From Lachnospiraceae bacterium (lineage in GTDB: Bacteria > Bacillota > Clostridia > Lachnospirales > Lachnospiraceae): DNA of 64,000 nt. The translations under genes were made by a program, and so were the position numbers. The DNA is taken from contig JAFSLV010000017.1 of assembly GCA_017448245.1 (NCBI GenBank), positions 1 to 64,000 of the forward strand, written 5' to 3'. Positions within the stretch are counted from its first letter, which is position 1; each line of letters begins with the position of its first letter. The notes under the pieces were generated by a model. It searched no databases. It saw only the letters and a list, made by a program, of their open reading frames with translations, and was not told the DNA's origin. Shown piece after piece: positions 1 through 64,000 of this stretch.

Positions 1-50
1 AAAACAAGCCACTGAGAACCGTCCCCTTTGGCCTAGTCCCCTTTGGCCTA
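1..50. repeat. GGGGACGG-family dispersed repeat, two partial copies
   Basis: Positions 2-35 match the repeat at 27.2 kb with one mismatch, and 36-50 repeat its right edge. Read on the minus strand the repeat begins TAGGCCAAAGGGGACGG, and its first three bases are the stop codon of the sortase gene to the right. Related copies lie at 1.57, 26.8, 27.2, 56.5 and 57.9 kb. Confidence 0.75.
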
Positions 51-683
51 ATCGACGCGGAGGCAGCGGACCGTGACGCGCTCGGCGCCGGAATAGGTAC
101 AGGTGAACAGCGTCAGATCCCAGTCGCCGGTGATCATCTCCTGCACGGCGACGGGCTTGAGATTGTAGATCTGGGCCACCTCATAACGGAAGACATTGCC
201 GTTGACATCGGTAAAAGTGACCTCGTCTCCTGCCTGCATCTGCAGGAGAGGCGCAAAATGCGCATACATATTGTGGCCGCAGATCACCATCGTGTCATTA
301 TAGGCGCTGCCGGAATACCGGCACGGTGCCGTCCAGCAGTCCTCCTCCTCATACATGGCGATGATCGGCAGATCGATGCCGACGCCCTCCGCCCGGAGGG
401 TGCCGATATAGTCCCTGCCGTCGATGGAGATCACCGGCATCGTGGTGTCGGGACTCTCGAGCTGGGTCTCGCTCGTCGCCTCCTCCAGCTGCGTAAGGAT
501 GAGCGCGACCTCCTCTCCCGCCTGCTCGTCCTGGCGGCGGTTGTAAAAAACAAGGGCCGCCGCGGCAATCACCAGCAGGACCCCGAGTAGCATGAGCACT
601 ACACCCTTTGCGTTTTTTTTTCTCCCGACTGCATCATCCACCTGATCATTCCCTTCGATTTCTGTTTCGTTGCACCACAGCAC
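48..683 (-). CDS. Sortase (second sortase of the pilus operon, class B/D-like)
   Basis: Membrane-anchored cysteine transpeptidase that would attach LPxTG-type proteins or finished pili to peptidoglycan. One membrane helix lies at about residues 27-47, followed by the extracellular sortase barrel. The catalytic set is visible as His137 (ICGHN), Cys195 (LFTCTYSG) and Arg202. It starts 12 bases after the class C sortase stop and is the last gene of the operon inside the window, so it may act as the anchoring enzyme after SrtC has polymerised the shaft. The start used here is a GTG with no clear ribosome site. A second in-frame GTG ending at 641 has GAAGGG 9 bases upstream, gives a more usual short cytoplasmic tail and may be the true start. 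Sortase identity is certain; the subclass is not. Confidence 0.9.
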   Translation of the reverse strand: MLWCNETEIEGNDQVDDAVGRKKNAKGVVLMLLGVLLVIAAAALVFYNRRQDEQAGEEVALILTQLEEATSETQLESPDTTMPVISIDGRDYIGTLRAEGVGIDLPIIAMYEEEDCWTAPCRYSGSAYNDTMVICGHNMYAHFAPLLQMQAGDEVTFTDVNGNVFRYEVAQIYNLKPVAVQEMITGDWDLTLFTCTYSGAERVTVRCLRVD

Positions 684-695
684 ATTGACAACCGG

Positions 696-1559
696 TCATT
701 CACTCCCGTTTTTCTTCTCTTCCGCCTCTCCGGACGGTTCTTTTTTCCTGGAAGTAGTGACAAACACAGCAATCACCAGCGCGATCAGCACCGGCACGGC
801 GATCGCCGTGGCGACAAAGAAGGTATCGACCGCGGTGGCGTCGGACGCGACGAGCCGCCTCGTAACGCCCTCGACATTGGAGGTGCGGTGACCGCGCACG
901 AGCATCCGGTGCGAATTGACGCCGTACGGCGTGCATGTGATGAGCGTGCAGTAATCCTCCTGAGGATCCATCTCCAGATCATCGACCTCGTCGGGATTGA
1001 CGATGCGGATCTGGTCGACCTCATATGTCAGTACGCGGTCCAGTACCGTCAGAACAAAAAGATCGCCCTCGACGAGCTCGTCAAGATCGGTAAAAAGCGT
1101 CGCGGAAGGCAGTCCCCGGTGTCCGGACAGCGCGATATGATTGCCCTTGCCGCCGGTCGGCAGCGACGTCTCCGGCAGATGCCCGACGGCAATCTGCAGC
1201 ACGCCCTCATCCACGGTATGATAGATCGGCAGATGCACATCGATCTTATTGATGTCGATGTAGCCCATCATCCCCGTGCCGATCGGATCGATCGTGGAGA
1301 GATACGTGTCCATGTCCTCTTCGGTCATCGCGGAGAGGATCCCCTTCTCCACGATCTGTCCGTTGTAGCGCTCCGCCTCCTCCCACCACGCGGAATAGTC
1401 CTCAACGCCAAGCAGTGCCAGCGCTTCGTCATAGGAAGCGATGACACGGCTCGATGTACGGCGGTTCCACCGGTCGCTGATCGTCGGATAGAGCAGAATC
1501 AGCAGTCCGAGGACAAAAATGCATATAAATATGATTGTCGGTAACTTTTTCTTCATCAT
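696..1559 (-). CDS. srtC: Class C (pilin-polymerising) sortase
   Basis: Transpeptidase that joins pilin subunits by isopeptide bonds. It has an N-terminal helix (about residues 8-25), a sortase core with His147 (LSGHRGLPS), Cys209 (TLITCTPYGVNSHR) and Arg218, and a second C-terminal helix (about 245-270). The TLxTCTPYGVNxHR signature and two membrane helices are typical of pilus-specific class C enzymes. A DPxG segment at residues 91-94 sits where the inhibitory lid lies in this class. The gene follows the minor pilin by about 35 bases, and that gap is filled by a GGGGACGG-type repeat. No strong Shine-Dalgarno site precedes the ATG, so translation may depend on the upstream gene. Confidence 0.95.
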   Translation of the reverse strand: MMKKKLPTIIFICIFVLGLLILLYPTISDRWNRRTSSRVIASYDEALALLGVEDYSAWWEEAERYNGQIVEKGILSAMTEEDMDTYLSTIDPIGTGMMGYIDINKIDVHLPIYHTVDEGVLQIAVGHLPETSLPTGGKGNHIALSGHRGLPSATLFTDLDELVEGDLFVLTVLDRVLTYEVDQIRIVNPDEVDDLEMDPQEDYCTLITCTPYGVNSHRMLVRGHRTSNVEGVTRRLVASDATAVDTFFVATAIAVPVLIALVIAVFVTTSRKKEPSGEAEEKKNGSE

Positions 1560-1568
1560 GCATCAGGA

Positions 1569-1590
1569 CAAAAGAACCGTCCCTCTGTCT
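1569..1590. repeat. GGGGACGG-family repeat, diverged copy
   Basis: On the minus strand it reads AGAGGGACGGTTCTTTTG. It starts about four bases after the TAA stop of the minor pilin gene and occupies the place where a ribosome site for the class C sortase would be expected. Confidence 0.55.
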
Positions 1591-1594
1591 TTTT

Positions 1595-2788
1595 TTAATT
1601 CCTGTGTCTGACATATCCTGCCGTGAACAGGAGGAGTCCCGTGCAGGCAAGAACCGGTACCGGCCACCAGAGCTGTCCCGTGCGGGGCAGTCTCCTCGCC
1701 CCCAGCACCTGCGGTTCGTCGGTGCCGAGCAGCATGCGCCTTGCGCCGAGCACGTCCGGTACTTCTCCCGCGAACACCGGCGGCACGTCACCGGGATCTC
1801 CGGGCGGCGGCGGTTCCACGGGCGGCGGCGGGGTCTCCGGCGGCGGCGTATAGGTATTGGTAAATGTCATCGCCGTTCCCGTCGTCGCAATCGTCACGGC
1901 ATAGCCCGGGCTGATCGTACGCTCGATCGCATACCATGAGTGCTGGCCGCGCGAGGTCCATTGGTAGGTCCAGTTATTGGCTTCATTCAGATAGATCGTC
2001 TGATAAAACGCGTTGTCACGATAGAGGTCGACACGGACACTTTCCGGTCTCACAACAGCCGTGTCATTGGCCCATCGTTTATATATCTCATAATCGTACG
2101 AGCGCTCCACCACCTGGTAGGAATATTTTGCGCGGAGCGTCGGATTGTCTTCGCTGTAATCGAGGTCGGAACCGTAATTCCATGTTCCGTTGTCATATTG
2201 CGGCAGCGTCACAAAGGTCGGCAGATAACGGTAACGCACGCTCGCGCCCGTCTCCTCGACCACCGTGTCGTCGACGACCAGCAGATAGAGTCCGGTCTCC
2301 AGACCCGTAAAACGGATCGTGCCGTCATCCAGTGTCGCCGAATCCTTTGTCGGTGTCACATCCGTTACTGCATAGTATCTCAGGGTGGAAGCGATATCGA
2401 GCCACCTTTGTCTGCGCTGTGCGCTTGTCTCGCCGTCCTTGATCTTGAGCGCTTCGTTGATCCCTTTCTCGGAAAAGCCCGCAACTCTTGTCGAGCCGGT
2501 GACTTCATCAAACTGCTTGAACTCCTCCGTCAGCGTATAGTCGATGTCATATCCGCTGACAGCGTTCTGCATGATCTTTCCCGTTACATGCGCGACATGA
2601 AAGAGCCGCACACGCATCCCCGTGATGGGACGGCCGTTCCGGTCCTTATAGGCGAGCGAGATCACGCAGTCTGTCCGCTGCTCGATCGGATCCCCTTCCG
2701 CCGCAAATACGCGCAGGGGCACCAGCAGCAGTATGCATACCGCCGCCAAAAGGGCTGTGATTTTACTCCGTCGCTTCCCTGACTTCAT
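1595..2788 (-). CDS. Minor pilin / LPRTG-anchored surface protein
   Basis: Secreted pilus accessory subunit, probably basal or minor. A signal peptide covers residues 1-29 (cleavage near VFAAEG). Two Cna-B/SpaA-type regions follow: one ends with a TGLETGLYLLVVDD strand typical of pilin domains, and a second starts at YEIYKRW and ends ITFTNTY-like (MTFTNTYTPPP). Then come a Pro/Gly-rich stalk, two VLGARR motifs, the sorting signal LPRTG, a hydrophobic stretch and an Arg-rich tail. It lies between the major pilin and the class C sortase, as in many three-component pili. The stalk and LPRTG motif are seen directly; the basal role is inferred from position and size. Confidence 0.88.
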   Translation of the reverse strand: MKSGKRRSKITALLAAVCILLLVPLRVFAAEGDPIEQRTDCVISLAYKDRNGRPITGMRVRLFHVAHVTGKIMQNAVSGYDIDYTLTEEFKQFDEVTGSTRVAGFSEKGINEALKIKDGETSAQRRQRWLDIASTLRYYAVTDVTPTKDSATLDDGTIRFTGLETGLYLLVVDDTVVEETGASVRYRYLPTFVTLPQYDNGTWNYGSDLDYSEDNPTLRAKYSYQVVERSYDYEIYKRWANDTAVVRPESVRVDLYRDNAFYQTIYLNEANNWTYQWTSRGQHSWYAIERTISPGYAVTIATTGTAMTFTNTYTPPPETPPPPVEPPPPGDPGDVPPVFAGEVPDVLGARRMLLGTDEPQVLGARRLPRTGQLWWPVPVLACTGLLLFTAGYVRHRN

Positions 2789-2807
2789 CTCTCATAAACT
2801 CCAGACT

Positions 2808-2835
2808 CCCGGGGCGGAGCGGACCCCGCCCCGGG
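2808..2835 (-). promoter_or_regulatory. Very stable GC hairpin between major and minor pilin genes
   Basis: CCCGGGGCGG at 2808-2817 pairs perfectly with CCGCCCCGGG at 2826-2835 around an 8-base loop. No T-tract follows on the minus strand, so it is not a textbook terminator. It could lower read-through or protect the 3' end of the major pilin transcript and so set the subunit ratio. The structure is seen; the role is inferred. Confidence 0.6.
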
Positions 2836-2870
2836 TATGCACTACATATATTTCCACATATACGTTGTGT

Positions 2871-4373
2871 TTACTTCTGCACTCTTCTGCGTGTCACGAG
2901 CACCACACCCGCGCCGATCATCATCAGGGCGCCGACCACGTAGAAGATGGTCGTGCCGATGCCGCCGGTCGAAGGCAGCTCAATACCGGACTCGTTGACG
3001 ATGTCGCCCTCGAGCATACCGGAGATCTCGCCGGTCTGGGTCAGCGTGGCAGTGAAAACATCCGAAGGCTCGACATACAGTCTCGTCAGCTTGGCCTTCT
3101 CCGCGATCGTCTCATACTCGGCCTTCACTTCAAATTCGATGTCGGCGATCGTGTTGTAGCCGGGCGGTGTCTGCGTCTCGCGCAGGATGTATTTGCCGGC
3201 ATCGATGCCCTTCCAGGTGAAGGTGGACAGCTGCGTGCCGTCGATCTCGCCGAGGGAGATTTCCGTACCGTTCGCCAGCACCTTGAACAGCTCGAAGCTC
3301 GCGCCGACCAGCGCATCACCCTGGTCCGTCACCTTGTTGGCCTCGACCGTGTAGGTAAAGACAATGACGAGATCCCACGGCGTAAAGCCAAAGTCGTCCT
3401 TGTTGTTCGGATTGTTCGAATATCTGATGCGGGACTCGTTGGTATTGCCCGTCGCACCGATCTCGGCATTCTCATTGAGCGTCGCCGTAAAGTAGACATA
3501 GATCTCATCGCCGGCCTTGGCAGCGGGCACACGTGTCTTGAGATCATCAAACGTGACCGTGAATTCCTGATCGCTGATCTTGGTCAGCACATAAGCGGAC
3601 TGATCAATGAGCGTGGTGTCATTGAGATACACCTCGACGGTTCCGTCAAAGGTCAGGCCCGCGCTCATCTTGTCCTGGAATTCAAAGAAATAGGTGTCAT
3701 ACTCGTCATAGTTGCCGCTGATCTTGCCGCTCAGCTGGAACGGTACGTGGTCGCCGATGTCATAGTCGGCCGCATCCTGCCAGTCGGAGGTATAACCCGT
3801 AGAATCGTTGGTCTCCTGTACCTTCTTCTTGCTGGTGACTTCGTCTTCCTTTGCGGCAATCGTCATCGACTCGCCGGTTACGGGCTGCAGCATCGCCTTG
3901 GATACTTCGTCCGCGTGGTTGATGAATTCACCGGTCACCGGATCGGTCGTCTTCCACTCATCGGCAGGCTCGAGCTCGAGGAAGAGATAGTAACCTTCTT
4001 CGAGGCCCGTGAACGTCACGCCGGTGTCAGAACCCGCAAGCGTCTGCGTGGCGGCACCACTCGAAAGAGCCGCGTGCATTTCCTTCGCAAACTTGTCAAT
4101 CTCTGTCTGGTTGCCGTTGAGGCCTGCCAGATAGTCGATGATCTCCTTGTCGGTGGTCTTTTTCGTCACCGCCTGCAGGGTCGCACGATACTCGTCCCTG
4201 ACGGAATAGATGACGCCGTCCGTCGAGCGGGACTCTTCTTTTAACAGTTCATACGCCGCATACGTCTTGCCTCTGCCCGTAATGGTCACGTCCGTCGCGA
4301 AGACCGGAAGGCTCATCGTGAGTACCATGATGCTGACCAACAGCATGCTCAGTAATCTTCTTGCGTTTTTCAT
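2871..4373 (-). CDS. Major (shaft) pilin, LPSTG-anchored
   Basis: Polymerising backbone subunit of the pilus. The signal peptide is residues 1-26. The mature part shows several pilin domains with isopeptide-type signatures: a GLEEGYYLFLELEP strand in the N-terminal domain, a central domain rich in Asp/Thr, and a SpaA-type domain with the E-box motif YILRETQTPPGY. The protein ends with the sorting signal ELPSTGG, a hydrophobic helix and RRRVQK. At 500 residues it is a usual size for a shaft pilin. It is separated from the tip adhesin gene by 95 bases and followed by a strong hairpin before the minor pilin. The lysine used for polymerisation was not assigned; the segment AKEDEVTSKKKVQE is one candidate region. 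Confidence 0.92.
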   Translation of the reverse strand: MKNARRLLSMLLVSIMVLTMSLPVFATDVTITGRGKTYAAYELLKEESRSTDGVIYSVRDEYRATLQAVTKKTTDKEIIDYLAGLNGNQTEIDKFAKEMHAALSSGAATQTLAGSDTGVTFTGLEEGYYLFLELEPADEWKTTDPVTGEFINHADEVSKAMLQPVTGESMTIAAKEDEVTSKKKVQETNDSTGYTSDWQDAADYDIGDHVPFQLSGKISGNYDEYDTYFFEFQDKMSAGLTFDGTVEVYLNDTTLIDQSAYVLTKISDQEFTVTFDDLKTRVPAAKAGDEIYVYFTATLNENAEIGATGNTNESRIRYSNNPNNKDDFGFTPWDLVIVFTYTVEANKVTDQGDALVGASFELFKVLANGTEISLGEIDGTQLSTFTWKGIDAGKYILRETQTPPGYNTIADIEFEVKAEYETIAEKAKLTRLYVEPSDVFTATLTQTGEISGMLEGDIVNESGIELPSTGGIGTTIFYVVGALMMIGAGVVLVTRRRVQK

Positions 4374-4403
4374 TGTGTTTTCCTTCCTTTCAACAAAACT
4401 TTC

Positions 4404-4419
4404 CCAAAACTGCTTTTGG
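4404..4419. promoter_or_regulatory. Small inverted repeat in leader of the major pilin gene
   Basis: CCAAAA-CTGC-TTTTGG forms a perfect 6-bp stem about 30 bases upstream of the major pilin start, in the 95-base gap after the tip adhesin. It lies just upstream of the ribosome site, so it could affect transcript stability or translation. Function is unknown. Confidence 0.35.
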
Positions 4420-4468
4420 TTGTGGAAATATACTGCTTGCTTCCAAATATAGTAACTACTACCCCCGC

Positions 4469-7400
4469 TTATGTATGCCTTTGATTTTTACGCCCCCCTT
4501 TTTCTTTTTTGTACATAAAACGGTAAGTACCATACATCAGGAGTGTTGCCATCATGACCGACATGCCTCCTGTCGTATACGGATGTGTGCCGAAACCTCC
4601 GGCTTCGGGTAAGATATAGCCGCTCGGCGTATTTTCGACCCTGAGCCAGCGGATGCCGAGTGTTTTGTCATTCGCTGTTTCCCATACGGCATCGTTGTTT
4701 TCATTGCTGCCGAGCACCTCGATCCAGTCATCGGACGGATCATACGGCGTGCCGCTGCCGTTCATCGTGAAGATGATATACGGCGCATTGTTGAGCGGAT
4801 CCACATAGCCTTCCGGTGCTTTTGTTTCCACGAGCTTGTAGTGATAGCCAAAGAGCAGACCCTCGTGATTTTTCCCGTCGACCAGAACGACGCCTTCCTG
4901 ATATCCCTGCGGAAGCGACGTATCGGTACCTGTCTTAAATGTGCCAACAAATACTTCCACGCCTTCCTCGATCCGGTAGAGCGTAAACTCCGCACCGCTC
5001 AAACGGGAATGATCGGTCTTGTCTTCCTTGATGATGATGAGCTCCGTCGTCTCCCTGCGGTTTTCAAGGCCCGTGATTTCAAATCCGCCGCCGTTCTTTT
5101 TTACCACCTCGACGGGACCGTCCGGACCGATAAAGCCCGTATAGTCTTTGGCGTCAATGCGGATCTCTCTTCCGTTCCTGTTATATACCACCGCGATCTC
5201 TTCGATGTAATAGGTAACGCCCTTCTCCTCGAGGATATTCTCCCAGGTATAACTCCATCCGTTTGTCTCATCCAGCCGGACGAGTTGTGTGATCCCCTTC
5301 CAGAAATCGGAATTGTCGGCAATCTCCGCGCCGTTTCTCTTTGCGGTGAGCTTTACTTCAATCCATGCGGGAGTTGCCCAGAACCATCCGGTGCCGTCAA
5401 AGTTGAGCCACTTCTTCTCAACCGTGATCGTCCCGTTCGTGATCGTATTGGTGATGTCGACACGCGCGGTGCCGTCGCCCTCCTGCGCTTCAGTTGCCCA
5501 CGCATAGGTCTGCCGGTCGCCCATCACCTTCGTATACTGCGCATAACGGAGATTAAAGCTCTGTGTCACGTCATTGCCGTCCTTGTCATATACGGCAAGC
5601 TCCCTGACGATATACTGCACCGGCGTCTTACCGTCCGCCTCGTATTTCGGAAGATCCTCAAAGAGCGCCGTCCAGTTATTGTCCGCGGAGAGCTCCACCG
5701 TTACTTCGCTGTACTCCGGATGCGGCCTCTGCGACAGATCTTCGATGGAATAGGTTCCCGTATACACAAGTCCCTGCGCGTTGACCTCCGTACGGATGCT
5801 GTCCGTACGCACATAGACCGGCCACTTGGCGCCCTGACCGCCTCTTCCCGAAGGATCATATTTGAAGAGTCCCGCGACGACGCGGTAGTTTTCTTTTTGC
5901 GCTTCCGTCAGGCCTTCCCAGGCCTTGGTTACGATGACTCTTGTGCGGTCGTACGTATTGGTGATCGTCACGGAGGGCTGCTCCGCATCCATGTCCGCCT
6001 GCTGATACGCAATGGTGACAGGGCCTGTCGCGCCTTCCTCCACCTGATACGCGCGGACGGTGCCGTTTTCAAGGACCGAATAACCTGTCTCGACAAACGT
6101 GTAACGGGCTATTGTCACGCCGTCCGCTTCGTATTTGGGAAGACCCCGGTATGTCACCCTCCATGAATTGTTATGGATGCCCTGTGTGTTTGCTCCCGCC
6201 AGTACCCACTCGGCCTTCGTATATCCGGGAAGCTTTTCCGTTGCATACGCGCTGCCCACGATCACGTCGCCCGACGTGTCGAGGATGGTGTCCGCGACAT
6301 TGACATAGAGAGGTACCGCAACCAACGCATCCTTGCCGTCCTGCTTGACGAGTTTGCACAAAACAACCGTCGCGGAGAGTGCCTTCACATTTTCCGGAAG
6401 CGTTGTCCATTCTTTGACGACGGTGATTCCGGTATCCTCGATCGCGTTTTTGATCGTCACGGTCGGAAGAGGCGCATCCATGTCGGGCGCCGCGGAAGCC
6501 GGCGTATAGGACACCTTAAAGCTCCCCGCCCAGTCGGTTCCGGTACTCTGGTCCCTGGTCACGGTCCAACGGTCCGCGTGTCCTGCGGGACCCGCGCTGA
6601 TCTCGCGCACGACATACTGGAGCCTCCTGCCGTCCAGCCTGACCGGCAGACCGTCAAAGATGTAGGAAAGCCCCTCATCCGGCTTGCTGTTCAGATAGAC
6701 AATGACCGGATATCTGTCTGCTGCATTTTCAAAATAGTACGGTCCGTGCAGCGTGCGGATGCCGTTTTCGATCGTATAGCTGTTCCGGTCTGTCGGATTC
6801 TTGTCCAGGTAAACCGGCACTTCCCTGCCGTTCACGATGACAAAGAGCTGCACGCGTACCGCATATCCGGCAGGATCCGCTACGCCTTCCCACTCCTTTT
6901 CCACCTTGACCCGGGTCGTCTCCTCCCGGTTGACGGCCGTGTAGATGATGGTCTGTCCGCCATCCGCCACATCCGTCTCGATACCGACAAAGGTATATCC
7001 TGCCGGCGCGCTGTCTTCCGTAATGTAATAGTCATAGACATTGCCGTTTGCGTCCTTCACGGGCAGCTGGCTGATCGTCCAGGTATAGTCACCGAACTGT
7101 CCGCCTCTTCGCAACGTCACCGTCTCCACCTTTTCGGCGTACTCCGTTCCGTTGACGACCACTCTCCGGTACAGGGAAACGGTCACCGGCTGGTTCGGAA
7201 GCGTCGTCATGGTATTTCCTTCCGCATCCACCCAGCGCTTGACGATCCTGATATTCCGGGACACTTCACCGCTGCCCGGCTTTTCCCACTCGATCCGGAT
7301 CGGATACGATCCGCATTCCGCGGCGATCATGGGCTGCTGGTTATGCCCGGGATCAAATATCCATACCTTCACCGCACCCGCGCCCGTCACATATCCGCTG

Positions 7401-9892
7401 ATCACGATCTTGAGATCGTCCGCACGGGACACATCCGCCATCGTCACGGAGAATCTTCCGTCACTGCCGACGGTAAAGCTCTGCGTGGAGATATGATTGG
7501 ACAGTATTCCCGTCAATCCGGACGGCGGCGTCGGCGACACGCGGCCCGTCACGGTTGCGCTGCCGTCGGTATTGTATGTCACATTGACATTGTTGATCGA
7601 ATAATTCGTCGCGGCGGATCCGCTTCCCGTTCCCGCATTATATCTCCGGAGCGCCCGTGCGATAGTCTCGACGCGTGTCTTTGCGGAGTAATCCGGATAA
7701 TAGGTAATCTTGCGAAGTGTCTCACTCTCATCATAGGTCCACCAGATCGCGAGCTGTACGGCGACGACGGCCTCTTCTCTGGAAATCGTACTATATCCGG
7801 TCTGACTTCTGAGATTGGCGGCCATCGTTTCGAGTGACACATACGGATAGGCCGTGGACATGATATTTCTCAGTATTGTTTTTTGACTGTTATTAAAACC
7901 GCTGTAATTCTCAAGCGCATATCGCGTGAGCGTGATATCGGAACCATTTGAACCGGCACCGTGCATGTTTAAAAACGGATTTGCGCAATACGCATCGATA
8001 AAGTTGGAGACGCCGGGAATGAACTGCACGATCTGATCCTGTCTCGTGACCTCTCCTTTTCCTCTCTGTTTATCATATGGAAGGTCCGTCAGCGGATCAT
8101 CCGGCGTGAGGGCGCCTCCGTGAGAGGCTATGACAAATAACTCCACCTTCTGATTTGTTTCGATATTATAACGGTCAATTCCCACATGATAATCGTAAAA
8201 GTGCACGAGATCCTGCCTGGTTCCGTCCGAGAACCTGACATCCTTTACCTCATGACGCACGCGCCATACGCCGTCCGGAAGCATGCTCCCCTGTTCCTTG
8301 ACGGTGATCTGTGCGCGCCGGTAGGACGTGCCGCCGACAACGGAGACCGTCAGTGTCATATTGGCGGTGCCGTTTGTAAATACGGGCTTCGTCCGGATAT
8401 AGCCGAGCAGGCTGATATTGCCGGAAAACTCGTTGTATCCGGTGCCGATTGACTCATAGGTAATGCGCAGGATGTAAGCTCCCTGTGCGTTCTGATAGAC
8501 CTGTTTGCGGATCACATTGCCGAGCGTATCGGTACCGAGCGTATCAAACGGTGTAATGACAAGACTCTCCGGCAATGCGATCTCAAAATAGTCACCGCTT
8601 GAAAGAAATGCGGAAAGATCCTTCCAGGACCACGCGATATCGAGCGTCAGCGGATCCTCCGCGCCCACGCTCACGCCCGTGCCGTTTACGACACCGTTCA
8701 CGGCAAAGGAATCGATCCGGACGTCTTTGATCTGTCCGAGTTTCTTTTCGATCACGGTGATCTGACGGCTGTTATATACCGTCTTTCCCGACCCGTAAGC
8801 GGTAATGGCAGGCGTAAAGGTGCCTGTCTGTTCAAAATAGACTCCCTCGAAACGGATGGCAGACCACTGGATCGCATCCTGCAATGCCGGCGTCGTCAGC
8901 ATCCCCGCGGCATTGGCCCTGACACCCGCCGCCGTAAAGACGATTCTCAGCACATAGGCGCCGTAGGTATCACTGTAGGAGACCTCGTAGTCTGCAAGGG
9001 ATGTTCCCGCAGGCAGCACCTCACCGCCGAAAATACGGGTATCCTCCAACAATCTGTATGAACCGTCGCGGAACTGGTCCGCGCCAAAATTGATCTGGGA
9101 GGGCAGTACGACATCCAGATAATCACCCGCCGCTTTGATCTGCGTGGAATCGGTGACCTTCCAGCCAACCGTAACGATCAGCGCCTCGCTGGTCGTGGCA
9201 CGGCTGACCGGCAGTCCGCTCATATCCGTAATGCGGAGATCAAAGGGTTCCGCCGATGCGATCCGGTTATTCACCGGCAGCGTATAGGCGCGCGCCGGCA
9301 CCCTTGCAAGGCTCAACATCAGAGGAGCGGAGGAAACAACCCCCTCTTCATACCACGGATCCGTGGCGGGATCCGCAGGGAGATATCCTTCCGGAAGAGT
9401 CCCCGGATCCGGAACCGTATCGCCCGACTGGTCAAGAATCGTACCGTCTCCCTGCTCGACACCTCCGCCGAGACCTTCCGTCACCAGCGGAGTGGTGCTT
9501 CCGGTACCCGCTTCGTCCGTGCCGGTGCTCTCTGTTCCGCTGCCCGTACCCTGCAAGGGGGCACTCTCCGTCCCTTCCGGCATGGTCGTTGCGGCGCCCG
9601 TTCCGTCACCTGCCGTTTCCGTGCCTGTTCCGGAAGACGTCTCCGTCCGGCTACTCTCAAGAACTCCCGTGATATCGATATCGTTACCCGCGCCGTTTTG
9701 TACGTGATCGATCGTCTGCTCAAACTGCTGCTCTTCATTCTTGTCATTGAGCGCGACCGCCGCGTTCTGCAATGCATAAAACGTATTACACAACACAATA
9801 ACGGAAAGGACGATCGTCAGGATCTTCCATTTCCGTTTCACCCTGTGCGCGTTCAGTAGCCCTGTGATGCGCTGCTGGAGCTTGTTTTGCAT
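4469..9892 (-). CDS. Thioester-domain pilus tip adhesin, LPEAG-anchored
   Basis: Large surface adhesin likely to sit at the pilus tip. An atypical long signal/anchor covers about residues 20-48, followed by a Thr/Gly/Glu-rich linker to about 165. Two related adhesin-like domains come next (each with a GDY-x-(I/V)-x-LP strand), then a thioester domain: Cys636 in DAYCANP and Gln713 in AVVAVQLAIWW match the paired Cys/Gln motifs known to form an internal Cys-Gln thioester. After about residue 900 come five Cna-B repeats, each opening with a V-x-K-x-W strand, and one SpaA-type domain (IIKEDKTDHSRLSGAEFTLY). The C-terminus has LPEAGG, a hydrophobic stretch and a basic tail. Thioester domains are known to attach covalently to host ligands; the host target here is unknown. 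Confidence 0.9.
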   Translation of the reverse strand: MQNKLQQRITGLLNAHRVKRKWKILTIVLSVIVLCNTFYALQNAAVALNDKNEEQQFEQTIDHVQNGAGNDIDITGVLESSRTETSSGTGTETAGDGTGAATTMPEGTESAPLQGTGSGTESTGTDEAGTGSTTPLVTEGLGGGVEQGDGTILDQSGDTVPDPGTLPEGYLPADPATDPWYEEGVVSSAPLMLSLARVPARAYTLPVNNRIASAEPFDLRITDMSGLPVSRATTSEALIVTVGWKVTDSTQIKAAGDYLDVVLPSQINFGADQFRDGSYRLLEDTRIFGGEVLPAGTSLADYEVSYSDTYGAYVLRIVFTAAGVRANAAGMLTTPALQDAIQWSAIRFEGVYFEQTGTFTPAITAYGSGKTVYNSRQITVIEKKLGQIKDVRIDSFAVNGVVNGTGVSVGAEDPLTLDIAWSWKDLSAFLSSGDYFEIALPESLVITPFDTLGTDTLGNVIRKQVYQNAQGAYILRITYESIGTGYNEFSGNISLLGYIRTKPVFTNGTANMTLTVSVVGGTSYRRAQITVKEQGSMLPDGVWRVRHEVKDVRFSDGTRQDLVHFYDYHVGIDRYNIETNQKVELFVIASHGGALTPDDPLTDLPYDKQRGKGEVTRQDQIVQFIPGVSNFIDAYCANPFLNMHGAGSNGSDITLTRYALENYSGFNNSQKTILRNIMSTAYPYVSLETMAANLRSQTGYSTISREEAVVAVQLAIWWTYDESETLRKITYYPDYSAKTRVETIARALRRYNAGTGSGSAATNYSINNVNVTYNTDGSATVTGRVSPTPPSGLTGILSNHISTQSFTVGSDGRFSVTMADVSRADDLKIVISGYVTGAGAVKVWIFDPGHNQQPMIAAECGSYPIRIEWEKPGSGEVSRNIRIVKRWVDAEGNTMTTLPNQPVTVSLYRRVVVNGTEYAEKVETVTLRRGGQFGDYTWTISQLPVKDANGNVYDYYITEDSAPAGYTFVGIETDVADGGQTIIYTAVNREETTRVKVEKEWEGVADPAGYAVRVQLFVIVNGREVPVYLDKNPTDRNSYTIENGIRTLHGPYYFENAADRYPVIVYLNSKPDEGLSYIFDGLPVRLDGRRLQYVVREISAGPAGHADRWTVTRDQSTGTDWAGSFKVSYTPASAAPDMDAPLPTVTIKNAIEDTGITVVKEWTTLPENVKALSATVVLCKLVKQDGKDALVAVPLYVNVADTILDTSGDVIVGSAYATEKLPGYTKAEWVLAGANTQGIHNNSWRVTYRGLPKYEADGVTIARYTFVETGYSVLENGTVRAYQVEEGATGPVTIAYQQADMDAEQPSVTITNTYDRTRVIVTKAWEGLTEAQKENYRVVAGLFKYDPSGRGGQGAKWPVYVRTDSIRTEVNAQGLVYTGTYSIEDLSQRPHPEYSEVTVELSADNNWTALFEDLPKYEADGKTPVQYIVRELAVYDKDGNDVTQSFNLRYAQYTKVMGDRQTYAWATEAQEGDGTARVDITNTITNGTITVEKKWLNFDGTGWFWATPAWIEVKLTAKRNGAEIADNSDFWKGITQLVRLDETNGWSYTWENILEEKGVTYYIEEIAVVYNRNGREIRIDAKDYTGFIGPDGPVEVVKKNGGGFEITGLENRRETTELIIIKEDKTDHSRLSGAEFTLYRIEEGVEVFVGTFKTGTDTSLPQGYQEGVVLVDGKNHEGLLFGYHYKLVETKAPEGYVDPLNNAPYIIFTMNGSGTPYDPSDDWIEVLGSNENNDAVWETANDKTLGIRWLRVENTPSGYILPEAGGFGTHPYTTGGMSVMMATLLMYGTYRFMYKKEKGGRKNQRHT

Positions 9893-9924
9893 GCCGTGGA
9901 TAACTCCCCTCTGCTCTTCTTTTT

Positions 9925-10476
9925 TTATTCCCCTAAAGGCCAGATCCGAAACAGCAGCTTTCCTATGATCTGCTCGCCGGTGACGGCCCCTATTTCAAAA
10001 GATCTCGAATCGATCGAATCCTTTCTGTTGTCTCCCAGTACAAAATATCTCTTTTCGGGCACCTGGTAGGGATACTCGATATCCGTATAATCGCCCCTGT
10101 CCTTATACGAGAGGTACGGCTCCTCGAGCATCACACCGTTGACATAGACATTGCCGTCCTCATCGATATCGATCATGTCGCCCGGACTCCCGACGACGCG
10201 TTTGAGCAGGATGCTCGGTCCGTAGTAAAAAGCGATCACGTCGCCCGGATCAAACTGCCTCGTGCGCATCGCCACCACGAGGTCTCCCTCGTTGAGGTTG
10301 GGGGACATCGAATCTCCCCTGACACGCAGCACCCTGACAAAATAGACAGCGATCAGGGTCGATGCCGCGGCGACCAGGATCAGGATGGCGATCGTGCTGC
10401 GCAGTGCCCGGCTGTACCGCTTGCGGTCCGTTTCGCGCTTCAGCTCCTCTTTGAGCTGGACGCTGGTCGGTCTCAC
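9925..10476 (-). CDS. lepB: Signal peptidase I of the pilus operon
   Basis: Membrane-bound leader peptidase that removes signal peptides, here presumably from the pilins. It has one N-terminal membrane helix (about 27-50). The catalytic Ser56 (RGDSMSP) and the general-base Lys92 (ILLKRVVGSPGD) are both present, followed by the conserved GDNRxxSxDSR box. The full Ser/Lys dyad argues for an active enzyme, unlike the degenerate signal-peptidase-like chaperones of some pilus loci. The gene overlaps the upstream coiled-coil gene by 4 bases (ATGA) and precedes the tip adhesin by 32 bases. Confidence 0.95.
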   Translation of the reverse strand: MRPTSVQLKEELKRETDRKRYSRALRSTIAILILVAAASTLIAVYFVRVLRVRGDSMSPNLNEGDLVVAMRTRQFDPGDVIAFYYGPSILLKRVVGSPGDMIDIDEDGNVYVNGVMLEEPYLSYKDRGDYTDIEYPYQVPEKRYFVLGDNRKDSIDSRSFEIGAVTGEQIIGKLLFRIWPLGE

Positions 10477-11372
10477 TGTCCGCCTCCCCTGCGCTGCATC
10501 TGCATGAGCATCTCGATGGCGGTCATAGGACGCGCTCCCGCTTCTTCTGTCTGCGGTGTGCCGTACGCGGGCGCTTGCGTCATCTGCGCCTGAGCGGCCT
10601 CCGCTTCCTGTATCTCATCGTCCCCGAGGAGCTCGTCTAACAGCGCATCGACGTCGTCTGCCGCCCGCGCGGGCGCTGCTTGCGGCACTTCTTCCGCCGC
10701 TGTCTCCGCGGGCGCTGCCTCCGGCGCTTCTTCCGCTGCCTCCGGCGCGCTCAGCTCCTGCGTCTCCTCAGGCCCGCCCCCGTATTCTTCGACTTCATCT
10801 CCGGGTGCATCGGGTGCGACAGGCTCGTCCTGCTCTTCCGTCTCCGCAGGCTCGCCCTCGTATTCTTCAACTTCATCCTCAAGTGCGTCGAGTGCGACAA
10901 GCTCGTCCTGCTCTTCTTCCGGCACTTCCGTGACCGCTTCCGGTGCGTTCACTTCCTCTGCTGCCGGCGCGGGTACTTCCTCTGCCGCCGGTGCCTTCAC
11001 TTCCTCTGCTGCCGGCGCGGGTACTTCCTCTGCCTCCGCCGGTGCCGAAACGATCTCTCCGGCTGCTGTCGCCGGTTTTGCTTCATGCCCTCCGGCCTGT
11101 GCCCGTATCCTGCTTGCGCTCTGCTGCGCGTCGGCGATGATCTGCTGTGCGATCTGCTGCGCTTCCTTGAGGAATCCGCTCGCCGCTTCGCTCGCGGAAC
11201 GCAGCACCTCTTCCGTTTCCTCCGGGGCCGCGCCGTCCCGGTCCCCGGGCATGATGCCTTTTTCTTTTATCTCCGCCAGTTCCGCGGTGAGTCTTTCATT
11301 CTCTTCCGTTACTTCTACCAGCAAACCGAGCAGTTCCGCACGACTCAGCTTGCGTAATTCTTTGTCCGTCAT
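10473..11372 (-). CDS. Acidic coiled-coil protein of unknown function, first gene of the pilus operon
   Basis: I do not recognise a defined function. The ATG ending at 11372 was chosen because GGAG lies 11 bases before it; upstream in-frame codons have no ribosome site. No signal peptide or membrane helix is visible, so the 299-residue product should be cytoplasmic. An N-terminal helical segment (MTDKELRKLSRAELL, then a Glu-rich coil) is followed by a Gln/Ala-rich helix, a long Ala/Pro/Glu-rich disordered middle and a short helical C-terminus ending in a QMQRRGGGQ tail. The middle holds two imperfect copies of a roughly 31-residue unit (EEQDE...DEVEEY) and runs of APAAEEV. It overlaps the signal peptidase gene by 4 bases, suggesting a coupled role in pilus export or regulation. 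Confidence 0.75.
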   Translation of the reverse strand: MTDKELRKLSRAELLGLLVEVTEENERLTAELAEIKEKGIMPGDRDGAAPEETEEVLRSASEAASGFLKEAQQIAQQIIADAQQSASRIRAQAGGHEAKPATAAGEIVSAPAEAEEVPAPAAEEVKAPAAEEVPAPAAEEVNAPEAVTEVPEEEQDELVALDALEDEVEEYEGEPAETEEQDEPVAPDAPGDEVEEYGGGPEETQELSAPEAAEEAPEAAPAETAAEEVPQAAPARAADDVDALLDELLGDDEIQEAEAAQAQMTQAPAYGTPQTEEAGARPMTAIEMLMQMQRRGGGQ

Positions 11373-11465
11373 GCCGGCACTTACTCCATTTTTGCTGTTT
11401 TCGGGGACTCTGTGCGCCCGTGCGCCCATCCACCATATCTGGTATATGTCCCCTCTTCGGGGTAC

Positions 11466-11494
11466 ATTATAACAGAATTCCTATCATACAATCG
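11466..11494 (-). promoter_or_regulatory. Promoter of the pilus operon
   Basis: On the minus strand a perfect TATAAT (11466-11471) with an upstream TG is spaced 17 bases from a weak -35, CGATTG (11489-11494), preceded by ATATGAT. The same arrangement (ATATGATCGATT, 17 bases, TGN-TATAMT) occurs before the gene at 22336. The leader to the start codon would be about 87 bases. The interval 11373-11764 otherwise holds only leader sequence for the two divergent genes. Confidence 0.65.
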
Positions 11495-11764
11495 ATCATA
11501 TCCGGGGTGAATTTTTGATTTTTTTTGGAATTCCCCTCCCCCTTCGCACCGTTCTACCATCGGTAGCGGATTATGATCGTAACATATCTTTGCGGGCGTG
11601 GGAAGGGGGTTGATTAAAGTATCATTAGATAAGCTTAAAAAACTTTGTTTTTAAAAAATTTGAGAGGTCTTATGTGCACAGAGTCACAGACAGGGATGGC
11701 GTGACAGGAGGGGAGTGTGGTACAATTCATAGGTGCAAATTACGAAGCCATACGGAGGACGATT

Positions 11765-13392
<1,628 letters not shown>

Positions 13393-13396
<4 letters not shown>

Positions 13397-13878
13397 CGGT
13401 ATCCGAACTCGAGCACCCAGTAATCCGTTTCACCGTAGTGATATCTCGCAATGCCGACCGTCCTGTAATATCCGTCCACGATCAGATCCTTGTGGGAAGG
13501 GCTGTCCATCCACATCTGCACGATGTCGTCGGCCTCGTGGTTGATCTGCGTCTTGAGGAGATTTTCGCCGTACTGCAGCGAGGCGTTGATCGTATACCAC
13601 TGGCTGCCGTCGGGCCTCGTGTGTGAGAAGTAAGTGCTGATCTCCGTCGAGCGGATCGCGGCGCATCTCGTCAGCTCGTCGCTCATCGCGAGGTCCGCGC
13701 ATCCGTAATCTTCGCGGATGTCATTGAGTTCATCCAGAATATCCTGTGCCGTCGCCTGATGTGTTCTTGCCAGTGCTCTCGCCTGGGACTCCATCCGGAC
13801 AGTGGTAAACGCTGTGAGGATTATAAGGAGTGCGGTGGTCGCACAGATGGCTTTTCTTATGAAGGAATGCTGCTTCAT
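13393..13878 (-). CDS. Secreted CAP/SCP-domain protein
   Basis: Small exported protein with a CAP (cysteine-rich secretory/SCP-like) fold. An N-terminal hydrophobic segment (about 8-25) serves as signal or anchor. The CAP core follows: NDIREDYGCADLAMSDELTRCAAIRS, FSHTRPDGS with the conserved His, YGENLLK, WMDSPSHKDLIV and a final TVGIARY...YWVLEFGY strand. Bacterial CAP proteins often act in the envelope, but their reactions are largely undefined. The start has AAGGAGGT 8 bases upstream. The 3' end overlaps the ABC-F gene stop by 4 bases (convergent), and no separate terminator is visible between them. Confidence 0.9.
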
Positions 13879-14046
13879 TTGATTATACCTCCTTATAAAT
13901 TCTTGTCTTCATCAGAATCACTTTTGCGTTATGTGATCCTGTTCACAATTTATATCGATCATATTTTTTTGGATTTTAGTGAGATAATATGATATTTTTG
14001 ATTATTTTGAAAATCTCACCCGTTTAATCAGAAAAAACGGCCGCAG

Positions 14047-14078
14047 AAAAAAAATCCGGGTGACAAGTCACCCGGATT
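14047..14078 (-). terminator. Rho-independent terminator of the thl-crt-hbd operon
   Basis: AATCCGGGTGAC pairs perfectly with GTCACCCGGATT around a 2-base loop, and on the minus strand it runs into eight T residues. It lies 34 bases after the hbd stop. The hairpin excludes bcd or etf genes from the same transcript on this side. Confidence 0.93.
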
Positions 14079-14111
14079 GTGAAAAACGTATGTTTGCTTT
14101 ACGCGATGAAC

Positions 14112-14987
14112 TTATTTCTGGTCGGTCGGTACCTTGCCGCCGTCGGCGTAATTGTAGAAGCCGATGCCGGTCTTCATGCCGAGCTTGCCCGCACGGACCA
14201 TCTTGCGCAGGAGCGGCGCGGGACGGTACTTGTCGTCGCCCGTCTCCTTATGCAGTACCTCCATGATGGCCAGCACGACATCGAGGCCGATCAGATCGGA
14301 GAGCTCGAGCGGCCCCATCGGATGGTTGCAGCCGAGCTTCATGGCCGCGTCGATGCCCGCGATATTGGCGACGCCCTCGCTGTAGACAAAGATCCCCTCG
14401 TTGCACAGCGGCACCAGGATGCGGTTGACGACAAAGCCAGCGGACTCGTTGACCTCGACCGGGGTCTTGCCGATCTTTTCAGAGATCGAGACGATCTCTT
14501 TGGTGATCTCTTCCGGCGTATTGAGGCCCGCGATGACCTCGACGAGCTTCATGACGGGTGCCGGGTTAAAGAAGTGCATGCCGACGACCGGATGCTTTAA
14601 GCCCGCCCCGATCTCCGTGATGGAGAGCGAGGAGGTGTTGGTCGCATAGATGCACTTGTCGTTCTTGACGATGTTTTCCTGGAGATTCTTGAAGGTCTCC
14701 TTCTTGATCTCCATGTTTTCGATCGCCGCTTCGACGATCAGGTCCGCGTCCGTGCAGATGTCCGCCAGACCCGTCTTGATCTTGGCATCGATCGCATCCG
14801 CGGCGCCCTGCTCCATCTTACCCTTGGAGACCATCTTGTCGAGGCCCTTTTTGATCTTGGCCTTACCGCCGTCCGCAAATTCCTGCTTGATATCGGTGAG
14901 ATATACCGTATCCACAAAGTCCGCCTGGGCAAAAACCTGCGCGATGCCGGATCCCATGGCGCCCGCGCCGATGACTGCTACTTTCAT
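14112..14987 (-). CDS. hbd: 3-hydroxybutyryl-CoA dehydrogenase
   Basis: Cytoplasmic enzyme that reduces acetoacetyl-CoA to 3-hydroxybutyryl-CoA with NAD(P)H, or the reverse. The dinucleotide-binding loop is GAGAMGSG (7-14), the catalytic His lies in [16 protein letters not shown], and the C-terminal dimer domain has [11 protein letters not shown] and [24 protein letters not shown]. At 291 residues it is slightly longer than the usual 280-285. It is the last gene of a thl-crt-hbd run, 45 bases after crt, and is followed by a strong terminator. With its neighbours it supports butyrate (C4) formation; butyryl-CoA dehydrogenase and electron-transfer flavoprotein genes must lie elsewhere. Confidence 0.97.
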
Positions 14988-15032
14988 ATCGTGTCCTCCT
15001 TCGTTTCCGCATGCCCACAGGCACGGGTTTCA

Positions 15033-15809
15033 TCAGTTGTTGGTAAAGGTCTTTTCCTTGCGCTTCTCGAGGAAGGCGCCCATGCCCTCCTTCTGGTCAT
15101 GCGTCTCAAAGCAGTCGCCAAAGATCCTGGCCTCGAGGGCGATCGCCGCATCCATGTCGAGCTCGAGTCCTTCATTCACGGCCTTCTTGCAGGCACGCAC
15201 GGCGATCGGCGCGTTCTGCGCGATGCCGGAGGCGATCTTTTCGACCGTTGCCATGAGCTCCGCCTGCGGCACGACCTGATTGACGAGGCCGATGCGCAGC
15301 GCTTCGTTCGCCTTGATATTGCGTGCGGTATACATCAGCTGTTTGGCCATACCGGGGCCGACCAGACGTGCGAGCCGCTGCGTGCCGCCAAAGCCCGGCG
15401 TGATGCCGAGGCCAGATTCCGGCTGTCCGAACATCGCATTGTCGGAGCAGATCCTGAAATCACATGCCATCGAGATCTCGCAGCCGCCGCCCAGGGCAAA
15501 ACCGTTGACCGCCGCGATCACAGGGATCGGGAAGGTCTCGATCTTTCGGAAGATGTCATTTCCCTTCTTGCCGAAGGCCTCTCCTCCCTTTTTGTCGAGA
15601 TCGCTCATCTCGCCGATGTCCGCCCCCGCGACAAAGGATTTGTCGCCCGCGCCCGTCAGGATCAGGCAGCGGATCGCGCCCTGGTCGACGCCGTCAAAGA
15701 CGGCGTCGAGCGCTTCGAGCACGGCGGAGTTTAAGGCATTGAGCGCTTCGGGACGGTTGATCGTGATGATGCCGACCGCTCCCTTGACTTCATATTCTAC
15801 CAGTGCCAT
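15033..15809 (-). CDS. crt: 3-hydroxybutyryl-CoA dehydratase (crotonase)
   Basis: Cytoplasmic enoyl-CoA hydratase family enzyme that converts 3-hydroxybutyryl-CoA to crotonyl-CoA. The oxyanion-hole strand AGADIGEM, the first catalytic Glu in GGGCEISMACD and the second in FGQPESGLGITPGFGGTQRL are all present. The 258-residue length is standard. It sits between thl and hbd with gaps of about 50 and 45 bases, in the order of the pathway. Confidence 0.96.
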   Translation of the reverse strand: MALVEYEVKGAVGIITINRPEALNALNSAVLEALDAVFDGVDQGAIRCLILTGAGDKSFVAGADIGEMSDLDKKGGEAFGKKGNDIFRKIETFPIPVIAAVNGFALGGGCEISMACDFRICSDNAMFGQPESGLGITPGFGGTQRLARLVGPGMAKQLMYTARNIKANEALRIGLVNQVVPQAELMATVEKIASGIAQNAPIAVRACKKAVNEGLELDMDAAIALEARIFGDCFETHDQKEGMGAFLEKRKEKTFTNN

Positions 15810-15860
15810 AGATGTTCTCCTCCATGATAGGCAGGGATGACCCCTGCGGGTGTTTTTTGA

Positions 15861-17039
15861 TTATTCTCTCTCCACGGCCAGCGAGCAGCCCATGCCGCCG
15901 CCGATGCACAGCGTCGCGAGACCCTTCTTGGCGTCGCGTTTTTCCATCTCGTGCAGCAGCGTGACGAGGATACGGCAGCCGGATGCGCCGACCGGATGGC
16001 CCAGAGCGATGGCGCCGCCGTTGACATTGAGCTTGGCGGTATCAAAGCCTAAGTCCTTACCGACCGCAAGGGACTGCGCCGCAAAGGCTTCGTTGGCTTC
16101 GTACAGATCGAAGTCTTCGATCTTCATGCCGAGTCTCTCCATCAGTCTCTTCGTCGAAGCGATCGGGCCGACACCCATGATCTTGGGATCGACGCCGCCC
16201 AGGCATCCGCCCAGCCACGTCGCCATGGGCTTGATGCCGAGCTCCTTGGCCTTATCTTCGCTCATCACGACGACGGCCGCCGCACCGTCATTGATGCCGG
16301 ACGCGTTGGCCGCGGTCGTCACACCGCCTTCGTTGATCGCACGCAGGCCGCTGATGCCTTCCGCCGTCACTCCCGCACGCGGGAACTCGTCCTTGTCAAA
16401 GATCTTGGTCTCTTTTTTGACCTTGTATTCGACCGGCACGATCTCTTCCTTGAAGCGGTCCGCCTTCTGCGCGGCCTCCGCCTTGTTCTGCGAGGAAGCG
16501 GCAAATTCGTCGCACTGCTGCCTCGTGAGATTCCATTCCTTGGCGACATTGTCCGCGGTCTGGATCATGTGATAATCATTGTAGACATCCCACAGGGCAT
16601 CCTTGATCATCGTATCGATCAGTTTGCCGTTATTCATACGGTAGCCGTAACGCGCTTTCTCCAGGGCAAACGGGGCCATGGACATATTTTCCATACCGCC
16701 CGCGACCATGATGTCCGCGCCGCCCGCGATGATTTTTTCCGCCGCCATGTTGACGGCATTGAGACCGGAACCGCAGACCACGTTGATCGTCTGTGCCGGG
16801 ACCTCGACGGGAAGACCGGCCTTGAGGGCCGCCTGTCTGCCGACGTTCTGTCCCTGGGACGCCTGGATGACGCAGCCCATCAGGACTTCGTCGACCTGCT
16901 CGGGTTTGAGGCCCGCTCTTTCGATCGCCGCTTTGATGACGACCGCGCCCAGTTCCGGTGCGGGGGTGTTGGAGAGTGTGCCGCCGAAGCTGCCGATTGC
17001 GGTTCTGCATGCACTTGCAATGACTACCTTTTTAGACAT
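15861..17039 (-). CDS. thl: Acetyl-CoA acetyltransferase (thiolase)
   Basis: Cytoplasmic biosynthetic thiolase that condenses two acetyl-CoA to acetoacetyl-CoA. The nucleophilic Cys is in NVVCGSGLNAV, the conserved His in ALGHPVGASG, and the second catalytic Cys in LCIGGGMGCS near the end. It has 392 residues, as usual. It is the first gene of the thl-crt-hbd operon. The ATG has AGGAGG close upstream, and the leader contains a perfect 10-bp inverted repeat. Confidence 0.97.
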   Translation of the reverse strand: MSKKVVIASACRTAIGSFGGTLSNTPAPELGAVVIKAAIERAGLKPEQVDEVLMGCVIQASQGQNVGRQAALKAGLPVEVPAQTINVVCGSGLNAVNMAAEKIIAGGADIMVAGGMENMSMAPFALEKARYGYRMNNGKLIDTMIKDALWDVYNDYHMIQTADNVAKEWNLTRQQCDEFAASSQNKAEAAQKADRFKEEIVPVEYKVKKETKIFDKDEFPRAGVTAEGISGLRAINEGGVTTAANASGINDGAAAVVVMSEDKAKELGIKPMATWLGGCLGGVDPKIMGVGPIASTKRLMERLGMKIEDFDLYEANEAFAAQSLAVGKDLGFDTAKLNVNGGAIALGHPVGASGCRILVTLLHEMEKRDAKKGLATLCIGGGMGCSLAVERE

Positions 17040-17071
17040 AGATTCCTCCTTTTGAGAGCGCCTTCCGTGGA

Positions 17072-17125
17072 ATGACGCGCGCGCCGCGCTCCAAGAAAAA
17101 CGTCGCGCGTCATAGCATTACTATA
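17072..17125 (-). promoter_or_regulatory. thl operon leader: -10 box and 10-bp inverted repeat
   Basis: TATAGT (minus strand, 17120-17125) is a plausible -10 with no good -35. Starting about where the transcript would begin, ATGACGCGCG (17072-17081) and its exact complement (17104-17113) can form a stem with a 22-base loop at the 5' end of the mRNA. It does not resemble the Rex operator (TTGTTAA-type) expected for C4 genes. It may be a 5' stabilising stem or an operator. Confidence 0.45.
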
Positions 17126-17127
17126 GA

Positions 17128-17153
17128 AGAAAAACGTCCGTACACCGCAGACG
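17128..17153 (-). terminator. Probable terminator of hpf
   Basis: On the minus strand CGTCTG pairs with CGGACG (one G-T pair) around a 7-base loop and runs into TTTTTC, directly after the hpf stop. It is short but well placed. Confidence 0.6.
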
Positions 17154-17160
17154 CATTTTC

Positions 17161-17691
17161 TCAGTTGTCGGGCTCGAGCAGACCGTAGGTGCCGCCCTTG
17201 CGCTTGTAGACGACGTTGATCTCGTCGGTCTCCGCATTGACAAAGACATAGAAGCCGTGGCTCAAAAGCTCCATCTGGACGCAGGCGTCCTCCGGATACA
17301 GCGGCTTGATGTCAAAGCGTTTGACGCGCTCGATCCTGACCTCGTCGTCATCCGTATAATCTTTTTCCAGGAATTCTCTTTTGAAATTGGTCTTGGCTTC
17401 CTGATGCTTGTCGATCAGCTTGCTCTTGTACTTTTTGAGCTGACGCTCGATAATCTCCTCCACCAGATCGATGGAGACGTACATGTCGTTGGAAACCTGT
17501 TCGGAGCGGATGATCTTTCCCTTGAGCGGAATCGTAACCTCGATCTTGTGACGCTCCTTGTCGACGCTTAAGACCACATTGACATTGGTATCGGCCGTGA
17601 AATACTTTTCCAGCTTGCCGATCTTGTCCTCGACCGCCTGTCTGAGACCGTTGGTGACGTCGACATTCTTACCCACAATCGTGATATTCAT
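17161..17691 (-). CDS. hpf: Ribosome hibernation promoting factor, long form
   Basis: Binds the 30S subunit and, in the long form, dimerises ribosomes into inactive 100S particles during slow growth. The ATG ending at 17691 has AGGAGGAG just upstream; the longer reading frame has no ribosome site. The N-terminal S30AE domain (MNITIVGKNVDVTNGLRQAVEDKI) is followed by a Lys/Asp-rich linker and the C-terminal dimerisation domain (VKRFDIKPLYPEDACVQMELLSHGFYVFVNAET). Length 176 residues fits the long form. It is a single gene: a terminator follows, and a probable TG-extended -10 (TATACT, minus strand of 17827-17832) lies about 135 bases upstream. Confidence 0.95.
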   Translation of the reverse strand: MNITIVGKNVDVTNGLRQAVEDKIGKLEKYFTADTNVNVVLSVDKERHKIEVTIPLKGKIIRSEQVSNDMYVSIDLVEEIIERQLKKYKSKLIDKHQEAKTNFKREFLEKDYTDDDEVRIERVKRFDIKPLYPEDACVQMELLSHGFYVFVNAETDEINVVYKRKGGTYGLLEPDN

Positions 17692-17826
17692 AGATCTCCT
17701 CCTGATTGAATTGCCGCTTCTTACAGGACCCGGTTGTCCGATAAGGGCGTTCAGTGTGTCATTGGACGGGACATCAGGCCATCCCCGGGCTCCCATGAAT
17801 CAGGTGAAAATGCCCGTGTGCATAAC

Positions 17827-17832
17827 AGTATA
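17827..17832 (-). promoter_or_regulatory. Probable extended -10 of hpf promoter
   Basis: Minus strand TG-T-TATACT, next to the T-tract that ends the upstream NlpC/P60 transcript. No good -35 box is visible. It would give a leader of about 130 bases. Confidence 0.4.
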
Positions 17833-17841
17833 ACACAATTG

Positions 17842-17871
17842 AAAAAAAAACGCGACCCTTAAAGAGCCGCG
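17842..17871 (-). terminator. Rho-independent terminator of the NlpC/P60 gene
   Basis: Minus strand CGCGGCTCT pairs with AGGGTCGCG (two G-T pairs) around a 3-base loop and is followed by nine T residues. It begins 33 bases after the stop codon of the NlpC/P60 gene. Confidence 0.85.
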
Positions 17872-17904
17872 CTTTCAGAATCTTTTTATGAAGTGTCCGG
17901 GGGG

Positions 17905-19608
17905 CTACAGGAAGAACCTGCGGATGCCCAGAGGCGTCGAATAATAGGCGCTCGAGACGATGATGCCGACACCCGGATGCGAGGCGTGGACGATCTGCCC
18001 GTTGCCGATGTAGATCGCGACATGGCCCTTGTAGACGACGATGTCGCCGGGAGCCGCCACCTCGAGATTCTCGACCGGCGTGCCGTAATCGAGCTGCCAG
18101 TAGGAGCCGTGCGGCAGCGAGATGCCAAAGTTGGCATAGACCGCCATCGTAAAGCCGGAGCAGTCCGCGCCGTTCGTCAGGGACGATCCGCCCCAGACGT
18201 AGGGGTTGCCGACAAACTGCAGGGCAAAGGCCGCTACGGCCGCGCCCGTGTCGGAATAGCTCGTCGCGTAATTGACGGCCGGCGTATAGCTCTGGGTCAC
18301 GCCCGTGGCACCCGCATTGCGCTGGGACGCCGCGGCGATCTCCGCAAGCCTCTCTTCTTCCTTCTGGCGCTCTCTTTCGAGACGCGCCTCTTCCTCTTCG
18401 CGTGATTCCGCGGTGCGGTATTCGTCGCTTAAGGTGACATATTCCTTGAACAGATAGCCCTGCTCGCCGTCATAGCTGATGACGAGGACCCATTCGTCAC
18501 TCTCTTCGATGACCTCGACCTTGTCCCCGACCTCGAGCATGTCGAGCACCTCGGAATCGGTGGAGGCCTCCTCGCGGAGGTTGAGGGAAAAGACGTTGAC
18601 CGTCGCATATCTGCGCATCAGCGAAGGCAGCATCGCCTGCGCCTCGTCGCCGACCGCGCAGTACTCTTCCTTGACATAGCCGGTGGCCGTACCGGATTCG
18701 ATCAGATACCAGCCTTCCGTATAATCGAGCAGATTGCCCGCGGCTCCCGCGTAAAACTTGCCGACGATCTCGGCCTCGGTATTCGGCTCCGCGCGCATAT
18801 TGACATAATCATCGACATTGGCGACGACCGTGCCGCTCGTCAGCGGCGTCGTCTGTGCCGTTTCCTGCTGTGTACTGTCGGGTGTGAGCGCCATCGCCTG
18901 CGCGGCACCCGCTTCCGCCTCCTGTAAGGCGTCTCCCTCGGGGACTTCCGTGTCCGTCAGCGCCTCCTGCGGCTGCGGCTGTGCACCTTCCGGTGCGTGG
19001 GCAGCGATCCCCGGCAGGATATTGCTGACCGTCAGCGGCACATCGTGCGGCGTGACCGAAGGGAGCCGGGACAGGATGGAATGGTCCTCCTGTGCGTCCG
19101 GTGCGGACATGTCCGCTGCCGGCTGCTGAGGTGCCTCCTGCATCGTGCCGTCCGCCGCGGGCGCTCCTTCCGTCAGGGGTGTCTCTTCCTCTGTGGCGCC
19201 GGTTGTGACCGCCGCGGGCACGACCGGTGCGGTCGTATGATAGAGGAGCTCTTCCGGCATCGGCTCGACGGTACGCTCCTCGGCCGCGCTCCTGACCACC
19301 GCCACGGTATCGGCGGAAGCAGGGGCCAGTGTCGCGATCTCACGGACGGGCTTTTCCTGTGCGATAACGGTCGTCGCCGCCGCTCCCGCATAGGCGAGGA
19401 ACGTCGTACGGCGCTCGGTCTGTGTCGTCTTCTGGATGGAAGAGAGGGAAACCCTCTGGGGTGAGAAGTAGATTCCCGCACCGGCGCTGGGCAGGGAGTC
19501 CGCGACCGGTGACGTCGGCTGTGTCGCAGACACAGGGATCGACGACAGACATATGGAAGCGGCGCACAAAAACGCTGCGCCGGAATAGATCGGTTTTTTG
19601 AAACGCAT
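17905..19608 (-). CDS. Secreted NlpC/P60 peptidoglycan hydrolase with two SH3b domains
   Basis: Exported gamma-D-glutamyl-type endopeptidase that should cut stem peptides of the cell wall. Signal peptide residues 1-28 (VSATQ end) are followed by a long Ala/Pro/Glu-rich disordered region to about 270. Two bacterial SH3 domains follow (about 275-335, DDYVNMRAEPN; and 345-405, NLREEASTDSEV), then a short Glu/Arg coiled coil and the C-terminal NlpC/P60 domain. The catalytic triad is visible as Cys483 (GADCSGF), His529 (KGHVAIY) and His541 (IVHAS). The architecture matches cell-separation or remodelling hydrolases of Clostridia. It is monocistronic with its own good promoter and terminator. Confidence 0.95.
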   Translation of the reverse strand: MRFKKPIYSGAAFLCAASICLSSIPVSATQPTSPVADSLPSAGAGIYFSPQRVSLSSIQKTTQTERRTTFLAYAGAAATTVIAQEKPVREIATLAPASADTVAVVRSAAEERTVEPMPEELLYHTTAPVVPAAVTTGATEEETPLTEGAPAADGTMQEAPQQPAADMSAPDAQEDHSILSRLPSVTPHDVPLTVSNILPGIAAHAPEGAQPQPQEALTDTEVPEGDALQEAEAGAAQAMALTPDSTQQETAQTTPLTSGTVVANVDDYVNMRAEPNTEAEIVGKFYAGAAGNLLDYTEGWYLIESGTATGYVKEEYCAVGDEAQAMLPSLMRRYATVNVFSLNLREEASTDSEVLDMLEVGDKVEVIEESDEWVLVISYDGEQGYLFKEYVTLSDEYRTAESREEEEARLERERQKEEERLAEIAAASQRNAGATGVTQSYTPAVNYATSYSDTGAAVAAFALQFVGNPYVWGGSSLTNGADCSGFTMAVYANFGISLPHGSYWQLDYGTPVENLEVAAPGDIVVYKGHVAIYIGNGQIVHASHPGVGIIVSSAYYSTPLGIRRFFL

Positions 19609-19673
19609 TACGGTACTGCCTCCGAACTTTTACAACTTTACTGCATTTGTTACAAATTTATTACGCCTTTAAG

Positions 19674-19702
19674 ACTATACACTACATTTCCCGGGTTGTC
19701 AA
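19674..19702 (-). promoter_or_regulatory. Sigma-A-type promoter of the NlpC/P60 gene
   Basis: Minus strand TTGACA (19697-19702), 17 bases, TATAGT (19674-19679). The -35 box lies inside the inverted repeat GGGTTG-N5-CAACCC (19693-19709), which could be an operator. The leader is about 60 bases. Confidence 0.8.
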
Positions 19703-19755
19703 GCAACCCTGCGGGCGCGGCAGGTCGTCATTCAGACAAGCCGGAATTGCGATAT

Positions 19756-20703
19756 TTAGCGGCCGGAGTAATCTCTTCCGACCAGATAGTCCGTGACGCT
19801 CGTCACGGCATTGGCGCCGTCCGCGACCGCCGTCACGACCTGGCGCAGGCGCTTGGTGCGCACGTCTCCCGCGGCAAAGATCCCCGGGGCGGACGTTCTG
19901 CCGCTCTCATCGGCGATGATATAGCCCTTATCGTCCATGTCACAGAGTCCGCCAAAGGACCCGGAGCGCGGCAGGATCCCCACCGCCATAAAGCAGGCAC
20001 TGCTTGCCAGCTCCTTCTTTTCCCCGGTTTTGACATTTTCAACGAGGACCCCCGTGACCGCGTCCTCTCCGAGAACCTCCCGGACGACGCTGTCCCAGAC
20101 AACCTCGACATTGGGAAGGGCTTTCAGCTCGTCCTGCAGGATCTTTGCGGCACGCAGCTCATCCCGGCGGTGGATCAAATATACCTTTTCACAGCCTCTT
20201 GCCAGAAAGATCGCGTCCTCGACCGCCACGTCGCCGCCGCCGACGACCGCCGCCGTCTTCCCGCGGAAAAAGGCGCCGTCGCAGGTCGCACAGTACGAGA
20301 CGCCCTTGCCGGCCAGCTCCGTCTCGCCGGGCACGCCCAGATGCGCATGGGTCGCGCCGGTCGCGAGGATCACGGTCTTGGTCTCGAGCTCTTCCTTTTC
20401 CGTTTCTACTATATATATGGGGGCGTTGTCGCCGCCGTCTGCTTCCTTGCGGCGGATTCCCCTGACCTCCGCGCTCTTTACCGTCGCGCCGAGCTTGTCG
20501 ACATGCTCCCTGAGCTTCATCGCGAGATCAAAGCCGTTGATGCCCGGAATCCCCGGATAATTGTCTACCTCATAGGTATCGACGATCTGTCCGCCGCTCA
20601 TCGGATTCTGCTCGATGCACAGAACAGACAGTCCCGCGCGTACGGCGTAGATCGCCGCGCTCATGCCGGCCGGGCCGGTTCCTATGATGATCGTGTCATG
20701 CAT
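19756..20703 (-). CDS. trxB: Thioredoxin reductase
   Basis: Cytoplasmic flavoenzyme that passes electrons from NADPH to thioredoxin. The ATG ending at 20703 has AAGGAGG 8 bases before it. The FAD-binding motif GTGPAGMSAA is near residue 7, the redox-active pair is in SYCATCDG, the NAD(P) motif is VVGGGDVAVEDA, and the C-terminal FAD motif GIFAAGDVR is present. Length 315 residues is standard. It follows the serine acetyltransferase gene on the same strand, separated by a 16-bp tandem repeat array, so the two may form a thiol/cysteine-related unit. Confidence 0.95.
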   Translation of the reverse strand: MHDTIIIGTGPAGMSAAIYAVRAGLSVLCIEQNPMSGGQIVDTYEVDNYPGIPGINGFDLAMKLREHVDKLGATVKSAEVRGIRRKEADGGDNAPIYIVETEKEELETKTVILATGATHAHLGVPGETELAGKGVSYCATCDGAFFRGKTAAVVGGGDVAVEDAIFLARGCEKVYLIHRRDELRAAKILQDELKALPNVEVVWDSVVREVLGEDAVTGVLVENVKTGEKKELASSACFMAVGILPRSGSFGGLCDMDDKGYIIADESGRTSAPGIFAAGDVRTKRLRQVVTAVADGANAVTSVTDYLVGRDYSGR

Positions 20704-20730
20704 ATGTATTTCCTCCTTGTTACGCATCGC

Positions 20731-20826
20731 CTGCCGGATGCGTTCTCTGCCGGATGCGTTATCTGCCGGGCTCGTTGCCTGCCGGATGCGTTCTCTGCCG
20801 GGCTCGTTGTCTGCCGGGCACGTCAG
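20731..20826. repeat. Six tandem copies of a 16-bp repeat
   Basis: Units begin CTGCCGG and read CTGCCGGATGCGTTCT or CTGCCGGGCTCGTTGT with small changes, at 20731, 20747, 20763, 20779, 20795 and 20811. The last unit contains the cysE stop codon. The array fills the gap between cysE and trxB. Copy number could vary by slippage. Confidence 0.9.
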
Positions 20827-21752
20827 CCGCCGCAGTCCTCAAACAGCGCCTCGCGGTCGTTCTGGTAGACGAGCTCCTGGTTCTTGACCATCACGCGCGT
20901 CCCCGGCCCCACCGACTGCGTGATAAAGACGTTGGATCCGATCACGGCGTCATGTCCGATCACGGTCTTTCCGCCGAGGATCGACGCGCCGGAATAGATC
21001 GTCACGCGGTCCTCGATCGTGGGATGTCTCTTTTGTCCGCGCAGGGTCTGTCCCCCGCGCAGGGAAAGCGCCCCGATCGTCACACCCTGATAGATCTTGA
21101 CATGCTCGCCGATCTCGGCCGTCTCCCCGATCACGACGCCCGTGCCGTGGTCGATCATAAAGTACGGTCCGATCGTCGCGCCCGGATTGATGTCGATGCC
21201 GGTCGACGAGTGCGCGATCTCCGTCATCATGCGCGGGATCAGCGGCACCTTCAGCAGATAGAGCTCGTGCGCGATGCGGTTGACGCTCGTCGCGTACAGC
21301 CCCGGATACGAAAGAATCACCTCCGCGATGTCAAAGGAGGCGGGATCGCCGTCGTACGTCGCCTGGATGTCCGTATCGATCATCGCGCGCACCTTGGGGA
21401 TCTGTTCAAAAAACGTCAGGCAGATGTCGCCCGCCATCTCATGCAGCCGGTCCTCCGTAAGCCCTTTGGTATCCTCGCGGTATGCCAGCGCCATCCGCAC
21501 CTGCTTGCGCAGATTGAAGAGCACATCCTCGATCAGGACGGAGAGGCGGTTCCTGTCCGAATAGCTGCGATAGACATTGTCCCTGTAATAGCCGGGAAAA
21601 AGAATGATCATCATCTTGCGCACGATGTCCGCGATCTGCTCCTGGTCCGGCTGTGAAAAAAGATCGAGCTTGTCGATATGCCTGCCGCTCGTGCCGTAGT
21701 CTTTTAAAATCATCCCGACGATACCGTCGATGCGCGCGTCAAACTGTTCCAT
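20823..21752 (-). CDS. cysE: Serine O-acetyltransferase
   Basis: Makes O-acetylserine from serine and acetyl-CoA, the precursor of cysteine. An N-terminal helical domain (about 1-185) is followed by a left-handed beta-helix of hexapeptide repeats with the signature DHGTGVVIGETAEIGEHVKIYQGVTIG. At 309 residues it belongs to the long form with an extended N-terminus found in Clostridia, rather than the short CysE. The promoter and a terminator-like stem lie directly upstream. It is probably co-transcribed with trxB. Confidence 0.93.
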   Translation of the reverse strand: MEQFDARIDGIVGMILKDYGTSGRHIDKLDLFSQPDQEQIADIVRKMMIILFPGYYRDNVYRSYSDRNRLSVLIEDVLFNLRKQVRMALAYREDTKGLTEDRLHEMAGDICLTFFEQIPKVRAMIDTDIQATYDGDPASFDIAEVILSYPGLYATSVNRIAHELYLLKVPLIPRMMTEIAHSSTGIDINPGATIGPYFMIDHGTGVVIGETAEIGEHVKIYQGVTIGALSLRGGQTLRGQKRHPTIEDRVTIYSGASILGGKTVIGHDAVIGSNVFITQSVGPGTRVMVKNQELVYQNDREALFEDCGG

Positions 21753-21772
21753 CCCGTTCCCCCTGTCTTCTT

Positions 21773-21815
21773 CAAAAAAAGAAGGTCTGTGTTCTTCGTC
21801 AACTAACAGACCTTC
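21773..21815 (-). terminator. Terminator/attenuator hairpin before cysE
   Basis: GAAGGTCTGT (21781-21790) pairs perfectly with ACAGACCTTC (21806-21815), and on the minus strand it runs into seven T residues. It can end transcription of the gene at 21860-22336. Because a good promoter lies between that gene and the hairpin, it may also act as an attenuator at the very start of the cysE transcript. Confidence 0.85.
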
Positions 21816-21821
21816 TGCTTC

Positions 21822-21851
21822 ATCATATCATGTTTCAATCAGCTGCGTCAA
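21822..21851 (-). promoter_or_regulatory. Promoter of cysE
   Basis: Minus strand TTGACG (21846-21851), 18 bases, TATGAT (21822-21827) with an upstream TG. Transcription would start at about 21815, the first base of the hairpin just downstream. Confidence 0.65.
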
Positions 21852-21859
21852 AAGTCCTT

Positions 21860-22336
21860 TCACACGGCCTTGGAGTCCATGCGCATGGCCTCCTCCTCGC
21901 TGAGTGCGGAGTCGATCAGCTTCATCAGCTCGAGGGTGCTGCGAAAATGCTCTCTCTTGTTCTGCTCCGCCCAGATCACCTGACCCTGCCAGCTGGAGTT
22001 CTGCCGGTACTGGACCTGTACGATAAATGTGCCCTGCTTTCCTCTCTTGTCCTGTACGTTGTGTAAGTTCATCGCCTTCCCCCTCTTGAAATTAGGCGTC
22101 CGTTCCTCCTGCGGGGGCACGTTTTTGAATGTCCTGCAGTTTGTGGAACGCTGCGGGAAATTCCACTGGTCATACATCTCTTCCATCTGGAAGACCATGT
22201 CCATGATTCCTGAAAATGACTGGGGCCGCGTCGCGTACTGGTGCCATAACTCCCCATAATAGTCTCCGCCGGAATTACCGTTCACGCAGACAGTCACCAG
22301 GTTAGGCGCGAAAAATCTGACCAATGCTTCTCCCAT
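21860..22336 (-). CDS. Conserved-looking hypothetical protein
   Basis: Function not recognised. The ATG ending at 22336 has GAAGGAG upstream, which decides the start over two earlier in-frame Met codons. The product (158 residues) has no signal peptide or membrane helix. It begins MGEALVRFFAPNLVTVCVNG, has a middle rich in Arg, Asn and Gln, then a strand pattern GTFIVQVQYRQNSSWQGQVIW and a C-terminal helix (FRSTLELMKLIDSALSEEEAM). It is a single gene with its own promoter and terminator. A small single-stranded-nucleic-acid or signalling role is possible, but nothing in the sequence proves it. Confidence 0.7.
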   Translation of the reverse strand: MGEALVRFFAPNLVTVCVNGNSGGDYYGELWHQYATRPQSFSGIMDMVFQMEEMYDQWNFPQRSTNCRTFKNVPPQEERTPNFKRGKAMNLHNVQDKRGKQGTFIVQVQYRQNSSWQGQVIWAEQNKREHFRSTLELMKLIDSALSEEEAMRMDSKAV

Positions 22337-22424
22337 GATAAATTTCTCCTTCATTATTATAACATTACACAATCATAAGTCAATGATCGAACGCACAAAA
22401 AGACGATCTTTTTAGCGCACTCTT

Positions 22425-22453
22425 AGTATACCACATAATCTATCATAAAATCG
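22425..22453 (-). promoter_or_regulatory. Promoter of the gene at 21860-22336
   Basis: Minus strand TATACT (22425-22430) with TG one base upstream, 17 bases from CGATTT (22448-22453), preceded by ATATGAT. It is the same layout as the pilus operon promoter. Confidence 0.6.
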
Positions 22454-22545
22454 ATCATATTTGGAATTTTTTTTGATTTTTTTTGATACCCTTTTTCCGG
22501 GGTCCTGTCCGCTGCGATCGCACCGGACGGGGGGCCCCACGGGGA

Positions 22546-23547
22546 TTACTCCCCGAAGAACTCCGTGATGAGCGAAAAATGCCTTGCCCGCAGGGCTTCG
22601 TCCCCGTTAAACGGCTCGTGCGGCGCGCCTTCGACCAGATATTTTTCGACCGCCTGCGCCTTGCGCAGCAGCTCCTCCTGGGCGCCCGGCAAAACGAGCG
22701 TATCATGCTCCATCTGGAACAGCAGCGTCTCCGTGCGGATCCGTGCGGCATCGCGCACCGCGCACTCCATCCCCCGGATCGCGGCATCGACCCAGCCGGA
22801 GGAGGCACAGCACGTGCGGTAACAGGGGTCCGCAACCCGCTGGTAAAACTGATACGCATTGCGCCCGGCGTCCGTATACGGCGGCACTTCGTCCGGCAGA
22901 TGCGGGTCAAAGGCGTGCGCGCCCGGCGAAGGGTCCTTTAACTGCCCAAAGAGCCTCGCCTTGAGAATCGCCGCCTTTACCAGGGGGAACGGGAGCCCGC
23001 CAAAGGTGATCGCGAGCATCGGCGCATCAAGTATGGCCCGGTCAAAATCGTCCGGATGCTTCTCCAGATAGAGCGCACCGATCGCGCCCCCCATCGAATG
23101 CGCAAAAAGAAAGCGTTTTCCGGCAGGCACGGCGGGCACCGCCACACTATCATAAAAACGCTTAAGATCCGCGACATATTCCGCAAAATCATCGACGTGC
23201 ACGACCTCCGGCGAGGCCGCCTGCCGTCCCGAGCGGCCGTGTCCGCGGTGTTCGAGGAAGAAGATTCCGTAGCCCGCCTCGTACAGGAGCGCGCCCATTT
23301 CATGATATTTGCCGAAAAACTCACAATATCCGTGGGAAAAAACGATGCCGCCCTTCATGTCTTCGGGGATGGCCGTATAATATTGCAGGGTCAGACCGCC
23401 CTCTCCTTCCATGGTTCCGGCCTTGACCGCGCTGGTCAGCCATGGGAACACCTTCTTCTCCATGCGCAGGCCGTACGTCTCGTCCGCAAGCGCGGATGCC
23501 TTGTCCCATGCGGTTTTTGCAGCGATGACACTCTTGTCGTTTTTCAT
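22546..23547 (-). CDS. Alpha/beta hydrolase (lysophospholipase / monoacylglycerol lipase type)
   Basis: Soluble serine hydrolase of the PldB/Hydrolase_4 group, likely cutting lysolipids or monoacylglycerols. The oxyanion segment VFSHGYCEFFGKYHEM and LEHRGHGRSGR are typical of the family, and the nucleophile Ser is in FAHSMGGAIG. The acid is probably the Asp of FQMEHDTLVLP and the final His in GAPHEPFNGDE. It overlaps the upstream C39-like gene by 4 bases, and that gene overlaps dinB by 4, so the three form one coupled unit. Confidence 0.9.
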   Translation of the reverse strand: MKNDKSVIAAKTAWDKASALADETYGLRMEKKVFPWLTSAVKAGTMEGEGGLTLQYYTAIPEDMKGGIVFSHGYCEFFGKYHEMGALLYEAGYGIFFLEHRGHGRSGRQAASPEVVHVDDFAEYVADLKRFYDSVAVPAVPAGKRFLFAHSMGGAIGALYLEKHPDDFDRAILDAPMLAITFGGLPFPLVKAAILKARLFGQLKDPSPGAHAFDPHLPDEVPPYTDAGRNAYQFYQRVADPCYRTCCASSGWVDAAIRGMECAVRDAARIRTETLLFQMEHDTLVLPGAQEELLRKAQAVEKYLVEGAPHEPFNGDEALRARHFSLITEFFGE

Positions 23548-24179
23548 GTCTGCCTCTTTTTCACCGGATGAAAAAACCCGGTCCGGATGCTGTTTGCCCC
23601 GAGCCAGACGGGGATGTCGCTCCAGCCGTCCGCGGCGAGGAACTCTGTGATTTTACGTTTTTTGGATGCGCTGCCCGCTTCCTCCCTCTCCCGGTAGCCA
23701 TAGAGCAGCAGATGGTGGTTGCCGTATTTTTTATGCAGGATCGTCTCGAGATAGATGACGGCATCCCCATCGAGCGCTCGTTTGAGGAACACGGACAGCG
23801 AGGGCCTTGCGAAGCCCACGGCGAGATCCTCCCTTTGGTAGAGCGCGGCCGCACGGCGGATATAGGCGGGCGCTGCCGCGTTGAAGGTGCCGCCGAGGAT
23901 CTTCAGGCGGTCCATGTTGAAATAATAATGTCTCTCCCTTCCGAGCAGGGCGATCCGCCGGAAGATCTTTTTGGGCAGCATCCTTTTCCCGGGAAAGAGC
24001 GGGTATCTGTTTTCGAATGTCATGAGGAGATTGGCGATCGCGGTCGGCCCGCAGTGGCGCACGTAGCCCTTGTCGAGGGCGCCGAACTGTCCGGTCGTCG
24101 CATAGGTCGCGTACGGCTCCCATTTCGATGCGGTCATCGGTGTTATGTCTTTTTCCCGTGCCACAGCTGCCATCGTCAC
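23544..24179 (-). CDS. Papain-fold (peptidase C39-like) protein
   Basis: Probably a cysteine-peptidase-fold protein. The segment YVRHCGPTAIANLLMTF holds the Cys plus G-P-T/A signature of C39-like domains, and GNHHLLLYGYRE supplies the matching His. No signal peptide is visible, so a cytoplasmic or peripheral location is likely. The substrate is unknown. The gene sits between dinB and the alpha/beta hydrolase with 4-base overlaps on both sides. Confidence 0.65.
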   Translation of the reverse strand: MTMAAVAREKDITPMTASKWEPYATYATTGQFGALDKGYVRHCGPTAIANLLMTFENRYPLFPGKRMLPKKIFRRIALLGRERHYYFNMDRLKILGGTFNAAAPAYIRRAAALYQREDLAVGFARPSLSVFLKRALDGDAVIYLETILHKKYGNHHLLLYGYREREEAGSASKKRKITEFLAADGWSDIPVWLGANSIRTGFFHPVKKRQT

Positions 24180-25333
24180 AGATCAAAGAGACTCATCTGC
24201 CGGTACAGTCCCTTGTCGAGCCTGGTTGCGGAGACGCCGATCAGGCGGATCTTCGAGTTGCGCGAAAAGACGCCCTGCTCGCCGAAAAGCAGACGCTTCA
24301 TCAGGAGCGAGGCGATCTCGTAGATGGTGTCGGTTTTGTTGGTGGAGTCCGCGAGCTTCATCTGACGCGAGTGGCGGACAAAGCGGTCTGTCTTGATCTG
24401 CACGCCGATCGTCTGCGCGTAGACCTCGTCGGCCGCAAGCCGCTGCGCAACCTTTTCGCAAAGCGCGTGCAGCACGGCCGGAGCCTCCTCGTCGTAGGTA
24501 TCCGTCGTGATGTCGTGCGGCAGGGTGACCTCGTTGGAATATCCCTTGGCGTCTTCCCTTGCCTGCGCGACCTCCGTGTCGCTGACGCCGTTGGCGCTGC
24601 GCACGATATAGGCGCCCGCCTTGTTGCCCAGATGCGACTGCAGGACCGCCTCGTCGATGAGCGCCGCGTCGCCGATCGTCCGGACGCCGAGGGAGCGCAG
24701 CTTTTCCGCGGTCGCTTCGCCGCAGCCGTAGAGACGCTCGATCGGAAGAGGCCAGAGCTTTTCCTCGACCTCTTCCGGATAGAGCGTATGGATGCGGTCG
24801 GGCTTTTCAAAATCGCTCGCCATCTTGGCGAGGAGCTTGTTGGTCGAGATGCCGACGTTGACGGTAAATCCCAGGGTGTTGCGGATCTCGTTTTTCAGCG
24901 TCGTCGCGACATTTAAGGGAAACGCGTCCTCGTCCTCCGCCGCAGTATAGATCGATTCCGTGCCCGTCATGTCGAGATAGGCTTCGTCGATCGAGGCCTG
25001 CTCGACAAAGGACGTATAGGTCTTTAAGATCTTCATCATGGCGGCGGAATATCTTTTGTATGTGGCAAAATCGGGCTTCACGATGGTGAGCTCCGGACAT
25101 TTCGTCAGCGCCTTGACGACCGGCTCGCCGGTCAGGACGCCGTATTTTTTGGCGGGAATGGAGCGCGCCGTGATCACGCCGTGCCGCGTGTCGATATCGC
25201 CCGCGACTGCCGACGGGATCGTGCGCAGATCGACGCTGTCCCTGTCTTCCTTTAACCGTTTGACCGCAGACCATGACAAAAACGCCGAGTTGACATCGAT
25301 ATGAAAAATGGTTTTGCGATTGCGTGCTGCCAT
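24176..25333 (-). CDS. dinB: DNA polymerase IV (Y-family)
   Basis: Error-prone translesion polymerase. The N-terminal palm motif IFHIDVNSAFLSW, the catalytic QASIDEAYLDMTG box and the VGISTNKLLAKMASDFEKPD motif are all clear, followed by helix-hairpin-helix (LYGCGEATAEKLRSLGVRTIGD) and the little-finger domain. Length 385 residues is normal. A -10-like TATACT ends 6 bases before the ATG and no ribosome binding site is visible, which suggests a leaderless transcript. No LexA-type operator was recognised. Confidence 0.96.
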   Translation of the reverse strand: MAARNRKTIFHIDVNSAFLSWSAVKRLKEDRDSVDLRTIPSAVAGDIDTRHGVITARSIPAKKYGVLTGEPVVKALTKCPELTIVKPDFATYKRYSAAMMKILKTYTSFVEQASIDEAYLDMTGTESIYTAAEDEDAFPLNVATTLKNEIRNTLGFTVNVGISTNKLLAKMASDFEKPDRIHTLYPEEVEEKLWPLPIERLYGCGEATAEKLRSLGVRTIGDAALIDEAVLQSHLGNKAGAYIVRSANGVSDTEVAQAREDAKGYSNEVTLPHDITTDTYDEEAPAVLHALCEKVAQRLAADEVYAQTIGVQIKTDRFVRHSRQMKLADSTNKTDTIYEIASLLMKRLLFGEQGVFSRNSKIRLIGVSATRLDKGLYRQMSLFDL

Positions 25334-25339
25334 ATCCTA

Positions 25340-25345
25340 AGTATA
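25340..25345 (-). promoter_or_regulatory. -10 box directly at the dinB start
   Basis: Minus strand TG-C-TATACT followed by TAGGAT-ATG. The predicted transcription start coincides with the start codon. Confidence 0.45.
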
Positions 25346-25389
25346 GCACATTTCGCGGAAAAGAGGGGAGATGACTTGTGTTTCCGTCT

Positions 25390-26754
25390 TTAGTTTTTAA
25401 AGGAATGAACCGGCGCGGGGATGCGCCCGGTGCGGTGCACAAAATCGTCGCAGCGGTACGTGTTGACCGGCATCACGGGCGCTTCGCCGAGGAGCCCTCC
25501 GAAGGAAGCCGTCTCTCCGACCGTCTTGCCGATCACCGGAATGAGGCGCACGGCCGTCGTCTTCTGGTTGATCATGCCGATCGCCATCTCGTCGGCGATG
25601 ATGCCGGAGATCGTGGCGGGGGACGTATCGCCGGGGATCGCGATCATGTCGAGACCGACGGAGCAGACGCAGGTCATCGCTTCGAGCTTTTCGATCGTGA
25701 GCGCACCGCTCTTTGCCGCGGCGATCATGCCCTGGTCCTCGCTCACCGGGATAAAGGCGCCGGAGAGGCCGCCGACGTAGGAGCCCGCCATGATGCCGCC
25801 CTTTTTAACATGGTCGTTTAACAGCGCGAGCGCGGCGGTCGTGCCGGGTGCGCCGACCTCCTCGAGACCGATTTCTTTTAAAATATCCGCGACCGAATCG
25901 CCGATCGCGGGCGTCGGCGCGAGTGACAGATCGACGATGCCAAACGGCACGTCGAGGCGCCTCGAGGCTTCCATCGCCACGAGCTGTCCGACGCGCGTGA
26001 CCTTGAAGGCCGTCTTCTTGATCGTCTCGCACAGCACCTCAAAGCTCTCGCCGCGCACCTTTTCGAGCGCGGTCTTGACGACGCCGGGGCCGGAGACGCC
26101 GACATGGATGACGCTGTCGCCCTCGGTGACGCCGTGGAAGGCGCCCGCCATAAAAGGATTGTCGTCGGGCGCGTTGCAAAAGATGACGAGCTTGGCGCAG
26201 CCGATCGAATCGTTCTGCGCGGTCGCCTGCGCGGTATCATGCACGATTTTTCCGAGGAGTCTGACCGCGTCCATATTGATGCCGGTTCTGGTGGAGCCCG
26301 CGTTCACGGACGCACAGACGCGCTGCGTCTGAGCGAGCGCTTCAGGGATTGCGTGGATGAGCATCTCGTCCGCGTGCGTCATCGCCTTGGACACCAGCGC
26401 GGAAAATCCGCCGATAAAATTGACGCCCGTCGTGCGCGCCGCGTCATCGAGGGCTTTCGCGATCCGCAGATAATCCTCTTTGGTCCGGCAGGCACCACCT
26501 GCCGTGAGTGCTACGGGTGTTACGGAAATACGTTTATTTATGATCGGTATGCCGTACTCTTTAGCAATCGCCTCACCCGTTTCCACGAGGTGCTCCGCCT
26601 TTTTGCAGATCCTGTCATAGATCTGTACGGCCAGTTCCTCCGCCTCATGCGCACGGCAGTCCAGCAGCGAAATCCCCATCGTGATCGTGCGCACGTCGAG
26701 GTTTTCCTTCTCGATCATTTCATTGGTTTCTATCACTTCATACTGATTGATCAT
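25390..26754 (-). CDS. UPF0210 (DUF711, PFL-like) family protein
   Basis: Conserved cytoplasmic protein related in fold to pyruvate formate-lyase-type barrels; its biochemical role is unknown. The ATG ending at 26754 is preceded by GGAG at 6 bases. Family hallmarks include [16 protein letters not shown] near the start, GISVT-like [14 protein letters not shown], a long Gly/Ala-rich middle ([18 protein letters not shown]) and the C-terminal [14 protein letters not shown]. Length 454 residues equals the family norm. It follows the ACT-domain gene, its usual partner, but here the gap is filled with GGGGACGG repeats. Confidence 0.93.
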
Positions 26755-26765
26755 GGCTGCTCCAT

Positions 26766-26844
26766 GTGCCAAAGGGGACGGTTCTCATGTGCCAAAGGGG
26801 ACGGTTCTCATTGGCTTGTTTCCGGTCAAAGGGGACAGATCTCA
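26766..26844. repeat. GGGGACGG-family repeat, three copies
   Basis: Two direct copies of GCCAAAGGGGACGGTTCTCA (starting 26768 and 26791) and a third, GGGGACAGATCTCA, ending in the stop codon of the ACT-domain gene. Bases 26791-26836 are the exact reverse complement of 27218-27263. Confidence 0.9.
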
Positions 26845-27114
26845 GATGCGATGCATGCTGTCAAAGATCTCCTCGCGCTGGCACTTCACGATGACGCCGA
26901 TTTCTTTTCCGCTCTCCGCAAGGTCGTCCGAGACCTGTTCAAACGGCGTGTCGCACGCAGCCATGTCGACGATCATCATCATGTTGAAAAAGCCGGAGAC
27001 GATCGTCTGCGAGATGTCGAGGATGTTGATATGATGTTCTGCCATATAGGTGCAGATCCTGGCAATGATGCCGACGGTATCCTTTCCGACGACGGTAACA
27101 ATAACTCGTTTCAT
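26842..27114 (-). CDS. ACT-domain protein, UPF0237 family
   Basis: Small cytoplasmic ligand-binding regulator-like protein. Residues 1-90 form a single ACT domain of the GcvR/UPF0237 type (VTVVGKDTVGIIARICTYMAEHHINILDISQTIV). It normally neighbours UPF0210, as here, where the two may work together; the ligand is not known. The last codons and stop lie at the edge of a GGGGACAG repeat, and the whole gene is bracketed by a 46-bp inverted repeat. Confidence 0.93.
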   Translation of the reverse strand: MKRVIVTVVGKDTVGIIARICTYMAEHHINILDISQTIVSGFFNMMMIVDMAACDTPFEQVSDDLAESGKEIGVIVKCQREEIFDSMHRI

Positions 27115-27209
27115 GGTATCCTCCGGCGCCTTGCGGCGCGACTTTTTGTGTCTCTATTCTACCATGCCCTGCCGTTTTTTTCCATCGCAAGGCCCCGCCG
27201 CGCGGATGA

Positions 27210-27266
27210 TAAGAACCGTCCCCTTTGACCGGAAACAAGCCAATGAGAACCGTCCCCTTTGGCCTA
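27210..27266. repeat. GGGGACGG-family repeat, two inverted-orientation copies
   Basis: Two copies of AGAACCGTCCCCTTTG separated by a 19-base spacer. Bases 27218-27263 are the exact reverse complement of 26791-26836. Its right edge GGCCTA contains, on the minus strand, the TAG stop of the giant surface-protein gene, exactly as at 48-50. Confidence 0.9.
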
Positions 27267-29192
27267 CCGGCGGCGGTACTCCCTGCATTCGCCGGCCGTA
27301 AGGATCAGCAGCAGGAACATCGCGATGCACAGGATCCAGTAACGGCGCATCAGATCACGCGACTCGCCGGTCTTGCCGGTGCGCGCGTTGACGTCCGTGT
27401 TGTACGAGCCGGCGCCGCGCAGTGACATCGCGTTCTGCGAAGCGGGCGTGACGCGGGTATCCGTGCCGCCTCCCGCGGGCGGTGTCGAGGTATCCGGGGT
27501 GCTTCCGCCGCCGCCCCCGCCGCCGGGGGTCGGGGTTGCCGGTGTCGCGGGCGGGATGACCACATCGCGCCACACGAGGGCGTAGGTGCAGAAGAGGCCC
27601 GTGTCAAAGACGAGTGTCGTATCCGTCGTCCAGCCGGCGAGCTTTTCCGCGAGCTTGCCCGCGGGCTTGCCGTCGAGGCCCACGCCATGATACTCATGGA
27701 TACGGAAGACCGCGTACTCGCGCCGGTGCCCCGGGGCAACCGCCTGCGCAACAATGTCCTTCGGTACCACAACCGTGACGCGGACGGTTCTCTGATCATA
27801 AGTGCCCGCATGCGGTGCATTCGGATCATCGCTTTCCGCATTGTCACCGAAGTAATTCAGATGAATATCATTTTTTTGTGGCATTATATTTCCCGCACTG
27901 TCGATCAAACGCTTATGCAGCGAAATATCCATGTAGATAACACCGGCCGGCTTGCCGTCCCTGGTGGCGTTCTCCGCATCAATCAGAGAGGCGGCATCCC
28001 GTAATCTGATACGATCCTCATCAGGTATATCGCCGGGATCCTTCGGCACGATCTCCAGCCAGATCTTTGCGGTATCACCATCAACAAAGACCTCTGTATC
28101 GAGTTCCTCCTCTGTCAGCTCATCTTTTGCCAGATCGACGTTCAGGCCTTCCACCGTATCCACCGGTGCGCCGGGTTCGATATCGACCTCGGTGATGATC
28201 TTACCGGCTCCGTAATTGTCTTCCTCTCCCTGCTGCTTTTTCTTGTAATACAGATGGATCTCCTGCGTGCTTTCCGCATTGATCTTACCCGTGACCGACG
28301 TGATCTGTCCGCCGGAGACCACGATCCGCTGCTCGGACTTCGTGCCGGCAGCTTTCGTATAGGTGCCGTCCGTGATCGCAGACTCCGGTGTCGTACCGGT
28401 CACGTTCAGGCTGCCATTGGTAAAGCCTTCGAGGGTCCTGGCAAGCGCCAGGTCGTAACCCGTAAACGTCAGATCGCTGCCCGTGAGTCTCGCATCGTCA
28501 TCCGTCGTGCCCCTGCGGTCTTCCGTACGGACGTAATCCGGAGTCGCATCCGTATAATTCCCGTCACCGTTTGTATCCACATGGCGGATGACCTTGTACG
28601 GCGTATCCGTCCTCGGCGCCACGCGTCCGGTGATCTTATTGACATCGCGGTCCGGCATGATAAACGCGAAGGAAGCTGCCGGATCCTGCGTGCCGTCCGG
28701 CAGTATATGCGTCCAGTCTGTTCCGTCCCAGCGGTAGCTGTGCGTGCCGTCCGCAAGCGGTACGCTCCAGATCAGCTCATATCCTGTCGGCATATCCTTT
28801 ACCGTCGGCAGCGTCACCGTATCGCCCTGTCTGCGTCCCGGCTTCCAGTAATCGCTCACATTGCCCGGCTCGTCGTCCCAGGTATTCTCATTGCTGGAGC
28901 TTTCCGTCGATACCTCCGCGTCCGTAAGCTCATATCCCGCGGGCTTATCGAGATAGACATTCCGTGTATTGCGCCGGTAGTAGACTCTGAGTGTCAGCGT
29001 GCCGATCGTATTCCCCGACGTGTCAAAGGCAGCGCCGACCACACCGCTCAGCAGATTGGACTCGCTGTCCTCGTCAAAGACATAGCCCGCATAGCTCTTT
29101 TCCGCAGGATCCGCCGTGACGCGCTGTCCCGTGGTGCCGTTTCTTAGCACGGACTCTGCGGGAACCGCCGGATACGTGCCGTCCGCCTCCAT
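27264..29192 (-). CDS. C-terminal part of the giant repeat surface protein (separated by a frameshift)
   Basis: Continuation of the giant gene to the right. The first codons (MEADGTYPAVPAES) are internal, not a true start: the same frame reads upstream into YLYGSFTARND-IPYTIEYYR, which continues the last module of the larger ORF. It holds one more InlB-B-like module, a diverged module, a globular region (about 330-560) rich in Asp/Thr, a Gly/Pro/Thr linker and a C-terminal membrane helix (YWILCIAMFLLLILTA) with an Arg-rich tail. ARTGKTGES before the helix resembles a degenerate sorting signal, but no LPxTG is present. Confidence 0.8.
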   Translation of the reverse strand: MEADGTYPAVPAESVLRNGTTGQRVTADPAEKSYAGYVFDEDSESNLLSGVVGAAFDTSGNTIGTLTLRVYYRRNTRNVYLDKPAGYELTDAEVSTESSSNENTWDDEPGNVSDYWKPGRRQGDTVTLPTVKDMPTGYELIWSVPLADGTHSYRWDGTDWTHILPDGTQDPAASFAFIMPDRDVNKITGRVAPRTDTPYKVIRHVDTNGDGNYTDATPDYVRTEDRRGTTDDDARLTGSDLTFTGYDLALARTLEGFTNGSLNVTGTTPESAITDGTYTKAAGTKSEQRIVVSGGQITSVTGKINAESTQEIHLYYKKKQQGEEDNYGAGKIITEVDIEPGAPVDTVEGLNVDLAKDELTEEELDTEVFVDGDTAKIWLEIVPKDPGDIPDEDRIRLRDAASLIDAENATRDGKPAGVIYMDISLHKRLIDSAGNIMPQKNDIHLNYFGDNAESDDPNAPHAGTYDQRTVRVTVVVPKDIVAQAVAPGHRREYAVFRIHEYHGVGLDGKPAGKLAEKLAGWTTDTTLVFDTGLFCTYALVWRDVVIPPATPATPTPGGGGGGGSTPDTSTPPAGGGTDTRVTPASQNAMSLRGAGSYNTDVNARTGKTGESRDLMRRYWILCIAMFLLLILTAGECREYRRR

Positions 29193-32100
29193 CCGGTAAT
29201 ACTCGATCGTATAAGGAATATCGTTTCTCGCGGTAAAGCTGCCGTACAGATAGGCGGGGCGGGCATCGTAAACGCACCCGTTGCCGCGTCCACATGCAGC
29301 TCTTCAACGCCTTCCGTACCGGTTCCGTGCGCCCGGTTGTAGTCATACTCCGTCTTCCATCCGTCAAACGTATAGCCCGCCACCATGCTTTCCACGGTTT
29401 CGTCTGCGTTTGCGCCGGGGGATGCCAGATTGCTGTCCGTCACACCGCTCCGGTCAAGGCCTTTTCCGCCCGTTGTGTTGACGATGATCTCTTCGTCGTA
29501 TTCATATTCCCTGCGCACCGGCAACAGCGCGTTGGCACCGGCAGGCACGATTCCCTCGTAACGGAAGATCAGAGGATAGGTGTCGACGTCGTAGTACATC
29601 CTGAGGACCAGGGTGCCTTTTGTGCCCTGCGAGTGATCCGCGGCATTGACCCAGGCCGCCTGCACCGTCCCCGTCTGTTCCGAGCGTTCCGCGTCAAAAT
29701 GCATGCCGGCAAAGACCGTCTCATCCGCCGTCACCGTCGTGCCGGTCGTGGCTCTCAGAATGTTCTGTTGATGCAGCGTATAATACTTGTAGGTTCCGCC
29801 GGCTGTGGGTGCCTTCCGGTAATAAACGGTTCCGGTCGTCGTGTCTGTCCATGTACTGTTTTTATCATCATCTTCCGACCATGCAGTATTCTCCAGCCCG
29901 CTTAATTGTGTATACACCGCCGCGCTGTGATGCACCTCGCGGAAATACTGCACCTTGTACGGCGTATCGATCGCGGTGTAGCTGCCCTCGAGCCGTACGC
30001 CTCTTGCCGGCATGGCAAAGGTACGGTTTGCGGGATCCGTTTCGTCAATCGCCAGATCGGATCCGGAGACACTGTTCCAGCCGCTGAAGCTATAGCCGGG
30101 GATCTGTGCATCGGATGCGCCCGCGATCGTGACGCGCGTGCCGAAAGGATAGCTCTTTCCGACCGTGCCGTTATTGTATGCAGAGCCGGTCAGATCCGGA
30201 AGATCGGCATGATAGCCGGATGCCCCGGGATTTGTGCGCTGCGTCAGAACCGAATCCGCCGCATACGCATAGGTCACCGTATAGTTTCTGCGGTTATAGA
30301 AGAAGCGCACCTGCGTCTGTCCGTCTCCCGCGATCGTGACCCCGTTCGAGGAAGAGTATGCCGCGTCCTGCGTAAAGGTGGCGGTGCCTTCCGTATACTT
30401 ACCGCTGCGAGCCGTATGCGACGTAAAGCCTGCTGGCGTCACCACCGCGGGATAGGCTTTGGTATTTGTCGTTCCGGTCAGTGTCTTTGACGCGTCGGGA
30501 CGCAGCCGGTAGACCTTGCCGTCATAATAGCAGTAGATGTTCCCTGCCAGATTCTCGTAGGTCGCATGATCCGCGGGCGACGTGGTCCATCCGGCAGCGG
30601 CTTTGACCGTTTCCGCATCCGTCTCCGTCATCTCGTCAAAATGCCACACCGTATACGGCGTATTCTCATCCGCCGTATAATATCCCTGCAGGATGACATT
30701 CCGGTCGGGCATGACAAACACGGTGTCCGCATCCGCCACCGTCAGATCGGTCGAGGTGCCGATCGTATGCCAGCCGTTAAAGGTATAGCCGGGCAGCGCC
30801 GCAGCATTAGGGTCCGCCAGTATAGTGACCTCCTGACCGTAGGCGTAGTACGCGCCTCCTGTCGCCGTCCCGGTCGCAGCGCTGTAACCCCGCGTATCCT
30901 GCGTGATCGCGGGTGCGCCCGCCGGCTGCGTGCCTTCATAGGTATAGGTCACGCTGTGCCGGTTGCGGCTGTAGAAGAACTGCAGCACAAGCGGTCCGTC
31001 TCCCGTTGCATCCAACACTCTGCCGGTCATGGTCGTGCCGGTTAACGTGATATCGAGTTTTGTATCGTCCGTTATTCCGGCAGCCGATACAGAGTTCATA
31101 TGGTCGGTATTTTCGTATACCGCCGTATGCTTCTGCGCATCGGTGATGCCGGACGCAAAGGTAAATCCCGTAAAGTTACGCGCCGAGGCCGACATGATCT
31201 GCCCCGCCGTGCCGTGCTGCTCCGCGGGAACCATGTCTTTGTAATACATGCCGCCGACTTTCTTATATGTGGTGCCCGATGCGTCTGTTCCGTAACCGCC
31301 GTTCTGCAACGCACTCAGCGCGACATTCGTACCCTCACTGCTCTCAGTCAACAGCACACCGGTTTCCTCGCCCGCAAGCATCTCCGCGTAGTGATGCACA
31401 TAATAGACGGTGCCGCCCGGAACCGGCGTAAAGGAGCCGTTGATATAGGCATCAAAGGCCGGCATCGTAAACTCCCTCGTCGCCTGGTCAAAGGAAAACC
31501 GCTGTGTCCGCCAGCCGTCAAAGGTATAGGTGGTATGTGTGGTACCTCCCGTGGTAGATGTGATGTCCGGCACATCGGTCGCCACCTTCACGGTTTCACC
31601 GTAATAGTATTCCCTGAAACCTGAGGTTCCGTTATAGATACCGGCCGCATCGTTCAGCTGCGTTGCGCCTGCCGGAATATGTCCCTCATACCGGTAGGTC
31701 AGCGTGTACTTCTGTCTGTCATAGAAGAACGGCAGGAGGAGCGAACCGTCGCCCCTGATGGTTCCCTCCAGCGTGACCACGGCATCGGCGCCCGTGCCGC
31801 TTGTTGTCGCGCTGACGCCCAGCGTGCCCGCATAGCTGCTTGTGACCTGCGGATTGATCCGCATGCCCTCATAGGTCAGGCTGACCGCCGTTCCCTCGTC
31901 GTCCGTGGTGCCGGTCTTTTGATACGCATCGCGCAGCTCGTACCATCGGCCGCCCGCCTGCAGATACTTCTTATATGACACGCCGTTCAGCGTCACCTCT
32001 TCGGCCTGCTGTGCCGCGGTCGGATCCGTAATCACGCTGACATAATGCTGCACCTTATACGGCGTATCCGTCCTTGCGCTGAAGGAACCGAGGATCGTCA

Positions 32101-35100
32101 CGTTTCTGTCGGGCATCTGAAATGTCTGATTGACGCCGATCGTCGTGCTGTCCAACGTGATCGTGCGCCATCCGTCAAAGACATAGCCCGGGGGAACATA
32201 CACATCGCTGTCCGGACGGATCCGTACCGTTTCTTCGTACGCGTGGTAGCTGCCGCCGGTGGCAGCGCCCGTAGCCTGCGCATAGCCCGTCGTATCCTGC
32301 AGCTCACCGATCGGCGTTACGCCTGCCGGCAGGACATCCGTCTCATCATAGGCATAGGTCACGCTGTAACGCAGACGGTCATAGGCGAGCGCCAGAACGA
32401 GATTGTTATTTCCTTCCACGGTGCTGGACACCGTCTGTGCCGAGCCGTTTACGACATTGGGAAGAGCGCGCGTGGCATTGCCCGTCGTATTTTCTCCGGC
32501 ATCCGCCGTCGCCGTCCAGTTGATTGCAAATCCGTCAAAGGAATGCGGCTGCGCGCTGACGCTGCTGTCCGTCAGGCCGGTATTACGGTACGCATCCATG
32601 AGTTCATAGATCCGGCCGTCGATGCGGATGTAGCGCTGATACTCCACACCGTTCAATTCGATCTTCACGCTCTCATCGAGCGTCGTCAGAAGCGACTCCC
32701 CGTAATGCTTGACCGTATAGCTGACGCTCTCGGCGGCAAAGGATCCGAAGAGCGTCACCGCACGCGTCGGCATGACAAAGGATCTCGTGCCCGCGTTTTC
32801 CGTGATCACGAGCGAGGATTCCTCCCGCTTGTTCCATCCGTTAAAGGTATAGCCCGCGGGAAGCGGATGCGCCGCGTCGCTTCCGGGAACCGGCTCCAGT
32901 GTGACCGTCTCTCCCGCCTGATACGTTTTGGTTTCGGGCAGCTCCATCGCGCCTGCAGGCTTTGCCGTCAGATAATAGTAGGTGACGGTGTAGGAATCGA
33001 GATCATAGAAGGCGCGCAATACCAGCGACCCGTCTCCCGCGACCGTTCCGGTAAAGGCCTCCGCCGCAAGATCATTCACCGGCGTATAGCCTTCCTGTGC
33101 ATATTCCGCGCCCTTGGAAACGAGATTGACCGTCGCGCCGGTGGTTCCCGTCTTCGGTACGCTTTCCGCCCGCGTGTAGTAGCGGTAGTCGCCGCCGGTG
33201 GTCTCCGCACGGTAGTAGGTCTCGGTGCCGACGGTTGCTTTTTCAAGACCGCTTACTTCTGCCGCATTCGCATCTGTCACCGGATCCCATGTAACGACCG
33301 TATTGTCTGTCAATTTCTTCCCGTCCCGCACGCTGTCGAGGACTTCTTTATAATGCTCCTCCGTATAGGCCGTATTCGTATTCGGCGTAAAGGTACCGAC
33401 CAGCTCCACGTTGCGCGCGGGCATCGTAAAGGTGCCGGCGGTGGTATACTGTGTCGGTTGTCCGGGCGTCGGACTGACCGGTGTTGTCTGCAATCCGCTG
33501 ATCACGAGCGTCGATCCGCCGGTGGTATGCCAGCCGCTAAAGCTGTAACCGGCAGGCGCCGTGACCTTGGGCGCACCGTTCGTGCCGGACAGATCGACCG
33601 TGTTGCCCGTCGCAAAGCTGCGGAGAGGCGTATTCAGATCCGCTGCCTGAGGCGCCGTACCTGCCGGCACCGCTCCCTCGTAGCTGTAGGTGACGTTGTA
33701 TGCCACCGGCACATAGTAGAAGGAGATGACGGTGCTGTGATCGGCATAAACGGTTGCGGAAATCGTTTGATCCGCATTCAGCGTGATCGGCGCGGGATCA
33801 TCCGTCGCATGTGCGCTGTTTGTATTATCCGCAGACAACCCTGTGATCTGCCACGAAAGCTCATATCCCGGATAAGACGGCGGCGTAATCGTCACGCGAT
33901 CGCCCGCGGTACTTGTGTAGACCACCTCATGCGCATGTCCCTGCGCACTGTGATCCGGCAGCTCGAAATATCTGTTATTCACAACCAGATCATACTTCAG
34001 CGGATAGGTGATGCCGTTCGCGGAAGAAGTCACGTTCGTTCCATAAATGCCATCGGCCAGCGTCGTCACATCATTCACCGTCGTTCCGCCGCCGATATGC
34101 GCTTCTTTTCCGCCGTCCGGAATCTCGATATAGTAGCGCACACGATATTCGGAGCCGCCCGTGACCGGGACAAAGGAGCCCGTGATGGTGACGGGTCCCG
34201 CCGGCATCGTAAAGCTGTTATAGGTATTTTGCGCGTTTTTGGTCAGCGTCACGTTGAGCGAAGACCAGCCGCTGAAACGGTAGCCGGAGCCGGCGGACAG
34301 TGTCGCGTCCGGCTGTACCTGCACGGGCACGCCGTACCTGAAAGAGCCGGTATAGGTCGAATTGCTGTTCAGCGCTGTCGCCGCCGGCGTGACGGTGATC
34401 CCCGTCCCCGACGGCACATGTCCGCTGTAGACATAGGTCACCGGATAGGTATTCCGTGTATAGAAGAACTCCAATTCCAGCTTCCCGTCGCCCGCGAGGT
34501 TGCCGCTGATCGTCAGGTCGTTTGTGCCGGATTCCTGATAATTCAGCCACGCGTCATTCGGATTGCCGCCGGTACTTGCGCTGTTTTTTCTCGCGGTTAC
34601 ATTTGCCTCTGTGGCAGCACGCTCAAACTGTAAGCCCGTAAAGGTCTTGTCCATCGCGGACACCGTCGTATCCGTCGTGCCGGTGCGTGTGTAGTAGTAT
34701 TCGCTCTGCGCCTTATCGGCGATAAACTTCACATCAGTACCGTTGACCTGTACTGTTTTGAGGAGCATGCCCGCGGGCACTGTCGTGATCGTCTGATCGA
34801 TCGCCTCCACCCAGTGGATGATCGTATACTCCGTATCCGTATCGGCCGTAAAGGAACCGACGAGCGTCACATCCGTATCCGGCATGACAAAGCTATTACC
34901 GGTGACGGACACCGAGGTCGGTACCCAGCCGCTGAAGGTATAACCGACGGGATAGCCCGGATCGTTCGCGATGGTCACGGTCTCACCGTATACCGCGGTC
35001 CGGTTGTAGCCCGTCGCCGTTTCAAGAGCCGTCGTCGATGCCGGCGTTGTGCCCGCCGGCACGTTGCCCTCATACCTGTAGATGACATCGTGCGTATTGC

Positions 35101-38100
35101 GACGGTAGAGGATCGCGAGCACCAGTTTTTCATCACCGGTAATCTTTCCCTGCACCGTATGGGCCGCCGCGTCTGTGCTGTTTCCGGTCGCAGTATTCTC
35201 CGGCGCGGCAGCCGTTACCGTCCAGTCCTCGTCATAGCCCGTAAAGCTGTGCGGCACGGCCGTTGCTAAAGTATCGGTGGTGCCGGTATGATAATAGGCA
35301 TCGAGGAGCTCGTAATACCTGGGGGTGCCCCCGTCATTTACCGTCGTATACTTATTCCAGGTCTCTCCGCTGTAGGTGACCTTCTCTAGGAGCTCTTCTG
35401 CTGACAATGTTACGCCGGGCAGCACTTCCCCGTAATGCTTGATCGCATAACGCGTATCGCTGTCGGCCGTAAAGCCGCCGTAGAGCGTGACATTGCGCGC
35501 GGGCATCGTAAAGACCCGGTCCGACCCTTCCGTGGTGATCACGAGGGAAGAGCCTTCGCGCTTGTTCCATCCGTTAAAGGTATAGCCGGGAGGCGTCTGA
35601 GGGACCGGCGCGACCGTCACCCGCTCACCCGCCTGATACGGCGGCACTGTGGGTGCGGCACCCGCTCCTGCGGGAACGTCCGTTGTGTAATAATAGGTCA
35701 CGTTGTAATCGACCAGGTCATAAAAGGCGCGAAGCGTCAGTGAGCCGTCGCCTTTGACCCTGCCCGTCAGTACCTGCGCCGCGGTCGAAAGATCCTGTGC
35801 GGGTGCGTATCCTTCCTCCTCATAGACATCACTCTTTGATACCAGCGAGACCTGCGCACCGGTCGTGCCTGTCCGGTCCACGATATCCGCCACCGTATAA
35901 TACCGGTATCCGTCGCCCGTCGCGGTTGTCCCGCTTGCTTTTGCGCGGTAATAGGTCGTTCCGCCCGCAATGTGGATCTGCAGATCTTCCCCGGTTTCGC
36001 TGTCATAGGGCGAGGCTGTCCAGGTGCCTGCCTTGATCGATTCCGCAACGCTGTCCAGGACCTCTTTATAATGGATCTCCCTGTATCCGATGCCGGAGAC
36101 CGGCGTAAAATAACCGACCAGCTCGACATCTCTCGCCGGCATCGTGAAGGTACCGGTGGAGATATACTCCGTCGGTTGATTGGCGTTCGGGCGAAGCGGA
36201 GACACACCGAGGCCCGTGATCTCGAGCGATGACAGATCCGTCCGGTGCCAGCCGCTAAAGATATAGCCCGCGGGCGCTGTGACCTTTGGCGCGTCTCTTT
36301 CCAGATCATAGGTATCGCCCCTCGCCACGGTATCCTGCTCGCGTTCCAGTGCGGCCTGATCCGCAGGGGTTGCGCCCTCCGGTACCGTGCCCTCGTATTC
36401 ATATTCCACATGATACGTGACGGGCGTGTAATAGAACGCGATCACCGTGGAATGGTCACCGTACACGGTTGCGGATATGGTATTCGAGGACGGAGTGACA
36501 GTGTTCTTTATCTCTGTTCCCTGTACTTCACTCTGCACCGCGTTCACATTGTCCGCCGAATCCTGCGTGATCGTCCAGTTCACCGTATAGCCGTCATAGG
36601 ACGGCGCCGTGACGGTCACGGTATTTCCGGCCGTGGCAGAATACACATACTCATGCCGATGTCCGAGGCTTGTATTATGATCCGGCAGTTCAAAATACTT
36701 GGTCACGCCGCCTTCCGTGCCGCTCAGATGGTAGGTGGTCTGGTAGGAGGTACCGCCCGCCGAAGTCACTGTCCGGATCACGGTGCCGCCGGCGGCTGCG
36801 GCATTGGCCGGCGTCCCGTTCACATCGGCCGTCGTCCCGCCGTCCGGGATCTGCATATAATAACGCACGCGGTAATCCGCGCCGCCGGACACCGGAGAAA
36901 ATGCCCCGTGGATCGTCACGTCGGTCGCAGGCATCGGAAAGGGATGGTAGGTAGTTGCTCCCTCTGCGGTTTTTTGCAACGTGACATTCATGGAGGACCA
37001 GCCGCTGAATCTATAAGATGTATCAGAAATCGACGCATCATCCCGCACCGGGACAGACTGTCCGTACTTAAACGTGTTTCCGGCGTATATGGGATCCGTA
37101 TTCAAATCCGCCTGCAGGGGCGTCACCGTGATCCCCCCCGACGGCACATGTCCGTCGTAGACATAGGTCACGCTGTAGGTCTTTCTTGTATAGAAGAATT
37201 CCAATTCAAGAGAATCGTCGCCCGCGAGATTGCCGCTGATCGTCAGATCGTTTCCGGCCGGCGCAGCCTTCAGCGTTTTGTCGTTTGCACCCTCAGCAGC
37301 CGCGCTTACTCTCGCCGTCACATTGTCTTGCGTCACCTTCTGTTCAAACGTAAGGCCCTCAAAGGTCTTGTCCACGGCGGACACTTCCGTATCCGTCGTG
37401 CCGGTGCGCGTGTAATAGTATTCGCTCTGTGAGCGATCGACGATAAAGACCACTTCTCCGCGGCCTTCGACCGTTGCCTTTTTGGCCATCACGCCGTCCG
37501 GAAGACTGTTCACATCGATATTCTGATCCAGCGCCTCCACCCAGTGGATTACGGTATACTCCGTATCGTTACGTGCCGTAAAGGAACCTTCCAGCGTCAC
37601 GGTACGCGCAGGCATCGTAAAGGTTCTTGCACCCGTCCCCGTATCTGTCTCCACGGCGAGATTGCGTGTTGCCCATCCGTTGAAATCATACCCCGCATGC
37701 GGTGTCACGATATCATCGGACTGAATCGTGACCGTCTGTCCGTAGGCGTAATACCTTCCTCCGTTCGTATCTCCGGTTGCAGCCTCAAAGCCTCCCGTAT
37801 CCTGCAGGGTATTGATGTCAGGCGCATCCTTGGGCACCGGCGCCGTATAGACATAATTGACCGGATAACGGTTGCGGCTGTAGACCAGCGCAAGCACGAG
37901 CTTGCCATCGCCAGCGATCGTGCCCGTGACCGCGCCCGTGGTATCGTTTACCGTATTGGCGACTCCGGTCAGGGCGTTCGCTGTCGTATTTTCCCCAGCC
38001 CCGGCGGTCGCCGTGGGATCGATCGCAAAGCCCGTAAAGTTGTGTGCCACCGCCGTCGCCGTCGTATTGGTGGTTCCGGTATGATAATAGGCATCGAGGA

Positions 38101-41100
38101 GTTCGTAATACCCGGTGGTGCCCCCGACCGTTGCCGTCGTATATTTATTCCAGGTCTCTCCGTTGTAGGTGACCTGCGCGGACATATCCGGTGTCACGCC
38201 GGGCAGCACTTCCCCGTAATGCTTGACGGTATAGACGGTATCGGTATTGGCCGTAAAGCTGCCGGAGAAGGTGACATCGCGCACCGGCATGGTAAAGGTA
38301 CGGTTTCCTGCCGCGTCCTCGTTGATGACGAGCGTGGATTCCTGACGCTTGTTCCAGCCGTCAAAGCTGTAGCCCGCGGGATAATCCTGATCGCCTTCCT
38401 TTGGCGCCGGCGCTACCGTGACCGTCGCGCCCGCCTGGACCGTTGCCGGCGCGGGCAGCTGCGGTACCGTGACGCCTGCGGGCGTCGTCAGATAATAATA
38501 GCTGACCGTAAATTCCCGGAGATCATAGAAGGCGCGCAGGACAAGCGACCCGTCGCCCGCCACCGGTCCTCCGAAACGCTCCGCCGTGATATCCTGTGCC
38601 ATCACATAGCCTTCCGCGGCATAGTCGGCGGCTTTGGAGACGAGATTGACCTGTGCGCCGGTCGTACCGGTCTTATCCTCTTTCGCGGCAAGCGTGTAAT
38701 AGCGGTAGGTGTCCGTTGACCCGCTGCCGGGGCTGACCGCCGCACGGAAGTAGATCGTATTTCCCGCGGTTGTCTGCTCAAGACCGCTCACCGTCTGACC
38801 CGCGGTATCCGTCACCGGCGACCATGTGACGGTATTCTCCGTCAGATGATTCGCGTCCCGCACACTGTCAAAGATTTCTTTATAATGCTCTTCCTGATAC
38901 GCCGTATCCGTATTGGGCGTAAAGGTGCCCACCAGCTCCACATCGCGTGCGGGCATCGTAAAGGTACCGGTCGTCGTATACCGTGTCGGAAGTCCCGGCG
39001 TCGGACTTGCCGGAGTCGTCTGCAGATTGTTGATCACGAGCGTTGAGTCATTGACACGATGCCAGCCGCTAAAGCTGTAGCCGGCCGGTGCCGTGACCTG
39101 CGGCGCGCCGTCTGTCCCGTCCCCCAGATCGACCGTATTGCCGGTGAAGAACTCCCTTTTATACGTGCCAAGGGCATCTTCCGTTCCTGTTCCTGTCGCT
39201 GTCGCTACGGGGATTGCGCCCTGCGGCACCTCGCCCTCGTATTCGTATTCCACGAAATACTTTTTCGGTATGTAATAGAAGGAGATGACCGTGGTCTGGT
39301 TGTCCGCGATGGTTGCGGTAATCGTATGGCCGCTACTATCCGTCAGAGTATTACCCGTATTGTCCGTTGACGCAATTGTCAATCCCCAGTCCAGCGTATA
39401 GCCCGGATATTCCGGCGGCGTGATCGTCACGCTCTGTTGCGCGGTGCCCGCGTGCACCGTTTCATGCATATGTCCCTGCGCGGCATGATCCGGCAGTTCA
39501 AAATATCTCCCGTCCACTTCCAGATCGTACACAAGCGGATAGGATCGTCCGTCCGTCCGGGAGGTTGCGGTTGTCTGAAAGCTACCCGAAGAGGCATCCA
39601 CCGTACGTCCGTTGATATCCGCCTGTCTTTTGCCATCCGGGATCTCGATGTAATAGCGCACGCGATATTCCGTACCATTCGTAACCGGCGTAAACGATCC
39701 GGTGATCAGCACATCGGAGGCCGGCATCGTGAAATCATTGTACGCGCCGGTGCCGGTATTTTTCACGATCGCCACATTGATGGAGGACCAGCCGTCAAAG
39801 ACAAAACCGCTTGCGGAAGCATCCGCTCCGACGGCAACCAAAGCGCCGTATTTGACAGCCGCCTGATAGTAAGGAGCAAGGCCGAGCTCTGATACGGTCG
39901 GCGACAGATCGCTCGTCGGTACATGCCCGTTATAGGCATAGGTGACCGCATAGGTATTTCTCTTATAGAAGAATTCCAGCGCAAGCGTTTCATCGCCCGC
40001 AAGGTTGCCGCTGACGGTTCTTCCTGCGGGAGCATATTCCGTTCCGTTGCGGAGCGCTTCCGCCTGCGTATCCGTACCGTCAAACGTGAATCCCTCAAAG
40101 GTCCTGGCCGCGGCGGATACCCGCGTATCCGTCGTGCCGGTGCGCGTATAGGTATAGGCCGTATCCTCATAGAGGATGTAGGTCGTATCGCCTACCACCC
40201 GTCGATCTTTATAATCGGAAGGAGACTCCGTGCCGAGCGCCTCCACCCAGTGATTGATCGTATATACCGTATCCGTATCGGGCGTAAAGGAACCGATCAG
40301 GATGGCATCCGCGTCCGGCATGACAAACGTGTCTCCCGTGACGTCCGCCGTGACGGACTGCCAGCCGCTGAAGGTATAGCCCGAAGGCACCGTCGAAGGC
40401 TCTCCCATCACCCGCACGGTCTCACCGTACCGGTAGCCGTCTCCGCCGTAGCCTGCCTCAGCCAGTGCGGCATTATCCGCGGGAACGGTGCCCTGAGGAA
40501 CTTTATTTTCATCATCATACCGGTAGATCACGCGGTGCGTCGTGCGCTGATAGACAAGTGCGAGCACCAGCGGATACCGGACATCATCGCCGGAGATGCG
40601 GCCCGTGACGCTTGTATTTCCGGTCACGGTATTGGCCTGTCCGGTATGCGTATTGGCGACACGATTCTCTTGCGCCTGCGCCGTCGCCGTCCAGTCGGGC
40701 GCATAGCCCGTAAAGCTGTGCATGACGGCCGTCGCGGTATCATCGGTCGTTCCGGTATGCGGATACGCGTCGAGCACCTCGTAATATTTTTCCCCGATCT
40801 GTATATACCGGTTGTACGTATACGAATAGGTAAACGGCGTGCCGCCTTCCGTGATCGTAAAGCGGCGCGTCACCGTCTGTGACGGATTCACGGGTGCGGA
40901 CAGCATCTCACCGTAGTGCTTGACGATATAGACCGTATCCTCGTCCGCGGAAAAAGTGCCATGGAATTCCACGCGCCGTGCGGGCATGGTAAAGGTCGTC
41001 TCTCCTGAGCCGGTATCCAGGACGAGCGAGCTGCCGGCCGCCTTGTTCCAGCCGTCAAAGGTATAGCCCTCGGGTACCTTCGGGAGCGGTGCCACCGTCA

Positions 41101-44100
41101 CGGTCTGTCCGAACAGGAAGGATCTGCCCGTCGCGTCCTTTCCGTTCCAGTTGTACTGCGCGCCTTCCTGCGCACTGTTCAGATCGGTCGCGCCTTCCGG
41201 CACCACCGCATTGGTATAGTAATAGTAGACCTGATACTCGTTGCGGTCGTAGAAGAGATACAACGCAAGCGAGCCGTCTCCTTTGATGGTGCCGCTTGCG
41301 GGAAGGGCCGTTTCGTCATTGAGTGACGTGTTGAGCGCAACGCCCGCAAAGGCGCCCGTAAAGGGCATCGGCTCCGCGGTCACGCTGTCCGCGGTTGTGC
41401 CGGTGAGCTCTCTCATGGCGGTCAGGACATACCATGTGCCGCCTTTTTCATAATAGCGCAGGATATCTCCGTCATAGTATCCCGTGCCTCCCGCGACCTG
41501 CCGCGCTGTATAGGCGTCCGTCAGCGCCGTGCTGCCCGGCGTCATCTCCACCAGATGATATACGGTATAGGGCGTATCCGTATCGGCCGTGAAATGTCCG
41601 ATGAGCTCGACGTTGCGGTCCGGCATCGTAAAGGTCCTGCTCCCGCCGCTTCCGGAGATCACGAGCGATGAGCCCGTGACCGTCTCCCATCCGCTAAAGG
41701 TATAGCCGGGCGCCGCGGCATCCGGTGCCACGCGCACCTCTTTGCCGTAGTCATACTTCTTTCCGTTTGCGTCGGTGCCGTTCCAGTTGTAGGTGCCTTC
41801 CGACCCTGCCGTCCCCGCGTTCAGATCGGTCGCGCCATCGGGCACCGTGCCCTCGTAATGATAGACGACGTTGTAGCTGTCGATCGTATAATAGAGGGTC
41901 AGCGTCAGATGTCTTTCGTTCTCGGGATAGATGTAACCGGTCAGCGTGGTGTTATCCGCAAAGCTCTGCTGTTCACTCTCCGTTCCCGTCTGCTGGCTGA
42001 CGGGATGCGCCGCATTCCAGGCGGCAACCCCCGCCTGTGTCGCTGCCGGATCAAAGGTATATCCCGCAAAGGATTGCGGCACGGCCGTTCCCTGCTCTTT
42101 TGCCGTTCCGTATCTGTCATAGGTGTCGAGGATCGTCGTATACCTGGACAGATCCGGAGGATTTGCCGCATCGGCGGAGGAGGATAAGCCCTTATGCACG
42201 ATCGTAAAGGCGGTGCCGTTTGCGTTGGCACTCCAGCGTCCGTGCAGCGTCACATCCTGCGCCGGCATCGTGAAGGTACCGCCGGAGATATTGGCATTGT
42301 CGGTCGTCCAGGAGGAAAACGTATACGGAACCTGCCCCGCGCCATAGGCGTTCCGGTCCAGCGTTGCATCGGCGGCCACGCGCACCACGGTCCCGTAGGG
42401 CACGTTTTCCTGATAATAATGCACGCCGTTCGCGTCCGTCGTATTGGCATTGGCGAGCTGTGCCTCGGTAGGCGAAGGATTTTTCGGAATCTCGCCCTCG
42501 TAGACATAGGTCACCTTGTAGGTATTGCGCGTATAATACAGCGTCAGCACGAGACTGTTTTGTTCGTTGACCTGCCCGTAGATCGTCGGCTGTCCGGAGG
42601 AAGTGATGCCGGTGATGAGTTCGGTATTTCCGCCGGTCGTCGTCTCATCGCTCCATGCCTGCCGCGGAGCAGCGCCCTCCGCGGCGGCTTTGGTCGCTTC
42701 CCAGTCAAAGGTCAGTCCCGTATAGCTGTGCGCCACGGCACTGACGACGCTGTGCCAGTCATCCGTGCGCGTATACTCTTCGATGATCTCCGTGCCCGTT
42801 CCGCTTACGGCAGGCGCGACATGCTGCACGGTATAGGTATACGGCACGGGCTCCCACTGCGCATAGAGGCGGTTGTAGGCGCCGCCGTCATTGTACGGAT
42901 CCGACGACTCTCCCACCTTGTCCGCGGAGATGCTGTCACCGGGAGCAAAGGCGGTGCCGCTGCCGTCCGCCTGCGTATTCCATCCGGTCAACCGGTAGCC
43001 GATGATGTCTCCCATATGCGCAAAACGCTCCGCCGTGGATACCTCCTGCGCGGTCGGCGTACGCACTTCGTGGTTTTCCAGAAGAGACGTCACGTGATAA
43101 TCGGTGCCGTTGGCATTGTGCTCCGTATAGGCATCGATTTCCTGATTTCGATCGATGGTAAACGTCTCTTGCTCCGTGTTATAGGCGGTATACGGATCAG
43201 GGTAGTTGGGATAGAACGTGATCGAGGTTTTGTGGCGCGTGCTGGAATCATAGACCGCGTAGATGCGGATCGCGTCCACTTCTGCATCCGTACCCTTATG
43301 AAACAGGGTGACCAGCTCCGATTCGTCTTCGATCATCACCAGATCCGCCGGCGCGTACAGATCGCTTTCACCATTTGTAACCGTTTGCGAATTGGTGACC
43401 ATCCGCCAGCCGGTAAAATTATATACGGTATATTCTCCGGTCGACGGATCCTGCACGTTGTAGCTGGTCGGCAGCACATTGTTGTCCGTCTCCGCAAGCA
43501 GCGCCATGTGCGCTTTGTAACGGTATTCGCGCACTCTTGCGCCACCCGCGTAGATCGGCAGCGCTCCCGCCCGCGCCAGGATCGCCTCATCCTTTGCGGT
43601 CGCCTGCGTCGGGATGAAAGCAAGCGCCTCCTCCCTGGTCCGGAAATAATAGACGTCCACCGCCTCGTCATTTTCCCAGCTGGCATTCAGCTTGATGGTT
43701 TCGATGAATTCACGCTGTCCGAAATCCACGCGCGTGCCATTGTAGAGCCAGTCGCGGAAGGTATGCAGGTCGCGCTCCGGCTGCGCGGGAACGAGCTCGG
43801 AAGGGATCTTTTGCCCCGCAGTCATGGTGATGACGACCTTGTTGCCGTCTCGGGTGGCGGTTACGCCGGCGATGGTCTTTGGCAGGGCAGCGAGATAGGA
43901 ATCCAAAAAGTGTCCCGGGCGCTCCGCCGAATTCTCCGGATCCGGATCAAAGGTAACCGTGATCGTCCGCGGCTCCCACAGCGCGTAGAGATCGATGTTG
44001 CGGTTGCCCATGGTCGCCGAGGTAAAATCAAACTCAAATTCCGGCGCATAGGAACGGTTGGTATACCATCCCCGGAATTCATAATACGGCTCGAGCCCCT

Positions 44101-44641
44101 CGGGATGATCGGGATTCTTCACGATGTCATCATTTGCGTGTCCGCTCAGCTCCTGCCCCGTCACGAGACCGGTGATCGTACTGACGGTATTATAATTGTG
44201 CAGGATGACCTCGCGCGGTTCGGGGTCGTAATAGAAGTTATATGTATTCGCGGGCGTGGAAGGAGTTTCGGTGCGCACATGCGTATAGCCGACGATCGAC
44301 TTTGGATTGATGGTGGCGCTCGGAACATCCAGATCCTGGCTGTACTCATTACTCTCCACATATTCACCGGCCGCATTTTTCAGAAAATAATGCACGTGAT
44401 AGGTGGTCGTTGAGCCGTTGGTCAAAAGCGGCGTAAAGGTCACGGTGGGCGGAGTGGTGCCCGTGGCCGTCGGCGGTACACCCTGATAATTGCTCAAAAG
44501 CTCCTTACGCGCATAGAACTGTCTGGTGCTGTAGGAGGTGGTGCCGGTCCTTGAGGTGCCGTAGCCCGCGGCGGACCGCCAGGAATAAAACTGGTCATTC
44601 CTAATAAACAGGAACCATACATATGGAAAGGAAAAGCACAA
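29144..44641 (-). CDS. Giant InlB-B-repeat surface protein, 5'-truncated and frameshifted
   Basis: About 5,130 codons of one extracellular repeat protein. After an N-terminal region with two Listeria-Bacteroides-type repeats come some 20 modules of 210-240 residues. Each starts with a Y-x-V-x-H-(Y/W)-x-E strand and ends with GYxFxGW, then F-(T/V)-MP-x-R-x-V-x-L-x-G-x-F. These are InlB B-repeat (Flg_new) and MucBP-like elements found in adhesins. Four module types recur in fixed order as a super-repeat of about 2.7 kb (starts near 40.94, 38.25, 35.47 and 32.74 kb). The reading frame begins at a TTG without ribosome site or signal peptide, and its last 35 or so residues are out of frame after an indel near 29256. 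Adhesive or wall-spanning function is inferred from the domains only. Confidence 0.8.
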   Translation of the reverse strand: MCFSFPYVWFLFIRNDQFYSWRSAAGYGTSRTGTTSYSTRQFYARKELLSNYQGVPPTATGTTPPTVTFTPLLTNGSTTTYHVHYFLKNAAGEYVESNEYSQDLDVPSATINPKSIVGYTHVRTETPSTPANTYNFYYDPEPREVILHNYNTVSTITGLVTGQELSGHANDDIVKNPDHPEGLEPYYEFRGWYTNRSYAPEFEFDFTSATMGNRNIDLYALWEPRTITVTFDPDPENSAERPGHFLDSYLAALPKTIAGVTATRDGNKVVITMTAGQKIPSELVPAQPERDLHTFRDWLYNGTRVDFGQREFIETIKLNASWENDEAVDVYYFRTREEALAFIPTQATAKDEAILARAGALPIYAGGARVREYRYKAHMALLAETDNNVLPTSYNVQDPSTGEYTVYNFTGWRMVTNSQTVTNGESDLYAPADLVMIEDESELVTLFHKGTDAEVDAIRIYAVYDSSTRHKTSITFYPNYPDPYTAYNTEQETFTIDRNQEIDAYTEHNANGTDYHVTSLLENHEVRTPTAQEVSTAERFAHMGDIIGYRLTGWNTQADGSGTAFAPGDSISADKVGESSDPYNDGGAYNRLYAQWEPVPYTYTVQHVAPAVSGTGTEIIEEYTRTDDWHSVVSAVAHSYTGLTFDWEATKAAAEGAAPRQAWSDETTTGGNTELITGITSSGQPTIYGQVNEQNSLVLTLYYTRNTYKVTYVYEGEIPKNPSPTEAQLANANTTDANGVHYYQENVPYGTVVRVAADATLDRNAYGAGQVPYTFSSWTTDNANISGGTFTMPAQDVTLHGRWSANANGTAFTIVHKGLSSSADAANPPDLSRYTTILDTYDRYGTAKEQGTAVPQSFAGYTFDPAATQAGVAAWNAAHPVSQQTGTESEQQSFADNTTLTGYIYPENERHLTLTLYYTIDSYNVVYHYEGTVPDGATDLNAGTAGSEGTYNWNGTDANGKKYDYGKEVRVAPDAAAPGYTFSGWETVTGSSLVISGSGGSRTFTMPDRNVELIGHFTADTDTPYTVYHLVEMTPGSTALTDAYTARQVAGGTGYYDGDILRYYEKGGTWYVLTAMRELTGTTADSVTAEPMPFTGAFAGVALNTSLNDETALPASGTIKGDGSLALYLFYDRNEYQVYYYYTNAVVPEGATDLNSAQEGAQYNWNGKDATGRSFLFGQTVTVAPLPKVPEGYTFDGWNKAAGSSLVLDTGSGETTFTMPARRVEFHGTFSADEDTVYIVKHYGEMLSAPVNPSQTVTRRFTITEGGTPFTYSYTYNRYIQIGEKYYEVLDAYPHTGTTDDTATAVMHSFTGYAPDWTATAQAQENRVANTHTGQANTVTGNTSVTGRISGDDVRYPLVLALVYQRTTHRVIYRYDDENKVPQGTVPADNAALAEAGYGGDGYRYGETVRVMGEPSTVPSGYTFSGWQSVTADVTGDTFVMPDADAILIGSFTPDTDTVYTINHWVEALGTESPSDYKDRRVVGDTTYILYEDTAYTYTRTGTTDTRVSAAARTFEGFTFDGTDTQAEALRNGTEYAPAGRTVSGNLAGDETLALEFFYKRNTYAVTYAYNGHVPTSDLSPTVSELGLAPYYQAAVKYGALVAVGADASASGFVFDGWSSINVAIVKNTGTGAYNDFTMPASDVLITGSFTPVTNGTEYRVRYYIEIPDGKRQADINGRTVDASSGSFQTTATSRTDGRSYPLVYDLEVDGRYFELPDHAAQGHMHETVHAGTAQQSVTITPPEYPGYTLDWGLTIASTDNTGNTLTDSSGHTITATIADNQTTVISFYYIPKKYFVEYEYEGEVPQGAIPVATATGTGTEDALGTYKREFFTGNTVDLGDGTDGAPQVTAPAGYSFSGWHRVNDSTLVINNLQTTPASPTPGLPTRYTTTGTFTMPARDVELVGTFTPNTDTAYQEEHYKEIFDSVRDANHLTENTVTWSPVTDTAGQTVSGLEQTTAGNTIYFRAAVSPGSGSTDTYRYYTLAAKEDKTGTTGAQVNLVSKAADYAAEGYVMAQDITAERFGGPVAGDGSLVLRAFYDLREFTVSYYYLTTPAGVTVPQLPAPATVQAGATVTVAPAPKEGDQDYPAGYSFDGWNKRQESTLVINEDAAGNRTFTMPVRDVTFSGSFTANTDTVYTVKHYGEVLPGVTPDMSAQVTYNGETWNKYTTATVGGTTGYYELLDAYYHTGTTNTTATAVAHNFTGFAIDPTATAGAGENTTANALTGVANTVNDTTGAVTGTIAGDGKLVLALVYSRNRYPVNYVYTAPVPKDAPDINTLQDTGGFEAATGDTNGGRYYAYGQTVTIQSDDIVTPHAGYDFNGWATRNLAVETDTGTGARTFTMPARTVTLEGSFTARNDTEYTVIHWVEALDQNIDVNSLPDGVMAKKATVEGRGEVVFIVDRSQSEYYYTRTGTTDTEVSAVDKTFEGLTFEQKVTQDNVTARVSAAAEGANDKTLKAAPAGNDLTISGNLAGDDSLELEFFYTRKTYSVTYVYDGHVPSGGITVTPLQADLNTDPIYAGNTFKYGQSVPVRDDASISDTSYRFSGWSSMNVTLQKTAEGATTYHPFPMPATDVTIHGAFSPVSGGADYRVRYYMQIPDGGTTADVNGTPANAAAAGGTVIRTVTSAGGTSYQTTYHLSGTEGGVTKYFELPDHNTSLGHRHEYVYSATAGNTVTVTAPSYDGYTVNWTITQDSADNVNAVQSEVQGTEIKNTVTPSSNTISATVYGDHSTVIAFYYTPVTYHVEYEYEGTVPEGATPADQAALEREQDTVARGDTYDLERDAPKVTAPAGYIFSGWHRTDLSSLEITGLGVSPLRPNANQPTEYISTGTFTMPARDVELVGYFTPVSGIGYREIHYKEVLDSVAESIKAGTWTASPYDSETGEDLQIHIAGGTTYYRAKASGTTATGDGYRYYTVADIVDRTGTTGAQVSLVSKSDVYEEEGYAPAQDLSTAAQVLTGRVKGDGSLTLRAFYDLVDYNVTYYYTTDVPAGAGAAPTVPPYQAGERVTVAPVPQTPPGYTFNGWNKREGSSLVITTEGSDRVFTMPARNVTLYGGFTADSDTRYAIKHYGEVLPGVTLSAEELLEKVTYSGETWNKYTTVNDGGTPRYYELLDAYYHTGTTDTLATAVPHSFTGYDEDWTVTAAAPENTATGNSTDAAAHTVQGKITGDEKLVLAILYRRNTHDVIYRYEGNVPAGTTPASTTALETATGYNRTAVYGETVTIANDPGYPVGYTFSGWVPTSVSVTGNSFVMPDTDVTLVGSFTADTDTEYTIIHWVEAIDQTITTVPAGMLLKTVQVNGTDVKFIADKAQSEYYYTRTGTTDTTVSAMDKTFTGLQFERAATEANVTARKNSASTGGNPNDAWLNYQESGTNDLTISGNLAGDGKLELEFFYTRNTYPVTYVYSGHVPSGTGITVTPAATALNSNSTYTGSFRYGVPVQVQPDATLSAGSGYRFSGWSSLNVTLTKNAQNTYNSFTMPAGPVTITGSFVPVTGGSEYRVRYYIEIPDGGKEAHIGGGTTVNDVTTLADGIYGTNVTSSANGITYPLKYDLVVNNRYFELPDHSAQGHAHEVVYTSTAGDRVTITPPSYPGYELSWQITGLSADNTNSAHATDDPAPITLNADQTISATVYADHSTVISFYYVPVAYNVTYSYEGAVPAGTAPQAADLNTPLRSFATGNTVDLSGTNGAPKVTAPAGYSFSGWHTTGGSTLVISGLQTTPVSPTPGQPTQYTTAGTFTMPARNVELVGTFTPNTNTAYTEEHYKEVLDSVRDGKKLTDNTVVTWDPVTDANAAEVSGLEKATVGTETYYRAETTGGDYRYYTRAESVPKTGTTGATVNLVSKGAEYAQEGYTPVNDLAAEAFTGTVAGDGSLVLRAFYDLDSYTVTYYYLTAKPAGAMELPETKTYQAGETVTLEPVPGSDAAHPLPAGYTFNGWNKREESSLVITENAGTRSFVMPTRAVTLFGSFAAESVSYTVKHYGESLLTTLDESVKIELNGVEYQRYIRIDGRIYELMDAYRNTGLTDSSVSAQPHSFDGFAINWTATADAGENTTGNATRALPNVVNGSAQTVSSTVEGNNNLVLALAYDRLRYSVTYAYDETDVLPAGVTPIGELQDTTGYAQATGAATGGSYHAYEETVRIRPDSDVYVPPGYVFDGWRTITLDSTTIGVNQTFQMPDRNVTILGSFSARTDTPYKVQHYVSVITDPTAAQQAEEVTLNGVSYKKYLQAGGRWYELRDAYQKTGTTDDEGTAVSLTYEGMRINPQVTSSYAGTLGVSATTSGTGADAVVTLEGTIRGDGSLLLPFFYDRQKYTLTYRYEGHIPAGATQLNDAAGIYNGTSGFREYYYGETVKVATDVPDITSTTGGTTHTTYTFDGWRTQRFSFDQATREFTMPAFDAYINGSFTPVPGGTVYYVHHYAEMLAGEETGVLLTESSEGTNVALSALQNGGYGTDASGTTYKKVGGMYYKDMVPAEQHGTAGQIMSASARNFTGFTFASGITDAQKHTAVYENTDHMNSVSAAGITDDTKLDITLTGTTMTGRVLDATGDGPLVLQFFYSRNRHSVTYTYEGTQPAGAPAITQDTRGYSAATGTATGGAYYAYGQEVTILADPNAAALPGYTFNGWHTIGTSTDLTVADADTVFVMPDRNVILQGYYTADENTPYTVWHFDEMTETDAETVKAAAGWTTSPADHATYENLAGNIYCYYDGKVYRLRPDASKTLTGTTNTKAYPAVVTPAGFTSHTARSGKYTEGTATFTQDAAYSSSNGVTIAGDGQTQVRFFYNRRNYTVTYAYAADSVLTQRTNPGASGYHADLPDLTGSAYNNGTVGKSYPFGTRVTIAGASDAQIPGYSFSGWNSVSGSDLAIDETDPANRTFAMPARGVRLEGSYTAIDTPYKVQYFREVHHSAAVYTQLSGLENTAWSEDDDKNSTWTDTTTGTVYYRKAPTAGGTYKYYTLHQQNILRATTGTTVTADETVFAGMHFDAERSEQTGTVQAAWVNAADHSQGTKGTLVLRMYYDVDTYPLIFRYEGIVPAGANALLPVRREYEYDEEIIVNTTGGKGLDRSGVTDSNLASPGANADETVESMVAGYTFDGWKTEYDYNRAHGTGTEGVEELHVDAATGAFTMPAPPICTAALPRETIFLIRSSITGWRRTARIRRFPQSPC

Positions 44642-44718
44642 TCCAGACGCTGAGATCCGATACGAGCAGGAAACTTACGGAAAATGAAAAACACGTGAAA
44701 CGGAGGAAAAAGCCATGA
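44623..44718 (+). CDS. Possible 31-residue basic peptide
   Basis: Short ORF starting MERKSTIQTLRSDTSRKL and ending in a Lys/Arg-rich tail (VKRRKKP). Its TGA overlaps the ATG of the next small gene by 4 bases, a typical coupling. The ribosome site (AGGAACC) is weak. It overlaps the first codons of the opposite giant ORF, which supports the view that the giant gene has lost its true start. Confidence 0.4.
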   Translation: MERKSTIQTLRSDTSRKLTENEKHVKRRKKP

Positions 44719-44885
44719 TGATGACGATTGAGGAAACACGGGAATACATGCGCAAGATGGAACAGATCGGACAATACCGTTTCTATGGGGAGAACATCGA
44801 CGATATCCCCGACGACCAGGTGGTTGACAGGTATATGACGATGATGAACTATCTGTCGGACGCGCGAACCCACTCTCACTACTAA
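44715..44885 (+). CDS. Small protein of 56 residues, unknown function
   Basis: Not recognised. It has a strong ribosome site (CGGAGG, 8 bases before the ATG), overlaps the preceding peptide ORF by 4 bases and is followed 36 bases later by a strong terminator, so it is probably a real gene. The sequence begins MMMTIEETREYMRKMEQIGQ, is acidic in the middle (GENIDDIPDDQVVDRY) and ends SDARTHSHY. It looks soluble and mostly helical. Confidence 0.65.
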   Translation: MMMTIEETREYMRKMEQIGQYRFYGENIDDIPDDQVVDRYMTMMNYLSDARTHSHY

Positions 44886-44920
44886 TTCCGCACATCGTAA
44901 CTTCATAAAGAAAACTATGC

Positions 44921-44957
44921 AAATCCCCGACGAAGAATTCTAATCGGGGATTTTGCT
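44921..44957 (+). terminator. Rho-independent terminator after the small genes
   Basis: AAATCCCCGA (44921-44930) pairs perfectly with TCGGGGATTT (44944-44953), followed by TTGCTTT. In 44886-45197 nothing else is evident apart from this and the short leader ORF. Confidence 0.85.
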
Positions 44958-45121
44958 TTCCGGAAACGATATAACCTAAATCACGTATCAAATGAATGCC
45001 GACGCGGTCAATATTGAGATCGAAGATGGCAAGGAAAACGCAACAATCATAAAACGGGCACCCGGAAAAATTAAAACGCACAAGAATGATAAATATTCCT
45101 ACCTTTGGAGGTGGTGGGGAA

Positions 45122-45160
45122 ATGCCTCTTTTTGTACCATTGTTTTCGAAATGGACGTAA
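45122..45160 (+). promoter_or_regulatory. 12-codon leader ORF before the Cys-rich protein gene
   Basis: ATG at 45122 has GGAGGTGG about 10 bases upstream and encodes MPLFVPLFSKWT before TAA. It ends 37 bases before the main start codon. It may be a regulatory leader peptide or the decayed start of an older gene. Confidence 0.35.
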
Positions 45161-45197
45161 GTCCGATGTGTTTTTCAAATTAGCAAAGGAGAGGAAA

Positions 45198-48100
45198 ATG
45201 ATAACTGTGAAGAAACGTAGGGGATACAGAATCATCAGTATGTTGTTGTGTTGTTTCATGTTGTTCAACCTGTCATCGCTCACGGCGCATGCGGACCGGG
45301 AGGACGGTGCTGAGTGCGAGTATTGCGGTGAGTATTGTTGGGATGACTACCTTTGTGACGGAGGCGATCACTGCGCCTTAGGTAGTTGCGCTGAGGCTCA
45401 CCATTGTTTGGAGTGTTGCGCGTGCGAATCCGACGGTGATTTTTGCGAGGAATGCAATCTGTGCGAAGACTGCGCAAAGGAAAAAGGATACCACTGCGAG
45501 GATTGCGGAGAACACAAAGACGAAGACGAAATGTGCGACGGATGCGGAAAATGCTATGAGTGCGGCGGTGAATGCTCCGAGGGTACCGATCATCAATGCC
45601 TTGAGTGCCATTTGGAGCATGATCTGGCATGCCCGGATTGTGGAAAATGCTATGTAGAGGATGAGGATGGTGACAGGTGTGTCGAGTGCAAGAAATGTGC
45701 GGAATGCGAGAGTTATTGTGATACGTGTCTGATGTGCGATGACTGCGCAGCGGAATACGGCTTTCATTGTCCGGATTGCGATGAATGCCATATTGTGGAT
45801 GAAGATCTCTGTCCGATCTGCCACCGGTGCTTTGATTGCGGCGGTCATTGCAACGAGGACTGCGCGGATGTCTGTCTGCAGTGCCATGAGGACAACGGTG
45901 TGGCTTGTGGCTGTGGAAACTGTTTTATCCATGATGAGCACATCGAATGTGAAAAGTGCCATCGCTGTGAAGAATGCGGGGACGGACATTGCGACGACTG
46001 TAAAATGTGTGTCGACTGCGCCATAGATGAGGGGCTGCATTGCCCGGACTGCGGGGATTGTCTGGAGGACGCAAGCGCGTATTGCGGCACCTGCCTTCAT
46101 TGCGATGACTGCACGGATCAGATTTGCCCGGATTGCGGAGATACCTGCAGTGAATGCGGAACGGTGTGCCCGGACTGCGGTCTTTGCACGGATTGTGCGG
46201 ATCTGTGCGAAAGCTGCAACCATTGCGAAAACTGCGCCGACATCTGCCCGTTATGCAAAGACGCCTGCAGCAAATGCAGTGAAGTGTGCGGGAATGACAG
46301 CTGCCATACCTGCGAGGCATGTGCGGTGATCTGCGAAGACTGCGAAGAACACTGTGATCACTGTGACAGCGACTTCTGTGACGACTGCAATCTCTGTTCG
46401 GATTGCTGTGGTGGCGGACACGACGACACCTGCACGCATGAGCATCTTAACGACAAATTGTCTTCCGACAGAAAGGGGCACTGGGAAACCTGCAAGGACT
46501 GCGGTGCAAAGGTAAACAAAGAAGAACACGTTGAAAAGGAAAGCGTCATCAAGGAACCGGATTTGGAGAACAAAACAGAAGGCCTGGCGAAAGTCTCCTG
46601 CGAAACCTGCGGACATGATCTGGGCACGAAACCCATTCCGTGTGTGGAGATTCCAACGGACGGAAGCCCGTATATTATTTCGGAGCCGCAGGATTATACG
46701 ACAAAGGTGAGTGATGTACTATATGAAGGGGTTCCGCGTTATGCGACCTTCAAAGTAAAAGCAGGCGGAAATTATTTAAAATACCAATGGTACGAGATTT
46801 ATGAAAACGGAACGCCAAAAAAACTTGTGGATGAAAAGGGCGAATACTGGTTTGAAGAATCCGGAAAGTATGACATCAGCGGGGCAACAACAGATACGCT
46901 TACTATCATGGTATCTCCAAGCGGATGTGTCGATGACTACAAATACTATTGTGAGGTCAGTAACATTAGGGGAAAAGTAGTAACGCGTAAAGCAGAGCTG
47001 AACGCACTTCATGATTTTAGATACTACTGGGATAATGGTGACGGTACGCATACACTGTGTTGCACGGGAGACGGTTGTGATGCAACCAGAGGGAAAGCAA
47101 AAGCCCATACATTCGGTGAATGGAAAACCGTAAAGGTGCCGACCGGAACCGAAAAGGGGCTGAAGGAACAAAAATGCGAATTCTGTAACGCAAAAAACAA
47201 GGAAGAGATAGCAAATGACGGTTCACCGTATATCCTTACCGAACCACAGGATTATACGGGTAAAGTAAGCACGTCTCATATAGGCGGCGAGGATTATTGG
47301 GCAACGCTCAAAGTGGTTGCAGGCGGAGAGGACCTTCAGTACCAGTGGTATTATAATAACTTGGGAGAGTTGGGGGAGTTCAAGATTCTTGAAGAAGAGA
47401 TTTGTGAGGATGGTTTCGTCTATGCAAAGGGAACAAAGACTTCCGAATTGAAGTATTATGTTCTGACAGATGCCTGTCATTGCCCGTATGAGCTTAAGTG
47501 TGAGGTATCTAATACATACGGAAAGGTTGAGACACGAATCGTTCACATCAACGCAGAGCACGTGTTTGGAGAGTATCATGATAATGGAGACGGTACGCAC
47601 AGTCTGGAGTGTGTGGGTGAAAGCAGCTGTGAAGCAACGAAGGGAAAACCGCTGGCACACCGCTTTGATGAATGGAGTGTAAAAACACCTCCGACCGAAA
47701 CAAGTGAGGGCGTCAAGGAACACAGATGCATAGACTGCGGTGCGAAGGAAACCGCAAGTATCCCTAAGGGCAGTATTGTCTACATGGTCACGGCAGATAA
47801 GTCCTGGATAAAAGGAAGCGGAGAGGATTATGTGCTGACCGTCAAGCGCGCACCGGATGACAGCACCTGCTTTGCACACTTTAAATATGAAGACGGCGGT
47901 GTCGAAATCGACGGAAGGGCATTATACAAAAATTCGGAATTCCACGCGAAGTCAGGCAGCACCATCGTATACATAAAAGAAGCTGTTCTGGAAGAGTTAT
48001 CGGAAGGTGTACATACCATAAAGATTATGTTTGATGACGGTATGGTGACCGATAAACTGGAAGTGAAGTCCGGGAGTGGCGGCGGCACAAGCGGCGGCGG

Positions 48101-48716
48101 TACAAGCGGCGGCGGTACAACCGGCGGCGGAACGACAACCGGGGGCGGAACGACAACCGGCGGCGGAACGACAACCGGCGGCGGGACAACAACCGGCGGC
48201 GGAACGACAACCGGAGGCGGGACGACAACCGGCGGCGGGACGACAACCGGAGGCGGAAGCACAACCGGCGGCGGGACAACGACCGGAGGCGGGACGACCA
48301 CCGGAGGCGGAACGACTACGACCAATGGCGGAACAACCACCGGCACGACAGACCACTATGTCACGAATAACTATGCGTCCTATACGACGTATACCGCAAA
48401 TGACACGACAGGCACTTCCGGTACGACAGAAACCAACGGTACCGTTACATCCGGTGCAACGCAGACGAATGGCGGCGAGATGCTCGGTGCATCGCGCGGG
48501 GACGAGCCGACGGCACAGGTGCTTGGCGCAACACGCACGGCAGGAGCGACCGGAACAACCGCACCGTTAACCGGTGACAACAACCACGTATGGTTTTACG
48601 CGATCGCGATGCTGTTATCGCTGGCGGGTGCAGGTCTGGCATATTACAAAATAAACCTGGAGCGCGAACGCGACAAGCTGCGCAGAAGAGCGCGCAGAGG
48701 CAGGCGCAAGCACTGA
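45198..48716 (+). CDS. Secreted Cys-ladder surface protein with Ig-like domains and C-terminal anchor
   Basis: The ATG at 45198 (AAAGGAGAGG upstream) gives a clean signal peptide, residues 1-32 (LTAHA end). Residues about 38-413 hold roughly 93 Cys, nearly all in C-x2-C pairs set in acidic sequence, like a chain of zinc-knuckle or rubredoxin-like units. Next come two similar units: an Ig-like domain (YQWYE... YYCEVSN) followed by a HxF-x2-Y-x-DNGDGTHxLxC segment with CxxC. A (GGGTTT)n linker leads to VLGATR, APLTGDNN, a membrane helix and a Lys/Arg tail, close to an LPxTG sorting signal with Ala for Leu. Such a Cys content outside the cell suggests metal binding or disulfide cross-linking. 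Function is unknown. Confidence 0.85.
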   Translation: MITVKKRRGYRIISMLLCCFMLFNLSSLTAHADREDGAECEYCGEYCWDDYLCDGGDHCALGSCAEAHHCLECCACESDGDFCEECNLCEDCAKEKGYHCEDCGEHKDEDEMCDGCGKCYECGGECSEGTDHQCLECHLEHDLACPDCGKCYVEDEDGDRCVECKKCAECESYCDTCLMCDDCAAEYGFHCPDCDECHIVDEDLCPICHRCFDCGGHCNEDCADVCLQCHEDNGVACGCGNCFIHDEHIECEKCHRCEECGDGHCDDCKMCVDCAIDEGLHCPDCGDCLEDASAYCGTCLHCDDCTDQICPDCGDTCSECGTVCPDCGLCTDCADLCESCNHCENCADICPLCKDACSKCSEVCGNDSCHTCEACAVICEDCEEHCDHCDSDFCDDCNLCSDCCGGGHDDTCTHEHLNDKLSSDRKGHWETCKDCGAKVNKEEHVEKESVIKEPDLENKTEGLAKVSCETCGHDLGTKPIPCVEIPTDGSPYIISEPQDYTTKVSDVLYEGVPRYATFKVKAGGNYLKYQWYEIYENGTPKKLVDEKGEYWFEESGKYDISGATTDTLTIMVSPSGCVDDYKYYCEVSNIRGKVVTRKAELNALHDFRYYWDNGDGTHTLCCTGDGCDATRGKAKAHTFGEWKTVKVPTGTEKGLKEQKCEFCNAKNKEEIANDGSPYILTEPQDYTGKVSTSHIGGEDYWATLKVVAGGEDLQYQWYYNNLGELGEFKILEEEICEDGFVYAKGTKTSELKYYVLTDACHCPYELKCEVSNTYGKVETRIVHINAEHVFGEYHDNGDGTHSLECVGESSCEATKGKPLAHRFDEWSVKTPPTETSEGVKEHRCIDCGAKETASIPKGSIVYMVTADKSWIKGSGEDYVLTVKRAPDDSTCFAHFKYEDGGVEIDGRALYKNSEFHAKSGSTIVYIKEAVLEELSEGVHTIKIMFDDGMVTDKLEVKSGSGGGTSGGGTSGGGTTGGGTTTGGGTTTGGGTTTGGGTTTGGGTTTGGGTTTGGGTTTGGGSTTGGGTTTGGGTTTGGGTTTTNGGTTTGTTDHYVTNNYASYTTYTANDTTGTSGTTETNGTVTSGATQTNGGEMLGASRGDEPTAQVLGATRTAGATGTTAPLTGDNNHVWFYAIAMLLSLAGAGLAYYKINLERERDKLRRRARRGRRKH
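48123..48320 (+). repeat. Eleven tandem 18-bp units coding for GGGTTT
   Basis: In-frame units of the form GGCGGCGGAACGACAACC encode a flexible Gly/Thr stalk just before the wall-anchor region. One unit has Ser for Thr. In-frame slippage would change stalk length without breaking the protein. Confidence 0.9.
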
Positions 48717-48766
48717 TCAAAGCCCTATCTTACATACCATAATAATATCATTACCACAATCATGAA

Positions 48767-48800
48767 AGAGACTGTAAGAAACACCGCAGTCTCTTTTTCT
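48767..48800 (+). terminator. Rho-independent terminator of the Cys-ladder gene
   Basis: AAAGAGACTG (48767-48776) pairs perfectly with CAGTCTCTTT (48789-48798), continuing into T residues. Confidence 0.88.
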
Positions 48801-49126
48801 TATTCATTCCGTCCGATAATGCGAAAAGGCGTTTTTATAACAATGAGTCTTTTACTGTTGTTTGTTTGAAAGTTGACATTCAATACGAGACAAGCGCCCT
48901 GTCACAAAGAACAAACAAAATAACGGCAACAAATTATCGAAATAAAAAACCCTACTTTTGGGGGATGTGCCGGTTATTTATTTATAGTAGACTATGTTAA
49001 GAACGCGCTTGATGGATGGCAAGATATGAGATGCGTCAAACATCATCTGATGATCATGAGAGTCCGAAAACAGGGAAAACAAAAGGGAAAAGTGTCCACT
49101 TTTATGGGTACAGTTTACATTTTAAC
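48801..49126. other. AT-rich non-coding gap, possible IS-end remnant near its right end
   Basis: No ORF with a ribosome site is visible. Bases 49091-49126 (GTGTCCACTTTTATGGGTACAG followed by TTTACATTTTAAC) resemble the ends of IS21-type elements, but no transposase gene or second end is present, so this is only a resemblance. Confidence 0.3.
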
Positions 49127-49154
49127 TTGACAGACGCAATATGAGGACTACAAT
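49127..49154 (+). promoter_or_regulatory. Promoter of the zinc-ribbon cluster
   Basis: Perfect -35 TTGACA (49127-49132), 16 bases, TACAAT (49149-49154). It is the only strong promoter seen before the run of same-strand genes from 49339 onward. Confidence 0.7.
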
Positions 49155-49155
49155 G

Positions 49156-49196
49156 TTGACAGACAGACAGACAGACAGGGTAACGCTGTCTGTCAA
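49156..49196 (+). repeat. (GACA)n microsatellite within an 11-bp inverted repeat
   Basis: TTGACAGACAG (49156-49166) is the exact complement of CTGTCTGTCAA (49186-49196). The left arm continues as five GACA units, so the stem can pair in several registers. It would lie at the 5' end of the transcript. Confidence 0.75.
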
Positions 49197-49218
49197 TACG
49201 CATAACGCCAAACCGGAA

Positions 49219-49277
49219 CAAACAGATGCTTCGGGCGGGATCGTCATGGATTTCCCGCCGGATGCATTTGTTTTTTT
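49219..49277 (+). terminator. Terminator-like hairpin in the leader of the zinc-ribbon cluster
   Basis: AACAGATGC pairs imperfectly with GCATTTGTT around an inner perfect stem GGCGGGA/TCCCGCC, followed by seven T residues. It lies between the promoter and the first gene, as expected for an attenuator. Confidence 0.7.
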
Positions 49278-49338
49278 ATAACGAGAAGCGCAAGCTGCCC
49301 GAAGGAACAACAAAATCTGTTTTCATAGGAGGTGCAGA

Positions 49339-49980
49339 ATGATGGGATTATTCGGAAAAAAGAAAACGGAGCCATGTCCGGTATGCGGCAGGGAGATGGA
49401 CAGCGGGATTTTAAGCAACAGCAAGGCGGTTGCGGACGGTATCATTTGTCATGACTGTGAGCTGATGCTTAGAGGCAAGTTTGACGTCGAAACCATCGTG
49501 GAGTTTGGTTTCTTTGACATCAACGATGTAAAAGAAAAGCGCCATGATCCGCTCCGCTACATGACGGTTGGCCAGATCAAAAGCCTGATTGAGAAGCTCA
49601 GGGAAACACAGGCCAAGGCGGTTGCCGATTTTGGCGGGACGTATCGCTCGTTTTTGACGGCGGATGAAGTGTTTATGATTACTCCGAAGGCGACGGAGGT
49701 CGGCTTAAAGCGTGCAAAGGAGATGAAGAACAAGCTGGTGGTACGCGGGTTGGTTCAGTCCGGGTCATTTTGTAAGGGTGATGCTGCCGTGATTGTTCAT
49801 GACGGGAATGAAATACCGGTCACTGTGTTGGATGTCATCCCCTGTGAAGGCGTCGTGGATTTTAAAACAAGCCTGCAATCCAACATGCACAAAAAGGAAG
49901 CGGCCGCTGACACCAATGCGTGGCTGATTTTGGATGTTTCAAGCGGTGTGAAGGATGGCGACCTGATCGCCATCCGCTAA
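49339..49980 (+). CDS. MMGLFG zinc-ribbon protein with beta-barrel tail
   Basis: Cytoplasmic 213-residue protein of unknown role. Residues 12-45 form a treble-clef or zinc-ribbon-like site (CPVCGREM ... DGIICHDC) of the DUF4428 kind. A helical middle follows, and the last 70 residues (VVRGLVQSGSFCKGDAAVIVHDGNEIPVTVLDVI) look like a small beta-barrel of the translation-factor domain-2 or NfeD type. The start has AGGAGGTG 8 bases upstream. It heads the accessory cluster; the next gene is a shortened paralogue of its N-terminal half. Confidence 0.75.
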   Translation: MMGLFGKKKTEPCPVCGREMDSGILSNSKAVADGIICHDCELMLRGKFDVETIVEFGFFDINDVKEKRHDPLRYMTVGQIKSLIEKLRETQAKAVADFGGTYRSFLTADEVFMITPKATEVGLKRAKEMKNKLVVRGLVQSGSFCKGDAAVIVHDGNEIPVTVLDVIPCEGVVDFKTSLQSNMHKKEAAADTNAWLILDVSSGVKDGDLIAIR

Positions 49981-49990
49981 GAAAGGGGTC

Positions 49991-50257
49991 ATGATGGGAT
50001 TGTTTGGACCAAAAAAAGGAAAGAATTGTCCGGTTTGCGGCGGCGCGTACAAAGGCGGTTTTTTGGATGATTCCGTGAAGGTTGCAGACGGCATGATCTG
50101 CGGAGGATGTGCGGAGAAGCTTCGGGAAGAATTCCCCGTAAAGGATAGCGTGGTATACAGCGGCGGACGAAAAAGAGCCGTCGGAAACGATCCGCTTTCA
50201 GGCTTTACGGTAGCCTATATCATGGAACGGCTTGCAGATTCGGGAGGTACAAGATGA
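49991..50257 (+). CDS. Short MMGLFG zinc-ribbon paralogue
   Basis: 88 residues; the start MMGLFGPKKGKNCPVCG and the ADGMICGGC pair match the first third of the preceding protein, but the beta-barrel tail is missing. It could be a functional single-domain copy or a truncated duplicate. Its last codons overlap the ATG of the following lipoprotein gene by 4 bases, so translation is probably coupled. Confidence 0.7.
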   Translation: MMGLFGPKKGKNCPVCGGAYKGGFLDDSVKVADGMICGGCAEKLREEFPVKDSVVYSGGRKRAVGNDPLSGFTVAYIMERLADSGGTR

Positions 50258-51639
50258 AACGATTAAGAACGTTTTTTGTTACAATGATTTTTGCGATTGC
50301 AGCGTTTACACTTTCCGCCTGCGGCGGCAGTGCGGAGCCGGATGAAAACAGCGGCGTCTATGAGGCTGTCAGCGCAAAGGCGTTTGGTTTGGAGATGGCA
50401 ATAGACGAACTGTATGAAGGCGGGATGTCGATTGAATTAAAGGACGGCGGCAAGGCAGTCTTTACGCTGGAAGGCAAGGATTACAAAATGAAGTGGTCGC
50501 ATGACGGGAAAGACTTCCAGGCCAAGGGCGGCGGTGCGGAATTGGAGGGCACGGTGGAAGACGGCGCACTTCTGCTGACCAATCTGATGGGTTCCGGTGT
50601 CGATATCCGGTTGGAATGCAAGAGCCTGATGCGGAAGTCGTCAGGGAAAGGCGGAGATTCCGGCGGAGATCAAACAGACGCCGTGGAAGATGCCGGGCAG
50701 CCAATACACGGAAGATATGAGGCGATTGCCGTGAATCCCTCAGGAGAGGAAGACGAGATACCGATTCCCGAGGGAGACTACATGACCATCGGGGAAGATG
50801 ATACGATACAGATGTTTTTTGAAACGGATGACGGTATGCAGCAGAATGACTTCTCGACGGAGATCCGTGATGGAAAGGTCTATTTGAACGGCAATGTCAA
50901 TGTTGGCGAATTCCGTTCAGACGGAAGCGTCTTTCTAAATATCAATGATGAAATCAATTATATCTATGCGAAGGAAGGCTCCGCGCCCTGGAAGGAATGG
51001 CAGGCATATCTGGCAGAGAAATCCGGCGACACGGATGCGGGAGACGCAGGGCTCTTCGGTTATGACTTTGAGACGGCGCTGGAGTATGTCGGCGACTGGC
51101 ACGGGTTCTGCGTGATGCCGGAGGGAGCGTATTATCTCGGAGAGGATTTTTCCAACGTCAAAATCACGGCCTTTGCGCGCATGGTCATTGATGAGGAGGG
51201 CGAACCGCTGGTCTGGTTCCGTCATACGAACGATGACCAGATGAATTTTGAAGGATCGGTTGCCATATTCGATGAAGATGGGTGGATGGTCGCAGGCGGT
51301 ATTCTGGGAGAAACGGAATGGTACGCGGATGTTGATCCGCCGGATCCGGATACGGGTGTGATCAGATTCCGTGGCGAGACGCAGGACGGGAAAGAGCTGT
51401 TCACCATGTATCTGAAGCAATTCGGACAGTTATGGGAAACGGGCGATCTGCCGGTGGATCAGTTTGACAATGATCTCCTTCCTTTGTACAACCAGATTGT
51501 CATTTTGCCGGACGGTTGGACCATGAAGGAATTTCTGGCGGACTTTACACGTGATTTCCAGCCGCTGCACCAGGGCACGACCAGAGCGGTGCTGAACAAC
51601 GAGATCCCGGACAATGATCTTCTGTATCTGTATCAATAG
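50254..51639 (+). CDS. Lipoprotein of unknown function
   Basis: Exported and lipid-anchored: signal peptide MKRLRTFFVTMIFAIAAFTLSAC with the lipobox Cys at residue 23. Two repeated beta-rich units follow (GxYEAV-type strands near the start and again at HGRYEAIAVNP), then a lipocalin-like region (YVGDWHGFCVMPEGAYYL) and an acidic C-terminal part. A ribosome site GGGAGG precedes the ATG, which overlaps the upstream gene. I could not assign a ligand. Confidence 0.8.
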   Translation: MKRLRTFFVTMIFAIAAFTLSACGGSAEPDENSGVYEAVSAKAFGLEMAIDELYEGGMSIELKDGGKAVFTLEGKDYKMKWSHDGKDFQAKGGGAELEGTVEDGALLLTNLMGSGVDIRLECKSLMRKSSGKGGDSGGDQTDAVEDAGQPIHGRYEAIAVNPSGEEDEIPIPEGDYMTIGEDDTIQMFFETDDGMQQNDFSTEIRDGKVYLNGNVNVGEFRSDGSVFLNINDEINYIYAKEGSAPWKEWQAYLAEKSGDTDAGDAGLFGYDFETALEYVGDWHGFCVMPEGAYYLGEDFSNVKITAFARMVIDEEGEPLVWFRHTNDDQMNFEGSVAIFDEDGWMVAGGILGETEWYADVDPPDPDTGVIRFRGETQDGKELFTMYLKQFGQLWETGDLPVDQFDNDLLPLYNQIVILPDGWTMKEFLADFTRDFQPLHQGTTRAVLNNEIPDNDLLYLYQ

Positions 51640-51659
51640 AGAAGAGGTGCGTTATGACG

Positions 51660-51887
51660 AATGAAGCAGGTAAGAAAGGAGTCGGGATGACCGGATTGAT
51701 GAAAAGAAGGACTGGGCGGTGATTGTCTATCCCGACAGTCCGACCGGGTTCGCGTACATCTGGGACAACGCGCTGACGAGTAAATGACACAGGCGACAGT
51801 TATTCGTATTTCTGTAATGTCAATCTTCTGACGCTGACCGATGACGATTATGTTTTGGTTTACTATAAGAAACGGAGTAAGCAATGA
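51660..51887 (+). pseudogene. Decayed 3' fragment of a lipoprotein-like gene
   Basis: Two adjacent frames carry protein-like sequence without a start: DDRIDEKKDWAVIVYPDSP up to IWDNALTSK in one, then, shifted by one frame, NDTGDSYSYFCNVNLLTLT to YYKKRSKQ ending in TGA that overlaps the ATG of the next gene by 4 bases. The overlap is like that between intact genes of this cluster, so this is best read as a coupled gene whose 5' part was lost and which then took a frameshift. Confidence 0.5.
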
Positions 51888-53968
51888 TTTGTCCGAAGTG
51901 TCATTCGATAAACGCGGAGGGTATGCGGTTTTGCGGAAACTGCGGGACGGCGTTGTCGGTTGCGCCGCCGGTACAGCAGATGCCGCAGCAACCGCAGATG
52001 CAGGGTGCGCCGCAGGGGATGTACCGGCAGCCGCAGATGCAGGGCGCACAGCAGGTGTCGTACCAGCATGGACAGATGCAGGGGACCCCGCAGGGGGCGC
52101 ACCAGCAGCCTCAGACGCAGGGTGCGCCAAGTGGAGCGTTCGGGGGACGGTTCACGCCCGCCGGTAACACTTCGGGTGGATACGGAATGAATGGCAGCGG
52201 AAGCGGCTCCGGCGCTAAGAAAAGCTGCAATGGCTTAATCATCGGTTTGGTCGCAGGCGTGGCCACACTCGTTGTCGTAGTTGCCGTGCTTGCGGTTATG
52301 CTGCTACGCGGAAGTTCGCAGGGGACGAATGTTTCTAATGACGGAGGCAGCTACGGAACGCGCAATGCCAATACCGGAAAAACGAAACCGGAACAGACGG
52401 ACACATCGGATTCCGGTCAGTCAGCAACGGATGGGACAGGCGGTAACGGCAAAAGCCTGGCGGCGGATGCCACCTCAAAGGATGTGGCGACGTTTCTTGC
52501 CGGAGGAGAGTGGAGTTACCAGGAAAAGACACCGCCCGGACCGCCGGGACCGCGCTTCCGGTTTCATGAAGACGGTACGGTGGATTATTTTGCCCCGTCA
52601 TTCGAGTATGGGGAAAACGAGGAGCAGCCGGTTACCTGTACCGGGACATTTGATATCGGGTACAGCGATGCCGATGCAGATTTTCCGGATATGCTGACGC
52701 TCTCATTTGAAGACATTCCCGACACCGTCAAACCGCGCTATCCGGAAGTGGCAGGTGCGCATCCGGAAGCGGAGGGCGACTATCTGTTTTATCTTGGCTG
52801 CGGATCGCCGGAGAGCCCCGATTATCTGATGATTTATCCGGGGGGCAACGATAGCAATACCTTTATGAACGACGCGTTTTTTCGCATTGATTTTTCAGAA
52901 GACGGGATGCAGTCTGTTGCCGATCCCGAACACGATTACGGATTTGATGCACCCTGGCTGTATGCCCGGACAACTGACAGCAAAACCGAAACGGAATCAG
53001 AAACGGATCTGATCCTTGGCTCGTATTTTTACGCGTTTGTATGGACAACGGGGATGGACAGTGACGGCATGCTTCGCGTGAATCTTTCACACATGGAAGA
53101 AGAAGCGGTCAGTCAACCGTTCGAGGGCGCATCGAAGAATAACACCTATGTCACATATTCCTACGAGGGTGCGCCGCAGGTGCATACATACCGGATGCCG
53201 TATGAACTACTGCCGGAGAACATTGGATACGGTATTCACTATTCTGCCTCCATTGGTGCCCCGATGGTGATCCTGGCGGATGAAAACGGCGTGATTTCCA
53301 TGATGGACAATACCCATTTGGAATACATCAATCATCAGATCTGGATGTATCCGGGAATCGGTGCTGCAGGGGCTGCGGAAGAGATCTATGCACCGGTAAT
53401 CGAAGAGTACCGGAATGCTATATGGGAATATGACAATGATAAAACCTATCAGTATCTTTCAATGGGCATGGTCGAGGTTCTGAATTATTATGACAAAGAG
53501 GAAATCCAAAACGGAGCGGGATACATGATCGAGGATTTAAGCGGCGACGGTATCCCGGAGCTTCTGATCGGAGGAACGTTGGAAACGAATATATGGCCGG
53601 GGTCAGCGCTTCAGTTGTTTACCGTAAAGGATGGAGAACTTACAGAAGTTTTTCAGAGCCGGAGCCGCAGCAGTTATTCCTGGATGGGCGGAAACCGTTT
53701 TTATTACAGCGGATCAAGCGGCGCGTCAAACGTTTCGTTCGGCACGTTCCGGTTGAGCGAAGACGGAACGGAGACGAAATGGGACAGTTTCTATTTTTCG
53801 GCGCCTGCGGAAGACGGTGAGCCGATCTTTTATTTCAACACCACCGGGGAATGGGACATGGCATCGTCGGAGCGATTGGACATGGATTTTGAGGAAGTAT
53901 GGTATTTCACGGAGGTCTGGTCGCAGGAATTGGTGCAGCCGCCGTTGAAGCTGTTTGCAACCTGGTAA
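51884..53968 (+). CDS. Zinc-ribbon / Gln-rich linker / membrane helix / extracellular domain protein (copy 1)
   Basis: Single-pass membrane protein of 694 residues. Residues 1-24 form a zinc ribbon (ICPKCHSINAEGMRFCGNCG), then a linker of QPQMQGAPQG-type repeats, Gly/Ser-rich sequence and a membrane helix at about 117-140 (NGLIIGLVAGVATLVVVVAVLAVMLLRG cut short here). The rest should be outside: a Ser/Thr linker, a beta-rich unit starting EWSYQEKTPPG, and a C-terminal domain with GYMIEDLSGDGIPELLIGG, a calcium-loop-like motif shared with the gene at 61204. No enzyme motif is visible. A ribbon inside and a folded domain outside suggest sensing or scaffolding, which is inference. Confidence 0.8.
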   Translation: MICPKCHSINAEGMRFCGNCGTALSVAPPVQQMPQQPQMQGAPQGMYRQPQMQGAQQVSYQHGQMQGTPQGAHQQPQTQGAPSGAFGGRFTPAGNTSGGYGMNGSGSGSGAKKSCNGLIIGLVAGVATLVVVVAVLAVMLLRGSSQGTNVSNDGGSYGTRNANTGKTKPEQTDTSDSGQSATDGTGGNGKSLAADATSKDVATFLAGGEWSYQEKTPPGPPGPRFRFHEDGTVDYFAPSFEYGENEEQPVTCTGTFDIGYSDADADFPDMLTLSFEDIPDTVKPRYPEVAGAHPEAEGDYLFYLGCGSPESPDYLMIYPGGNDSNTFMNDAFFRIDFSEDGMQSVADPEHDYGFDAPWLYARTTDSKTETESETDLILGSYFYAFVWTTGMDSDGMLRVNLSHMEEEAVSQPFEGASKNNTYVTYSYEGAPQVHTYRMPYELLPENIGYGIHYSASIGAPMVILADENGVISMMDNTHLEYINHQIWMYPGIGAAGAAEEIYAPVIEEYRNAIWEYDNDKTYQYLSMGMVEVLNYYDKEEIQNGAGYMIEDLSGDGIPELLIGGTLETNIWPGSALQLFTVKDGELTEVFQSRSRSSYSWMGGNRFYYSGSSGASNVSFGTFRLSEDGTETKWDSFYFSAPAEDGEPIFYFNTTGEWDMASSERLDMDFEEVWYFTEVWSQELVQPPLKLFATW

Positions 53969-54009
53969 GCCGGATTGTTTTGGGTTGAGTACCGACAGGA
54001 GGAAGACGG

Positions 54010-55290
54010 ATGATTTGTCCGAAATGTAATGTTATGAACGCAGAAGGCGTGCGGTTTTGCGGAAACTGCGGGAGGGCGTTGTCTGTTGCGCCGCCGCAGC
54101 AGCCACCGATGCAGGGAACGTCGCAGGGGATGTATCAGCAGCAACCGTATCAGCAGTCGCAGATGCCGCTCTACGGAAATGGGGCTGGCGGCAAGAAAAG
54201 CGGCAAGGGCCTAATCATCGGTCTGGTCGCAGGCGCAGCTATATTGGTTGTCGTGGTTGCCGTGCTTGTGGTTATGCTTCTGCGCGGCGGCGGCACTTCC
54301 GGGGAAGGAAATACCGGCGACGGGAAAAGATATAAGGTTTCTTTTGACGGACAAACGGAAGGCCGGTTTGTAGCCGGAGAAGAGGTGAAAGTGACATATC
54401 CGCTTGCAACGGACATGGATTACTGGTTTACCAGCGATGACGTGGACTTTAAGGAGGACTATGAAGGCCATGAGGCGGTTCTCACATTCACGATGCCGGC
54501 GCACAATGTCACCATCCATGTGGAGGCGCGCAATACAATGTTGCCGCCTGAGCCGAACGGGCTGACCGTGTACGATGATCTTTTGGGAACGTGGTATCCG
54601 GAGGGGGATTATTCCGGGGAGTCGCTGACTGTTGAGCGCGACGGCTCGTTTGCCTGGAAACGGTTCTACCCGGATGATGACGAAGGTGTTGTTATCACCG
54701 GATATCTCAAATTTGAAGACGGCGAGGCGGACTGGGGCACCCCGGGACTGATCGACGGACCGCGGTTTGAGATGTACGATGATGACGGTAATTTTTTGAA
54801 TCTGGCGCTTGCTTTGGAAGAAGAAGGCGTCCACGCCGGAAAGCTCGCCATGCTTGACGGCGGAGGCGCACTTCTTTTTACGGAAGATAAGCCCAACGCG
54901 GAAACGATGGGCGAGCAAATGTCCGTACGGTATGCGGAGGATTTTGAAAACGAATACGGCAGGGATGAATATGTCTATACATACGAATGGGATGAGACAA
55001 TCGGGACAATCGTGGTGTTTTTACCGGGCGGGCCGCTTAAGGATGTTTCTTTCCTGAAGCTCGATGATTTCACTTACGAGGATGGCATCTCCCGTTTTTC
55101 TGTCCGGGAAGAATACAGCCTGGAGAGGATGGATGAACGGCAGGCTTTATATGTGGAGTTGGTGTTTCCCGGCGACACGCCGCATTTTGGCATCGCTTAT
55201 ACCGATGAAACCGGAACACGACATTATTATGCGCTGGAGGTGAGCGGCATGGACGGAAGTCTTTCTCTTGGCGCGTTTGAACCAAGGTAG
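54010..55290 (+). CDS. Zinc-ribbon / membrane helix / extracellular domain protein (copy 2)
   Basis: Same plan as the preceding gene: zinc ribbon (ICPKCNVMNAEGVRFCGNCGRAL), a short Gln-rich linker, a helix at about 71-92, then outside. The first external unit ends VLTFTMPAHNVTIHVEARN, an InlB-B-like strand also seen in the giant repeat protein. The second begins LLGTWYPEGDYSGESLTVERDGSFAW, a lipocalin-like start, and runs to the end. The N-terminal 90 residues are very close to those of copy 1, while the external parts differ, as if a common anchor had been joined to different heads. Confidence 0.8.
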   Translation: MICPKCNVMNAEGVRFCGNCGRALSVAPPQQPPMQGTSQGMYQQQPYQQSQMPLYGNGAGGKKSGKGLIIGLVAGAAILVVVVAVLVVMLLRGGGTSGEGNTGDGKRYKVSFDGQTEGRFVAGEEVKVTYPLATDMDYWFTSDDVDFKEDYEGHEAVLTFTMPAHNVTIHVEARNTMLPPEPNGLTVYDDLLGTWYPEGDYSGESLTVERDGSFAWKRFYPDDDEGVVITGYLKFEDGEADWGTPGLIDGPRFEMYDDDGNFLNLALALEEEGVHAGKLAMLDGGGALLFTEDKPNAETMGEQMSVRYAEDFENEYGRDEYVYTYEWDETIGTIVVFLPGGPLKDVSFLKLDDFTYEDGISRFSVREEYSLERMDERQALYVELVFPGDTPHFGIAYTDETGTRHYYALEVSGMDGSLSLGAFEPR

Positions 55291-55301
55291 GAGGTATCAA
55301 A

Positions 55302-56543
55302 ATGGTTTGTCCGAATTGTAATGCAGAGAACAAAGAAGGCACAAGGTTTTGTGAGTATTGCGGGACGGCGATACAGTATCAGCAATCTCCGGTGCAACTG
55401 CAGCAGACGCAGTATCAGCAGCCTTCGGTGCAACCGCAGCAAATGCAGTATCAGCAATCTCCGGCGCAGCCGCAGCAGACACAGTATCAGCAGCCTCCGA
55501 TGCATCCACCCCATGGCAACAGATCCCGTTCACGGACCCGCGCTGCGCATCCCGCGGGAAGACCGGCGGAGGGGCAAAAGATCAGCAAAAAAACCAGGGT
55601 CATACTCATTATCGCGGGTTTGGTTATCCTTGGTTTCGGAATGGCGATATCGGATGCAAACAAATCCGAAAGGGTTGAAAACATCGCGGATCAGTTGGTG
55701 GAAACGACAGTGGTTTCACCGGAGAATGAAGGCAAGCTGATTATCCTGTCCGGAATACCGCAGCTGGTGGAAGATGCGGATGTCGTTGACGCATATGCAG
55801 GTCTGCGGGCAAAAGACGTGGTGCGTTACAGCCGATTGCCCGAACAGAAGGTCTACGCGGTCGTAGAAGAGGAAGTAGTGGTTGATGAGGGGGAAAAACC
55901 GTTGGACACATCCGACGATATAACGAAAATACAGGAGGTTGTCAGAGCGGTATGGGGCAGTGCAAATTATCAGCATGAGGATGTAGATTTGCTCGGCGAA
56001 ACCTTCGAAAACCCGCCGAAAGCAGAACTGGACGAATTGTATGTGTCACATGATTATTATATCGGTGATTTTAAGATCGAGCCGCTTGATGTTTACAAAC
56101 AAGTCGAAACCGAACGCTTCGGGTTTTCAGAGGCGGAGCTTTCAGATTTGCGTGACAGATATATGCGGGATACCGGAATCAACCTGGAGATTGTAAAAGA
56201 CGGGATTGATGGCGACTTCATGCTGGTCTCCGGGGACAAGATCGGTGACATACGGGTGAAGGTTTATTATGACAAGATGAAGAAAACCTGTCCCGTGACC
56301 ATTGTCGGACGTCAGCGCGGGGACAGGATTGTGCTGGAGGAAGATGATATTGTTGACGAACACGAGCAGGTTCGTGAGGGGAAGATGACCGGAAAGGAAT
56401 TCCTGTCCGCTATCAGTGGAGAGGATAAGACATCCAGAGTGATTGGCACCGTGTTTTCGGCCGCCGGGGCGGTTATCCTTGTTCTATCCTTTGTATTGGG
56501 AAGAGGACGCAAGGTCAAGAAGCGAGACGTATTTGCGGGATGA
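55302..56543 (+). CDS. Zinc-ribbon protein with two membrane helices (copy 3)
   Basis: 413 residues. Zinc ribbon (VCPNCNAENKEGTRFCEYCG), a Gln/Pro linker built from QQSPVQLQQTQY-like repeats, an Arg-rich patch, a first helix at about 95-112 and a second near the C-terminus (VIGTVFSAAGAVILVLSFVLG) followed by KVKKRD. The segment between them (about 300 residues, acidic, VVSPENEGKLIILSG) would lie outside. This resembles TMEM43-like proteins in having an external loop between two helices, but I am not sure. The gene begins 11 bases after copy 2 and is followed by a GGGGACGG-type repeat directly at its stop. Confidence 0.78.
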   Translation: MVCPNCNAENKEGTRFCEYCGTAIQYQQSPVQLQQTQYQQPSVQPQQMQYQQSPAQPQQTQYQQPPMHPPHGNRSRSRTRAAHPAGRPAEGQKISKKTRVILIIAGLVILGFGMAISDANKSERVENIADQLVETTVVSPENEGKLIILSGIPQLVEDADVVDAYAGLRAKDVVRYSRLPEQKVYAVVEEEVVVDEGEKPLDTSDDITKIQEVVRAVWGSANYQHEDVDLLGETFENPPKAELDELYVSHDYYIGDFKIEPLDVYKQVETERFGFSEAELSDLRDRYMRDTGINLEIVKDGIDGDFMLVSGDKIGDIRVKVYYDKMKKTCPVTIVGRQRGDRIVLEEDDIVDEHEQVREGKMTGKEFLSAISGEDKTSRVIGTVFSAAGAVILVLSFVLGRGRKVKKRDVFAG

Positions 56544-56563
56544 GCCAAAAGGGACGGTTCATG
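56541..56563. repeat. GGGGACGG-family repeat at a stop codon
   Basis: TGAGCCAAAAGGGACGGTTC begins with the TGA of the preceding gene. It is followed at 56572-56589 by ACCATTGCTTTTGGTCTA, a motif seen again at 61168. Confidence 0.65.
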
Positions 56564-56618
56564 TAAGATAAACCATTGCTTTTGGTCTATAAAGTATATG
56601 TTGAACCGGAGGGGTATC

Positions 56619-56855
56619 ATGAAAAAACCAAAACACAAGATTCTGTATGGTGCGGGAATGTTGGCGATGGCACTGTCATTGACGGCGTGTGACAGGATGG
56701 AGCAAACTACGGGTGTCTATGGACCGCCGAGGGAAATGAACGAGGATGTCTACGGACCGCCGCAGGACACGACAGAGGAACAGCCGGACCCGGACGACAA
56801 CGCCACGTCTAAGGAAAAACCGGATGCGGGAAACAGTCAAACGTCCGGGGAATAA
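56619..56855 (+). CDS. Small lipoprotein with two VYGPP motifs, putative radical SAM substrate
   Basis: 78 residues. The ATG at 56619 has GGAGGGG upstream. A lipoprotein signal peptide ends at the lipobox LSLTAC, with Cys24 as the lipid site. The mature part is short and disordered, with VYGPP at 33-37 and 44-48, then an Asp/Glu/Pro-rich tail. The stop is only 2 bases before the start of a radical SAM/SPASM gene, so the two are surely co-translated. A small exported peptide with repeated short motifs next to a SPASM maturase suggests a modified peptide, with Tyr or Pro of the motifs as candidate sites. That is inference. Confidence 0.75.
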   Translation: MKKPKHKILYGAGMLAMALSLTACDRMEQTTGVYGPPREMNEDVYGPPQDTTEEQPDPDDNATSKEKPDAGNSQTSGE

Positions 56856-56857
56856 AG

Positions 56858-57946
56858 ATGATTACGAAAGAAGAATTGCACGCGTTAAAAAAGACGCAGT
56901 TAAAGAGGCATGCGGAAAACCGCAGGGCACTGCTACAGTCGCCGCATCTGGATACGCTCTTTTTAGAGCTGACATTGCGCTGTAACGAACGCTGCGTACA
57001 CTGCGGATCGTCCTGTGAGGTACAGACGCTGTCGCCGGAGCTTTCGGCGGATGATTTCAAGCGTCTGTTGAATAAAGTGCGGGAAGATTTCGCGGACGAT
57101 CTTCCACGGATTGCGGTGACCGGCGGCGAACCGCTTTTGCGGGAAGACTTCTTTGAAATCATGGCGTATGCCAAATCGCTCGGATTCCGCTGGGGCATGA
57201 CGTCCAACGGAACATTGATCACAAAAGAGGTGGCGCGGAAGTTACGGGAAACCGGGATGAGAACCGTGTCGATTTCGATTGACGGTCTGCCGGGCACGCA
57301 TGAAGCGTTCCGCAGGACGCCGGGCTCGTTTGAACGCTCCATGCGCGGGGTACAAAACCTGATTGATGAGAACTGCTTTCCCGCCATACAGGTCACAACG
57401 GTTGTCCACAAACAAAACATCGATGAACTGGACGCGATGTATGACATCTTCAAGGATGTGGATATCGATTCCTGGCGCGTGATTAACTTAGAGCCGATCG
57501 GCAGGGCGCTGGAGCATCCGGAGCTGATGCTGAAAAAAGAAGACTACCGGCGGCTGTTTGAATTTATTCGCGTAAAGCGGCGGGCGAATATCCCCGTGTT
57601 GTATGGGTGCAGCCACTTCCTTGGATTGGAATATGAGTGTGAGGTGCGCGAGTTTTACTTTATCTGCAACGCCGGAGTCTATACCGCGTCGGTACGCGCA
57701 AACGGCGACATCGGCGCGTGTCTTGATATTGAGCGCCGGCCGGAGACAACCTTCGGCAACATCCTGACGGATGACTTTACCCGCGTCTGGAAGGAGGAAT
57801 TCAGGATATTCCGGGAAGATTTTTCGAAGCGAAACGGAACCTGCCGCGCTTGTGAATGGGAAGGCTTTTGCCATGGCGGCGCCTGTCACAGCTGGGATTA
57901 CGACAAACAGAAGCAGCGTGTATGTTTCCGGGATGTTTTGTTTTAA
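56858..57946 (+). CDS. Radical SAM/SPASM peptide maturase
   Basis: Cytoplasmic iron-sulfur enzyme. The radical SAM cluster motif is LRCNERCVHCG with Cys42, Cys46 and Cys49; the SAM-binding GGEPLL and SISIDG strands follow. The C-terminal SPASM region has FICNAG ... GDIGACLD and then CRACEWEGFCHGGACHSW, the Cys set for two auxiliary clusters as in peptide-modifying enzymes. Length 362 residues is typical. There is no B12 or RRE-like domain visible. The nearest peptide-sized gene is the VYGPP lipoprotein 2 bases upstream, the most likely substrate. The reaction cannot be read from the sequence. Confidence 0.9.
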   Translation: MITKEELHALKKTQLKRHAENRRALLQSPHLDTLFLELTLRCNERCVHCGSSCEVQTLSPELSADDFKRLLNKVREDFADDLPRIAVTGGEPLLREDFFEIMAYAKSLGFRWGMTSNGTLITKEVARKLRETGMRTVSISIDGLPGTHEAFRRTPGSFERSMRGVQNLIDENCFPAIQVTTVVHKQNIDELDAMYDIFKDVDIDSWRVINLEPIGRALEHPELMLKKEDYRRLFEFIRVKRRANIPVLYGCSHFLGLEYECEVREFYFICNAGVYTASVRANGDIGACLDIERRPETTFGNILTDDFTRVWKEEFRIFREDFSKRNGTCRACEWEGFCHGGACHSWDYDKQKQRVCFRDVLF

Positions 57947-57966
57947 ACCAAAGGGGGACGGATAAC
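57944..57966. repeat. GGGGACGG-family repeat at a stop codon
   Basis: TAAACCAAAGGGGGACGGATAA begins with the TAA stop of the radical SAM gene. Confidence 0.6.
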
Positions 57967-58002
57967 GCGTTATGATAATGAGGAACGACAGGAGATAACA
58001 GG

Positions 58003-59523
58003 ATGCAGGGAAACAAAGGACTGATTATCGGACTTGTGACGGGAATTGCGGTGCTGCTGATTGTAGCAGTGGTACTGACGGTTTTGCTTGTGCGCAGAGG
58101 CGGACTATCCGGCGGCGGTGGTGATTCCGGCAAAGGAGAAACAGATGCCCCGGTACAGGCTGAAGTGTTGTTTGTGGTTGGTGAGGACATTGCGCTGTCG
58201 GATGTCACCGGCTTTGAATACTTGTTTTCGTTTTCAGGCGGCATGGCGGATTACCACGGTGAAGCCTGGTCGTTCCGGCTGGAAGACGGAACACCGATGT
58301 TTCGTTACAGGGAGGGCAACGGCTCTGAAGTAGAAAGAGAGATCGGAACCGAGGTGGAACGGACGCTGACAGAGGAAGAATGGGAGACGTTTCTTTCCTG
58401 TGTGGACGGCGGCAACATACTGGATCAGGACGCGGCATACAGCCACACGGAGTCTGCGCCGCCGGGTGTCATGGACGGCGGCGGCGGATATCGTTCCATA
58501 TGCAGTCTGACCTGGGACGGACAGAGAAAGCGGGCGCAGGATAAACGGTTCGAATATGCTTCCGACAGACAGGCGGAGGAACTGAGACAGCTGGTGTCTA
58601 AGCTGCAGGAGAAAACAGAGGATGAAACCGAATCCGGGCAGCGGGATTCAAAACAGATCGCGGTCGGCGGCTATTTTGAGTATTCCGTCCGCCTGCCAGA
58701 ACAGTGGGAGAACCGGATTATTTGGGAGACAGAACCGGCGTATGACGATGGGGGAGAGACACTGGATACAATGCTGACGCTTTATCTGAAGTCGGAGAAA
58801 GAACTGAAAAACAACGCGGGCGGGATGCTATGCAGACTGGCAATCAGGCTTAACCCGACAGCCCTGCCCACGCGTTATGAGATTGCCGGCACGCTTTTGA
58901 TGGACGGTTATTCGGTCTATCATCTGACCGCTGAGATTCCCGGCGGGGTGCAGTTTTCGACGTCTGAAACTGCCGCAGAAGCGGAGCGGTTCTACGACGA
59001 TATGGAAGAGCTGTATGATTCTGTCCGCTTCGGGTATGCAGCAACCTGGCATTATAAACCCGCTGAAACAGGTCACAGGCAGGAGGCGCTGTATTTTAAT
59101 ACACGATATGGGTATCTGTGGGCATACAGTTGTCAGGCCGATGAAACGGAACTTGCGGCGCGCGGGCTTTCCGCCTGCTATCTGGATGCGGGATATCCGG
59201 ACGGCGATGAGCGGATGAGATTCGCGCTGCATGATCTGAACGGTGACGGAACGAACGAAATGCTGGTGATGCTGGATGAGGAAGTGCGTGCAATCCATAC
59301 GATCGGTGAGGACGGAGCAGTGGTGTTGACATATTCCTGTCCCGCCGGATCGGAAATGACGGTGATGGCGGATGAAACAATCCGGGTAACATCCCCGGTG
59401 GACGGTGACAGCAGGACATACCGCTTGACAGCAGATCCGTATGGTCTTGTTGACGCAGGGACATCGCAAACGGATAAACCGCTTGTATTGCAATCGCGTC
59501 CGATGTCACCGCATGCGGAATAA
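58003..59523 (+). CDS. Membrane-anchored extracellular protein lacking the zinc ribbon (family member)
   Basis: 506 residues. It opens directly with the helix of the zinc-ribbon family (KGLIIGLVTGIAVLLIVAVV), preceded only by MQGN, so it looks like copy 1 or 2 without its ribbon and linker. A Gly-rich stretch follows, then a first external domain with LTEEEWETFLSCVDGGNILD, a second starting GGYFEYSVRLPEQWENRI (a strand pattern common in secreted hypothetical proteins), and a C-terminal domain with LHDLNGDGTNEMLVMLDEE, a calcium-loop-like motif. The ribosome site AGGAG lies 8 bases before the ATG. Confidence 0.78.
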   Translation: MQGNKGLIIGLVTGIAVLLIVAVVLTVLLVRRGGLSGGGGDSGKGETDAPVQAEVLFVVGEDIALSDVTGFEYLFSFSGGMADYHGEAWSFRLEDGTPMFRYREGNGSEVEREIGTEVERTLTEEEWETFLSCVDGGNILDQDAAYSHTESAPPGVMDGGGGYRSICSLTWDGQRKRAQDKRFEYASDRQAEELRQLVSKLQEKTEDETESGQRDSKQIAVGGYFEYSVRLPEQWENRIIWETEPAYDDGGETLDTMLTLYLKSEKELKNNAGGMLCRLAIRLNPTALPTRYEIAGTLLMDGYSVYHLTAEIPGGVQFSTSETAAEAERFYDDMEELYDSVRFGYAATWHYKPAETGHRQEALYFNTRYGYLWAYSCQADETELAARGLSACYLDAGYPDGDERMRFALHDLNGDGTNEMLVMLDEEVRAIHTIGEDGAVVLTYSCPAGSEMTVMADETIRVTSPVDGDSRTYRLTADPYGLVDAGTSQTDKPLVLQSRPMSPHAE

Positions 59524-59540
59524 TCCGGTATATCCGGATT
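59522..59540. repeat. Short palindrome after the stop codon
   Basis: AATCCGG-TATAT-CCGGATT, a perfect 7-bp stem touching the TAA stop. No T-tract follows, so it is not a clear terminator. Confidence 0.5.
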
Positions 59541-59589
59541 GGATCAGGAAGTTTCATTTCCGGCTTCTTTATAAAGAAAGGCTGACAGG

Positions 59590-61161
59590 ATGTATAAAAA
59601 AAGGGGATTAACAATCAGACTTGTGGCAGGCATTGTGCTGGTTGCCGCCCTGCTTTCCGGGTGTACCGGGACCGGAAACGGGGGGCGTGGAAACGGCGGA
59701 GGCGGCGAAAGTACGGAATCCTCCGGCGGGGGGAACGATGCAGGAAATAAGAAAAAGCGGGACCGGTACGGTGAGCTTGAGGCTATCCATTATTCACCCG
59801 GCTATGGCGATATGGACGGCGAATACCACAGCGAAACCGTCAGACGGGATGAGAATGGTGATGTTGTTTATGTGATTAAGGATCGGGAAAGCTTTAATGA
59901 GCCTGCAGTAACCAGAACCTATGACATGCCGGAAGATGCGCTGACAAGACTGGAGGATATCATTCGGGAATACGATCTTACGGATCTGGAAAACCGGAGG
60001 AAGAGCGAGCGGCTTGTTACAGACTACAGCCCTTGGTCATATCAGTTTGTTTTCGAAAAGGACAACGTCCGTTTAACTGAGTTTCGCCGCTATAAAAAGA
60101 AAGACCTGGAACATTTGAAGGAACTGATGGATACAGCCCATGCCATGCGAGGCGAACTGATTTCGACAGAGAAGGAGGGAGATGATGAGGTCAGTGCCCC
60201 GGATACGGAACAGATTTTAAAAGCGTATGCGGATATCCTGCGGGAAACGGCGGGCATGGAAGACATTAGTGAGGAGGCATCCTTTGCCATGGGCTATATA
60301 GATGACGATGATATACCGGAGCTTCTGGTTGCAGAGAATTCGGGTCAAGCTGACGGCATTCACGTGTATGCCTTCAAAGATGGCAGTGTGATTGATTGCG
60401 GTTATTTTGGCCATTACGGCGGCTTTATGCGTTATCTGCCGCGGGAGGGGCTGATCAGCACGTATTATATGTGGATGGGCGTGGAGGTTGAAAGCTACGC
60501 CACATTAAAGAACGGGGAGGTCGAATGGACTCGGAGCATTGCGCGACAGGAAGTGTATTATCCGGAAAACGACAGCTACGATTATACATACACAATTGAT
60601 AAAGAGGAGGTCACACTGGAAGCATACGAGCGTGCGCTGGATGCCTATGCGGATCGTCTGGATGATTTTGTATTTCCTGAAATAAGCAGGATGATGCCTT
60701 TGGGGAAAGCCGCGGATTATCAGGAAGCGCTGCGTCCGTTTCTGGAGGTGGACTATCTGTACCGTCTTCTTGCGGGAGACGATGAGGCCGGCGGGACGCA
60801 GGATGAAGAAGACATTGCCGAACAAAACTTCCGATACTCACACGGCGGCTATTCCAGAGAGGAATTCATTGCGTATGTATACGGTACCATGTGGGCCAAG
60901 AACGGCGATGAAAACAGCGCGATAGTGGATCTGTGGGAAGACGGTACCTTTATTGCCGTGGAAGGTATGGGCGGCGTTGTGGAGGCAATCGGAACCTATG
61001 AATTCCGGGCGGATCTGTATGGACCGCATCGCCCCTTCCTGTTTACTATGTATCGTGAGGATGGCAGCGTGTTTACCGAATTTGAGCTGGTTTACAGCCA
61101 CAATCTGGAAGGTGAGATTGTTCTGTTTTTCGGAGATAACATATACCGGCGGATTTATTGA
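59590..61161 (+). CDS. Lipoprotein with C-terminal calcium-loop-like domain
   Basis: 523 residues. Lipoprotein signal peptide MYKKRGLTIRLVAGIVLVAA with lipobox LLSGC, then a Gly-rich linker. The first external domain holds EDALTRLEDIIREYDLTDLENR, matching the corresponding part of secreted hypothetical proteins in this cluster. The central domain has SFAMGYIDDDDIPELLVAEN, the same D-x-D-x-(I)PELL pattern as the genes at 51884 and 61204. The C-terminal domain (VDLWEDGTFIAVEG) is lipocalin-like. No catalytic motif was found. Confidence 0.8.
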   Translation: MYKKRGLTIRLVAGIVLVAALLSGCTGTGNGGRGNGGGGESTESSGGGNDAGNKKKRDRYGELEAIHYSPGYGDMDGEYHSETVRRDENGDVVYVIKDRESFNEPAVTRTYDMPEDALTRLEDIIREYDLTDLENRRKSERLVTDYSPWSYQFVFEKDNVRLTEFRRYKKKDLEHLKELMDTAHAMRGELISTEKEGDDEVSAPDTEQILKAYADILRETAGMEDISEEASFAMGYIDDDDIPELLVAENSGQADGIHVYAFKDGSVIDCGYFGHYGGFMRYLPREGLISTYYMWMGVEVESYATLKNGEVEWTRSIARQEVYYPENDSYDYTYTIDKEEVTLEAYERALDAYADRLDDFVFPEISRMMPLGKAADYQEALRPFLEVDYLYRLLAGDDEAGGTQDEEDIAEQNFRYSHGGYSREEFIAYVYGTMWAKNGDENSAIVDLWEDGTFIAVEGMGGVVEAIGTYEFRADLYGPHRPFLFTMYREDGSVFTEFELVYSHNLEGEIVLFFGDNIYRRIY

Positions 61162-61203
61162 TCTTTCACCATTGTTTTGGTCTAAGAAAAGGGAGGGACA
61201 ACG

Positions 61204-62667
61204 ATGGCAGTTTGTATCAAATGCGGTGCACAGATTGCGGACGGATCGGCGTTTTGCAGCAACTGCGGGACACGGCAAAATATGCAGCAACAATATCAGC
61301 AGGCACCGCAGATGCAGCCACAGTGGATGCAGTCGCCGCCAACACAGGATGCGCTGCAGGAGATGTATCAACAGCAATCGATGCAGGGTGCGCCAAGAGA
61401 AGCGTCCGGGGGACGGTACACGCCCACCGGCTACATATCGGGTGGATACGGCATGAACAGTGGCGGAAATGACGGTAAGAAGAGCGGCAAGGGACTTGTC
61501 ATCGCTTTGATTGCCGGCATCGTGGTGCTCATCGCGGTGATCGCCGTGCTTGGGTTCATGCTGCTGCGCGGCAAGCCGGGCGGAGGCGAAGGGAATACCA
61601 GCAATACAAAGGTGACGCGTGAAGCGTCCACGGAAGCGACAACCAAAAACACAACCGGAACAACATCGGATGACGGGGCTACAGATCAGTCTGTTGCGGA
61701 AGTATCGAAAGAAGATATTGCCGCAATGGCCGGCTATTACGAATCCCGGGAGATGCCGTGGGTGATTTTTATCAATGCAGACGGTTCGTATCAGTCCCGT
61801 ACGCTGAGAACGAATCTTGAGGAGAGCGGAACCTGGGAGGCGGTATATGCGGATCGTGGTGACGGCGAGATGGTTAAAATGGTGTATCTGTATCAGGATG
61901 ACACGGACGAGGATGACAATACGCCCCTGATCTGGATCGAAGAAGAGCATGGCTTTATCATCGGCCCCTGGGAAGGGAAAAACGGAATATACCAGCATCT
62001 TGATCCGAAGCCTTATCCCAAAGCAACAGACGGGGATTTGAAAGCGGATGCAGAGGAAGGCCTGTACCGTCCGGTCCTGCAGGAAACATATGAAATTGTC
62101 CGGAACGGTTGGGATGAAAATGCGGACTATTCTTACCTGTCGTCAGGGCTGATGGAGAGCCTGATGTATCCGGAAAACAGAAACCTCATGGAAAGTGTGG
62201 GATACCTGATAGAGGATATCAGCGGCGACGGTATTCCGGAACTTCTGATCGGTGAAACGGCTGATTATGAATATGATAATGAGGGCGAAAAAAGTTTTAT
62301 CTTCAAAGCCTATACCTGCAGGGACGGCAAATTGGTTGAGATTTTTGAAGGATGGGGACGCAGCAGCTATCAGTGGATGAGTGCTAACAGCTTCTTCCAT
62401 TACGGTTCGGGCGGTGCGTCGAACAGCCTGTTTGCAAGGGCACATCTTAGTAAAGACGGTACGGAACTGATCTGGGATGAAGTCTATCTGACAGATGAAG
62501 TGTTTCCGGACGGACTGGGGATCTTCTATAATACGACAGGCTCCTCAGATTCAGCAGATTCCGAAAAACTGGACATCACACAGAATGAGTTTTGGGAAAT
62601 TATGCATGGTATGGAGGATGCGTGTAAAATCATCCCGTTTACACCGATCGGGGAGTTTGAACCGTGA
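61204..62667 (+). CDS. Zinc-ribbon / Gln-rich linker / membrane helix / extracellular domain protein (copy 4)
   Basis: 487 residues. Zinc ribbon (VCIKCGAQIADGSAFCSNCG), Gln/Met-rich linker, a GGYGMNSGG segment nearly identical to copy 1, a helix at about 98-121 and a Thr-rich stalk. Outside there is a lipocalin-like unit (MAGYYESREMPWVIFINADGSY) and a C-terminal domain homologous to that of copy 1 (GYLIEDISGDGIPELLIG ... SSYQWMSANSFFHYGSGGASN). It is the fullest paralogue of copy 1, separated from it by the lipoprotein and radical SAM genes. Confidence 0.82.
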   Translation: MAVCIKCGAQIADGSAFCSNCGTRQNMQQQYQQAPQMQPQWMQSPPTQDALQEMYQQQSMQGAPREASGGRYTPTGYISGGYGMNSGGNDGKKSGKGLVIALIAGIVVLIAVIAVLGFMLLRGKPGGGEGNTSNTKVTREASTEATTKNTTGTTSDDGATDQSVAEVSKEDIAAMAGYYESREMPWVIFINADGSYQSRTLRTNLEESGTWEAVYADRGDGEMVKMVYLYQDDTDEDDNTPLIWIEEEHGFIIGPWEGKNGIYQHLDPKPYPKATDGDLKADAEEGLYRPVLQETYEIVRNGWDENADYSYLSSGLMESLMYPENRNLMESVGYLIEDISGDGIPELLIGETADYEYDNEGEKSFIFKAYTCRDGKLVEIFEGWGRSSYQWMSANSFFHYGSGGASNSLFARAHLSKDGTELIWDEVYLTDEVFPDGLGIFYNTTGSSDSADSEKLDITQNEFWEIMHGMEDACKIIPFTPIGEFEP

Positions 62668-62755
62668 TGCAGGTTGATGCCTTGAGAGCATTACATGCTG
62701 TCAGACCGCGATAAGATATTCTTGGTGGGGCGGCCATGATATAAGAGGAGGCGCA

Positions 62756-63340
62756 ATGAAACAGGGTATGATCGCATTCAGGCGCATTTGCCTGCCTATG
62801 GCGGGTGTCATGCTCCTGACCGCATGTGGTGGACATTTAGAAATCGACGACGGTGCCGGACGCCGTCCGCCGGAGACGTTTACGGAACAGGCCGGCGCAT
62901 ATGAGAAAGAGATGGAAGAAATCATGTCCCGGACAGGTCCCGTCCTGCCGGAAGAAATCAGCAGGATGGCGGAGGATTTGTTTGACGGGATCAATGCGGA
63001 GCGGAAGAAAAGCAGACGCGAGGAGCTGGCCTGTTCAACGAACCTTTCGGATTTTGGCAGGGTAAGAATCAGAGAGATCATCAGATCTTTCTCACACACC
63101 AGACCAAATGGGGAACCCTTCTGGGGCGTGGAATATGAGGGCAGCGTCCGGGTTCTGGGAGAAATCTTTTTCAGAACAAACGGTGCTTCCAAAAACGTCA
63201 CTCAGACATTCATGAAATCAGAAGCACACAGAGAGCTAATTCTGGATTCTGCTTTTCATACCATTGGAATCTGCGTGGAAAAAAAGAGTCATGGTGAATA
63301 CCAATTTGTGATTCTGTTCGGAGGGAACGAAAATGACTAA
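62756..63340 (+). CDS. CAP/SCP-domain lipoprotein
   Basis: 194 residues. Signal peptide with lipobox MLLTAC (Cys at 24). After an acidic linker the CAP-like core shows LFDGINAERKKSRREELACSTNLSDFGRVR, the conserved FSHTRPNGEPF, GEIFF, and FMKSEAHRELILDSAFHTIGICV, the same order as in the CAP protein at 13393. The start has AGAGGAGG upstream. The 3' end overlaps the next gene by 8 bases. Confidence 0.88.
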   Translation: MKQGMIAFRRICLPMAGVMLLTACGGHLEIDDGAGRRPPETFTEQAGAYEKEMEEIMSRTGPVLPEEISRMAEDLFDGINAERKKSRREELACSTNLSDFGRVRIREIIRSFSHTRPNGEPFWGVEYEGSVRVLGEIFFRTNGASKNVTQTFMKSEAHRELILDSAFHTIGICVEKKSHGEYQFVILFGGNEND

Positions 63341-64000
63341 GCTGACGGACATCTATTGCCCGAACTGCGGCGCACCCGCAAACTTTAATATCATGACACA
63401 GCAGTACCAGTGCGGCTATTGCGACGGAGCCGTGACCATTGCCCATGCCAGGGAACTGAAGCAGGGCTTTCGGAAGATGCGCAGCGAACATCTGCAAAAC
63501 AGCGTGAGACAGTACAGATTGTCCAGGGCATCCTGCAGCGGATGCGGCGCGGAGCTCGTGTTTGAGGAAGGGGAAGCGCTGTCAAATTGTGCGTTTTGCG
63601 GCAGAAGCCTGGTCCGGCAGGACTATCTGAATACAAAGAATATGCCGGAGAGCGTGATACCCTTCCGTATTACGGAAGACGAAGCGCGTGCGCGTCTCCT
63701 GGAATGGTGTCATAAAAACAGAAGGAAACAGGAGGCAAAGCACCTGGAGGCGCTGATTCCGAAGCTGAAGGGATTTTATTTGCCGTATGAGCTGGTGTGC
63801 GGACCGGTGCACATGCGCGTAAGACGTATGTCAGGCTCGAGACCGTATACCTGCGAGGGCTTTCTGCATGACGCCTTCGTAAACCGCTCTTCCCAGCTGG
63901 ATAACCTGTTGCTGGACGGCATGGAACCGTTTGACGTCTCGGCGATGGTGGCATTTGATTTTGCCTATGTGGCGGGACACCGCGTCAAAACGCCGGATAT
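63333..64000 (+). CDS. TFIIB-type zinc-ribbon protein, cut by the window end
   Basis: The ATG at 63333 (GAGGG upstream) overlaps the end of the lipoprotein gene. The reading frame stays open for 222 codons to the last base. It begins MTKLTDIYCPNCGAPANF, with a first zinc ribbon completed by QYQCGYCDG and a second four-Cys site (SCSGCGAELVF ... SNCAFCG), then a helical segment (VIPFRITEDEARARLLEW) and a beta-rich domain. Proteins of this layout in Clostridia often end in a membrane helix; that part is outside the window. Confidence 0.75.
   Translation, partial: MTKLTDIYCPNCGAPANFNIMTQQYQCGYCDGAVTIAHARELKQGFRKMRSEHLQNSVRQYRLSRASCSGCGAELVFEEGEALSNCAFCGRSLVRQDYLNTKNMPESVIPFRITEDEARARLLEWCHKNRRKQEAKHLEALIPKLKGFYLPYELVCGPVHMRVRRMSGSRPYTCEGFLHDAFVNRSSQLDNLLLDGMEPFDVSAMVAFDFAYVAGHRVKTPD

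Follow-up and report, generated by a model that had tools for sequence, protein, structure and literature searches.

A radical SAM/SPASM enzyme and its Tyr-Gly-Pro-tagged partner proteins in Lachnospiraceae: a candidate protein-modification system

What does a radical SAM/SPASM enzyme act on when the gene in front of it encodes a lipoprotein? Dedicated small precursors are the usual substrates of radical SAM enzymes that modify peptides. The question is raised by two genes in a 64,000-nucleotide stretch of Lachnospiraceae DNA (the window), in which an earlier note had recognized a 78-residue lipoprotein with two VYGPP repeats encoded 2 bases ahead of a SPASM enzyme and had proposed a lipid-anchored modified peptide. 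Both genes are present as described (Table 1). The likely answer is a two-gene post-translational modification system in which resident proteins carry Tyr-Gly-Pro tags that the enzyme would change by oxidation. The observations behind it are the gene pair, its close co-occurrence across genomes, a near-invariant Tyr-Gly, the portability of the tag, a conserved catalytic Cys set, and a syntenic lipoprotein that has no tag in a single genome without the enzyme. What is new is a common tag on at least three kinds of carrier; the family of which the system is a variant had been named in silico, and the modification is predicted.

The gene pair in the window

A GGAGG sequence lies 5' of the lipoprotein start codon. 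The lipobox of the protein reads SLTA-C24, and its VYGPP motifs occupy residues 33-37 and 44-48, starting 9 and 20 residues past the lipid Cys. The gene ends with TAA, and the ATG of the enzyme gene follows the gap. The lipoprotein matched no Pfam family and had no significant NCBIfam match. The repeat stands above chance because the codons of its two copies differ synonymously and because the pair is kept across genomes. A chance repeat as the source of VYGPP is also ruled out by the co-occurrence of enzyme and tag described below.

Table 1. Coordinates of the lipoprotein gene, the enzyme gene, and their motifs in the window
Feature	Position	Strand	Remarks
Lipoprotein of 78 aa, presumed substrate	56619..56855	+	lipobox Cys24, two VYGPP, acidic polar tail
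VYGPP motif 1 (GTC TAT GGA CCG CCG)	56715..56729	+	
VYGPP motif 2 (GTC TAC GGA CCG CCG)	56748..56762	+	
Radical SAM/SPASM enzyme of 362 aa	56858..57946	+	sub-cutoff relative of TIGR04133 (rSAM_w_lipo), no RRE domain
Radical SAM cluster motif CNERCVHCGSSC (CxxxCxxCGSxC)	56981..57016	+	shared with 17 clade members and three TIGR04133-type enzymes
SPASM region C251 to C356	57608..57925	+	C251, C270, C288, C329, C332, C338, H344, C356; Pfam SPASM

The enzyme belongs to the radical SAM/SPASM superfamily. It matches Pfam Radical_SAM (2.8e-25; 89.8 bits against a gathering score of 29.5) and SPASM (2.2e-8; 34.7 bits against 21.5), and its cluster stretch reads CNERCVHC. The full Cys sets that had been attributed to it are there in part: the radical SAM cysteines C42/C46/C49 and six SPASM cysteines (C270, C288, C329, C332, C338, and C356) are present, but the canonical SPASM CX3C place lacks its Cys, and C343 of the window enzyme is not conserved. 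A PDB sequence search with the enzyme returned distant radical SAM proteins only, and a structure predicted from two alignment rows was of low confidence (mean pLDDT 49.4).

The pair is flanked by genes for four proteins in which an N-terminal zinc ribbon (Zn_Ribbon_1, over cut-off) is combined with a low-complexity linker; they start at 51884, 54010, 55302, and 61204 and span 51884-62664. Zinc-ribbon-like ORFs lie near the enzymes of several relatives too. Further along, at 62756-63340, lies a gene for a small CAP-domain protein (PF00188) that resembles a lipoprotein.

Distribution of the enzyme and its tagged partners

Of 299 genomes sampled across the GTDB family, 18 have the enzyme (E<=1e-45), and the copies other than the window's are 39-58% identical to the window enzyme; the enzyme is also present in 18 of the 61 genomes of a genus sample, one of which has two copies. 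A phylum-wide search with an enzyme profile matched 2 of 398 genomes at E<=1e-60, both from the window's family. A contig search with a single sequence returned one sole relative, in an Oscillospiraceae metagenome-assembled genome (MAG). The TIGR04133 model was non-discriminating at the phylum level, with matches in 143 of 149 genomes and none over its cut-off. In a plasmid collection, 45 records had an enzyme match; four were read (Parabacteroides, Treponema, Phocaeicola, and Agathobacter), the last of which served as an outgroup only.

The surroundings of the enzyme were read at 18 family loci and in the Oscillospiraceae MAG. An adjacent carrier of the tag was present in 15 of the 18 family genomes. 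At nine of the 18 loci, including the window, the gene ahead of the enzyme encodes a small lipoprotein bearing 1 to 7 YGPP tags, and at one of these nine there are two tagged lipoprotein genes in tandem. One further locus has a YGPAP lipoprotein, and in G337 a YAPPP lipoprotein lies just downstream of an enzyme frame that is incomplete at its front. Other carriers are not lipoproteins. In G385 a DUF805-type membrane protein (confirmed by Pfam) has the tag in its C-terminal part, as does its counterpart in the Oscillospiraceae MAG, which was assigned by likeness. A zinc-ribbon protein with IYGP[P/M/K]P is found at three of the 18 loci (the one that was scanned is confirmed by Pfam). Carriers also occur in trans: in G268 a zinc-ribbon carrier and a DUF805 carrier, the latter with three tags, lie on contigs other than that of the enzyme, and G264 also has a carrier in trans. 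In G264 a second lipoprotein, encoded in trans (L101:4042-4875), has its tag past the lipid Cys (SSVYGPPP), and the long remainder matches no Pfam family, a layout that resembles TIGR04134 partners. G328 combines a lipoprotein carrier with a zinc-ribbon carrier.

A rule that the carrier is always a lipoprotein is thus broken by the DUF805 and zinc-ribbon proteins. The idea of a lipid-anchored modified peptide survives as a conserved pair, but the anchor is not essential to it. Similarly, most VYGPP lipoproteins neighbor this enzyme clade, but G268 and G264 have carriers in trans.

In two genomes with an enzyme homologue, G413 and G189, a carrier was looked for and not found. The G413 enzyme (L069) is a divergent protein of 525 aa whose ~190 additional C-terminal residues match no Pfam family. 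The G189 homologue (L068) falls near the DUF805 clade, and like the G337 frame it lacks the CxxxCxxC stretch; with no YGPP carrier found, it is possibly a decaying system.

A genus set of 18 further enzymes from 17 genomes was collected by the enzyme alone. All 18 have an adjacent Tyr-Gly carrier, of which 15 are lipoproteins and three are of the zinc-ribbon type. YGPP or YGPAP is present in 15 of the 18 carriers; the three others, from G702 and G736, are degenerate (YGPS; YGSG with YGSP; YGPC). In 13 of the 15 lipoproteins the first tag Tyr lies 2 or 3 residues past the lipid cysteine, and in 10 the last tag Tyr is 6 to 9 residues short of the C-terminus. In G702 (L195) two ORFs lie downstream of the second enzyme: one is zinc-ribbon-like, 228 aa long, and contains YGPC, and the other is 385 aa long and contains YGAP.

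The class of carrier tracks the clade of the enzyme. Enzymes linked to lipoproteins, DUF805 proteins, and ribbon proteins each lie on one side of a branch, and the tree needs three changes of carrier class, the minimum, against a mean of 8.4 after shuffling (none of 200 shuffles reached so low a number); branch supports are moderate (74-94), five rows fall in no group, and the DUF805 label of G268 rests on its carrier in trans.

Does the tagged lipoprotein occur where the enzyme does not? A profile of the YGPP lipoproteins matched 12 of the 299 family genomes at E<=1e-5, all among the 18 with the enzyme, and none of the 281 without it (Fisher 2e-17). The profile was built from 11 rows out of 10 of the 18 enzyme genomes, and 10 of the 12 positives are therefore by construction; the independent part of the test is the 281 negatives and two new matches, G385 and G268, both with DUF805 carriers. 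Weaker matches up to 0.1 occurred in 80 more genomes; judged by position in the part that was read, these look like signal peptides. The zinc-ribbon carrier was found in five of the 299 genomes (E<=1e-8), all of them enzyme-bearing and two with the carrier in trans. A second profile, made mostly from genus lipoproteins, matched 15 of the 61 genus genomes at E<=1e-10, all enzyme-bearing, and none of the 43 without the enzyme. Seven enzyme-less genus genomes gave matches of 7e-6 to 7e-4, of which two were read: one (G724) is an ordinary solute-binding-type lipoprotein, and the other (G705) is described below. Widespread occurrence of the lipoprotein without the enzyme, the outcome that would have spoken against the earlier note, is thus not seen at these thresholds, and the two genes behave as a linked system.

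Further evidence comes from the DNA. A VYGPP pattern had 42 sites in the 18 enzyme genomes versus seven in 18 chosen enzyme-less genomes, and the reversed pattern had 31 versus 63. At least one site in any frame was present in 99 of the 299 genomes, 87 of them among the 281 enzyme-less ones, which is what a degenerate 14-base pattern would give. None of 34 enzyme-less sites that were read (five frames in full) is a small tagged lipoprotein; most are short or implausible frames, and a few are single sites in longer ORFs, such as those in G161 and G427. One genome with no enzyme match, G420 (L154), encodes a membrane-type protein whose acidic tail contains FVYGPPEMP; this site looks like a genuine tag, possibly one without an enzyme or the partner of a more distant one. 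In another, G442 (L169:1-130), a repeat at a contig end gives RHPRWPQVHDTEPVYGPPC twice in a 42-aa frame that is probably not a gene.

Relation to TIGR04133 and TIGR04134

The best NCBIfam match of the window enzyme is TIGR04133 (rSAM_w_lipo; E 9.4e-84), a family whose partner lipoproteins are described by TIGR04134. This system was reportedly named by Haft and Basu in 2011, and our literature search found no paper on TIGR04133/TIGR04134, on YGPP, or on a lipoprotein system of the window type. A lipobox on the substrate had been regarded as unusual; a lipoprotein partner is in fact already known in TIGR04133/TIGR04134. Membership by score was rejected. The enzyme reaches 281.3 of the 425 bits set as the curated cut-off (Parabacteroides and Treponema enzymes, as positive controls, reach 607.9 and 451.4 bits), and its partner has no TIGR04134 match, nor does any protein in the window's own genome at E<=10. 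Across the 35 enzyme-bearing genomes, none had a TIGR04134 match over the cut-off of 39.8 bits, both control records did, and nine of the 35 had weak matches (E 0.002 to 0.11).

The plasmid records nevertheless show how alike the systems are. Parabacteroides distasonis and Treponema saccharophilum carry TIGR04133 enzymes, and Phocaeicola massiliensis carries an unscored relative. The lipoproteins adjoining these three TIGR04133-type enzymes have a Tyr-Gly motif, as do those of the window clade, and it lies near the lipid Cys (CEYGSP in Parabacteroides, SCYGMP in Treponema, and CEYGTP in Phocaeicola). Tyr-Gly after the lipid Cys, a criterion for TIGR04133/TIGR04134 that is proposed here and not published, was found in the window system. 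The lipoprotein gene precedes the enzyme gene in Parabacteroides and Treponema, as in the window, whereas the order is reversed in Phocaeicola. The enzymes share CxxxCxHCGSxC, C251, C270, C288, C329, C332, C338, H344, and C356, a set that excludes the clade members without the stretch; the CxxxCxxCGSxC pattern is present in the 17 clade members that keep the stretch and in the three TIGR04133-type enzymes, and the alignment shows His344, Cys53, and Cys251 conserved across the clade and these three. The systems also differ. The Parabacteroides and Treponema partners match TIGR04134 as well as folded domains, and have a single Tyr-Gly-x-Pro before a carboxypeptidase-regulatory or Ig-like domain. 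In contrast, the window clade has Tyr-Gly-Pro-Pro, in up to 7 copies on an acidic chain in relatives, and has DUF805, zinc-ribbon, and trans carriers.

Judged from these sequences, the window system and TIGR04133/TIGR04134 very likely share tag and chemistry, with neither curated cut-off reached. There is about an even chance that both belong to one wider system, in which one enzyme serves a portable Tyr-Gly-(x)-Pro tag on unrelated resident proteins of the same cell, in cis and in trans, and TIGR04133/TIGR04134 of Bacteroidota and Treponema form one branch. In that branch the tag would sit between a lipid anchor and a folded domain. TIGR04133-type enzymes thereby gain a concrete predicted substrate motif, Tyr-Gly-x-Pro, together with predicted substrates in trans, and the function of the family becomes directly testable by mass spectrometry.

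The tag and its predicted modification

The tag was tallied at 87 sites in 42 carriers, three of which are of the TIGR04134 type. Tyr is present in 87 of 87 sites and Gly in 86. Pro follows at +2 in 82 (the rest being S, S, T, M, and V) and at +3 in 76, frequencies that are partly due to selection, as a site had to have Y-G, or YAPPP, and a Pro between +2 and +4. The tally leaves out ten other YG dipeptides, including the degenerate tag that comes first in L196, and it includes at least one site that is probably incidental (AYGPR in a folded part of one G264 protein). The residue at -1 is Val in 56 sites and Gly in seven. A strict VYGPP rule was therefore dropped, given the variation at -1 and +3, and the degenerate tags of G702 and G736 together with YAPPP in G337 indicate that PP is no absolute requirement. 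Repeats within one gene differ by synonymous codons, so it is the protein sequence of the tag that is conserved. A tag of about four residues appears to recur on structurally unrelated and permanent-looking proteins, some of the envelope and some apparently cytosolic.

How would such a tag be modified? We infer that it is the site on which the enzyme acts and that modification precedes export. Lacking an RRE domain, the radical SAM/SPASM enzyme would recognize the tag, a short Tyr-Gly-Pro-Pro, where resident proteins are unstructured and while they are still cytosolic, and would make an oxidative SAM-dependent change within Tyr-Gly-Pro. The window carrier would then be exported and lipidated, placing the modified tags outside and tethered to the membrane. 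Zinc-ribbon carriers, which have no signal peptide by eye, support the cytosolic step. The best guess for the product is a cross-link, an i/i+2 Tyr cyclophane, because Tyr is invariant, +1 is Gly, and the +2 residue always has a beta carbon. The three-residue cyclophane, in which Tyr C3 is joined to the C-beta of residue i+2, is a known SPASM product according to the accessible part of PMC11002830, which also describes the triceptide SPASM enzymes XncB, YxdB, YhhB, and ScaB as acting on short aromatic motifs. Tyr-Gly-X fits this i/i+2 layout, but Pro as the third residue is not among the examples given in that part of the source, and here the carriers resemble resident proteins of the envelope and of the zinc-ribbon type. 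Desaturation, epimerization, or a bond to Gly may be the outcome instead.

Could the tag be a docking site only, which recruits the enzyme to change some other part of the carrier (the linker, for instance) or a different target? Like docking motifs, the tag is short, repeated, and portable, and its flank often has Glu at +4 (31/87) and Phe at +6 (25/87); the spacing of the window tags from the lipid Cys is in keeping with this as well. However, nothing else was seen to be common to the lipoproteins, DUF805 proteins, and zinc ribbons, and the lipoprotein linkers align poorly. Docking alone therefore appears rather unlikely.

It is improbable that the pair is a classic RiPP system, in which the tail of the lipoprotein would be cut off and set free to act as a signal or bacteriocin. 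A small precursor encoded next to a SPASM maturase does match the usual RiPP arrangement (PMC11002830). But the Pfam scan of the enzyme and its nine window neighbors returned no leader-binding RRE, protease, or exporter over cut-off, in line with the earlier remark that no exporter or protease gene is adjacent; the single M23 match was sub-threshold (E 0.0053). A lipobox stands in place of a leader, and relatives bear the tag on membrane and zinc-ribbon proteins. The enzyme thus probably alters the tag chemically as part of a protein-modification system, and not as the maturase of a classic peptide antibiotic.

There is little to favor an AhbD- or NirJ-like enzyme that acts on a tetrapyrrole or another small molecule with the lipoprotein as an accessory: after TIGR04133 the NCBIfam ranking continues with AhbD (haem b synthase; 177 bits) and NirJ2 (154 bits), but these are ~100 bits lower, no haem gene is among the nine neighbors scanned, and the co-occurrence with the tag would be left unexplained. 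The mycofactocin maturase MftC, also a SPASM enzyme, acts on a C-terminal Val-Tyr with the help of the chaperone MftB. That a small redox cofactor is similarly cut from a Val-Tyr unit of the lipoprotein is hardly credible, for although TIGR03962 is among the closer families (139 bits) and Val often precedes Tyr, TIGR04133 is the closest (281 bits), the tags are internal and often multiple, -1 can be Gly, and no MftB-like neighbor was found by Pfam among the nine.

For modification of the tag itself, a natural comparison is offered by G750, which has the enzyme, and G705 (completeness 100), which has no enzyme match. The right flank of a G705 locus is syntenic with the G750 enzyme locus (three genes at 80-95% identity and one at ~42%); the enzyme is absent from it, the best tblastn remnant having an E of 0.9. 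A 134-aa lipoprotein at this locus is 38% identical to the G750 lipoprotein over 148 aa. In this comparison, which is of one event in a Ser-rich low-complexity protein whose left flank is not conserved and in which the direction of change is unpolarized, both YGPP tags are missing from G705: CGAYGPP of G750 corresponds to CTNNQ, and PVPTVYGPPVTDR corresponds to LPDPTVEVR.
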